From: a virus
DNA length: 35,229 bases
IMG/VR virus record: IMGVR_UViG_3300032105_000056
Location: 1-35,229 of that record
Strand: one strand, 5' to 3'
In this document: piece by piece, positions 1 through 35,229 of the stretch
How positions within the stretch are numbered: the first letter of the stretch is position 1
How the letters are laid out: each line of letters starts with the position of its first letter
The notes under the pieces: generated by a model
Seen by the model: the letters and a program-made list of their open reading frames with translations, nothing else
Databases searched by the model: none
What the model was told of the DNA's origin: nothing
Position numbers and translations under genes: made by a program

Positions 1-257
1 TTCGGCCCTTTCCCATGACGGATAAGGAATAGAGTCCATCCATGGGAGCAAGTGACGGCAATGAGCCCTTTCACTCCCCCGAGGTCTGCGCCCCCGAGGT
101 CTGCGCCCCCGAGGTTTGCGCTCCAGAGGTTTGCGCTCCAGAGGTTTGCGCCCCCGAGGTCTGCGCTCCTGAGGTCTGCGCTCCTGAGGTCTGCGCCCTG
201 CGCGACTACCCGGGTTCCGTCAGCAATCGCTTTTCTGATTTTTTGCAGATCAGTCAT
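1..257 (-). CDS. Pentapeptide-repeat protein, 3' end off the left edge
   Basis: Read on the minus strand, this frame gives a short N-terminus ([14 protein letters not shown]...) followed by about eight consecutive A(D/N)LXX repeats ([15 protein letters not shown]), the signature of the pentapeptide-repeat beta-helix fold. A non-repeat tail ([22 protein letters not shown]) then runs off the window, so the protein is incomplete. The chosen ATG has a GAAGGG ribosome site six bases upstream; an in-frame ATG at 272 behind AAGGA would add five residues. It is the first gene of a leftward transcript whose promoter lies at 312-341. Some pentapeptide proteins mimic DNA and bind gyrase, but nothing here shows that role. 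Substitutions among the repeats fall at the variable X and D/N positions, as expected for the family, which supports this strand over the opposite-strand frames. Confidence 0.8.
76..195. repeat. Eight tandem 15-bp repeats
   Basis: Eight head-to-tail copies of a 15-bp unit (plus-strand form CCCCCGAGGTCTGCG, with variants at three positions) fill this segment exactly. They are explained as the DNA encoding of the A(D/N)LXX repeats on the minus strand, so they need not be iterons or regulatory sites. Confidence 0.9.
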
Positions 258-281
258 TATCTGCCCTTCCATTTTTTCCTT

Positions 282-307
282 GCATTTATGCCTGCGGGCA
301 TTTATGC
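282..307. promoter_or_regulatory. Two operator-like palindromes (GCATTTATGC)
   Basis: GCATTTATGC occurs at 282-291 and again at 298-307, 16 bp apart. Each is a 4-bp inverted repeat (GCAT/ATGC) around a 2-bp centre. The pair overlaps the predicted start and leader of the leftward promoter at 312-341. A weak rightward promoter (TTGCAT at 280, TATGCA at 303, 17-bp spacer) would be covered as well. Repressor binding is inferred from repetition and position. Confidence 0.6.
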
Positions 308-311
308 ATAG

Positions 312-341
312 ACCATACAAGGGCGCCGGAACCAATGTCAA
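312..341 (-). promoter_or_regulatory. Leftward early promoter
   Basis: On the minus strand a perfect -35 TTGACA (plus 336-341) is followed after 18 bp by a -10-like TATGGT (plus 312-317). Transcription would start near 305 and lead into the pentapeptide gene after a short leader. The 20 bp at 335-354, covering the -35 and its upstream palindrome, are identical to 16324-16343 at the second leftward promoter. Confidence 0.6.
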
Positions 342-351
342 GCATAAATGC
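342..351. promoter_or_regulatory. Third operator-like palindrome (GCATAAATGC)
   Basis: GCATAAATGC abuts the upstream side of the leftward -35 and lies just before, or over, the start of the HTH gene. It is the reverse complement of the copies at 282 and 298, and the identical site sits in the same position relative to the -35 at 16331-16340. Confidence 0.6.
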
Positions 352-362
352 GCGAGCGCCAA

Positions 363-569
363 ATGACGGATTATTTGGAACAGGTGAGACGGCACGCGGG
401 GAGCCTGGGCATGACGCCCTTGGAGCTGGTGCGCGCCGCGGGCGTAAACGAAAGCACCTGGCGCCGCTGGCGGGCGGGCACATTTGCCCCACAAACCCGG
501 ACGCTGGATCGGCTGCTTTCCTACCAACCAAAAAAGGCCGCTTCTGTCTTTCGCCGGGGGATCGCATGA
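363..569 (+). CDS. Small HTH DNA-binding protein
   Basis: A 68-residue protein whose segment GMTPLELVRAAGVNESTWRRW looks like a Cro/XRE-type helix-turn-helix, with the second helix (NESTWRRWRAG) as the likely recognition helix. It sits immediately right of three operator-like palindromes and divergent to the leftward promoter, where a phage would place a Cro- or repressor-like regulator. An in-frame ATG at 348 would add five residues but lies inside the palindrome. Both starts have weak ribosome sites. The target site is inferred from position only. Confidence 0.65.
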   Translation: MTDYLEQVRRHAGSLGMTPLELVRAAGVNESTWRRWRAGTFAPQTRTLDRLLSYQPKKAASVFRRGIA

Positions 570-727
570 ACGTGCTACCGATTGAAATTGCGAAGGCGCG
601 GGACGTTCTGCTGGCCCTGGCAGATGCCGAGCCCACGCCGCACATGGCCGAAATATTTCGGCTCGTCGCGGGACGGCTTCAAATCCGACTTTTAGTTATC
701 GCCCATTGCGGCCAAACGACGCTCTAA
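566..727 (+). CDS. Hypothetical 53-residue protein coupled to the HTH gene
   Basis: The ATG overlaps the HTH stop codon (ATGA at 566-569), and a GGGGG ribosome site lies just upstream. The product starts MNVLPIEIAKARDVLLALAD and is probably mostly helical. No family is recognised. It is the last gene before the terminator at 805-855, so it probably belongs to a two-gene regulatory unit with the HTH protein. Confidence 0.45.
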   Translation: MNVLPIEIAKARDVLLALADAEPTPHMAEIFRLVAGRLQIRLLVIAHCGQTTL

Positions 728-804
728 AGGCAGCAGCGCCCGGATGCCAAAGGGTCTCCAAGGATTCCCCGAAATTGGCGCTACGGGATTCCTCCTCAGA
801 GGTT

Positions 805-855
805 CGGCGGGCGGGGCTGATAGGACTCCCGTCCGCCGGGCTTTCCTTTTTTTTT
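805..855 (+). terminator. Rho-independent terminator
   Basis: An 11-bp stem (805-815 with 828-838, ten Watson-Crick pairs and one G-U) closes a 12-base loop. It is followed by TTTCC and a run of nine T at 847-855. It separates the HTH gene pair from the replication genes. The ribosome site of the next gene begins about 19 bases downstream, so replication genes must be read through it or have their own start. Confidence 0.75.
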
Positions 856-882
856 GAGCGGAGAAAATCGGAGCGGAGAAAA

Positions 883-1506
883 ATGGAACCGGAAAACGTC
901 AACGCATATCCCCTGGATTGGCCCCGTGGCTGGCCTCGATTTCGACCCGACTCCCGCACCCGGGCGCGGTTTAGAACCCAGATCGGCGAATCCTACGGCT
1001 CCCGTAAATTGTCCATTGCGGAAGCCACCCGCCGGGTTGCGCGCGAACTTGATCTTTTTGGCTTGCGGGATTCCCATCGGGTTCTTTCGACAAATCTTAC
1101 TTTGCGGCGCGACGGCCTTCCGCGCAGCGATCAAAGGCCGCCCGTTGATCCTGGCGCTGCTGTATATTTTCGGATGGATGGGGAGCGGGATTCCTTGGCC
1201 TGCGACCGTTGGGATCGCGTGGCTGACAATATCGCGGCGATTGCTGCGCACCTTGGGGCGATGCGCGGACAAGACCGGTGGGGAGTGGGCAATCCCCAGC
1301 AAGCCTTCGCGGGCTACAAGGCCCTTCCCGCGCCAGCCAGCGCGAAACCCTGGCATGAAGTCCTGGGAATCCCGGAGAATTCTGAGATACCCTTGCGGGA
1401 AACAGCCTTTCGACGGCCAGCAAAAATCCATCATCCAGACGCTGCGGGCGGGAGCAACGAGGCCATGCAGGAAATCAACCGCGCATGGGATGAGGCCAGG
1501 GCATGA
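883..1506 (+). CDS. Phage J-domain protein
   Basis: A 207-residue protein. The N-terminal part (AYPLDWPRGWPRF... then DPGAAVYF, ACDRWDRVADN, RWGVG) matches a phage family that carries a C-terminal J domain. That domain is visible from about residue 157: PWHEVLGI, then KIHHPDAAGGS with the invariant HPD, then EINRAWDEA. J domains stimulate Hsp70/DnaK ATPase, so recruitment of host DnaK to replication or assembly is a reasonable guess; the specific role is unknown. The start has a GGAG ribosome site directly upstream. It opens the replication cluster after the terminator and overlaps the next gene by ATGA. Confidence 0.75.
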   Translation: MEPENVNAYPLDWPRGWPRFRPDSRTRARFRTQIGESYGSRKLSIAEATRRVARELDLFGLRDSHRVLSTNLTLRRDGLPRSDQRPPVDPGAAVYFRMDGERDSLACDRWDRVADNIAAIAAHLGAMRGQDRWGVGNPQQAFAGYKALPAPASAKPWHEVLGIPENSEIPLRETAFRRPAKIHHPDAAGGSNEAMQEINRAWDEARA

Positions 1507-1769
1507 GCGAGCCGCTTCCTGAAAACAGAACAATTCGGGACATGGAAAAAATACGGATAGGCGAACGGCGCCCTTCCTGCCCGCATGAATGGCAGGGCTT
1601 ACCCGCCGATGGGGAGCATTGGGCTTTCGACGACCCCCGGTATCAGGAAGTGCGGTGCGCCCTTTGCCTGGTTGATTTGGTTTTCTATATTCGGCTTTAT
1701 TTCCAGCGGATGGACGGGCGAACGCCGGAAAACGAAATCACTGATAACCGGGCAGCGCCGGGATTGTAG
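1503..1769 (+). CDS. Hypothetical small Cys/His protein
   Basis: An 88-residue protein starting in an ATGA overlap with the J-domain gene. It contains CPHEW near the middle and CALC later, a spacing that could bind zinc. The C-terminal third is polar. No family is recognised, and coding is supported mainly by tight coupling and the absence of a better frame. Confidence 0.55.
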   Translation: MSEPLPENRTIRDMEKIRIGERRPSCPHEWQGLPADGEHWAFDDPRYQEVRCALCLVDLVFYIRLYFQRMDGRTPENEITDNRAAPGL

Positions 1770-1783
1770 GAGGTAAAAAAGAA

Positions 1784-1963
1784 GTGACCAATCAGCCGAG
1801 GCCTTTGCGGCATTTGTCCCCCAGCTTTTCGCGCGACCCGTGGGCGACCGAGGCTGTCCGACAAAAGCGAAAGGCTGAACGGCAAGAGCGGCGGAAGCTC
1901 TTGCTGGCGGTCGCGAAGCTGATGGTTGCTGCGGCGGCGTTCTACACCTTTTTCGGATGGTAA
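1784..1963 (+). CDS. Small membrane protein with C-terminal anchor
   Basis: A GTG-started 59-residue gene. A perfect AGGAGGT at 1768-1774 lies nine bases before the GTG. The product has a basic middle (RQKRKAERQERRK) followed by a hydrophobic C-terminal segment (LLLAVAKLMVAAAAFYTFFGW), so it probably sits in the inner membrane with its N-terminus in the cytoplasm. It could be an early-acting membrane effector, but the function is unknown. The very strong ribosome site is the main reason to accept it. Confidence 0.6.
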   Translation: MTNQPRPLRHLSPSFSRDPWATEAVRQKRKAERQERRKLLLAVAKLMVAAAAFYTFFGW

Positions 1964-1967
1964 GGGA

Positions 1968-2223
1968 GTGGCGGTTTACGTTGAAAAACGAAGACGCCTT
2001 TCCGGAGGATGCTGATGGCCCACATGGTCGCCGATTCCGAATTGGAATTGCACGCCATGGCGGACCGGAGAGGCCTCCGGCGGGAGCGGTATCAAGGTTT
2101 GGCTCGACACCGCATTATGACGTCAGCCAAGTAAAGCGGGCCTTGGCTATCAAGAATGGTGCAATCGAAATTGACCGCCGGGAGCTGGTTGAAATCATCC
2201 GGCGGGATCGAGGGGCGACGTGA
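1968..2223 (+). pseudogene. DUF4031 family gene with two apparent frameshifts
   Basis: Three frames each hold part of a DUF4031-like protein. MAVYVE comes from the GTG at 1968. RMLMAHMVADSELELHAMADRRG follows in a second frame. STPHYDVSQVKRALAIKNGAIEI is in a third and ends at 2223. The order and motifs (HMVADS, ELHAMAD, PHYDVS, KRALA) match the family. One missing base near the A5 run at 1984-1988 and one near the T3 run around 2098-2100 would restore a single frame of about 85 residues. The gene is either decayed or carries sequencing or assembly errors at short homopolymers. The longest intact piece, starting at an ATG at 1957, is not a good model of the protein. Confidence 0.6.
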
Positions 2224-2259
2224 TTGCCATGCTGCAATCTTTTGAGGAAATGAAAGAAA

Positions 2260-2802
2260 TTGAGGGCTGATTTCAACAACAGAATCATCCTTGACCTTTG
2301 CGGCGGAACCGGGGCGTGGAGCGCCCCTTACCGCGAGGCCGGATACAAGGTGATGATCGTCGATTTACCGGAGGACGTGAGGCTGTTCAAACCGCCCGAT
2401 AACCGCGTTCACGGGATTCTGGCAGCCCCGCCTTGTACTTGTTTTTCATTTGCTAGGCACAGATATCCTCCGAGTAAAACTGAATTGAAAGAGGCTCTAT
2501 CGGTTGTGGATTCCTGTTTAAGAATTGCGTATGCTTGCCGCCCCAAATGGTGGGCTTTAGAAAATCCGTTGAACCATTTGAGAGATTGGATTGGGGAACC
2601 ACTTTGGTCTTTCAGGCAATACGAATATGGCGACCCCGCCGTAAAGCCGACTTTTCTATGGGGGAATTTTACCCCACCATTAAAAATTCCTGGAAAGATA
2701 TCTAAACCTTCCACCTACAAAACGAGCAAACAAAACGCCAATCCAGAAGATGCGATTACACCACCCTGTTTCGCTCAAGCGTTTTTTGAGGCCAATCCAT
2801 GA
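2260..2802 (+). CDS. C5-cytosine-type DNA methyltransferase, compact phage form
   Basis: A 180-residue protein. It has motif I DLCGGTG at about residues 12-18 (AdoMet binding), motif IV APPCTCFS with the candidate catalytic Cys59, and motif VI-like ENP at 101-103. These resemble Dcm-type methyltransferases, but the protein is far shorter and has no obvious target-recognition domain. The start is TTG, the only start after an in-frame stop at 2251. The region 2430-2770 is more AT-rich than its neighbours, suggesting recent acquisition. It overlaps the helicase start (ATGA). Likely role: modification of phage DNA against restriction. Confidence 0.7.
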   Translation: MRADFNNRIILDLCGGTGAWSAPYREAGYKVMIVDLPEDVRLFKPPDNRVHGILAAPPCTCFSFARHRYPPSKTELKEALSVVDSCLRIAYACRPKWWALENPLNHLRDWIGEPLWSFRQYEYGDPAVKPTFLWGNFTPPLKIPGKISKPSTYKTSKQNANPEDAITPPCFAQAFFEANP

Positions 2803-4250
2803 TCCCTGTCCTCCGCGATTATCAACGGCGGGACCTTGACCGCTTGCGCGAGGCTTTCCGCGCCGGGGCCAGGGCGGTTCTTTACCAAGCCCCAACCGGA
2901 AGCGGGAAAACCGTCTTGTTCGCCGATATCGTTCGGGGCGCCGCCGCCCGGAATAATCCGGTCTGGATCATCGTTCATCGTCAGGAATTGGTCGATCAGA
3001 CCAGCCGCGCGCTCACCGCTTTGTCCGTCCCTCATGGAATCATCGCCGCCGGCCGATACCGCTCAACGGATTCGGCCGTCCTGGTTTGCAGCATTCAATC
3101 CCTGGCGCGGCGAATAGGTCAGCTTCCGGCTCCGGCCCTGCTCGTTCTGGATGAAGCGCATCATTCCGTCGCCTCGACCTGGGACAAGGCAATCGGGGCC
3201 TGCAACGGTTCCCGTATCCTGGGAGTTACCGCCACCCCCGAGCGCCTGGACGGCCGCGGGCTGGGGCGAAATTTCGGAGGCCATTTCGATTCGCTTGTCA
3301 TTGGCCCCGGCGTCGAGGAATTGACAAGCCAGGGGCACCTTGCCCCCGCGAAGGTTTTTATCCCGCCCCAGGTCGCAGACCTGCACGGCCTGGCGATGGG
3401 GGGCGGAGATTTTGCGGTCGGTGCCGCAGCCCTCCGGATGGACAAGGCCACCGTGACCGGCGATGCGATCCAGCATTACGAGCGGCTCTGCCCCGGCGCG
3501 CCGGCAATCGTTTTTTGCACCCGGATTCAGCACGCTATGAACGTCGCCGCAGCCTTCCGCGAAAAGGGTTGGAGGGCAGAGCCAATCGACGGAACCTTAG
3601 CCGACAACGTGCGCCGCCATCGGATCGCCGCGCTCGGCGACGGCCGATTGCAAATTCTTACCTCATGCGAAATCGTCAGCGAAGGCACGGACATTCCCAT
3701 CGTGACGGCCGCGATCTTGCTTCGGCCTACTGAATCCTTGGGAATGTTTTTGCAGCAAGTCGGCCGCGTCCTACGACCAGCGCCAGGGAAGGCGCACGCG
3801 GTCATTCTGGATCACGTCGGGAACTGCCTCCGGCACGGCTTCCCCGACGATGAACGGGATTGGAGCTTGACCGGCCGCCCCAAGCGAGCGAGGGGAGACG
3901 ATGCCGCCGTCGCCGTGCGCGTCTGCCCTGCCTGTTTTGCCGCCTTCCGCCCGGCAGCGATTTGCCCGTATTGCGGCACCCCGTACCCTGTAACGGAGAG
4001 GGAAATCGAACAGGTATCCGGTCAGCTCGTCGAAGCGACGGAAGCCGACAAGGCCGCGCTGGGGCAAACCCGGCGGAAGGAAGTCTATCGCGCGCGGGAC
4101 CGGGATTCCTTGGTTCGGATCGCAAAGGAACGCGGATACAAGCCGGGCTGGGCGGACTACGTTCTGGCCGCCCGAGAGAAAAATAAAACCAGCCGCGCCA
4201 TTGATCGGCGTGGGCAAATTTCGACTTGGAAAGGAGATTCCCCGCGATGA
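2799..4250 (+). CDS. SF2 (DEAH-type) DNA helicase
   Basis: A 483-residue protein with Walker A APTGSGKT (31-38), DEAH at 118-121, GVTATPERLDG (motif III region) and QQVGRVLRPAPGK (motif VI) near residue 320. This is the RAD25/UvsW-like layout common in phage replication clusters. The C-terminal part has two Cys pairs (CPACF and CPYCG), probably a zinc ribbon. A basic C-terminus follows. ATGA overlaps at both ends place it in one operon with the methyltransferase and the next small gene. Expected role: remodelling of replication or recombination intermediates. Confidence 0.88.
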   Translation: MIPVLRDYQRRDLDRLREAFRAGARAVLYQAPTGSGKTVLFADIVRGAAARNNPVWIIVHRQELVDQTSRALTALSVPHGIIAAGRYRSTDSAVLVCSIQSLARRIGQLPAPALLVLDEAHHSVASTWDKAIGACNGSRILGVTATPERLDGRGLGRNFGGHFDSLVIGPGVEELTSQGHLAPAKVFIPPQVADLHGLAMGGGDFAVGAAALRMDKATVTGDAIQHYERLCPGAPAIVFCTRIQHAMNVAAAFREKGWRAEPIDGTLADNVRRHRIAALGDGRLQILTSCEIVSEGTDIPIVTAAILLRPTESLGMFLQQVGRVLRPAPGKAHAVILDHVGNCLRHGFPDDERDWSLTGRPKRARGDDAAVAVRVCPACFAAFRPAAICPYCGTPYPVTEREIEQVSGQLVEATEADKAALGQTRRKEVYRARDRDSLVRIAKERGYKPGWADYVLAAREKNKTSRAIDRRGQISTWKGDSPR

Positions 4251-4534
4251 ACGAGAAGCCAAAGCACACGCCAGGACCGTTTTTACTTCACCAGAACACG
4301 GCGCCAAGCAACGTAATCACCGCGCCCTCCGGGGTCGTTTGTACTTATCAATCCCCCAAATTGGCGGGCCGAACCGCGGCTGAAATTCACGCCGAAACGG
4401 AAGCTAATGGAAAATTGTTTGCCTCCGCTCCGCATATGCTAGAAGCCTTGGAGGCGGTGGTGGACGCTTTTGGGGAGGACTTTATGGCTATCGTCAAGGC
4501 AGCCCTCGCCGAAGCCAGAGAGGGCCCGCGATGA
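4247..4534 (+). CDS. Small phage protein of the HTPGPF/ASAPHMLEAL type
   Basis: A 95-residue protein starting in an ATGA overlap with the helicase, with AAGGAG at 4231-4236. It begins NEKPKHTPGPF and later has ANGKLFASAPHMLEALEAVVDAF. This pairing of an HTPGPW-like start with a helical A.APxLLEAL segment is common in phage small proteins of unknown function. No catalytic motif is seen. Confidence 0.7.
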   Translation: MNEKPKHTPGPFLLHQNTAPSNVITAPSGVVCTYQSPKLAGRTAAEIHAETEANGKLFASAPHMLEALEAVVDAFGEDFMAIVKAALAEAREGPR

Positions 4535-4701
4535 GTGACCTCGTCGTCACCGTCCCGAAAAGGGATTGGACGGAATGGATTGCCGAGGGCGATGCCGCTG
4601 GTGATCCCAGTCTTCCGAAATTCCTTTTCCTGATTGGAAGACTTTGGGGGTTAAATAAATGGCCGAACCGATCTGCATTCAAGTTGCGGCAAAAATGTTG
4701 A
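4531..4701 (+). CDS. Small protein, N-terminus resembles a phage VTVPK..W..WI family
   Basis: A 56-residue frame starting in an ATGA overlap with the previous gene. The N-terminus SDLVVTVPKRDWTEWIAEGDAAG resembles a known phage family, but the C-terminal half does not continue that pattern and overlaps the next gene by 43 bases. It may be a truncated or frame-disrupted member. Confidence 0.45.
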   Translation: MSDLVVTVPKRDWTEWIAEGDAAGDPSLPKFLFLIGRLWGLNKWPNRSAFKLRQKC

Positions 4702-4859
4702 TGGAAAGGGTTGACCCCGAAAATTTAGCGGTCACTCACACCGACCTCTACGATTCGCTGATTCGGGTCAACGATAATTGCCAGACCGTCGGCGGCGAGT
4801 TGGTCAGCCGCCAGGTAATTGCCCTTATCGTGGCTGCCTGGGAAGCCGCGCATTCCTGA
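4659..4859 (+). CDS. Hypothetical 66-residue protein
   Basis: The product starts MAEPICIQVAAKMLMERVDPENLAVTHTDLYDSL and is predicted helical and soluble. A GGGGG tract about nine bases upstream can serve as ribosome site. It lies between two early genes with no gap. No family is recognised. Confidence 0.55.
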   Translation: MAEPICIQVAAKMLMERVDPENLAVTHTDLYDSLIRVNDNCQTVGGELVSRQVIALIVAAWEAAHS

Positions 4860-4874
4860 AACCGAGGCCAAAAG

Positions 4875-5255
4875 ATGCAAAGCGAAGGCGCATTGAGCCG
4901 TCATTTGCGGATTCTCGCATCAAAACTTGAAGCCCGCCTTTTCCGAAATCAGATCGGCCATTACACGATTCAGGGAGGGCGCAAGATCACAACCGGTCTT
5001 GGGGTAGGTTCGCCTGATCTTGTCGGATGGTTGGCCCTGGAAATCACGCCAGAAATGGTAGGTTGCCGGGTTGCCGTTTTTGTGGGTATCGAGGTCAAGA
5101 CGGGCCGCCGGAAGGCCACAGCAAAACAATCCGCGTGGCTTGCCACGATCAGAGCTGCAGGGGGCCTTGCGATGGTGGCCCGAAGTGAGGCCGATGCCTT
5201 GGAGGTTCTCACCTGGGAAGGCGCGCGAAAATGCTTGCGAGAAAACACGGAATAG
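4875..5255 (+). CDS. VRR-NUC domain nuclease
   Basis: A 126-residue protein that is essentially one VRR-NUC (PD-(D/E)XK) domain: GVGSPDLVG supplies the first acidic residue, GIEVKTGRR the E-x-K pair, and KQSAWL the following helix. Stand-alone VRR-NUC proteins are frequent beside phage helicases and resemble Holliday-junction or flap nucleases. It probably works with the neighbouring helicase and primase in replication or recombination. The substrate cannot be deduced. Confidence 0.82.
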   Translation: MQSEGALSRHLRILASKLEARLFRNQIGHYTIQGGRKITTGLGVGSPDLVGWLALEITPEMVGCRVAVFVGIEVKTGRRKATAKQSAWLATIRAAGGLAMVARSEADALEVLTWEGARKCLRENTE

Positions 5256-5314
5256 CATAAAGAGATGTTGGGCGCCGGATCGGATTAACTTCGACCCTTC
5301 CCTGACCCGCAAAA

Positions 5315-5608
5315 ATGGCGGACAGTTTTGCTCCGCCGCCGGTGCCCACCGTGCGGGTCGGGGTTTCTCCTCAGGTGCCAAGGATGGCATCCCATCCTGT
5401 ATTTCCGCGCGGTGCGCTCGTTAAATTATTCATCGAGGCGACCGGCAGAGCCGACGATATTTACACGGTAGTGGATGGCCGCCCGAGCCCTTGCGAACCG
5501 CAATCATGGGAATTCTCTCTTAGGCTGGACGGCCATTTTGTTCGGTGCCTTTGCTGCGGCGAAAGCAGTTTTATCGCCGAACGGTTTTTGCGGCGGGTGG
5601 CGTCGTGA
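5315..5608 (+). CDS. Hypothetical protein with CLCCGE motif
   Basis: A 97-residue frame with an ATG at 5315 that lacks a good ribosome site. An internal ATG at 5384, preceded by CAAGG, would give 74 residues (MASHPVFPRG...). The C-terminal CLCCGESSF could bind metal. The stop overlaps the GTG start of the primase gene (GTGA), which supports coding. Confidence 0.5.
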   Translation: MADSFAPPPVPTVRVGVSPQVPRMASHPVFPRGALVKLFIEATGRADDIYTVVDGRPSPCEPQSWEFSLRLDGHFVRCLCCGESSFIAERFLRRVAS

Positions 5609-7887
5609 GCCGTTGCCTATGGCCCGCCGAGCGATTGGCCCAGGCGCTCAATGCGACGCCGCGCGGGAACGGCTGGGTTGCTAAGTGCCCAGCACACGCC
5701 GACGAGACCCCTTCCCTTTCAATCTGGACCGATACCAAAGGAACCCCCGCATGGGATTGCAAGGCCGGCTGCCCTTGGGTGGAAGTCAGCAACCGCCTTG
5801 CCGCCATGATCCCCGACGCCTTCGCCAATAACGGGGCCAGGGAACGCGCGCAAATCGTCGCCGAATACGATTACACCGACGTCTCGGGCATTCTACTCGG
5901 GCAGGTAGTGCGCCTTGATCCCAAGGGCTTTCGCCAGCGCCGCCCCGACGGGTCCGGTGGCTGGACATGGAAATTGGGCGGCCTTCAACTTCCGCTATAT
6001 CGCCTTCCCGATTTTTCGCCGGCCAAGGCCGTCTTTATCGTCGAGGGGGAAAAGGACGCTGATTCGCTTTTCGCCGCTGGAATTCCGGCCACGACAAATC
6101 CGGGTGGATCAGGAAAATGGAAGGGCCACCATTCCGCAGCCCTAGCCCAAAAAAGGGTCTGCATCATCGCCGACAAGGACGCCATGGGGCGCGCCCATGC
6201 CGAAAAGGTGGCCAAGGCCCTTGATGGGATTGCGGCGACCGTTCGGGTAATTGAGGCCCCCGATCCCTTCAAGGATGCTACCGAATGGCTGGAGGGAGGA
6301 GGAACAGCCCAGGCGATAGCAAAAGCGGCCAAAAACGCCCCGGAATGGCGCCCTAGCGCCACGCCAGCGACTTCGGATGCAGCCCCCGGAGCTACCCACC
6401 GGCCTACGATTCGCATTGTAGAGGGCGAATTGCCCCGCATGGTCTCCGAACTCGAGTCCGCCTTTCTGGCAGCCCCGAATCACGGGGGCCTCTATCAACG
6501 TGGCGGTCATATCGTCCGGGTGATCCGACTTGAATCTGCTGAAAGAGGAGTGATTCAGCGAGCGGCGGGCTCTCCGGTCATTCGGGAAGTCCCGGCGCTT
6601 GCCCTCGCCGAGCTTGCCACCGAATCCGCCCAATTCATCAAATACAACGCCCGTTCCGACGATTGGCGGGCCAGAGACTGCCCCCGTCTGGTAGCCGATA
6701 CCTACGCCGCCAGGGAGGGCTCGTGGAAGCTCAGGCCCCTTATGGGTGTACTTGACGCACCCACCTTGCGCGCCGACGGTTCCATCCTTCAGGCGGCAGG
6801 CTACGACGCGGACACCGGCTTGTTATTACTCCACGAACACCCCGTACCGATACTGGAATCCCCGACAAAGCAGGATGCACGCGATGCCTTGGCAGCTCTC
6901 CAAGCCCCCTTAGACGGGTTCCCTTTCGATGGTGACCCCTCTTTTTCCGTGGTGATCGCCGCTATCCTGACGGCATGCATCCGCCATGCAATCCCAAGCG
7001 CCCCGATGTTCCTTTTCGACGCCCCCACAGCCGGCACCGGGAAATCCCTGCTCGTCGACGTTATCAGCCGGATCGCTACGGGCCTGCCGGCCTCCTCCAT
7101 GAGTCAAGCGGCCTCGTCTGAGGAAGACGCCAAGCGCCTGCTGGCCGTGCTGATGGAAGGCATCCCCCTGATTTGCATCGACAACGCCGAGCGCCCCCTG
7201 GAAGGCGATGCGCTTTCCTCCATTCTGACGCAGCCCTACTACCGTGGGCGCGTCCTGGGCGCCAACGTGACGGCTTCCGTTCCGACCTCGGCAACCTTCC
7301 TGGCCACGGGCAATAATATTTCGGTCAAGGGCGACCTCACCCGCCGGGTTCTCATTTGCCGACTTGACGCTGGAATCGAATATCCGGAAGACCGTGAATT
7401 CGGCGGCGACTTAAAATTGGAAGTGCTATCGAAACGCCTCAATCTTGTAGGGGCGGCCCTTACCATCCTTCGGGCTTACATCGTCGCCGGGTCTCCCAAT
7501 CAGGGATTGAAACCCTACGGGGGATTTGAACAATGGAGCGCGTGGATTCGGAACTCACTGGTCTGGCTGGGGGCCGCCGATCCGTGCGAAAGTCGGCACA
7601 GCGTCCGGGTCGGTGACGAGGTCGCCCGCCAACTCGGAGCCCTCCTTTCGGCCTGGGAGGAAAAATTCGGAAAACAAGCATTTACGATCTCTGCAGCCTT
7701 CAGGGAGCCTGGCGAGGAACTTTTTGAGGCTGCGATAGATATTACCCCTGAGCCGAAAGGAGGCTTCAATTCTCGCAAATTAGGCCGGTGGATTCGGCGC
7801 TATGACCGGAGGATCGTTGATGGGCGCTGCTTTGCGCCTGGGGAAGATTTCGGTTCCCATAAAACTTGGAAGGTTTTACGGGTCTGA
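5605..7887 (+). CDS. Primase-helicase fusion (zinc finger, Toprim, AAA/SF3-like helicase)
   Basis: A 760-residue protein if started at the GTG at 5605, which overlaps the previous stop and has GGGTGG upstream; the ATG at 5545 is less likely. A CHC2-like zinc motif (C28, H31, C52, C56) is followed by a Toprim domain (VFIVEGEKDAD with E147; ADKDA with D190 and D192). A P-loop APTAGTGKS lies at about 473-481, Walker B PLICIDNAE at about 521-528, a sensor-like ATGNN, and arginines RRVLICR. This is the phage layout that makes primers and unwinds DNA at the fork. It is the main replication protein of the window. Confidence 0.87.
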   Translation: MSRCLWPAERLAQALNATPRGNGWVAKCPAHADETPSLSIWTDTKGTPAWDCKAGCPWVEVSNRLAAMIPDAFANNGARERAQIVAEYDYTDVSGILLGQVVRLDPKGFRQRRPDGSGGWTWKLGGLQLPLYRLPDFSPAKAVFIVEGEKDADSLFAAGIPATTNPGGSGKWKGHHSAALAQKRVCIIADKDAMGRAHAEKVAKALDGIAATVRVIEAPDPFKDATEWLEGGGTAQAIAKAAKNAPEWRPSATPATSDAAPGATHRPTIRIVEGELPRMVSELESAFLAAPNHGGLYQRGGHIVRVIRLESAERGVIQRAAGSPVIREVPALALAELATESAQFIKYNARSDDWRARDCPRLVADTYAAREGSWKLRPLMGVLDAPTLRADGSILQAAGYDADTGLLLLHEHPVPILESPTKQDARDALAALQAPLDGFPFDGDPSFSVVIAAILTACIRHAIPSAPMFLFDAPTAGTGKSLLVDVISRIATGLPASSMSQAASSEEDAKRLLAVLMEGIPLICIDNAERPLEGDALSSILTQPYYRGRVLGANVTASVPTSATFLATGNNISVKGDLTRRVLICRLDAGIEYPEDREFGGDLKLEVLSKRLNLVGAALTILRAYIVAGSPNQGLKPYGGFEQWSAWIRNSLVWLGAADPCESRHSVRVGDEVARQLGALLSAWEEKFGKQAFTISAAFREPGEELFEAAIDITPEPKGGFNSRKLGRWIRRYDRRIVDGRCFAPGEDFGSHKTWKVLRV

Positions 7888-8082
7888 AATTGCGCTGAAA
7901 TTGCGACAGTGCCGTTTATTACGTTTATGCCGTTTCTTCCGCCGGGCTATACAGAATGTCAATATTTTTTTTGCCATTCTCTTACGGGGTATGGGAAAAA
8001 GGGCATAAAGGGCATAAACGGCACAGGTTGAAAATAGGCGGATAAATGTTCACCGACGCGAGGAACCCCGTAACGAGGAAAT
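7884..8082. other. Repeat-rich intergenic region, candidate origin or operator
   Basis: An 11-bp tandem repeat (CTGAAATTGCG at 7884-7894 and 7895-7905) begins at the primase stop. It is followed by a 23-bp inverted repeat (7909-7931 with 8002-8024, 20 of 23 matching) around a 70-base loop containing a run of eight T. The right arm contains GGGCATAAA twice in tandem (8001-8018), which resembles half of the operator motif. A DnaA-box-like TTATCCACT (one mismatch to TTATCCACA) lies nearby at 8168-8176. Position directly after the primase fits an origin; regulation of the next genes is the alternative. Confidence 0.45.
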
Positions 8083-8259
8083 ATGGCGGAAGAAGCCCCG
8101 ACAGCCCCGAATCCTATCCATAAAAAGTGGCCGACGAATACTATCGTTGCTCGCGCACTTTCCGAGCTTATCCACTTACGCCCGGAACGCCCGAACCCAT
8201 ACCGCTACGCAGATCAAACAAGTGGCCGAAAATATAATTTAACAAGAGAAAAATATTGA
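8083..8259 (+). CDS. Hypothetical 58-residue protein upstream of the methyltransferase
   Basis: An ATG frame preceded by GAGGA at a rather short spacing. The product is MAEEAPTAPNPIHKKWPTNT... with a helical middle (IVARALSELI). Its TGA overlaps the TTG start of the methyltransferase (TTGA), consistent with translational coupling. No family is recognised. A DnaA-box-like sequence lies within it. Confidence 0.4.
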   Translation: MAEEAPTAPNPIHKKWPTNTIVARALSELIHLRPERPNPYRYADQTSGRKYNLTREKY

Positions 8260-8939
8260 GCATAATATCAAAAACAATTATAGGTAATACCACGCTGTAT
8301 CTGGGCGATTGCCTGGAGGTGATGGATTCGCTCGGCGCGGTTGCTGCCGTGGTGACTGATCCGTCTTACGGCATTGGGTATGTTCATGGTGGTGCGGTCC
8401 GCGGGGAAAAAGCCGCAGTGGGCCAGACCAAGGCGGCGAACGCCCGTGGAATCGTGGCCATCCGAGGCGATGCAGCGCCTTTCGACCCCAGTCCTTTTTT
8501 GGGTTTCGAGCGAGTCCTGATGTGGGGGGCTGATCGCTACCGCGCCAGACTTCCCGAGACGGGCACTTTCATCGCTTGGGACAAGTCCGTCGGTAAAGGA
8601 CCCGCCGATTCTTTTGTGGACGTGGAATTCGCCTGGTGCAATTGGATCGAAAAACGGAATTGTTTTCGAATGCTGTGGAAGGGGCTGGCCTGCGACAAGC
8701 GGGGGGAAAACAACGGGCTTCGGGAACATCCGGTGCAAAAACCAGTCCGCCTCATGGCGTGGTGCCTTGAGCGGATGGGCAGCGTCGTGATTCTCGACCC
8801 CTTCATGGGCTCCGGGACAACGGGGGTGGCTGCAGCACAATTGGGGCACGCTTTTATCGGTGTGGAAATCGAGGAGCGGTGGTTCAACATTGCCTGCCGT
8901 CGTATCAAGGAAGCGCAAAGACAAGAAAATCTGTTTTAA
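8256..8939 (+). CDS. N6-adenine DNA methyltransferase (beta-type order)
   Basis: A 227-residue protein. Motif IV is DPSYG (35-39; the usual form is DPPY), followed by the target region, HPVQKPVRLM, and then LDPFMGSGTTG (about 180-190) for AdoMet binding, so the order is that of beta-class MTases. The start is TTG at 8256, overlapping the previous stop. The C-terminus ends QENLF, resembling a beta-clamp-binding pentapeptide. It is the second DNA methyltransferase in the window and probably protects phage DNA from restriction or marks it for replication or packaging. Confidence 0.85.
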   Translation: MSIISKTIIGNTTLYLGDCLEVMDSLGAVAAVVTDPSYGIGYVHGGAVRGEKAAVGQTKAANARGIVAIRGDAAPFDPSPFLGFERVLMWGADRYRARLPETGTFIAWDKSVGKGPADSFVDVEFAWCNWIEKRNCFRMLWKGLACDKRGENNGLREHPVQKPVRLMAWCLERMGSVVILDPFMGSGTTGVAAAQLGHAFIGVEIEERWFNIACRRIKEAQRQENLF

Positions 8940-8953
8940 ATTAGGAGATTACC

Positions 8954-9085
8954 ATGTACGCGAGGTTCCTTTTCTGGATTGATGAAATGGGCGCGGGGAT
9001 GTATCTTGGGGAAAGTGGGCCGGAAGGGTTGACGGCAGCCCGCCAGCCGACCAGGGCCGGAGGGGCTGTGCAAATCCGACCTTAG
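8954..9085 (+). CDS. Hypothetical 43-residue protein
   Basis: AGGAG at 8943-8947 lies six bases before the ATG, an ideal ribosome site. The product is MYARFLFWIDEMGAGMYLGE... followed by a polar tail. It fills the gap between the methyltransferase and the small terminase gene. No family is recognised. Confidence 0.5.
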   Translation: MYARFLFWIDEMGAGMYLGESGPEGLTAARQPTRAGGAVQIRP

Positions 9086-9101
9086 CGCTTTAGGAGGGGC
9101 G

Positions 9102-9476
9102 ATGGACGAGGCGAGCAACGACAGGGCCGAAGGAAGCGGCTACCCTTTTGAGGCGACCGACAAGCAGCGTAAGGCAGTCGAAACGATGGTGGCCTACGGC
9201 GTTCCCCAGGCGGAGATTTGCCGCGCCCTGGAAATTGATCCCAAGACCCTGCGAAAGCATTTCCGGGATGAGCTGGATCAGGCGGTGCACCGGGCAAACG
9301 CCAAGATCGCGGAGAGGCTGTACAGGGCGGCCATGGACGGCAGTGTTGGGGCGATGATCTTTTGGTTGAAGGCCCGCGCGAAATGGAGGGAGCGCCACGA
9401 GGTCTCTGGCCCTGACGGGGCGCCTGTGCCCTTCGGCCCGATAACCATTGTGCACGTTCCCCCGGAAAGGAAATGA
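9102..9476 (+). CDS. Terminase small subunit-like HTH protein
   Basis: A 124-residue protein preceded by AGGAGG. An N-terminal helix-turn-helix (GVPQAEICRALEIDPKTLRKHF, about residues 35-55) is followed by helices (AVHRANAKIAERLYRAAMDGSVGAMIFWLKARAKW). This arrangement is typical of phage small terminases or related packaging-site binding proteins. It lies two genes upstream of the large terminase. Expected role: recognition of the packaging site and loading of the motor. Confidence 0.75.
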   Translation: MDEASNDRAEGSGYPFEATDKQRKAVETMVAYGVPQAEICRALEIDPKTLRKHFRDELDQAVHRANAKIAERLYRAAMDGSVGAMIFWLKARAKWRERHEVSGPDGAPVPFGPITIVHVPPERK

Positions 9477-9682
9477 GAATCCCAACCCTTGCAGACGGCG
9501 ACAATTGGATTCGCGTTGACGATAAGGCTGCTTTGGCAGGGCTGCTTCTTTCCGAAAAGCGCGTTGAGGTTTACGACCCGCCGAATAACCAAATACGGAA
9601 TATCCCGGCCGTTTGCCTGAGGCGCCATCCCTTCGCGTTCAGCCTTGCAAGGAAGGTTCCGCCCACCTCGCCGAAGGAATGA
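9473..9682 (+). CDS. Hypothetical 69-residue protein between terminase genes
   Basis: It starts in an ATGA overlap with the small terminase gene, and its TGA overlaps the large terminase start. The sequence MRIPTLADGDNWIRVDDKAALAGLLLSEKRVEVY is probably beta-rich. No family is recognised; coupling on both sides supports it. Confidence 0.55.
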   Translation: MRIPTLADGDNWIRVDDKAALAGLLLSEKRVEVYDPPNNQIRNIPAVCLRRHPFAFSLARKVPPTSPKE

Positions 9683-10878
9683 TGCAACCCTCCGCAGTTA
9701 TCGAACTCCCCGCCTACGCCCAGCCGTTTTGGCGACCCCATCGCTACAAGGTGCTTTACGGCGGCCGTGGCGGGGCCCGCTCCTGGACGTTCGCCCGGAT
9801 GGCCCTGCTTACCGCGGCCGAACGGACGGTGCGGATTCTATGCGCACGCGAAATCCAGAATTCGATTCGGGACAGCGTGCACCGGTTGCTGGGAGACCAG
9901 ATCGAATTGATGGGCCTGCCCGGCTTCAAGGTTTACGAGCAGGAAATCCGGCACGTCGGGACCGGAAGCCTGCTCGTTTTCGAGGGCCTTCGCCACAACA
10001 TCAACCGGATCAAATCCTACGAGGGTGTTGATATCGCATGGATCGAGGAAGCCGAAAAGGTAAGTGCCCGCTCCTGGGAAACTCTGATTCCTACGATCCG
10101 CAAGGCGGGGTCGGAGCTTTGGATTTGCTTCAATCCGGATCAGGACGATGATCCAACCTTCAAGCGATTTGTCGCCGACCCGCCGCCCGGGGCGCTTGTC
10201 CGGAAAGTAGGATGGCGGGACAATCCCTGGTTTCCCGTCGAATTGGAAAAGGAAAAGGATTATCTTTTCCGCGTTGACCCCGACGCCGCGGCGCATGTCT
10301 GGGAGGGCGAGACCCGGGCCAATACAGAAGCCCAAGTCATGCACGGGAAATGGCGGGTAGAGGCGTTCGAGCCGCAGGAGCATTGGAACGGCCCGTACCA
10401 GGGGGCGGATTGGGGCTTTTCAGTGAACCCTACGACCTTGGTGCGTTGCTGGATTGCCGACAATCGGCTTTGGGTCGAACACGAGGCCTACGGCGTAGGC
10501 GTGGATATCGGCGCCGCGACTTCCCGGCTGTTCAAACGGATACCCTTCGCCGAGCAATACGTTATCCGCGCCGATTCGGCCCGGCCTGAAACGATTAGCC
10601 TGATGAAACAAGAGCCGGAAGCATGGCGCATTGGCGCCGCGATGAAATGGCCTGGGTCGGTAGAAGACGGCATTTCCTTCCTCCGGCGATTTGAGGAAAT
10701 CATTATCCATCCCCGCTGCCTCCATGCCATCGAGGAGGCCCGGCTTTACAGCTATCGGGCGGATAAATTGACGGGCGACGTGCTACCGGACATAGTGAAA
10801 AAGCACGATCACATTTGGGATGCTATCCGTTACGCGCTTGCCCCGGTAATCCGAAAGCGCACTTGGGGGCCTATTTAA
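9679..10878 (+). CDS. terL: Terminase large subunit (PBSX/Terminase_3 type)
   Basis: A 399-residue packaging ATPase-nuclease. The ATPase half has GGRGGARSW at 28-36 (Walker A with Arg in place of the usual Lys), DIAWIEEAEKVS (Walker B, E123/E124) and WICFNPD (coupling motif). The nuclease half has GADWGF, RADSARPE and DHIWDAIRYAL, which supply the RNase H-fold acidic residues. The ATG at 9679 overlaps the previous stop and is followed by a second ATG. A longer frame from 9613 is unlikely because it lies inside the previous gene. It drives DNA into the procapsid through the portal encoded nearby. Confidence 0.92.
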   Translation: MMQPSAVIELPAYAQPFWRPHRYKVLYGGRGGARSWTFARMALLTAAERTVRILCAREIQNSIRDSVHRLLGDQIELMGLPGFKVYEQEIRHVGTGSLLVFEGLRHNINRIKSYEGVDIAWIEEAEKVSARSWETLIPTIRKAGSELWICFNPDQDDDPTFKRFVADPPPGALVRKVGWRDNPWFPVELEKEKDYLFRVDPDAAAHVWEGETRANTEAQVMHGKWRVEAFEPQEHWNGPYQGADWGFSVNPTTLVRCWIADNRLWVEHEAYGVGVDIGAATSRLFKRIPFAEQYVIRADSARPETISLMKQEPEAWRIGAAMKWPGSVEDGISFLRRFEEIIIHPRCLHAIEEARLYSYRADKLTGDVLPDIVKKHDHIWDAIRYALAPVIRKRTWGPI

Positions 10879-11162
10879 TGCCGAATGGAAATGGCGCCGA
10901 TCGAATACGCACTTTTCGGTTGAAGCGCCTAATCGGTCAGGAATTAACCATCGGTGGTGCGGCCGTGCGGATCATCGGGACAAACGGCCCCCGCGTCGAA
11001 TTGGAATTTCTTTTACCGCCGGGCGTGATGGTAGAGGCAGATAGGGACGCGGCGGCAATCAACCGGGTATTTTTCTTCGCACGCGATCTTGACCATTGGC
11101 TTAGGGCATTCCGCAGAAAGGATGCCCCTCCCAAGGAAGCCCCTCGCCAGGCCGAGCGATGA
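10878..11162 (+). CDS. CsrA-like small protein
   Basis: A 94-residue protein starting in a TAATG overlap with terL, with GGGGG upstream. Residues about 10-60 (FRLKRLIGQELTIGG...VRIIGTNGPRVELEF..PPGVMV) follow the CsrA/RsmA pattern: L-x-R-x-x-G, then IG, then hhGxxGxxVxL, then PxxVxV. The conserved Leu4 position is kept, but the RNA-contacting Arg44 position is not clearly aligned and one residue is missing between the first two strands. A polar C-terminal tail follows. It may bind phage or host mRNA, or use the fold for another purpose. The assignment rests on pattern only. Confidence 0.5.
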   Translation: MPNGNGADRIRTFRLKRLIGQELTIGGAAVRIIGTNGPRVELEFLLPPGVMVEADRDAAAINRVFFFARDLDHWLRAFRRKDAPPKEAPRQAER

Positions 11163-13288
11163 ACCTTTGGCCCTTCCGCCGTAATCGTAAAGCAGCCCCG
11201 GCCTCCCCCGTTATCCATTCAGGCGGCGGCACTCAATTCTCGTTCCTCCGCAATCTGGATATCAACACCGGCGAAGGCGGCTATGATTACCGTCGACGCG
11301 TAGGAACCGGCACCGGGGCCTCTGTCGTGATGGCGCCGGTCCAATGGGTGCAACGATCTCTTCCAGAAGCCCCCTTGATCGTCGAGCGCGAGGTAGCCCC
11401 TGGCGAATGGGAACCGGACGAGGCACATCCCCTCCAAGCCTTGCTCGAACAGCCGAACCCTTTTTACACGGGCCTGCATTTATGGCAGGCGACGATTTTC
11501 AGCTACCTTACCGACGGAAATTCCTACTGGATTATCGTCCGGAATGGCATGGGCCGCCCGATGGCCCTTTGGTACGTTCCCCATTGGCTGATTCGCCCAA
11601 TGGCCCCAGATGATGGAAGCGAATTCCTGACGGGATACGAGTACCGGGTGCGTGGGCGCCAGATCGAATTGCGGGCAGATCAGATCGTGCATTTCCGCCA
11701 CGGGATAGACCCCGAAAATCCGAGGCTGGGAATTTCCCCCATTGACTCGGCGATTCGGGAAATCTGGGCGGACATGGAGGCCTCCGAATTCATTGCTTCC
11801 CTACTCCGAAACAGCGGCATCCCTGGCCTTGTGATTTCGCCCGACGATGACGGGGGCACGATCAGCCCTGTTGATCCAGAGGAAATCAAACGTTACGTCA
11901 TGGAGCGCACTACCGGGAGTCGCCGCGGCGAGCCGGTAGTGATGAGTGGAAAAACAAAAATCGAGCGCCTCGCGTGGTCGCCCCGCGAAATGGATTTGTC
12001 CCCCGCGTCTGACAGATCGGAGGAAAGGCTTTGCGCGCTGCTGGGAATTCCTGCGGCAGTGGTCGGTTTTTCGGCCGGCCTGGAACAGACCAAGGTTGGC
12101 GCTACCATGAGCGAGCTACGCAAACTCGCATGGATGAACGGGATCATTCCCTTGCAGCGCAATTTTGCCGGGGAGGTTGATCGCGCATTGATCCCCGCGT
12201 TTGGCGATACCGGGAGGCGACGTACGCGATTCGATACAGCGCGAGTCACGGCATTGCAGGAGGACCGGAACAAATTGTTTCAAAGGATCGACCGTGGAAT
12301 TCAAGGGGGATGGATATCCATTGCCGATGGAAAGCGGGAAGTCGGAATGGAGCCGGAGCCGGGCGATGAGGTATATCTGCGGCGGACCGCCGTGCTGGCT
12401 GTCCCTGTTGATGCCCCGCTTGTGCCAGCCCACGAGCCCGAGGTGGACGACGAGGCAACCCCTAGGCTTCCCCCGGCCAAAATCAAACAGGATGAGCCCA
12501 CAGGGCTTGAACGGCGGCTATTGGAGCATCCCACGCGAGCGCGCGCGACGGAGGCCCAGCTTCGCTATATGGAAATCCAGGAGGCCGCCCTTCCAGGCTT
12601 GATCGCTGCGATGGAAGACGAGCTGTTGGAATTTTTCGGCGACTTGGCGGATCGCGCTCTTGCGGCGGCGGAGCCGATCTTGGAGGATATGTTCAAGGCT
12701 GCGGGCCCCGAGGTATCAATCGCAACCGACCGAATTTTGGAAGCGATGGCGATGCCGGGCATTATTTCGATTTTCAAGGAAGTCCACGAGCGTCAATATC
12801 TGCGCGTGGCCGAAGGCTCTACCGCCGAAGCGATGGGAGCAATCGGCCTTCAGACAAACATTCCCGATCCCGTAGCACGGGCGATCCAGGCCACCGGCGG
12901 GACGCGCGCGGGGCTGGTGGACCTGAAAGTGCAGACGCGGAAGGCCCTTTTCCGCGCAATCGAGGAAGGCCGCGCGCTGGGGGAGGGAGGGCAAGCCCTG
13001 GCTCGCCGTATCGAAGGGTTGGTCAAGGCAGGGCCTTGGTCTTCTGCCGAGGTTCGCGCCACCATGATCGCCAGAACCGAAACAAAGCACGCCCAGCGCA
13101 TGAGCGCGCTGGTGATGGGCCGCGGGCAGGGAGTTGAACAATTCCGGGTATTCGACGCCCGCCTGGGGCTTACCGATGCGACGTGCGAAAGCCTGGACGG
13201 GATCATTGTTTCCGCGGCCGACGCCGAGCACCTTGCCGGCGATGAGCACCCTTTGGGGACGCGCGATTTTGTCCCGCATTTTGGGTAA
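11159..13288 (+). CDS. HK97-type portal fused to a MuF-like minor head domain
   Basis: A 709-residue protein starting in an ATGA overlap. Residues 1 to about 420 are an HK97-family portal (MAPVQWVQRS, NPFYTGLHLWQA, DGNSYWIIVR, IDPENPRLGISPID, LGIPAAVVGFSAGLEQTKVG). A proline-rich linker follows. The C-terminal third has the Mu gpF/SPP1 gp7 pattern (ARTETKHAQRMSAL ... RVFDARLGLTDATCESLDG). Most phages encode these as separate genes, so this is a fusion. The portal ring is the DNA channel; the MuF part is usually a minor head protein that is ejected or stabilises the head. No separate minor head gene follows. Confidence 0.85.
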   Translation: MNLWPFRRNRKAAPASPVIHSGGGTQFSFLRNLDINTGEGGYDYRRRVGTGTGASVVMAPVQWVQRSLPEAPLIVEREVAPGEWEPDEAHPLQALLEQPNPFYTGLHLWQATIFSYLTDGNSYWIIVRNGMGRPMALWYVPHWLIRPMAPDDGSEFLTGYEYRVRGRQIELRADQIVHFRHGIDPENPRLGISPIDSAIREIWADMEASEFIASLLRNSGIPGLVISPDDDGGTISPVDPEEIKRYVMERTTGSRRGEPVVMSGKTKIERLAWSPREMDLSPASDRSEERLCALLGIPAAVVGFSAGLEQTKVGATMSELRKLAWMNGIIPLQRNFAGEVDRALIPAFGDTGRRRTRFDTARVTALQEDRNKLFQRIDRGIQGGWISIADGKREVGMEPEPGDEVYLRRTAVLAVPVDAPLVPAHEPEVDDEATPRLPPAKIKQDEPTGLERRLLEHPTRARATEAQLRYMEIQEAALPGLIAAMEDELLEFFGDLADRALAAAEPILEDMFKAAGPEVSIATDRILEAMAMPGIISIFKEVHERQYLRVAEGSTAEAMGAIGLQTNIPDPVARAIQATGGTRAGLVDLKVQTRKALFRAIEEGRALGEGGQALARRIEGLVKAGPWSSAEVRATMIARTETKHAQRMSALVMGRGQGVEQFRVFDARLGLTDATCESLDGIIVSAADAEHLAGDEHPLGTRDFVPHFG

Positions 13289-13449
13289 GCGCGGAGCGGC
13301 CATGGGAACGGGCTAGAAGCCCTTTCGCATGATTGGCTAATCATATATTTGCAAATCAATTTCCGGAATTTCCTATGAGACCTCCTCTCCGGCTACAAAA
13401 CGCATTTTACGACTACCCAAAAAAGGATGTCCCACCGGAGCAAAATCCA

Positions 13450-13701
13450 ATGACTGAAAGAGAAAATTTCAGTAGCAATCCTGTCGCGGAGGCCATCAAA
13501 GCTGCCTCTGCGCTGGTAAAGCACGCCCCACCCCCCGAAGACGTGATGGGGCAACGGGACGCTCTCCTGACGGCAGGCCGGGCGGTTCTGCAAGCCTATT
13601 TGAATTTTGGCGGGGACTACAAGGAAGTGGGTGAAAGGGCGCATGGCAGGGCAATGGCCGCGCTGCGGGATGCGATTTTGAAGACGGAGAAAAATGGATA
13701 A
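13450..13701 (+). CDS. Hypothetical 83-residue protein
   Basis: The ATG at 13450 has GGAG at 13437-13440 upstream; a frame open from a TTG at 13333 is less likely. The product is helical (PVAEAIKAASALVKH ... DALLTAGRAVLQAYLNF). It lies in the head module between portal and protease. No family is recognised. Confidence 0.5.
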   Translation: MTERENFSSNPVAEAIKAASALVKHAPPPEDVMGQRDALLTAGRAVLQAYLNFGGDYKEVGERAHGRAMAALRDAILKTEKNG

Positions 13702-13963
13702 ACGAGATTCCGGCACAACGCGCTTTTTGACGGCGAGCATGGCGGACTTTTTCAAATCCGGATCGCCCGCGCTCACCGAAGAGGCCCGCCGCGTCCGTCG
13801 GCAAATTCAGAAATTGGAAGCCAACCGCGGAAAGACGAGCAAAAACATCAACCGCAGCATTCGCGGAAAAAACCGCAGCCCGTGTCTGTTCCGGGTGTTT
13901 TTCTTTCCACCGCTGCGAACTGATTTTGTGAAGGCCCCGCGCATGAGCTTTTTGGCAATTTAA
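13694..13963 (+). CDS. Hypothetical basic protein
   Basis: An 89-residue protein starting eight bases before the end of the previous gene, with GGAG upstream. It has a helical middle (TEEARRVRRQIQKLEANRGKT) and a Lys/Arg-rich stretch, then a hydrophobic C-terminus that may be spurious. No family is recognised. Confidence 0.4.
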   Translation: MDKRDSGTTRFLTASMADFFKSGSPALTEEARRVRRQIQKLEANRGKTSKNINRSIRGKNRSPCLFRVFFFPPLRTDFVKAPRMSFLAI

Positions 13964-14059
13964 GCAGCGAATACAATTTGGATTCCTGGGTATCGGCAAC
14001 GCTCCGGCGCATTCAATACAGCGCCCGATTTTAAAAATCATTCCGCGCATGAGGTTCTC

Positions 14060-14806
14060 ATGGAAATAAAAACAAACATTGGCGCCCGCGTAAAACAACT
14101 CGATGAGGCTGGGAGTGGCATCGCCATTATAGCAACTTTGGGGGTCATTGACAGCGACGGCGACGTTACACTGCCCGGGGCCTTCGGGGCGCAGGCTGCG
14201 AAAATGGTGCCCGCCCACGATTGGCAGCACGTCCCGCTGGGGAAGGCCGATATCCGCGAGGAGGGAAACGAAGTGCTTGCCGCATTTCGGTTGAACCTTG
14301 AAATCGAATCGGCCCGCGATTGGCATTCGGCTTTGAAAAACGATCTGGCCAACGGCCCTCCTTTGCAGGAATGGAGCTACGGGTTCAGCATCGTGGATGC
14401 CTCCTTCGGGGAGCATGAGGGACAGGAGGTCAGGTTTCTAAAAAAGGTGGACGTACATGAAATCAGCCCGGTCATGCTCGGGGCCGGGGTGGGCACGCGC
14501 ACCGTCGCCGTCAAAGAGAATATCGGGGCCAGGCTCGTGGATCAGCTTGCCGCCGCCCTGCGGGAGGCAAAAGCCGTGATCGAACGATGCGGCGAAATCA
14601 GGGAATTACGGAAAGGGGAGGGGCGCGATCTTTCGCCCGAGCGATTGGCCGATCTGGAATCATTGCAGGAAGCCTTTAAGGAATTGGCCGCTGCGAAAGA
14701 AGCCTTGGACGGGGTGCTCACCCGCGGCGGCGAGGCCGTGCAGGCCGAGGAATTATTGGCCGAATTCTCTTGGGTCTCGCACGTCGTTGGCGCCCGCTTG
14801 CGCTAA
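14060..14806 (+). CDS. HK97-family prohead protease
   Basis: A 248-residue protein of the S78/U35 prohead protease type: DSDGDVTLPGAFG near 31-43, AHDW with candidate catalytic His53, EWSYGFSI with candidate Ser106, and VHEISPVMLGAG. GAGG lies upstream of the ATG. The C-terminal 80 residues are helical and charged and could act as a scaffold-like extension. It would cleave the N-terminal delta domain of the capsid protein during maturation. Its last 54 bases overlap the leftward HTH gene. Confidence 0.88.
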   Translation: MEIKTNIGARVKQLDEAGSGIAIIATLGVIDSDGDVTLPGAFGAQAAKMVPAHDWQHVPLGKADIREEGNEVLAAFRLNLEIESARDWHSALKNDLANGPPLQEWSYGFSIVDASFGEHEGQEVRFLKKVDVHEISPVMLGAGVGTRTVAVKENIGARLVDQLAAALREAKAVIERCGEIRELRKGEGRDLSPERLADLESLQEAFKELAAAKEALDGVLTRGGEAVQAEELLAEFSWVSHVVGARLR

Positions 14807-14974
14807 ATCGGCGAGCATCAAGCGAACGGCTACGGCCACCGGGCCGGGGACGGGGTGCTCCCCCGCCTCCCAGCGCCGGATAGTTCGCCCGTCGGATACT
14901 TGAAGGGCCAGGGCGAGGCCCCGCGCGGAAAGCCCGAGGTCGCGCCGGGCTGCTTTCAATTCAACGGCAGTCAT
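14753..14974 (-). CDS. XRE-type HTH regulator, leftward, inside the head module
   Basis: A 73-residue protein MTAVELKAARRDLGLSARGLALALQVSDGRTIRRWEAG..., a typical XRE helix-turn-helix with recognition helix GRTIRRWEAG. It is the last gene of the leftward cassette and overlaps the 3' end of the protease gene tail to tail. It could be a regulator of the GCATAAATGC or CCTGTTagAACAGG sites near 16331-16375; that is inferred from context. Confidence 0.72.
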   Translation of the reverse strand: MTAVELKAARRDLGLSARGLALALQVSDGRTIRRWEAGEHPVPGPVAVAVRLMLADLAQAGANDVRDPREFGQ

Positions 14975-15079
14975 TCTGATACCCTTTTAGCGCGCGGCGC
15001 GTTCGGCGAGGTCGCGGATGGCAGCAGATTCTGTTTCCCAATAATGCCCCGTGAAACAAATACCATCCGGGGCAACTTC

Positions 15080-15277
15080 TCATGTAGCAAAAGGCGTAAG
15101 AGCGTTGCCCGAAATTTGTGCCTTGCCCCAATCGTGCCTCCGAGTCGCGTCAACTATTTCCTGCGAACCGCATGGGGAAACAGCACCGCAGAATTGGCCA
15201 ATCTTCTCACACAGGCACCTTATGAAATCACGTGTGGGTTTGTGTTCGATTGCAGATAATGATTCTTCATAAGTCAT
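15080..15277 (-). CDS. Hypothetical Cys-containing protein, possible in-frame stop
   Basis: A 65-residue frame (MTYEESLSAIEHKPTRDFIRC...) containing four Cys (C..C, later C and C) and ending at a TGA at 15080. The same frame then continues for 30 sense codons to 14987 (..PDGICFTGHYWETESAAIRD...), which looks protein-like. The gene may be interrupted, or the TGA may be an error. The start is uncertain; a TTG at 15319 would extend it by 14 residues. No good ribosome site is seen. Confidence 0.4.
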   Translation of the reverse strand: MTYEESLSAIEHKPTRDFIRCLCEKIGQFCGAVSPCGSQEIVDATRRHDWGKAQISGNALTPFAT

Positions 15278-15357
15278 AATACAACTCAGTTTGAAATTAA
15301 CCACGTTTCCCAAAGGCAAATTCCCATGGGGTACTATACATCTTTGTGATTACAGAA

Positions 15358-15450
15358 TTACAAAAGTGCGGACAACATAAAAGCAACAACTGCTACGAGT
15401 GCCGTTATTGCAAGGGCAATTGCAGCTTTCCATTGATTATTCAATTTCAT
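15358..15450 (-). CDS. 30-residue single-membrane-span peptide
   Basis: The ATG overlaps the stop of the upstream cassette gene (ATGA on the minus strand). The product MKLNNQWKAAIALAITALVA... is almost entirely one transmembrane helix. Such tiny membrane peptides occur among phage morons and toxin-like genes. The only support is coupling and hydrophobic composition. Confidence 0.4.
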   Translation of the reverse strand: MKLNNQWKAAIALAITALVAVVAFMLSALL

Positions 15451-15626
15451 TTTATTTTCTCAGGCTGTTGGTTGGCCGCCATCATCGCGGCTACGATGTC
15501 TTTGAAAGGCCCCGCAATGTCCGTTTTAGGCCACCGCTTATGCGGGTTGCCGGCGTAACGGAAGGCAATAAAATGCGCGCCGTTGCGACAAATGTAAAGT
15601 TTCTGTTTCCGTGACTTGCTCTTCAT
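15447..15626 (-). CDS. Hypothetical 59-residue basic protein
   Basis: On the minus strand an AGGAG lies six bases before the ATG, an ideal ribosome site. The product is MKSKSRKQKLYICRNGAHFI..., with a basic N-terminus and a pattern (YICRNGAHFIAFRYAGNPHK) that looks like a small beta-sheet fold, then a helix. No family is recognised. It is coupled to the 30-residue membrane peptide. Confidence 0.6.
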   Translation of the reverse strand: MKSKSRKQKLYICRNGAHFIAFRYAGNPHKRWPKTDIAGPFKDIVAAMMAANQQPEKIK

Positions 15627-15712
15627 CTTCCACTCCTAGTGAGTCGTGCTCCCGATTCCGCCGGCGCGAGATCAAAAATTCTTTTTCCGTTCGGGTTTCC
15701 GGTTCCGCCGAG

Positions 15713-15979
15713 TTAGCTATTTAACGGAGAGTGGTTCATCGGCCATTCTGCCACTCGCGCAATCCCGCAAATTTCCGCACAAACGGAAATGGGTTCGCCG
15801 TCTCCAATCCCGCCGGCGGCCCTCTTGTTCAAATCCGTCAATTCAACCGCTCGTTTCCTGGCAGCCCGCAACCGTTCTACTAGGTCGGGATGGGCGATGC
15901 GAAAAAGCTTCTGAGAAATTAGCCCCTTGCTTCCGGCAAGGCGACTCCGCAGCATCGTTGTGATTTGTCTTCGATTCAT
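15713..15979 (-). CDS. Hypothetical 88-residue basic protein
   Basis: The ATG is preceded on the minus strand by AAGGGAG. The product starts MNRRQITTMLRSRLAGSKGLISQK and has a basic helical middle (HPDLVERLRAARKRAVEL), possibly nucleic-acid binding. It is the second gene of the leftward cassette. No family is recognised. Confidence 0.55.
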   Translation of the reverse strand: MNRRQITTMLRSRLAGSKGLISQKLFRIAHPDLVERLRAARKRAVELTDLNKRAAGGIGDGEPISVCAEICGIARVAEWPMNHSPLNS

Positions 15980-16005
15980 TTTTCTCCCTTCAGGGTTTGA
16001 CTGAA

Positions 16006-16266
16006 CTAGGCAACCATCGTCCGTGAATCGTCGGCCAAACAGATCGTCAATCTGATTCCTTTATCGCGGGCCTTGGCGGCCCAGAGCCACACCGGCGCGG
16101 TTAGCGTCGTGCCGTCCATTTCGATTTGCGATTTCGGGAACCACAGTTGCGCCGGGCGGCGGTTGGAATCGTATTCAACGGAAACGAGAATTGCTTTTTC
16201 GGTTTCGCGGATCATCGTCACATCCTGGGTTCCGTTTTCTTTGGGGGAGATTTTCGCGTTCATCAT
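16006..16266 (-). CDS. Small phage protein with WFPKSQIE motif
   Basis: An 86-residue protein, first gene of the leftward cassette. Two adjacent ATGs (16266 and 16263) follow AAGGA; the second has the better spacing. The segment KAILVSVEYD...QLWFPKSQIEMDG followed by WLWAAKARDKG matches a widespread phage protein type (WIPKSQ ... WLAxK) of unknown function. The promoter at 16302-16330 lies about 30 bases before it. Confidence 0.68.
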   Translation of the reverse strand: MMNAKISPKENGTQDVTMIRETEKAILVSVEYDSNRRPAQLWFPKSQIEMDGTTLTAPVWLWAAKARDKGIRLTICLADDSRTMVA

Positions 16267-16301
16267 TTTCCTTTCGGAGGGGTTCTTGATTTCTTGATTC
16301 C

Positions 16302-16330
16302 ATCATAGGACGGCCTGCCCTATATGTCAA
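16302..16330 (-). promoter_or_regulatory. Leftward sigma70 promoter of the cassette
   Basis: The minus strand reads TTGACA (plus 16325-16330), a 17-bp spacer, then TATGAT (plus 16302-16307): a perfect -35, optimal spacing and a five-of-six -10. Transcription would begin near 16295 and reach the first cassette gene after about 30 bases. It is the best promoter match noticed in the window. Confidence 0.82.
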
Positions 16331-16340
16331 GCATAAATGC
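16331..16340. promoter_or_regulatory. Fourth operator-like palindrome (GCATAAATGC)
   Basis: Identical to 342-351 and placed the same way, directly upstream of the leftward -35. It also occupies the -35 region of a rightward TATAAT at 16355-16360, so one bound regulator could affect both directions. Confidence 0.62.
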
Positions 16341-16354
16341 GCGGGATAGGAAAA

Positions 16355-16375
16355 TATAATACCTGTTAGAACAGG
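16355..16375 (+). promoter_or_regulatory. Rightward -10 with adjacent CCTGTTagAACAGG palindrome
   Basis: A perfect TATAAT (16355-16360) faces the capsid gene but lacks a recognisable -35; GCATAAATGC lies there instead. A perfect 6-bp inverted repeat with a 2-base spacer (16362-16375) covers the expected start point. This suggests a regulated, perhaps activator-dependent, capsid promoter, with a leader of about 175 bases (16376-16544) in which no gene is seen. Confidence 0.4.
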
Positions 16376-16544
16376 GGGTTAGGAATTATTTTCATCCTGC
16401 CTCTTGCCTTTCCAAAAAACCACGTTCATATTTTTCCCAAGATCGGGCGCAGGCGCCTGGTCGAGTACCCGCCACAAGGCGCTGCGTCCGGAAGGCGGAT
16501 AGGGATTTCTCGAAATGAAAACCCGGTCCCCGGAGGTACGCGCC

Positions 16545-17825
16545 ATGCCCGATCCCATCAAAAATCAGCAGCTTATCGAGCTGGAGGCAAAGCTCAAAGT
16601 CGTCCAGGACCGCGCGGCGCGGGCTTTCGAGGAAGCCAAGATCGAACGCGACGGCCAGGCCGTGCATGATTTCACCCGCGTCAAAGTTTACGGGGAGGGT
16701 CTTTCGACCGTTGCCGTCGCCGAAAAGGTTCGGGAGGACAACGCCGAAATGGACGAGCTTTCAAAGCAAATGGAAACCCTGCGCGCCGCGCAATATGCAT
16801 TCAAACGCCTGAGCGCGCCGGCCGATGAAATTGTCCACCCCCCCAACGGTCCGGGCAAAAGTTATCGCGAACCGGCCGAGCGCAAAACCCTTGGGCAGCG
16901 GATCGTCGCCACCGAACAATTCAAGGCCTGGGGCGCTCAAAAAGGACAGAAGACCGGCGAGATTTTCATCCCCGACTACGGCCTGGCCGAATTGAAAACG
17001 CTTTTCGAGACGACCGCCGGCTGGTCTCCCGAGAGTGTTCGCAGCGGACGCCTCGTGGAGGCGGTCACTCGCCCGGCTCAAATCCTGGATATCATCCCTC
17101 CGGGGACGGTCAGTCAAGCGGCCTACGTTTACATGGAGGAAACGACCCGAACCCAGGCGGCCGCGGAAAAGGCCGAAGGGGCGACCTACGCGGAATCCGC
17201 GTTTGTCTTGACCGAGCGTTCCGAGACGGTGCGCAAGATCACCGATTCGGTTCCCGTGACGGATGAGCAGTTGGAAGATGTTTCGGCCGCGCAGTCGTAT
17301 CTCGACATGAGAATCCGTTTCGGGCTTCGTCAGCGCCTGGACAATCAGATTATCCAAGGAGATGGCATCGCTCCGAATCTGACCGGGATTTTGAACAAGT
17401 CCGGCATTCAAACCCAGGCCAAAGGCGCTGATCCCGTGCCTGACGCCTTTTTCAAAGCCATGACGCTGGTTCGAGTCACCGGGCGCGCCATCCCCACCGC
17501 GGTGTTGATCCATCCGAACGATTGGCAGGGTATCCGGCTTCTCCGCACGGCCGATGGAATCTATATCTGGGGAAATCCCAGCGAGGCCGGCCCTGAGCGC
17601 CTTTGGGGACTTCCGGTTGTCGTGTCCGATGTGCTGACGGAAAACACCGGGCTCGTCGGGGGCTTCGCCGACTGGTGCCAACTGCTCGAAAGGCGCGGCA
17701 TCCTGGTCGAGGTCGGATTCACCGGCACGCAATTTGTGGAAGGCAAGCAAACGATACGGGCTTCCTTGCGCGTCGCGTTTGCGATCTACCGCGCTGCGGC
17801 GTTCTGTACGGTTACGGGGATTTGA
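16545..17825 (+). CDS. HK97-type major capsid protein
   Basis: A 426-residue protein. The start at 16545 has GGAGGT seven bases upstream; the ATG at 16515 is less likely. The first 100 or so residues are helical and charged (delta/scaffold-like domain, cut by the protease). The core carries HK97-fold features: GWSPESVRSGRLVEAVTRP, RKITDSVPVTDEQLEDV, GDGIAPNLTGILN, LIHPNDWQGIRLLRT, LWGLPVVVSDVL, and the C-terminal RVAFAIYRAAAFCTVTG. It forms the icosahedral shell. Confidence 0.92.
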   Translation: MPDPIKNQQLIELEAKLKVVQDRAARAFEEAKIERDGQAVHDFTRVKVYGEGLSTVAVAEKVREDNAEMDELSKQMETLRAAQYAFKRLSAPADEIVHPPNGPGKSYREPAERKTLGQRIVATEQFKAWGAQKGQKTGEIFIPDYGLAELKTLFETTAGWSPESVRSGRLVEAVTRPAQILDIIPPGTVSQAAYVYMEETTRTQAAAEKAEGATYAESAFVLTERSETVRKITDSVPVTDEQLEDVSAAQSYLDMRIRFGLRQRLDNQIIQGDGIAPNLTGILNKSGIQTQAKGADPVPDAFFKAMTLVRVTGRAIPTAVLIHPNDWQGIRLLRTADGIYIWGNPSEAGPERLWGLPVVVSDVLTENTGLVGGFADWCQLLERRGILVEVGFTGTQFVEGKQTIRASLRVAFAIYRAAAFCTVTGI

Positions 17826-17911
17826 TTTGCACTCTGACTGGTTTTTAATTATCCGCGGAACACCAAGTTCTACATTCACAAATGCGGACGAGGGCAACCT
17901 AGGAGAGAGTC

Positions 17912-18724
17912 ATGGGGATCATTGAAGGCGGTGTCGTTATCCTCGACGGCGTTCCGCGGCACATCAACCCGTTTGGAAATGTTCGCCGCGTCCAGAGTCC
18001 GGTGACGATACAATCGGTCGTCGATGTTGCCGCAGCCGGGGACGTGATCTATATCGAGCCCGGCACTTACGCCGAAAACGTGATAATCACTACAGCCGAC
18101 CTTACCCTCGTTGGTATCGGCCCCAGAGGACAGGTCAAAATCAGTCCCGCCTCCGGCGGCGGATTGAAAATTGACGCCTTGGCACTTCGTACGGTGTTGA
18201 TAAATCTTGCAGTTGCTGGCGCAGCCGCCGCAAACTTCGCTTTGAACGTCAACGGTACGAGCTTCTGCCGCTTTTATGGCTGCAAATTTACAGGCCCAAC
18301 TGGCGTTGTGGTCCTCCTTGACGGCACGGCTGGAGATCGAAGCCTGGACCTGAACTTCGAGGATTGCGAGTTTGCTGATGGCGGGGCCGGCGTGGAATTC
18401 GACAATTCCGCCGCTGGCTTCCCCACCGAAATGCGATTTCGGAACTGCCTTTTCCAAGGTCTCACTGCGGCCTGTATGCGAATCAACGCTGCCGGCGGGG
18501 GCGTTCTTGAGTTGTGGGTTAAGGATTGCGAATTTGCGAGAAAGGCAGACGGGACTGAACCCACCGATTACATTCTGGTTAATCGGGCGGGGGATACCGG
18601 TTTGTTTTCCGGGAACCGTATCGCAACTCCAATCAACAGCACGCTCCTCATGACGATTGCCGCCGGAATCATTTGGGCGGCGAACGCCACCGAAGCCGGA
18701 TGGTCAACCGCCCGGCCGGTATAA
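17912..18724 (+). CDS. Beta-helix protein next to the capsid gene, possible head decoration
   Basis: A 270-residue protein with GGAGAG upstream. SVVDVAAAGDVIYIEPGTYAENVIITTADLTLVGIGP and repeated short strands (FYGCKF, NFEDCEF, RFRNCLF, WVKDCEF) are the pattern of a right-handed parallel beta-helix (pectate-lyase-like fold). No catalytic residues can be assigned. Its position between capsid and connector genes suggests a capsid surface fibre or decoration protein rather than a tail enzyme; that is inferred from gene order. Confidence 0.68.
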   Translation: MGIIEGGVVILDGVPRHINPFGNVRRVQSPVTIQSVVDVAAAGDVIYIEPGTYAENVIITTADLTLVGIGPRGQVKISPASGGGLKIDALALRTVLINLAVAGAAAANFALNVNGTSFCRFYGCKFTGPTGVVVLLDGTAGDRSLDLNFEDCEFADGGAGVEFDNSAAGFPTEMRFRNCLFQGLTAACMRINAAGGGVLELWVKDCEFARKADGTEPTDYILVNRAGDTGLFSGNRIATPINSTLLMTIAAGIIWAANATEAGWSTARPV

Positions 18725-18800
18725 CATTTAAGGGCGGGCTCCGATGTCGTTTCGGCAGAAGACATTGCGAGAAACCGGCGAATCGGAACGGGAGGATAAT

Positions 18801-19361
18801 ATGACGGTGATCCTGAAACAGCGTACTTATCGTGACGCGAACGGACGCGCCTGCGCCGAAGGGCTGGCGGCCCGCTTCCTGGTTGGCGCGGAAGGGGCGC
18901 GGATCACGGACGAAACGGCTATCAGCCTTGGGCTGGTGGATGGATTCCTTGCCGATTCGCCAGAAGGAAAAGAGCGCAAGGACCGTCAGGACAAAAATTA
19001 CAAAGGGCCGCAGGAGGACAAGACCGGGCGGCGCACCCCCAACCAGGGAAGGCCCGTGGGCGTCCCAGCGCCCAAGAAAGAGGATCGCGGATCGCGCCTA
19101 AAAGGAATCTTGCTGGGGATGGTTTCCGAAGCCAAGGCCGGCGGGAAAAAGGTGCTCGGAAAATTATTTACGCACGATGGCAAACCCGACATTCGCGTGA
19201 TTTCAAGCCGAATGGAAGAACAGATTTCCGGCGTCGAACGCGACCAGGCTTGGGCCGAATTGGAATCCGGCGTTCTGCCCGGCGCCGGAGGAGATGGGGA
19301 AGGGGACGACCCCAAAGCGCCCCCTTCCCCCGACGATCCCGAAAAGCAACGCGAGGAATAA
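18801..19361 (+). CDS. Hypothetical head-module protein with disordered C-terminus
   Basis: The ATG at 18801 follows GGAGG, giving 186 residues; an upstream ATG at 18744 is less likely. The N-terminal part (ILKQRTYRDANGRACAEGLAARFLVGAEGARITDE) looks ordered. The middle and end are rich in K, E, P, G and D and probably disordered. No family is recognised. Confidence 0.6.
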   Translation: MTVILKQRTYRDANGRACAEGLAARFLVGAEGARITDETAISLGLVDGFLADSPEGKERKDRQDKNYKGPQEDKTGRRTPNQGRPVGVPAPKKEDRGSRLKGILLGMVSEAKAGGKKVLGKLFTHDGKPDIRVISSRMEEQISGVERDQAWAELESGVLPGAGGDGEGDDPKAPPSPDDPEKQREE

Positions 19362-19367
19362 AATGCC

Positions 19368-19709
19368 ATGGCTGACGTAGCCGAAGCCGTCAAAAAGATC
19401 GTCCCGGCCGGCCTGACGGGGACCTACACCGGAAGCCTCTCCGTCTCGAACGTTTACCAATTCCTGAACGATGCCCGGATTTTCATCCACGTCAAAAACG
19501 GTGGAGTTTCTCCCGACACAGTGACCATCGTTTCTCAAAAAACCGTCGGGGGCCTGGCCGTAGCGGATCAGACGGTTGCCATCGCCGCCGGCGCCGAGGC
19601 TATGATCGGGCCTTTCAATCCCGATATTTACAACGACGCCAATGGGAAGGTGAATTTCAGCCATTCGTTCATCACCACCGTTACCCAGGCAGCTTTTCAT
19701 TTGGGCTGA
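19368..19709 (+). CDS. Small beta-rich head protein, likely decoration type
   Basis: A 113-residue protein with alternating hydrophobic strands (NDARIFIHVKNGGVSPDTVTIVSQ ... QTVAIAAGAEAMIGPFNPDIYN...), a pattern seen in small phage head proteins encoded between capsid and connector genes. It is placed six bases after the previous gene. The function is inferred from context. Confidence 0.6.
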   Translation: MADVAEAVKKIVPAGLTGTYTGSLSVSNVYQFLNDARIFIHVKNGGVSPDTVTIVSQKTVGGLAVADQTVAIAAGAEAMIGPFNPDIYNDANGKVNFSHSFITTVTQAAFHLG

Positions 19710-19711
19710 CC

Positions 19712-20257
19712 ATGGCGATCCTTACGGTCTCGGAGTTGCGGGAGCACATTGAAACCGATCTGGCCGACACAGCATTGCAGCGATTGGCCGATGCTGCGGA
19801 AGAAACCATTGATCGAGAGGATGGCGGGACGGCGGCTGTAACGGAAAACTTCAACGAATGGGGTTTTCCGAGGGGCCGGAATCGTGTGATTTACTCTTCC
19901 CGGTCGATCAGCAGCATCACGTCTATCAAGGAGCGCGACGATCCCGACGATGCCGGAATCACGGTAGCCGCAGACGATTACCGCCAGGAAGGGAACCGCG
20001 CGCTTGTGCGGTTACGGGACGGAACCAACCCGCGGCTTTTTTGGGCGCACCATATTGAGGTGATTCTGGTTCCGGTCGTTGATGGTTCGATCCGGAAAGA
20101 AGTGCAAGTCAATCTCGTAAAATTTGCCCTGAATTATACCGGGGCGATGCGCGAAAAACACGGCGATTTTGAATTCTGGCACCGCGACACCGGCAAGGAA
20201 ATGTCCGCTGTCCTGGCGCCGTTACGGAACGCCCGTAATCAGATGCCATTGCGATGA
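19712..20257 (+). CDS. Head-tail connector, HK97 gp6-like adaptor
   Basis: A 181-residue protein: helical start (VSELREHIETDLADTALQRLADAAEETID), beta middle (RNRVIYSSRSISSITSI), then helices. This shape and its place after the head genes fit the gp6/gp15-type adaptor that sits under the portal. It overlaps the next gene by ATGA. Confidence 0.7.
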   Translation: MAILTVSELREHIETDLADTALQRLADAAEETIDREDGGTAAVTENFNEWGFPRGRNRVIYSSRSISSITSIKERDDPDDAGITVAADDYRQEGNRALVRLRDGTNPRLFWAHHIEVILVPVVDGSIRKEVQVNLVKFALNYTGAMREKHGDFEFWHRDTGKEMSAVLAPLRNARNQMPLR

Positions 20258-20613
20258 CCGTTGGAAGTCTCGCGCGCCTTGAAATGACGATGCGCGCTTT
20301 TGTCGAACGAAACGGAACGGTGACCTCGGATGCCTACGGCCATCCCGAAGCGCCGGTTTTCGCAACTCTCGCGACGGTCCCTTGCCGGGTTTGGTCACGC
20401 ACCAGGAGGGAAGTAAACGATACAAAAAAATTCGCACTTATTGAGGAAATCCGCTGCGCCATGCCCCTGGACGCGGACGTAACCGAGGATGACCGAATCG
20501 CCAATATTCAGGATCGACTCGGGGCTACCATTTGGGGCGGACCTTTGCGAATTGATGCGATCCAACAAAAACATACGCACGTTGAAATGGACCTTCGGAG
20601 AATAGAATCGTGA
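20254..20613 (+). CDS. Head closure / head-tail joining protein
   Basis: A 119-residue protein in an ATGA overlap with the adaptor. The beta-rich pattern (VPCRVWSRTRREVNDTKKFALIEEIRCAMPLDADVTEDDRI...HTHVEMDLRRIE) fits the SPP1 gp16-type stopper family, which closes the portal channel. It is coupled to the next gene by GTGA. Confidence 0.7.
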   Translation: MTVGSLARLEMTMRAFVERNGTVTSDAYGHPEAPVFATLATVPCRVWSRTRREVNDTKKFALIEEIRCAMPLDADVTEDDRIANIQDRLGATIWGGPLRIDAIQQKHTHVEMDLRRIES

Positions 20614-21020
20614 CTTTGATCTGGCGCGGCGCGGAAGTCATGGGAAAGATGGCCCGCGCCCAAATTTTCGGGATCAACAAAACGATGGCCGAGGCCGTCG
20701 AGCACGCCAAGCGAAATCACACTTGGCGGAATCGCACCGGGACGCTTGAAGGTTCGATTTCCATCGCCGAATTTGCTCATCCCGTAGGGACCGCCGTCCG
20801 TGGGCTTTGGGGATCAAAGGACGCGGTGTATGCCTTGATCCATGAGCTGGGGGGAAAGATCGTGCCCGTGGGAGCGAAACGCCTTGTTTTCCAGATCGGG
20901 GGGGCCTGGCGAACCGCGGCGTCCGTTACCATCCCCGCCAGGCCGTATTTGAGGCCGGCGGCCGACGCCACCTACCCGCGACTTGCGGCCAACATCCGGC
21001 AGGGGTTCGCATCCCTATGA
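20610..21020 (+). CDS. HK97 gp10-like neck protein
   Basis: A 136-residue protein with a GTG start overlapping the previous stop. The pattern TWRNRTGTLEGSIS ... YALIHELGGKI ... IPARPYLRPAADATY is characteristic of HK97 gp10-type proteins, which belong to the neck or tail-completion machinery. Confidence 0.78.
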   Translation: MTLIWRGAEVMGKMARAQIFGINKTMAEAVEHAKRNHTWRNRTGTLEGSISIAEFAHPVGTAVRGLWGSKDAVYALIHELGGKIVPVGAKRLVFQIGGAWRTAASVTIPARPYLRPAADATYPRLAANIRQGFASL

Positions 21021-21448
21021 GTCAGATCACGGACGCCCGCGAGGCGATAATTACGATCCTGAAAGCCGACGTCGGCGTTTCCGCGCTGGTAGGAACTCGG
21101 GTATTCGGCGATGAATTGCCCCGCGTCGAAACGGACTCAATGCCGCGCAAAGCGGTGGTTGTGGCCTCCGCCGGAGGGACGCCCCCGAGTTATACGACGA
21201 GCACGCTCTTGCTTGAAGGACAGCGGTTTGACGTTTTCTGCTACGGCGAAACGCTCTATCAAGCCGAACAGGTTCGGCAGGCCGTTTATGGATCGCTTCG
21301 CGCGGTCGAGCGCACGGTAGCGGCGAGCGTTCTAGTGCATTGGGCGCGGCCGGCAGGCGGCGCGATGGCCGGGCGCGACCCCAGAACCGAGTGGCCCGTA
21401 AAATGGAACTCGTGGCAAATCCTGACCGACGAACGAACGGTAGCATAG
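21017..21448 (+). CDS. Tail terminator (DUF3168/gp17-like)
   Basis: A 143-residue protein in an ATGA overlap. The order helix (DAREAIITILKADVGVSALVGTRVFGDELP), strands, RFDVFCYGETLYQAEQVRQAVYGSL, then C-terminal strands fits the tail-completion family that caps the tail tube. Gene order agrees. Confidence 0.7.
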   Translation: MSQITDAREAIITILKADVGVSALVGTRVFGDELPRVETDSMPRKAVVVASAGGTPPSYTTSTLLLEGQRFDVFCYGETLYQAEQVRQAVYGSLRAVERTVAASVLVHWARPAGGAMAGRDPRTEWPVKWNSWQILTDERTVA

Positions 21449-21464
21449 CCGAAGGAGCAAAATC

Positions 21465-22052
21465 ATGGCCCAAGCGCCCTTTGAAATCATCGCGGCCCCT
21501 TTCGAGGTCTATATCGCGCCGGTCGGGGAGGCCATGCCCGCCGTTACCCTGGAACCGCCGGCGGGGAATTGGGTTCTGCTCGGAACCCTCGGGGACGCCG
21601 AATACGGCGAGGACGGGGTGACCATTCAGCATTCCGAAACCATTGAGGATTTCCGAAGCCTCGGAAGCACCGGCCCGGTCAAGTCCTTTCGCACTGAGGA
21701 AGATCTTCTTATTTCCTTCATGCTCCACGATCTGACGTTGGAGGAATACGCGCGGGCGCTGAATTTCAACACGGTGCAGACGGACGCCGACGACAAGCTG
21801 ATAGATTTGTACCGAGGCCAGCAAGTCCTTTATCGGGCACTCCTGGTTCGCGGGAACGACACTGGACCCTACGGGGCGAGCTACAATATCCAGTACGAGG
21901 TTCCGCGCGTGCGCCCCGATTCAGCCCCCGAGGTCGTGTTTCAAAAGGGAACCCCGGCGGGGCTGGCCCTCCAATTTCGGGCCATGATCGACCTGAATGC
22001 AGCCGCCGATGCGGATCGTTTCGGGATACTCCGGACGCAATTCCAAAACTAG
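21465..22052 (+). CDS. Major tail (tube) protein
   Basis: A 195-residue protein after a GAAGGAG ribosome site. The beta-rich sequence with GEDGVTIQHSETIEDFRSLGSTGPVKSFRTEEDLLISFMLHDLTLEEYARAL is typical of siphovirus tube proteins. It lies just before the chaperone genes and the tape measure, the usual place. No sheath gene follows it. Confidence 0.78.
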   Translation: MAQAPFEIIAAPFEVYIAPVGEAMPAVTLEPPAGNWVLLGTLGDAEYGEDGVTIQHSETIEDFRSLGSTGPVKSFRTEEDLLISFMLHDLTLEEYARALNFNTVQTDADDKLIDLYRGQQVLYRALLVRGNDTGPYGASYNIQYEVPRVRPDSAPEVVFQKGTPAGLALQFRAMIDLNAAADADRFGILRTQFQN

Positions 22053-22057
22053 GAGCC

Positions 22058-22291
22058 GTGGAAACACCGGCCCTACAATCCCGCGCGCGCCTTTTGGACG
22101 AGGACGCGCGTCACCACAAGCGCGCCATCCGCCAGCACCGGGATGCCCTGCGCGCCTGCCTCCAAGAGCTTGCGAAGCTCCGCGAAAAGTGTGCGGAGCA
22201 TGGCATAGCGTTAATCATCCAAGGCGAAGGGAATCCCCATGGCCCTGATGGACCTCAAAACCGATGGAAGCGCCGAAACCGTCAAAATTGA
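22058..22291 (+). CDS. Small coiled-coil protein upstream of the tail chaperone
   Basis: A 77-residue frame with a GTG start only two bases after AGGAG, an awkward spacing. The product is a charged helix (RHHKRAIRQHRDALRACLQELAKLREKCAEHGIALI), a shape seen in small phage proteins near the tape measure. Its end overlaps the chaperone gene by 53 bases. Coding is likely but not certain. Confidence 0.45.
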   Translation: METPALQSRARLLDEDARHHKRAIRQHRDALRACLQELAKLREKCAEHGIALIIQGEGNPHGPDGPQNRWKRRNRQN

Positions 22292-22583
22292 CGACGAGGA
22301 ATACACACTCCAAGATTTCGACGATTTCACCCCGCTGGATCAGCATGCCCTCGCCCGCCAGGGGCGCCGCATCACCTCGCTGTTCGACAAAGAAATCCTA
22401 AAAGAACCGGAAACCCAGGAACTGGAAGCCTTGGCGAATTCGATTTTCAATCGGATCGCCGGGACTATCCCTGATTTGGTTCGCCAAAAGCTCAAACCAG
22501 GGGCGAAGCAACGGATCGTCAACGCCTATTTTTTAGCGTACAGGGGGGCGACCGTTCCAGGCGAGGAAACCAAAGCGAAATAG
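22239..22583 (+). CDS. Tail assembly chaperone G-like (short product)
   Basis: A 114-residue acidic helical protein (MALMDLKTDGSAETVKIDDEEYTLQDFDDFTPLDQHALARQ...) just before the tape measure, the position of lambda gpG-type chaperones that coat the tape measure during tail assembly. Its frame contains the slippery heptamer at 22529-22535, codons 98-99 being TTT TTA, so part of translation is expected to shift into the longer GT product. Confidence 0.8.
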   Translation: MALMDLKTDGSAETVKIDDEEYTLQDFDDFTPLDQHALARQGRRITSLFDKEILKEPETQELEALANSIFNRIAGTIPDLVRQKLKPGAKQRIVNAYFLAYRGATVPGEETKAK

Positions 22584-22888
22584 CGAAGTGGGCCGCGGCT
22601 GCCCTGCCCGACCTCCAACGCTTTTACGGGGGATCGCCAACCGCGTGGCTGCGAACCCCGGCATGGTTGCTTGATATTTACTCGGACGCGGTGTCCCGAA
22701 TCGAAGCGCGCGAGTCCCTTCGCAGGGCAAACGCCGTCGCGCTTGGATCAGGAACAATGAAAAAGAGTGCCGCCCGCCAGCTCGCAAATCAGTGGCAGCG
22801 GGAAGCGGGTCGCGGCCGAAAAGCCGTTCGGGGTCTTGCAATCAGGGAGGTCGCCGCCATGCATGGAATCAAGGTGATTGATGGCTGA
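22239..22888 (+). CDS. Tail assembly chaperone GT-like frameshift product
   Basis: A -1 shift at 22529-22535 joins the first 99 residues of the chaperone to a 117-codon frame starting at 22535 and ending at a TGA at 22886-22888, about 216 residues in total. The downstream frame (..AKWAAAALPDLQRFYGGSPTAWLRTPAW...) is open throughout and has no convincing start of its own. Its end overlaps the tape measure start. In lambda-like phages the T extension binds tail tube subunits. Frame, slippery site and position all agree. Confidence 0.78.
22529..22535 (+). other. Programmed -1 frameshift site T TTT TTA
   Basis: In the zero frame the codons read TAT TTT TTA, so the X XXY YYZ heptamer is U UUU UUA. 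Both tRNAs can re-pair fully after a -1 slip. The new frame runs open for 117 codons. A G6 run follows at 22543-22548; no clear downstream pseudoknot was worked out. Confidence 0.78.
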
Positions 22889-25379
22889 AACGCTAGGAAC
22901 CGCAATCCTTGAACTTCGCACGGACGGAACTGCGCTTAGGGCGGGGATCGCCGGCGCGCGGGCGTCTGCCAAGCGGTTGGGGCAGGACTTCCGGCGGATT
23001 GGGAGGGGCCTAAGCCTTGGCCTGACGCTTCCCATCGTGGGGATTGGGGTTGCCGTCCTCAAAACCGCCGGACAATTTGAAAAGGGGATGAATCAAGTCC
23101 AGGCTCTTACTGGGGCGACGGAAAAACAATTCTCGGCCCTCGAAGAACAAGCCAAAGAGCTGGGGGCCACCACCCAATTTTCGGCAGGCCAGGCCGCCGA
23201 TGCGATGGGTTTCCTCGCTCAATCGGGCATGGACGCCAATGAAATTATCGGATCAATGCCCGCGACCTTGAACCTGGCCGCAGCCGCTCAAACGGGGTTG
23301 GCGGAAACGGCCGATATGGTCACCAACATAATGAAGGGCTACGGCCGGGAGGTCGAGCAGACGATTGAAACCACCGACATATTGACCGGGACGTTTACCA
23401 GATCGAATACCAATTTGACGCAGCTTTCCGAGGCGATGAAACTCGCCGGTCCCGTGGCCGCCGGGTTCGGCCTCCAATTTGAAGAAACCGCCGCGCTACT
23501 TGGGCTGATGGGAAATGCCGGGTTCCAGGCCAGCCTTGCAGGGACGGCCCTTCGGGGAGCCCTGATTCGGCTTGCGAATCCCGCCGCCGAAAATGCGCGT
23601 CTGATTGAAGACTTGGGCCTGAAAATTTTCGATGCCAAGGGGAATATGGTGCCCTTCATTTCAATCGTTGAGCAACTGGAATCCGCCGGAATTACCACAG
23701 CGGAAACCATGAAACTTTTCGGGCAAAGGGCAGGCCCGGCTATGGCGGCGCTTTTATCGCAAGGCAGTCAAGCCCTAAAAGATTTCACTACCGATTTGGA
23801 AAATTCCGCAGGCACGACGGAGCGCATTGCAAAGGTGCAGATGGAGGGCTTGATTGGTCAACTCCGCGCGCTGCGATCCGCCGTTGAAGCCGTGGCAATC
23901 GAAATTGCCCAGGCCGGGCTTCTCAAATGGGCGACCGATCTTGCCCAGTCCATGGCGCGCTTTTTCCGCGAGTTGGCGAAAGTCAATCCTGAAATTCTGA
24001 AATGGGCCAGCGGGATTGCCCTCGTTGTCGCGGCCGCCGGGCCCGCGGTCATTGTCCTGGGATTTTTACTCACGGCGGTTGGCGCCCTATTGACCCCTAT
24101 CGGGGCGGTGGCGGCGGCCCTTATTGGGGCCGGCGGGGCGGTGGCGGCGTTTTTTATTTTTCAGGAAAGGATTACGGCCATTTGGAACGAACTGTTTTCC
24201 TTGGCAGGAATAATGGCGCTCGTCATTGATACATTTTTTATGCGAGTTCGCCTTAAATTCCTTGAAATGATTTTTGCGTTGATCGAATCTTCCAGATTAC
24301 TGGCGAAGCTGTTTGGCAATGCTGCGCTGATGCAATCGTTTATAGAAATTGAATTTGCCATCGCGCGTAATATTGAGAAAATAAACGAGTTTTCTGAGGC
24401 GATTGACGCTAGTCGCCTTACCCACACCGTCAGTATCTGGGCGCACGATGCCCAGGAATTTGTCGATATTTCGGAAACCATGAAAAATGAAGTTGTACAA
24501 GATTTCGACGACATGACGACAGCCTATATGCATGGCCTCGCAATGATGGCAAGAGGATCACGAGCAAACGCCATACTAATAGCGGAACAGACTGCGGAGG
24601 CAAACGCAGCGGCGGCAATGGCCGAAGAGAAAAATGCTAGGCTAATAACGGAGAGGCTTGCGCAACAAATAACGCTTTGGGAAAACTTGGCGGTCGAAGG
24701 AACGGCGGATCAATTTGCACGGCAAAGGGTCTTAGAAAGCCAAGCATTTGCACAGAGGATGGCAACGGCCCAGGGAAACAATTTGCTGGAAGAAGCATTG
24801 TTTCGGCAGCATGAAGCCAATATGACGGCGATTGCAGCCAAGGAGGCGCAAGCCCGTTTCGCTGCTGAAACTCTACTGATCCAGCAACGCACCCGAGCGG
24901 CAATCACGTTTTTCGGAGGCTTCGCCGCTCTCGCTCAAAGTTTTGGAGGTCGCTATTTCAACTGGTTCAAAAGTCTGGCGAAGGCGGAGGCAATAGCAAA
25001 CGCCGTCGGCGCTGCGTCACTGGCGATGCGGACCATCCCTTGGCCTTTTAGCGTAGCCGTTGCGGCCGGGGTTTACGCCCAAGGCATTGCCCGCTTTCGG
25101 CAAATTTCTGCCCTGCAGCCGCCCACCTACCACCTGGGGGGATTGGTCACCCGGGAAAGGCTTTTGCCTGTACCAGGGCGAAGCGGCGGCGAGGGCCTGG
25201 CGTTGCTTCAGGAGGGTGAAAGGGTGCTTCCACGGGGCCGGGAGGCCCGGAATATCACGATTGCCCTCGGGGGCGACGATGATACCGTTTTCACCCGTCG
25301 CCAAGTACGCAGCCTCCTGGAAGCGATAAAAGAGGAAATGGCCGACGATGCTTCTACCTTTGCCGTGAGGTCGATCTGA
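22881..25379 (+). CDS. Tail tape measure protein (TP901 type)
   Basis: An 832-residue protein, ATG at 22881 with AAGGTG upstream. N-terminal half: GQDFRRIGRGLSLGLTLPIVGIG, then AGQFEKGMNQVQALTGATEKQFSALEEQAKELGATTQFSAGQAADAMGFLAQSGM, a classic TP901 core. Two long hydrophobic stretches lie near residues 375-430 (ALVVAAAGPAVIVLGFLL and neighbours). A charged helical region and a C-terminal domain (PPTYHLGGLV.. GEGLALLQEGERVL) follow. Its length fixes tail length, probably on the order of 120 nm if about 1.5 A per residue applies. The stretch 24170-24900 is more AT-rich than the rest. Confidence 0.9.
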   Translation: MAETLGTAILELRTDGTALRAGIAGARASAKRLGQDFRRIGRGLSLGLTLPIVGIGVAVLKTAGQFEKGMNQVQALTGATEKQFSALEEQAKELGATTQFSAGQAADAMGFLAQSGMDANEIIGSMPATLNLAAAAQTGLAETADMVTNIMKGYGREVEQTIETTDILTGTFTRSNTNLTQLSEAMKLAGPVAAGFGLQFEETAALLGLMGNAGFQASLAGTALRGALIRLANPAAENARLIEDLGLKIFDAKGNMVPFISIVEQLESAGITTAETMKLFGQRAGPAMAALLSQGSQALKDFTTDLENSAGTTERIAKVQMEGLIGQLRALRSAVEAVAIEIAQAGLLKWATDLAQSMARFFRELAKVNPEILKWASGIALVVAAAGPAVIVLGFLLTAVGALLTPIGAVAAALIGAGGAVAAFFIFQERITAIWNELFSLAGIMALVIDTFFMRVRLKFLEMIFALIESSRLLAKLFGNAALMQSFIEIEFAIARNIEKINEFSEAIDASRLTHTVSIWAHDAQEFVDISETMKNEVVQDFDDMTTAYMHGLAMMARGSRANAILIAEQTAEANAAAAMAEEKNARLITERLAQQITLWENLAVEGTADQFARQRVLESQAFAQRMATAQGNNLLEEALFRQHEANMTAIAAKEAQARFAAETLLIQQRTRAAITFFGGFAALAQSFGGRYFNWFKSLAKAEAIANAVGAASLAMRTIPWPFSVAVAAGVYAQGIARFRQISALQPPTYHLGGLVTRERLLPVPGRSGGEGLALLQEGERVLPRGREARNITIALGGDDDTVFTRRQVRSLLEAIKEEMADDASTFAVRSI

Positions 25380-26209
25380 TGCCCGTCGTGCTTCAATCCA
25401 AGAGCCTTTTTGTCCCCAACGCTCCGGATACGTTTGCCCCGCGGCTCGGGGCGCATACTTTGCTCCGAGATGCTGCTGCTGGCGTATCGGCGAGCGCGGA
25501 CACCACCGGGGGCGAAAAGGAAAACGCCTACGCGGAGGGTCTTACCTTTGATTTCTGGCGGCCGGGCACGGCCGGAACCCATTGGCTGCGCGCTACCTTT
25601 GGCGCCGGGCGCTGGTCGAACTACCTGGGGATCGCCGCGCATGATCTACCCCAGCGAGGCGCCGTGGTCAAAATGCAGCACAGCACCGACAGCGGGACCA
25701 CCTGGACAGATTCTTCCGACGATTTCAGACCCGCGACTTCGAGCCCGATCCTGATTCTTTACACCGACGTTTTTGCCCCGTCCCACCGTCTTTTGATCGT
25801 CTCCGACGAGGCCGTTTCAATCGGGGCCGTTCACTTCGGCGAGGTCTTGAAGCTGGACGCCCCGCTGACGGCCCCCTGGAAACCCCCTCATTTGTCGCGG
25901 GCCAACCGGTACTTGAACGAGGTCTCCGAGGGCGGCGCCTTCCTCGGGCGAAGCGTGATCGCCGAAGGGGCGGAGCTGGAGCTTGAAATCCCCGGCGTCG
26001 GGATGGCGTGGGTGCGGGATAAGTGGGAGGATACGGTGCGACTGATCGAAACCCGCCCTTTCTTTTTTGCCGCGCGGGATTCTGACGCCCTCGGGGGCGT
26101 GGCCGAGGCCGAAGTTTTTTACGGATGGGCGGAGGATCAGCCAATCGTTCGATACGAGCAAAACGTTTTCGGGACGCTGAGCCTTCGCGCCCGCGGCATC
26201 GTTACCTAA
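25379..26209 (+). CDS. Distal tail-like protein
   Basis: A 276-residue protein whose ATG shares one base with the tape measure stop. It is beta-rich (FDFWRPGTAGTHWLRATFGAGRWSNYLGIAAHDLPQRGAVVKMQ...) and ends with a strand-rich domain (PFFFAARDSDALGGVAEAEVFYGWAEDQPIVRYEQ). Its position right after the tape measure fits a distal tail or tail-tip baseplate component. No enzymatic motif is seen. Confidence 0.6.
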   Translation: MPVVLQSKSLFVPNAPDTFAPRLGAHTLLRDAAAGVSASADTTGGEKENAYAEGLTFDFWRPGTAGTHWLRATFGAGRWSNYLGIAAHDLPQRGAVVKMQHSTDSGTTWTDSSDDFRPATSSPILILYTDVFAPSHRLLIVSDEAVSIGAVHFGEVLKLDAPLTAPWKPPHLSRANRYLNEVSEGGAFLGRSVIAEGAELELEIPGVGMAWVRDKWEDTVRLIETRPFFFAARDSDALGGVAEAEVFYGWAEDQPIVRYEQNVFGTLSLRARGIVT

Positions 26210-26218
26210 AGGGGCCCC

Positions 26219-27523
26219 ATGGCGAAAGAGATAATCCAATCGACGGTCTTGACCGGCGGAACTCCGCTGGCGCTGGGAGCCAATGCCCAGGTTATGATCC
26301 GCGACGCGGATTCGGCGGCCCTGGTTTCCCTCTGGACGGATCGCGCGGGAACGATTGTTGAAACCAACCCTTTTAATGCGGATACAAACGGCCAGTTCAA
26401 GGTCTATGCGGACCCTAATCGTTTGCAAATCACTGTCGTTGCTGGCGGGGAAACTCGGATTTGGGAGGACTTCCAGCTTTTTGCCCGCAATGATTTTTGG
26501 AATAAAGTAATCAACCCCGAAATGAATATTCAACAAGAGGGAATGATCTTCACCGGCGTTGGGGCGCTGACTGACAAATACACGGTAGAACAATGGCTGA
26601 TCCACACGGCTGGATCGCCTGCGGCCCGGGTTACCGTGAGTCAGTTAGGCAGTGTTTTCTCCGGTTTTGCTTTTAGCATAAAAATTGACTGCACAACAGC
26701 GATGGGGGCTCCGTCTGCCGGACAATTATTTACCTGGGAAACGAGATTGGAGGCACAAGACCAGCAGGATTTGGAATACGGAGCGGCCACCGCAAACTCA
26801 ATGATCCTCATATTTCGGGTCAAGTCGCCCAAGACAGGGATTCACTGTGTCGCGCTTTATCAACCGGATGGCAACCGATCTTTTATCCGCGAATTTACGG
26901 TAAATGTCGCTAACACAATAGAGGAAAAGATCGTTTCATTTCCTGGTGATATCGCCGGAACGATCAACAATAATAACGGGGAGGGGCTACGGTTGGTTTG
27001 GCCGTTAGTTGTTGGTTCCGATTTCCAGGTCATCGGTGACCAATGGACGGCGGGTCAAAATTTTGCAACTGTGAACCAACAGAATTTATTGGACAACACG
27101 GCAAACAATTTTGAGATTACAGGAATTGACCTTTACATTGGTCTAAAGACCAGGGTCTTTCCCCATCGGCCTTTCGCCGCAGAATTGGCCCTTTGCCAGC
27201 GGTTCATGGAAAAAAGTTATAACTACGGCGTCAATCCAGGGACGAACCATATATCAGGATTATACCAGTCTTCCGGGACAGCAAGCTCCACAAATCAAAT
27301 TCCTGGGGTACGATTCAAAACTTCCAAACTACATATGCCAACCATCGTTATTTATCCCAAAGATGGGAGCCCCACAGGAACAGTTAGCGATACGATTTTT
27401 GTCGATGCCATTGCTGGCAATGTAGCGAACAGTGTGGGAACGGAAGGCTTTCGGGCAATTGTATCTCCGGGTTATTCAAGCAACCAATGGAATTTTCATT
27501 TCACTGCTATTGCGAGGCTTTAG
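26219..27523 (+). CDS. Tail fibre / receptor-binding protein
   Basis: A 434-residue protein. The N-terminus (GTPLALGANAQVMIRDADSAALVSLWTDRAGTIVETNPFNADTNGQFKVYADP) is the pattern of fibre proteins that attach to the tail. The large middle and end look like a beta-sandwich, and RPFAAELALCQRFMEKSY recurs in fibre C-termini. Positions 26500-27480 are clearly more AT-rich than flanking genes, as expected for host-range domains exchanged by recombination. It lies between the distal tail and hub genes, an unusual place for a fibre. Confidence 0.72.
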   Translation: MAKEIIQSTVLTGGTPLALGANAQVMIRDADSAALVSLWTDRAGTIVETNPFNADTNGQFKVYADPNRLQITVVAGGETRIWEDFQLFARNDFWNKVINPEMNIQQEGMIFTGVGALTDKYTVEQWLIHTAGSPAARVTVSQLGSVFSGFAFSIKIDCTTAMGAPSAGQLFTWETRLEAQDQQDLEYGAATANSMILIFRVKSPKTGIHCVALYQPDGNRSFIREFTVNVANTIEEKIVSFPGDIAGTINNNNGEGLRLVWPLVVGSDFQVIGDQWTAGQNFATVNQQNLLDNTANNFEITGIDLYIGLKTRVFPHRPFAAELALCQRFMEKSYNYGVNPGTNHISGLYQSSGTASSTNQIPGVRFKTSKLHMPTIVIYPKDGSPTGTVSDTIFVDAIAGNVANSVGTEGFRAIVSPGYSSNQWNFHFTAIARL

Positions 27524-27525
27524 GG

Positions 27526-27858
27526 ATGAGCTATAAATTGCTATCCGACGGAAATATTCTACGATTTTCGGATTTTGCGACCATTCCGAACGATCCTGAA
27601 AATGCGGATTATCGCGAATACTTAGCAATGGTCGAAACCGGATACGTTCCCGAGCCGGAGTTTACGTTGTCAGAATTGCAGGCGGAGCGTTCCGCAACGG
27701 TCGAGCGTACAGCCCGCGAGGCCGTAGAGGAAAAGGAACGAGAAGCGCGGTGGCTTGTTTCGCCCGAAAAGGCCGCTGCCGCTTCAGCCGCTACCAAGAT
27801 AAATGCAGCCAAGACCGAAGCTGAAATCGAAACCGCCTTTGCGGAGGCCATGAAGTGA
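27526..27858 (+). CDS. Small fibre-associated protein, possible fibre chaperone
   Basis: A 110-residue protein, ATG at 27526 three bases after the fibre stop. MSYKLLSDGNILRFSDFATIPNDPENADYREYLAMVETG is followed by a long charged helix (TLSELQAERSATVERTAREAVEEKEREA...). Position and composition resemble tail fibre assembly proteins. The NxxDYREYLAW-like segment is typical of the family. The role is inferred. Confidence 0.55.
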   Translation: MSYKLLSDGNILRFSDFATIPNDPENADYREYLAMVETGYVPEPEFTLSELQAERSATVERTAREAVEEKEREARWLVSPEKAAAASAATKINAAKTEAEIETAFAEAMK

Positions 27859-29669
27859 CCTGGGAAATCGAACGATTGAAGGCGGGACGGCGACGCTTCC
27901 GCGTGGTGGAGCTTGACCTGGATTTCTGCCAGCTCACGTACAGCGAGGCCCCCTGTACCGCCGTGCTGGGAACCTCGGGCGATCATAAATGTTTCAACAC
28001 CCGCGTGACTTGCCAGGACCCGGATAATTACGATCCCGCTGCGAAGACCTACCGCTTCTGTGATCCCATTTCAGACGTGCCCCGGTTGTTCGATGCGATC
28101 CCTTCCCTCCGCAAAGTGGACACGGCCCCGACCGTCATTGATCCCGGCAACTCCCTTGGCAAGCGGGCATCGGTAACGGCAGAATTCCAGGATCATCCCC
28201 ACCACGACCGGGGGGTAGATAATTACTTCTCCGGGCGAATATCCGGAGCCGCCGCTGCCGACGGAAGCACTTACCAGCCATTTGAGCAGGGCACCTATTT
28301 CGGCAAGATGCGCGCCCGGAACCCGTACTACGCCGGACGGCTGATGCACGTCCTTACCGGCTACCTGCCTTGGGATTACAGCGTGTCCCCCGAGCAGCAA
28401 CCGTCCTTCACACAGGCGGCAGTCCTGACGAACCTACGTCGCCAGACCTTTGTGATGGAAAAATGGGAAGGCCCCAATGACAAGGGGTCCTTCAAAATCG
28501 AGGCGAAGGACATTCTGAAATTGGCGTCGGACGAGCGCGCGGAATGCCCCGTGCAAAATACCGGGCGTCTGAGCGGGGCGATCACCGACGCCGGGGGATC
28601 GGCAACCTTAGTTCCGGCGGGCATCGGAAATTCCGAATATGCCGCCAGCGGGACGATTCGGATTGACCAGGAATTGATGACCTTTACCCGCGCCGCTGAT
28701 GTTTTGACTTTGACCGCGCGGGCAACGGACGGAACCACGGCAGCAGCCCACGCCGCAGACGCCCAGGTTCAGGAGTGCAAGCGGTTCGCCGCCGTCAGAA
28801 TCGACGCTATCCTTCAGGACTTGCTGGAAAATTTCGCTGGGATCAGCGCGAGTTTTATTCCGATTGCGAATTGGCAGGCCGAGGCGGCGGACTGGCTTTC
28901 AGGGCATATCTTCAACGCGGTAATCGTCGAACCGACCGGCGTTGCGACGCTGGTCAATGAGCTTTGCCAGCAAGCCGTTGTCTATTTGTGGTGGGATGAA
29001 ATCGACCAGCAAATAAAATTTCGCGCGGTCAGACCCCAAAAATCTGCCGAGACGATCACCGGCGACAACGCAATTCTCGAAAAAGCGTTTAGCCGTAAAG
29101 ATCGCCCGGCTAATCGGCTTTCGCAGGTGATCGTTTATTTTGGTCGGGCTTCCCCAATTGACCGGCTGGACGATCCGACCAGCTATCGCCAATCGTTCGC
29201 GGCCACGGACGCCGCAGCCGAAAGCTCGAACGAATATGGGGAAAGCCGCATCCGGCGGATATTCTCCCGTTGGTTCGATTCCAACGACCGTGCCCTGGCG
29301 CTTATCCTGGCACACCGAATCATCGCCAAATACCGGGATGATCCGATTGAATACCAACTGCGCCTCGGGGCGAAAAATGCAGACCTATGGACGGGCGACG
29401 TTTTTACGATTCAGCATCGCCTTTCGCAGGGATTCCGGGGCGAGGAATTGCTCCAGCGCGTGCAGGTGCTGGAAGTCCGGGAGGACGAGGACGGCGAATT
29501 CCGGTACAAACTGATCAATGATCTTTTCGGAAATCGCTACGGATTCATCGGCCCCGACACTCTTGGAGAATACGGAGCCGCGACGGTCGAGGAGAAAAAC
29601 ACATACGGTTGGATAGCACTCAATACGGGGCTTTTCGGCGATGGAACCGACGCTTATCGCATTAGCTGA
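27855..29669 (+). CDS. Tail hub-like protein with Cys-rich N-terminal domain
   Basis: A 604-residue protein with a GTG start overlapping the previous stop. The N-terminal 170 residues carry a conserved Cys pattern (FCQLTYSEAPC, DHKCFNTRVTCQDPDNY, KTYRFC, VTAEFQDHPHHDRGVDNYF, GTYFGKMRARNPYYAGR), recognisable as a phage tail protein family. The rest is beta-rich with SRWFDSNDRALALILAHRII near the end. It is probably the central tail hub at the tip. The Cys residues may bind metal. Confidence 0.65.
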   Translation: MTWEIERLKAGRRRFRVVELDLDFCQLTYSEAPCTAVLGTSGDHKCFNTRVTCQDPDNYDPAAKTYRFCDPISDVPRLFDAIPSLRKVDTAPTVIDPGNSLGKRASVTAEFQDHPHHDRGVDNYFSGRISGAAAADGSTYQPFEQGTYFGKMRARNPYYAGRLMHVLTGYLPWDYSVSPEQQPSFTQAAVLTNLRRQTFVMEKWEGPNDKGSFKIEAKDILKLASDERAECPVQNTGRLSGAITDAGGSATLVPAGIGNSEYAASGTIRIDQELMTFTRAADVLTLTARATDGTTAAAHAADAQVQECKRFAAVRIDAILQDLLENFAGISASFIPIANWQAEAADWLSGHIFNAVIVEPTGVATLVNELCQQAVVYLWWDEIDQQIKFRAVRPQKSAETITGDNAILEKAFSRKDRPANRLSQVIVYFGRASPIDRLDDPTSYRQSFAATDAAAESSNEYGESRIRRIFSRWFDSNDRALALILAHRIIAKYRDDPIEYQLRLGAKNADLWTGDVFTIQHRLSQGFRGEELLQRVQVLEVREDEDGEFRYKLINDLFGNRYGFIGPDTLGEYGAATVEEKNTYGWIALNTGLFGDGTDAYRIS

Positions 29670-29874
29670 CTTGACGGAGCCAATACCGGAAACGGTTTTG
29701 GTTCCCTGCCCCAAGACAGGATTCAGCAACCGGCGCGTGGCGCGATGCTGCCCGGGCTGTGAGCATTTTCAGGGACTGGTTGCTGTGCAAGACCCGCCGT
29801 CATGGCCCTTGGGCTTCCGTGTATTCTGCGCCCATCCGATCACCCGGCGCGTTTCGATCATTGACGAGGAATAA
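29641..29874 (+). CDS. Small zinc-binding-like protein after the hub
   Basis: A 77-residue protein overlapping the hub gene by 29 bases, with GGGG upstream. Cys residues in VPCPKTG, ARCCPGCEHF and RVFCAHP form a likely zinc site. Small proteins of this pattern are seen in several phages, with unknown function. Confidence 0.55.
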   Translation: MEPTLIALADLTEPIPETVLVPCPKTGFSNRRVARCCPGCEHFQGLVAVQDPPSWPLGFRVFCAHPITRRVSIIDEE

Positions 29875-30496
29875 ATGCAGGTCCTTCCCACGTCTCGGCT
29901 AGAAGCAAAAGCCATCGGCTCCTCACGTTATTTTACGGGCCGTCCATGCAAGCGTGACCACATCGCTTTCCGATGGACGGCCGGGGCGCGTTGTGCCGAA
30001 TGCAATCAAGAATGGCTTGCAGCCAATAACGGATTGAGGCTGGAAATTCAGAAGCGATATTATCGCAGTCACCGCGAGGAGAAAATGGAGGCCCAGCGAA
30101 AATGGCGGCGTGAAAATCCGGGAAAATTTCAGGCTCAATGGCGGCGACATGATGTCGCAAATAGGGAAACAAATAGAATCAGGGCCGTCCAATTTTACAG
30201 AAAGAATCCTGAGCGCGTGAAGGCCATAGAAAAAAAAATCACGACAGAAGCACGCCGCTAAAAACCGGGGGCGTGTTGCGATGCGAAAATTCCACATTCG
30301 CCGAGCAACCCCGAAATGGACAGACCTCTCCGCAATCAAAAATATCTATGACAATTGCCCGCCGGGGATGCACGTCGACCACATTGTCCCTTTGCGGGGA
30401 AAGAATGTTTCCGGTCTGCATGTTCCATGGAATTTGCAATATCTGTCCGCCGCAGATAATCAGCGCAAAAACAATAAAATGCAGGGGAATGTCTGA
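29875..30496 (+). pseudogene. HNH endonuclease split by a frameshift at an A9 run
   Basis: Frame 1 (29875-30261) has a zinc-finger-like start (GRPCKRDH ... ARCAECNQEW) and a basic linker. It ends shortly after an A9 run at 30230-30238. The next frame is open from the run through 30239 to 30496 and holds the HNH core: GMHVDHIVPLRGKNVSGLHV, then PWNLQYLSAADNQRKNNK. Removing one A would join them into a typical free-standing phage HNH protein of about 206 residues. The break may be a decayed homing endonuclease, transcriptional slippage on the A run, or a sequencing error. It lies beside a fibre gene, a common site for such elements. Confidence 0.7.
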
Positions 30497-31056
30497 TGGC
30501 TGTCGCCTGGACCACAATTCCAGATTCGGAGGTTGACCCCGAAAGCCCGATCACCACGTCGCTGATGGTAGCGCTTCGGGATAATCCGGAGGGGATCGCT
30601 GGGGCTGCCGGAGGTGCGCCGAAAATCATCACGGGGGCGATCACTGACCTTGCGGTAACAACGGCCAAGCTCGCAGCGGGCGCGGCGACCGCCGCCAAGG
30701 TCGGCGCTCTTCCGGCTTCCAAGATTACCACGGGAGTTTTTCCGATTGCGCGGGGCGGAACCGGAGTTCCAAATGGAAGTTTTGCTAACTCAAAGGTAAT
30801 GGCTGGATACCAAAGGCTCCCCAACGGCTTGATTTTTCAGTGGGGATCAAGTGTTGCACTAGCAGATTCTAATCATGATGTAAATTTATCTGTAACATAC
30901 CCCAACGCACATTTGGTTGCTATTGCTTGTTATTCTGAAGGGGTTTTAGGACTTGTTTCTCCATGTGGGGCCGGGCCATTAAGTACCACACAAATCAGGC
31001 TTACTAACGACGATACAACCAATAGGACCATAAGATGGTTCTCAATTGGCCATTAA
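30496..31056 (+). CDS. Second tail fibre protein, short
   Basis: A 186-residue protein, ATG sharing one base with the HNH stop, AGGGG upstream. The N-terminus WTTIPDSEVDPESPITTSLMVALRDN is a recurrent phage fibre start. ARGGTG and GYQRLPNGLIFQWG mark the knob-like C-terminal domain also seen in other fibres. From about 30780 to the end the DNA is markedly AT-rich compared with the first half, suggesting a swapped receptor-binding tip. Confidence 0.7.
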   Translation: MAVAWTTIPDSEVDPESPITTSLMVALRDNPEGIAGAAGGAPKIITGAITDLAVTTAKLAAGAATAAKVGALPASKITTGVFPIARGGTGVPNGSFANSKVMAGYQRLPNGLIFQWGSSVALADSNHDVNLSVTYPNAHLVAIACYSEGVLGLVSPCGAGPLSTTQIRLTNDDTTNRTIRWFSIGH

Positions 31057-31084
31057 TTTATTGATGGATCATTAGAGTTTAAAA

Positions 31085-31291
31085 ATGACCCTTGCCCTTA
31101 CCCCCGTGCTTCTATACGCGATCATCGGCCATGCCGTGGTGCTTGCCTTTTACGGTGGCATGACCTGGGCCATGCTGCGCCGGCAGGGGCAAACGCTTGA
31201 CCGTGTGACGGTGTTGCTGGAAAATCACGGGGAAAGAATCGGCCGCGTTGAAACCCGTCAGGGATTGCCGCGCGCCCAACCTTTATTTTGA
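31085..31291 (+). CDS. Small membrane protein with coiled-coil tail, lysis-associated
   Basis: A 68-residue protein with an N-terminal membrane segment (VLLYAIIGHAVVLAFYGGMTWAML) and a charged helix (LDRVTVLLENHGERIGRVETRQG). It lies directly upstream of a holin-like gene and the lysozyme, so a role in lysis is likely. The ribosome site is weak. Confidence 0.5.
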   Translation: MTLALTPVLLYAIIGHAVVLAFYGGMTWAMLRRQGQTLDRVTVLLENHGERIGRVETRQGLPRAQPLF

Positions 31292-31303
31292 GCGGAGGTT
31301 CCA

Positions 31304-31570
31304 ATGCAATGGATACCGATCATCAACTTCGCGATTGACCTGTTCGGCAGCGCGCCCTACGCGCCCACCGCCGGTGGAATGATTTACGACGTTCTCCAGG
31401 TTTTCGCGGCCTTGAAAATCATAGGGGGAGCCGGGGCCTGGCTCGCCAAGCAAACGGACTGGGACAAAGACGACAAGTTTTGGCCGAAGTGGCTTTACTG
31501 GATGGGCAAAGCCACCAGCTTCATAACCGACCTCGCCAGCGGAAACAGCCGACCGCCAGAGAAACGATGA
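31304..31570 (+). CDS. Holin-like protein
   Basis: An 88-residue protein after GCGGAGG. Hydrophobic segments (PIINFAIDLFG; MIYDVLQVFAALKIIGGAGAWLA; WLYWMGKATSFITDL) and a charged C-terminus (RPPEKR) fit a small holin. It overlaps the lysozyme start by ATGA, the usual lysis-cassette arrangement. No family is recognised. Confidence 0.5.
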   Translation: MQWIPIINFAIDLFGSAPYAPTAGGMIYDVLQVFAALKIIGGAGAWLAKQTDWDKDDKFWPKWLYWMGKATSFITDLASGNSRPPEKR

Positions 31571-32061
31571 ATTGGCTTCTTGCGTTCCTTAAAACCCTTG
31601 TCCCAAAGAAGTCCCCGCTGCCGCCTCTCAGTGATTATGAGTGCACCGCGCTTAAAGAGGAACTCGAACGCGACGAGGGCCGCCGCCCCTGGATATACAG
31701 GGATACGGTCGGAAAATGGTCGGGGGGCGTCGGCCGGAACCTGACGGACAAAGGTTTCGGCGAGGATGAAATTGACCTGATGCTGGCAAACGATATCCGG
31801 GAGGCAATAAAAAGCCTGGATACCGTTTTCCCCGCCTGGCGGACCACACTTACCAAACGCCGGAAACGGGTGCTTCTCAATTTGATGTTCAATATGGGAC
31901 TTCCGACATTCGGGGCCGGCGACAAGGGCTTTCCGAAATTCTGGAAGGCGGTCAAGGCTGGCAGAACAGAATGGGCCGCTCAGGAACTGATTGCCTCCAA
32001 GTGGTACACCCAAGTAAAGTCCCGCGGCCCGCGCTTGGTAAAAATGTGGAGAGAGGGCTGA
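31567..32061 (+). CDS. GH24-type lysozyme (endolysin)
   Basis: A 164-residue protein. ERDEGRRPWIYRDTVGKWSGGVGRNLT matches the T4-lysozyme active-site region, with E37 and D46 at the catalytic Glu11/Asp20 positions. The Thr26 position is Ser52 and the usual GIGH is GVGRN, so His31 is absent. Later NLMFNMG..TFGAGDKGFPKFWKAVKAG and RGPRLVKMWREG are typical of the family. A short hydrophobic N-terminus (WLLAFLKTLV) may help export but is not a clear signal. It would cut peptidoglycan at lysis. Confidence 0.87.
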   Translation: MNWLLAFLKTLVPKKSPLPPLSDYECTALKEELERDEGRRPWIYRDTVGKWSGGVGRNLTDKGFGEDEIDLMLANDIREAIKSLDTVFPAWRTTLTKRRKRVLLNLMFNMGLPTFGAGDKGFPKFWKAVKAGRTEWAAQELIASKWYTQVKSRGPRLVKMWREG

Positions 32062-32288
32062 TGGAGATTATTTTTTTGGTATGGCTTTCTTTTGCGACTC
32101 CGAACATCGTTGTACGGGTGGAGGAATTCAAGGCAGCATGTATGCATCGCGGTGGGTTGGTTGGGGCTTATCCCGGACCCCTCCGTCAGATAATTCTCCC
32201 GTCCAATGGAAGCCTTGCTAAATTTCAGCTTGCCGGATTAGAAATAATTTGCACGGTGCAAAAAACGTCCGTGCGGGATAAAAAATAG
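32061..32288 (+). CDS. Small exported or membrane protein of the lysis region
   Basis: A 75-residue protein starting one base inside the lysozyme stop (TGATG). The N-terminus MEIIFLVWLSFATPNIVV is hydrophobic, like a signal peptide or anchor; one Cys lies at about 27 and another near 64. It could be a spanin-like or accessory lysis protein, but no family is recognised. Confidence 0.45.
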   Translation: MEIIFLVWLSFATPNIVVRVEEFKAACMHRGGLVGAYPGPLRQIILPSNGSLAKFQLAGLEIICTVQKTSVRDKK

Positions 32289-32345
32289 AGCTGCCCGTGG
32301 GGAGTGCCGTCCCTGGCAATGCGGCCCTCCTTAGTCGCTCCCCAT

Positions 32346-32362
32346 GGCCGCTTCCAGCGGCC
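32346..32362. terminator. Stem-loop between convergent genes, possible terminator
   Basis: GGCCGC, a five-base loop, then GCGGCC form a perfect 6-bp stem between the rightward lysis genes (ending at 32288) and the leftward gene ending at 32368. Only a short T-rich stretch (TCCTTTC) follows on the plus strand, so rho-independent function is uncertain. Confidence 0.35.
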
Positions 32363-32367
32363 TCCTT

Positions 32368-32580
32368 TCACTCGTGCGCTTCCCGTATATTACTAGAGCC
32401 TGTCAACTGCTTTTGCAAAACATTCATAAAGGTACACCCGATATCCTTTTCGCCCCCGGCGAAAGCCTCTGTTCCCAAGCCCGCGTGAACGATTTTCAGC
32501 AGGGCCTCGGCTTCATGCCGCACCAGGCCGATGGTGTAAGTGACGTGGCTTTCCTTGGTAACCGAAAATTTAATCATCAT
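32368..32580 (-). CDS. Hypothetical 70-residue protein downstream of the ATPase
   Basis: The ATG overlaps the ATPase stop (ATGATG on the minus strand) and follows GGAGGAAGG. The product MIKFSVTKESHVTYTIGLVRHEAEALLKIVHAGLG... has a strand-helix look. No family is recognised. It ends the leftward operon. Confidence 0.55.
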   Translation of the reverse strand: MMIKFSVTKESHVTYTIGLVRHEAEALLKIVHAGLGTEAFAGGEKDIGCTFMNVLQKQLTGSSNIREAHE

Positions 32581-34235
32581 CCTTCCTCCGTCCGAGAATT
32601 TTGAATCCAGTAGGAATGCCCTATCGCGTTGCCCCGGAGGTCGGGCATATCCTCCGGGTTTGTGATCGTCATGCAAACCAGCGAAGGCCGACCGGCCGCC
32701 AGGAGTAGCCGCATCAATCCGTTTCGCCCCTGCTTATCCAGAATATCGGCTCCGTCGATCACCACGGCATCGCTGAAATCCAGATCGGCTAAGGCTATTT
32801 GGATCATCACCCGGGATCGGAATTTTCCAGATTCGGAACAAAGCGACCATGCGGTTCCCCGATACAGAACAGTCAGCCCGTTCGTGATTTCGACCGCAGG
32901 CCACCCCGCCACCTCCGCCAAGGCTTCCAGATTGCGATTGAATTCCTGGATAGCATCCTTCAATTTTGCAGCGCGCAGGCCATCAGCGGCGAGAATCGCC
33001 ACCAGGGCTTGATTCAGGAGGATGCTCGCGTGAAGCCGGTCCGCTCGGGTTTTCGCCCTCCATGCGCGAATTCGATTTTCTGCAAGCTGCAAATCGCGGC
33101 GGGCTCTTTCCAGGGCGGCCTCGTCGTTTCCCTGTCCGCCCGGCTCGGCTTCGGTAGCTTTCAGCGTACCCGCGCTCGCCATAGCCTCGCCAAGTAAGGC
33201 CTGCTGCTCGTGGAGTCTCCGGGTTGCGCTTTGGAGGGCTTCGGAGGCCATTAGCTGCCCCTGGACGGCTTTCTCGCGTGCCGCCCTACGACTTGCATTT
33301 TCTTCCGAGGCGAGGGCTATCGGAGGTTTTATCAGCTTCCCCGTCAGGATGCAGCATGGCTCCCCGCAATGGGGGCACGAAACGGTTACTTGATCGTCCT
33401 CGGGCGACGGAAGGATTTTTAGAAGCCCCGCACTTTCTCGCACTTTGTCGCCGGCCGCTTCCGCGGCCTCGCTCCATTTTTTTACCTCGTCCGTGTGTTC
33501 CTGAATTTTCCCCGCCTTTTCCCGGAGCTGGGCGATCCGATCCTCGGAAACGGCGGTATGGGCGATTGAGGCGTCCCGGATTTCCTCTTGCTGGACAACC
33601 TGGGCCGAAAGGCTTTCCTCACTGGCCCCGTCAAGATCGGATTCCCATTCGGCCGGCATCCACGTTTCGGCCTTGGACGATCCGTAATTTTCTCCCGTGA
33701 CTTCACGCCAGGCCCCCTTCATTTCGATCCCTTTGTCCTTGGCGTGAAGGTGGGCGGCATCCCATCCCCGGCCCTCAATGCTGGCCCATAGCTTTTCCAT
33801 GCCGCCGGCATCAAGCAAATCGCCAGTCGCCTTTTCAAAATCGGTGCGGGTTGGCGTAGCTTTGAGATACTCAATCAACGCAGACGCAAATTCCTTTCGC
33901 TCGAGATCGAGAAGCGATGCCATCCCTACCGCGAAGGCGGAAGCCGATGGGGGCTCCCCCTCGGTTTCCTTTTTCGCCCGCGGGTATTCGATCCGTGCGC
34001 TTCCTTTTTCGGTTTCAAGTGATATCGCCCCGTTGCCGGTCCCGGAGTGGATCAGCATCGCGGCGTCTTGCTTTCGCAAATCCTTGACCGGGACGGTTTC
34101 TCCCGTAAGGAGGGCTTGGAGGGCTTGCGCGATGCTTGTCTTTCCGGCCTCGTTAGGGCCCGCGACGAGGGCAATTTTTGCGAGTGCGATATCCGCCTTG
34201 GCGATCCCCCTGAAATTCCGAATGGAAAGTTTCAT
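32577..34235 (-). CDS. Rad50/SbcC-like AAA ATPase with zinc-hook motif
   Basis: A 552-residue protein. It starts KLSIRNFRGIAKADI, the usual RecF/SMC N-terminus, with Walker A AGPNEAGKTS at 25-34. A coiled-coil-rich middle carries CPHC at 287-290 (plus C294, C295), a Rad50-type zinc hook. A second coiled coil and a C-terminal Walker B-like AVVIDGADILD near 490-500 follow; the residue after the Asp is Gly, not the usual Glu. At 552 residues the arms are short. No Mre11/SbcD partner is seen in the window. Likely role: DNA-end or recombination processing together with the gp3-like protein it is coupled to (TAATG). Confidence 0.8.
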   Translation of the reverse strand: MKLSIRNFRGIAKADIALAKIALVAGPNEAGKTSIAQALQALLTGETVPVKDLRKQDAAMLIHSGTGNGAISLETEKGSARIEYPRAKKETEGEPPSASAFAVGMASLLDLERKEFASALIEYLKATPTRTDFEKATGDLLDAGGMEKLWASIEGRGWDAAHLHAKDKGIEMKGAWREVTGENYGSSKAETWMPAEWESDLDGASEESLSAQVVQQEEIRDASIAHTAVSEDRIAQLREKAGKIQEHTDEVKKWSEAAEAAGDKVRESAGLLKILPSPEDDQVTVSCPHCGEPCCILTGKLIKPPIALASEENASRRAAREKAVQGQLMASEALQSATRRLHEQQALLGEAMASAGTLKATEAEPGGQGNDEAALERARRDLQLAENRIRAWRAKTRADRLHASILLNQALVAILAADGLRAAKLKDAIQEFNRNLEALAEVAGWPAVEITNGLTVLYRGTAWSLCSESGKFRSRVMIQIALADLDFSDAVVIDGADILDKQGRNGLMRLLLAAGRPSLVCMTITNPEDMPDLRGNAIGHSYWIQNSRTEEG

Positions 34236-35229
34236 TAGAACAGGTCTCCCGCTATCGTGGGTTTTTTGGGAGAGGCCGCCGGCGGTGCGTCCTTGTCTGG
34301 GGCAGCGGGCTTGGGGCGCTGGGGGACTCCCCCCGGGGCTTTGATGGAGGGCGGCGGCGATTCTGCCGGGGCTTCCGCGTCCGCCGGGGGGTCTTGATCC
34401 CGGTCGGTTTCTTCCTCCGATGTTTCCCGTGAAACATCAGCCAGTTTTTTCCTCCCACGCTTTTTCTTCGGTTCTTTTGCTGCGGGGTCGGCAATCGGCG
34501 GGGCTTCGCCCTGTTCCGACTCCGGGTAAAATTCCGCGACAATATCGTCGCCGTCCTCGTCGGGGAAAACCGCATCCGGTTCCGCCCCTTCAAATAGCCG
34601 GCGGGCTTCCGTTTCGATATGCTCAATTCGGAGATTCGCTTGCTGACTCGCCACGGCGATCCGGAATCCTTCCTCCCGAAGAGCGTCAACCGACCCGGTA
34701 AAATCCAGGCCGACGACGTAGATCGTTTGCTGCTTTCCATCCGGCAATCTGGCGGGCTTGGGATTTACAACCAGGTCAAGGGGAATATTCGCAAGCTGCC
34801 CGCCGGTAATGCCGGCCATGAAAAGAAGCGATCCCATGAGCCCGTCAACCGAATTGAACGACGTGGTCCTGAACTTCCAAACCCCCCCGACCCCGCCGGC
34901 TCCGTCAATCAAAACGGAAAGCACCCCGTTGATTTTGCAGGCGGGCGCGGGGCCGGCATACCCTTGTTCAATCCGTTCGCAAGGGCAATCGATCCGGTCG
35001 TATTCCCCGTTTTTTTGCAGCCGCTTGGCCTCGCCCCCATCGCCGGAGCAAAAAAGCGTTCGCCCGCTATACGCCGCGTAGCGCGTGGCAAAATTCAGAT
35101 CGGGATCGTTGTAAAGTAGCCGGATCGGAATCCTCCTCAGCTTCGCGGGGTCTTGCCTGGTGGCCTTACCGATAGCTTCCATGAGCGGAAAGTCAGGGAC
35201 GTAATTGTCGCCGGCGTCCCGCACCATGG
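34235..35229 (-). CDS. phiC31 gp3-like (RDF-like) protein, may be cut by the right edge
   Basis: The core YNDPDLNFATRYAAYSGRTLFCSGDGGEAKR ... CKINGVLSVLIDGAGGVGGVWKFRTTSFNSVDGLMGSL ... GITGGQLANIPLDLVVNPK matches the Gp3-like family, often labelled hydrolase or metal-binding protein. phiC31 gp3, the recombination directionality factor of a serine integrase, belongs to it. Cys60, Cys81, Cys83 and Cys97, counted from the ATG at 35227, probably bind zinc. The last 110 residues are acidic, Pro/Lys-rich and disordered, ending GDLF. The ATG may not be the true start, as the family N-terminus usually extends further. Most relatives occur without a known integrase, so the RDF role is uncertain. Confidence 0.75.
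   Translation of the reverse strand, partial: MVRDAGDNYVPDFPLMEAIGKATRQDPAKLRRIPIRLLYNDPDLNFATRYAAYSGRTLFCSGDGGEAKRLQKNGEYDRIDCPCERIEQGYAGPAPACKINGVLSVLIDGAGGVGGVWKFRTTSFNSVDGLMGSLLFMAGITGGQLANIPLDLVVNPKPARLPDGKQQTIYVVGLDFTGSVDALREEGFRIAVASQQANLRIEHIETEARRLFEGAEPDAVFPDEDGDDIVAEFYPESEQGEAPPIADPAAKEPKKKRGRKKLADVSRETSEEETDRDQDPPADAEAPAESPPPSIKAPGGVPQRPKPAAPDKDAPPAASPKKPTIAGDLF

Follow-up and report, generated by a model that had tools for sequence, protein, structure and literature searches.

Several described systems come close to the locus analysed here. Aca proteins (Aca1-Aca10) autorepress their acr-aca operons (PMC9410906, PMC9410881). The R-M controller C.Esp1396I is a small HTH dimer that acts at several promoters through short dyads (C-boxes, GACT) lying by the -35 (PMC3758141). 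Mycobacteriophage stoperators, the sites of a multi-site phage repressor, are numerous and asymmetric and stop elongation (PMC9283540). In archaeal viruses, putative anti-defence genes can be recognised by a regulatory motif that they have in common with early genes (PMC11065993). Multi-site phage regulators, Cro-like switches, Aca autorepression and the shared early motifs of archaeal viruses are already known singly (PMC9283540, PMC9410906, PMC11065993).

In the window (the whole 35,229-base stretch of viral DNA that was analysed), an early switch and a cassette of small genes 16 kb away seem to be run from one regulator, and a small virus-encoded protein probably binds the palindrome, GCATWWATGC, found at both. 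A fuller reading, to which we give a little less than an even chance, is that this shared operator ties an accessory anti-defence cassette to the early lytic switch of the phage, with Aca-like autorepression through a second operator in addition.

The motif and its copies

The original prediction placed four copies of GCATAAATGC or its complement at 282-291, 298-307, 342-351 and 16331-16340; all four are there, and the window has no fifth. A looser pattern, GCATNNATGC, adds a single match (GCATGTATGC at 32136, inside a coding frame), giving five observed against 0.74 expected, a number reached in none of 100 shuffles. Markov simulations of the window (400 of order 2 and 400 of order 3) yielded a mean of 0.05-0.06 exact copies per simulated genome, with a maximum of two, and not one pair within 70 bp; set against the roughly 0.05 expected from them, the four copies found put the motif above chance. 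Other viral loci, amounting to 1.12 Mb, held four exact copies in total.

The copies at 342 and 16331 had also been said to share a 20-bp identity containing TTGACA and to abut a leftward -35. The identity is exact (335-354 = 16324-16343), and each copy directly touches the upstream edge of its TTGACA, with the centres of the two sites ~40-42 bp upstream of the expected start. An UP element was rejected by inspection as the identity of the motif, which is GC-capped and palindromic; a methylation site and a LexA box were likewise rejected by inspection.

The early locus

Three of the copies lie at a divergent early region, whose features are as follows.

282-291: predicted operator copy 1, GCATTTATGC, overlapping the inferred rightward -35
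298-307: predicted operator copy 2, GCATTTATGC, on the expected leftward start site and the inferred rightward -10
342-351: predicted operator copy 3, GCATAAATGC, adjoining the leftward -35
312-341, minus strand: leftward early promoter, TTGACA (341-336), 18 bp, TATGGT (317-312), 10 of 12 consensus positions
280-308, plus strand: inferred weak rightward early promoter before HTH1, TTGCAT (280-285), 17 bp, TATGCA (303-308)
363-569, plus strand: HTH1, a 68-aa Cro/C-protein-like regulator, with an alternative start possible at 348
1-275, minus strand: first leftward early gene, a pentapeptide-repeat protein (Pfam E 5.6e-11), cut by the window edge
32577-34235, reverse strand: SbcC-like gene, at the right end of the record
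34235-35227, reverse strand: Gp3-like gene, at the right end of the record

The leftward promoter is the only good consensus match at this locus; the rightward one was read by eye and was missed by the consensus scan. The layout is of the Cro type, with a small HTH gene at the divergent region and repeated operators over its promoter. Tandem repeats of ~15 bases at 75-200 are the coding repeats of the leftward pentapeptide-repeat protein. Downstream of HTH1, 883-1506 encodes a PHROG 9210 protein with a weak C-terminal DnaJ-like match.

HTH1 has no PHROG match and reaches Pfam HTH families only below cut-off, and neither collection gave a sequence match to known Cro/CI families. The best structural match of its model (mean pLDDT 79) is 434 Cro, and C.Esp1396I came up repeatedly, all with weak E-values. 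By inspection of the ORFs, no R-M pair was recognised beside HTH1; a methyltransferase-like gene lies 8 kb away.

The early locus in related viruses

Two related viruses carry an HTH1 homologue. In G001 (IMGVR_UViG_3300005253_000539; 26.4 kb), HTH1 is 63% identical to that of the window, and the sole exact copy of the motif (5313) and the sole one-mismatch copy (5341, GCAATTATGC) both lie between divergent operons, the exact copy adjoining a -35-like hexamer (TTGCTT-17-TATGCT). In G002 (IMGVR_UViG_3300009537_003043) the arrangement is the same; its HTH1 is 39% identical and has a recognition helix, QASTRWR, that differs from those of the window (ESTWRRWR) and G001 (DSTWHRWR). The 51.9 kb of G002 hold no GCATWWATGC, and a different dyad, GGTGT-N7-ACACC, stands between the divergent genes. 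Operator site and HTH1 recognition helix vary together in this one comparison. Where the early genes of G002 diverge, a single 17-bp dyad, GGTGTCACATCAACACC (L010, 6004-6020), is a candidate for the operator used by its diverged HTH1. Pentapeptide-repeat sequence is present in G002 too.

A search for HTH1 in a phage collection and 398 genomes gave nothing; the single genome-scan match, in a Pseudomonas locus, has no operator, apparently lies within another gene and was set aside as chance. Scanning IMG/VR with TerL and with c1 yielded no relatives, and none of the 80 loci from a primase scan had HTH1; one of these (L029) has several genes in common with the window.

The 35,229-base record looks like a fragment. 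Its Gp3-like gene has ~45 N-terminal residues fewer than that of G001, and the left end of the window is not a continuation of it; the record is therefore not a simple circle, and a stretch is missing. Because G001 has the Gp3-like and SbcC-like genes leftward of the same divergent region, in the window they probably share the leftward early operon with the pentapeptide-repeat gene. No PF00589 or PF00239 match, as an integrase or recombinase would give, was found in the window or G001, both fragments. The capsid (region 9613-17825) is ~50% identical to those of the Mu-like Sinorhizobium phages StopSmel and Aussie, and the early region of the window is not Mu-like; the isolates nearest by capsid (StopSmel, Aussie and Mwe-Yong1, all Mu-like) have different early regions.

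The cassette locus

The fourth copy lies at an acr-aca-like cassette inserted among head genes, flanked by a rightward protease gene (14060-14806) and the gene for the capsid (16515-17825). The original prediction had not recognised it as such.

16331-16340: predicted operator copy 4, GCATAAATGC, adjoining the cassette -35
16302-16330, minus strand: cassette promoter, TTGACA (16330-16325), 17 bp, TATGAT (16307-16302), 11 of 12 consensus positions
16307-16321, minus strand: second dyad, AGGGCAGGCCGTCCT, between -35 and -10, the probable operator of HTH2
16006-16266, minus strand: cassette gene c1, 86 aa
15713-15979, minus strand: cassette gene c2, 88 aa
15447-15626, minus strand: cassette gene c3, 59 aa
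15080-15277, minus strand: possible cassette gene c4, 65 aa, uncertain for want of a clear ribosome-binding site
14753-14974, minus strand: HTH2, a 73-aa Aca2-like regulator, the last cassette gene

Sequences resembling ribosome-binding sites precede c1, c2 and c3. The cassette genes have no informative family match and include no known acr gene.

A collection scan for the 16-mer GCATTTATGCTTGACA found 23 loci, one of which, L095 (IMGVR_UViG_3300005253_001654; 4.8 kb), encodes a portal, protease and capsid 56-62% identical to those of the window (capsid 62%). The other 22 lack close relatives of the query proteins (one has a distant terminase) and were dismissed as chance or unrelated. In the protease-capsid gap of L095, in the same place and orientation, GCATTTATGC abuts TTGACA-17-TAAGAT ahead of a leftward cassette. 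The cargo is two small genes with no detected resemblance to the window cassette genes, and the last gene is an HTH2 homologue (52% over 42 aa). Between the two viruses, the operator, the promoter and the last gene are conserved and the cargo is variable. In both, small variable genes are followed by a small HTH gene (c1-c4 and HTH2 in the window), which is the layout of acr-aca operons. The cargo is presumably anti-defence, on the grounds of this layout, its variability and the Aca-like last gene rather than of homology to a known inhibitor.

L095 and G001 are different viruses, the capsid stretch that they have in common being 82.7% identical in nucleotides. A motif search in related viruses, proposed with the original prediction, thus gave GCATWWATGC at the early locus of G001 and at the cassette locus of L095, and this conservation supports the proposed two-locus regulon; only three relatives are informative and the contig of none spans both loci, which occur together in the window alone.

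HTH2 and the AGGGC-N5-GYCCT dyad

In the -35/-10 spacer the window has the dyad AGGGCAGGCCGTCCT and L095 has AGGGCCTATGGCCCT; 9 of the 10 arm positions agree and none of the 5 central ones. There is one AGGGC-N5-GYCCT in the window (16307-16321), one in L095 and none in G001, and neither the window nor G001 has it in the early region. Both cassettes thus have the core-promoter inverted repeat of acr-aca operons. Bradyrhizobium phage ppBeUSDA76-2 (L115) was picked up solely for its HTH2 homologue (47% identity); upstream of that gene is AGGGCCACTTGCCCT, ending on a -10-like hexamer, TATAGG. The top-scoring genomic HTH2 homologue (L121) has AGGGCCTTTTGCCCT 239 bp upstream, ending on a -10-like TATATT. 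No GCATWWATGC was found around either of these genes, one GCATCCATGC lying elsewhere in the Bradyrhizobium phage. All four dyad-associated HTH2 proteins have the recognition-helix residues RTxRRW in common. HTH2-like genes in L129, L157 and L158 showed no AGGGC dyad in the stretches examined, that of L159 has just 255 bp of upstream DNA to inspect, and a second survey for HTH2-type genes found no AGGGC dyads besides those of L121/L156. At L121, positions 1262-1692 form a two-gene operon of a small protein (66-aa frame) and the HTH2 homologue, with an AGGGC-N5-GCCCT dyad; the far end of the locus has an integrase-like frame, and this is probably a mobile element carried by a bacterial genome.

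By sequence, HTH2 falls just below the cut-off of Pfam Aca2_YdiL (21.2 bits against 23.8). The best structural match of its model (pLDDT 88) is Aca2 (E 9.7e-4, 31% identity), although at 73 aa it is without the C-terminal part of Aca2. It is probable that HTH2 autorepresses through AGGGC-N5-GYCCT as its own predicted operator.

A model for the two loci and its alternatives

The original prediction had named two possible binders of GCATWWATGC, the HTH proteins at 363-569 and at 14753-14974. The former, HTH1, is favoured; the latter, HTH2, seems to have a different operator. Since HTH2 most likely uses the separate AGGGC-N5-GYCCT dyad, HTH1 is the best candidate. The motif, the promoters, the conservation at two loci, the variable cargo and the second dyad are observed features, and from them we infer a binding protein, repression, early timing and an anti-defence function. 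In the resulting model, which we judge fairly probable, HTH1 represses the early and cassette promoters through GCATWWATGC, HTH2 adds autorepression of the cassette, and the cassette is expressed early and serves anti-defence. Being near consensus, both leftward promoters would be expected to fire at once after entry. HTH1 would then be made from the rightward operon and accumulate, its dimers occupying the site at 16331, against the cassette -35, and those at 282, 298 and 342, which between them span both early promoters. This occupancy would lower transcription, shutting down its own divergent promoters and the cassette, while HTH2 would independently lower the cassette through the dyad between -35 and -10. 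With HTH1 shutting the leftward promoters off, the cassette would be an early, transient and presumably anti-defence operon within late head genes. It counts against this model that the half-sites of the GCAT-NN-ATGC core are closer than in most XRE-type operators, that HTH1 matches no family above cut-off, that the stretches examined around the HTH2-like genes of L129, L157 and L158 have no AGGGC dyad, and that the two loci occur together in the window alone.

The position of the sites also suits activation. A dimer centred ~41 bp upstream of the start and touching the -35 would contact sigma, and class II-like activation of this kind is known for R-M controller proteins and for lambda CI at PRM. 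HTH1 might in this way activate the leftward promoters, with the sites at 282 and 298 giving later repression. The site stands exactly at the upstream edge of the -35 at two promoters in the window, in L095 and in G001, and C.Esp1396I, which is among the structural matches of that protein's model, controls several operators. It is mainly the weak leftward promoter of G001 (TTGCTT-17-TATGCT), as an activated promoter would be, that keeps this alternative in play; the promoters of the window and L095, however, are near consensus and should need no activator, and copy 2 sits on the leftward start site. We regard activation as unlikely.

Both remaining alternatives give GCATWWATGC to another protein. 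HTH2 might bind it in place of HTH1, or the two might share it, just as lambda CI and Cro have operators in common, so that an Aca-like protein would control the early switch too. HTH2 is encoded within the operon governed by the 16331 site, was kept together with that site in L095, and has the T-x-R-R-W recognition helix found in both HTH proteins of the window. Yet it has a candidate dyad of its own, which also lies upstream of two homologues that lack GCATWWATGC and is missing from the early regions; G001, moreover, has GCAT sites and no HTH2, although that fragment ends before the cassette position. On balance this is improbable. Less probable still would be a host regulator, a phage replication initiator acting on iterons or another phage protein as the binder. 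Three direct or inverted copies within 70 bp do look iteron-like; but the fourth copy is 16 kb off against a promoter, in a placement conserved in L095, the motif is rare in other viral loci (four copies in 1.12 Mb), and the site changes along with the recognition helix of HTH1. Repression by HTH1 remains the preferred reading.

Comparison with described systems

Like acr-aca operons, the cassette has a strong promoter, small variable genes, a small HTH gene in last place and an inverted repeat in the core promoter. Unlike them, it has an added second operator, common to the phage early switch, and no known acr gene. HTH2 resembles Aca2 in that Aca2 is the best structural match of its model, and differs in its position below the Pfam cut-off and in having no counterpart to the Aca2 C-terminal part. 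The early locus is like those of the Cro-type regulators of lambda and 434, with a small HTH gene heading the rightward operon and repeated operators between divergent promoters, and 434 Cro is the top, albeit weak, structural match of HTH1. In contrast to lambda and 434 Cro, the core here is a 10-bp GCATWWATGC, one operator lies 16 kb away in the late region, and no CI-like partner or integrase was found in the window. With C.Esp1396I the locus shares short dyads next to the -35 at several promoters, as well as the structural similarity of the HTH1 model, but no R-M genes stand beside HTH1 and activation is here hypothetical. As with stoperators, one phage regulator would act at distant genome sites, although here there are two loci, both at promoters. 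As in the archaeal viruses, an early regulatory sequence is shared with putative anti-defence genes; this, however, is a phage of bacteria, its promoters are of the sigma70 type and a candidate regulator has been identified.

A non-exhaustive literature search turned up no account of a phage early regulator having its operator at an aca-type cassette as well. If true, the model would explain early, brief expression of an operon sited within late head genes, and new anti-defence genes in this phage group would come to light by scanning for the early operator that a phage itself uses. GCATWWATGC and AGGGC-N5-GYCCT can serve as queries for further cassettes of this kind, and the small genes carried there are candidates for encoding new anti-defence proteins. 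Beyond the known control of Aca proteins over their own operons, a cassette of Aca layout here also seems to answer to the phage early regulator, through an operator shared with the early switch.
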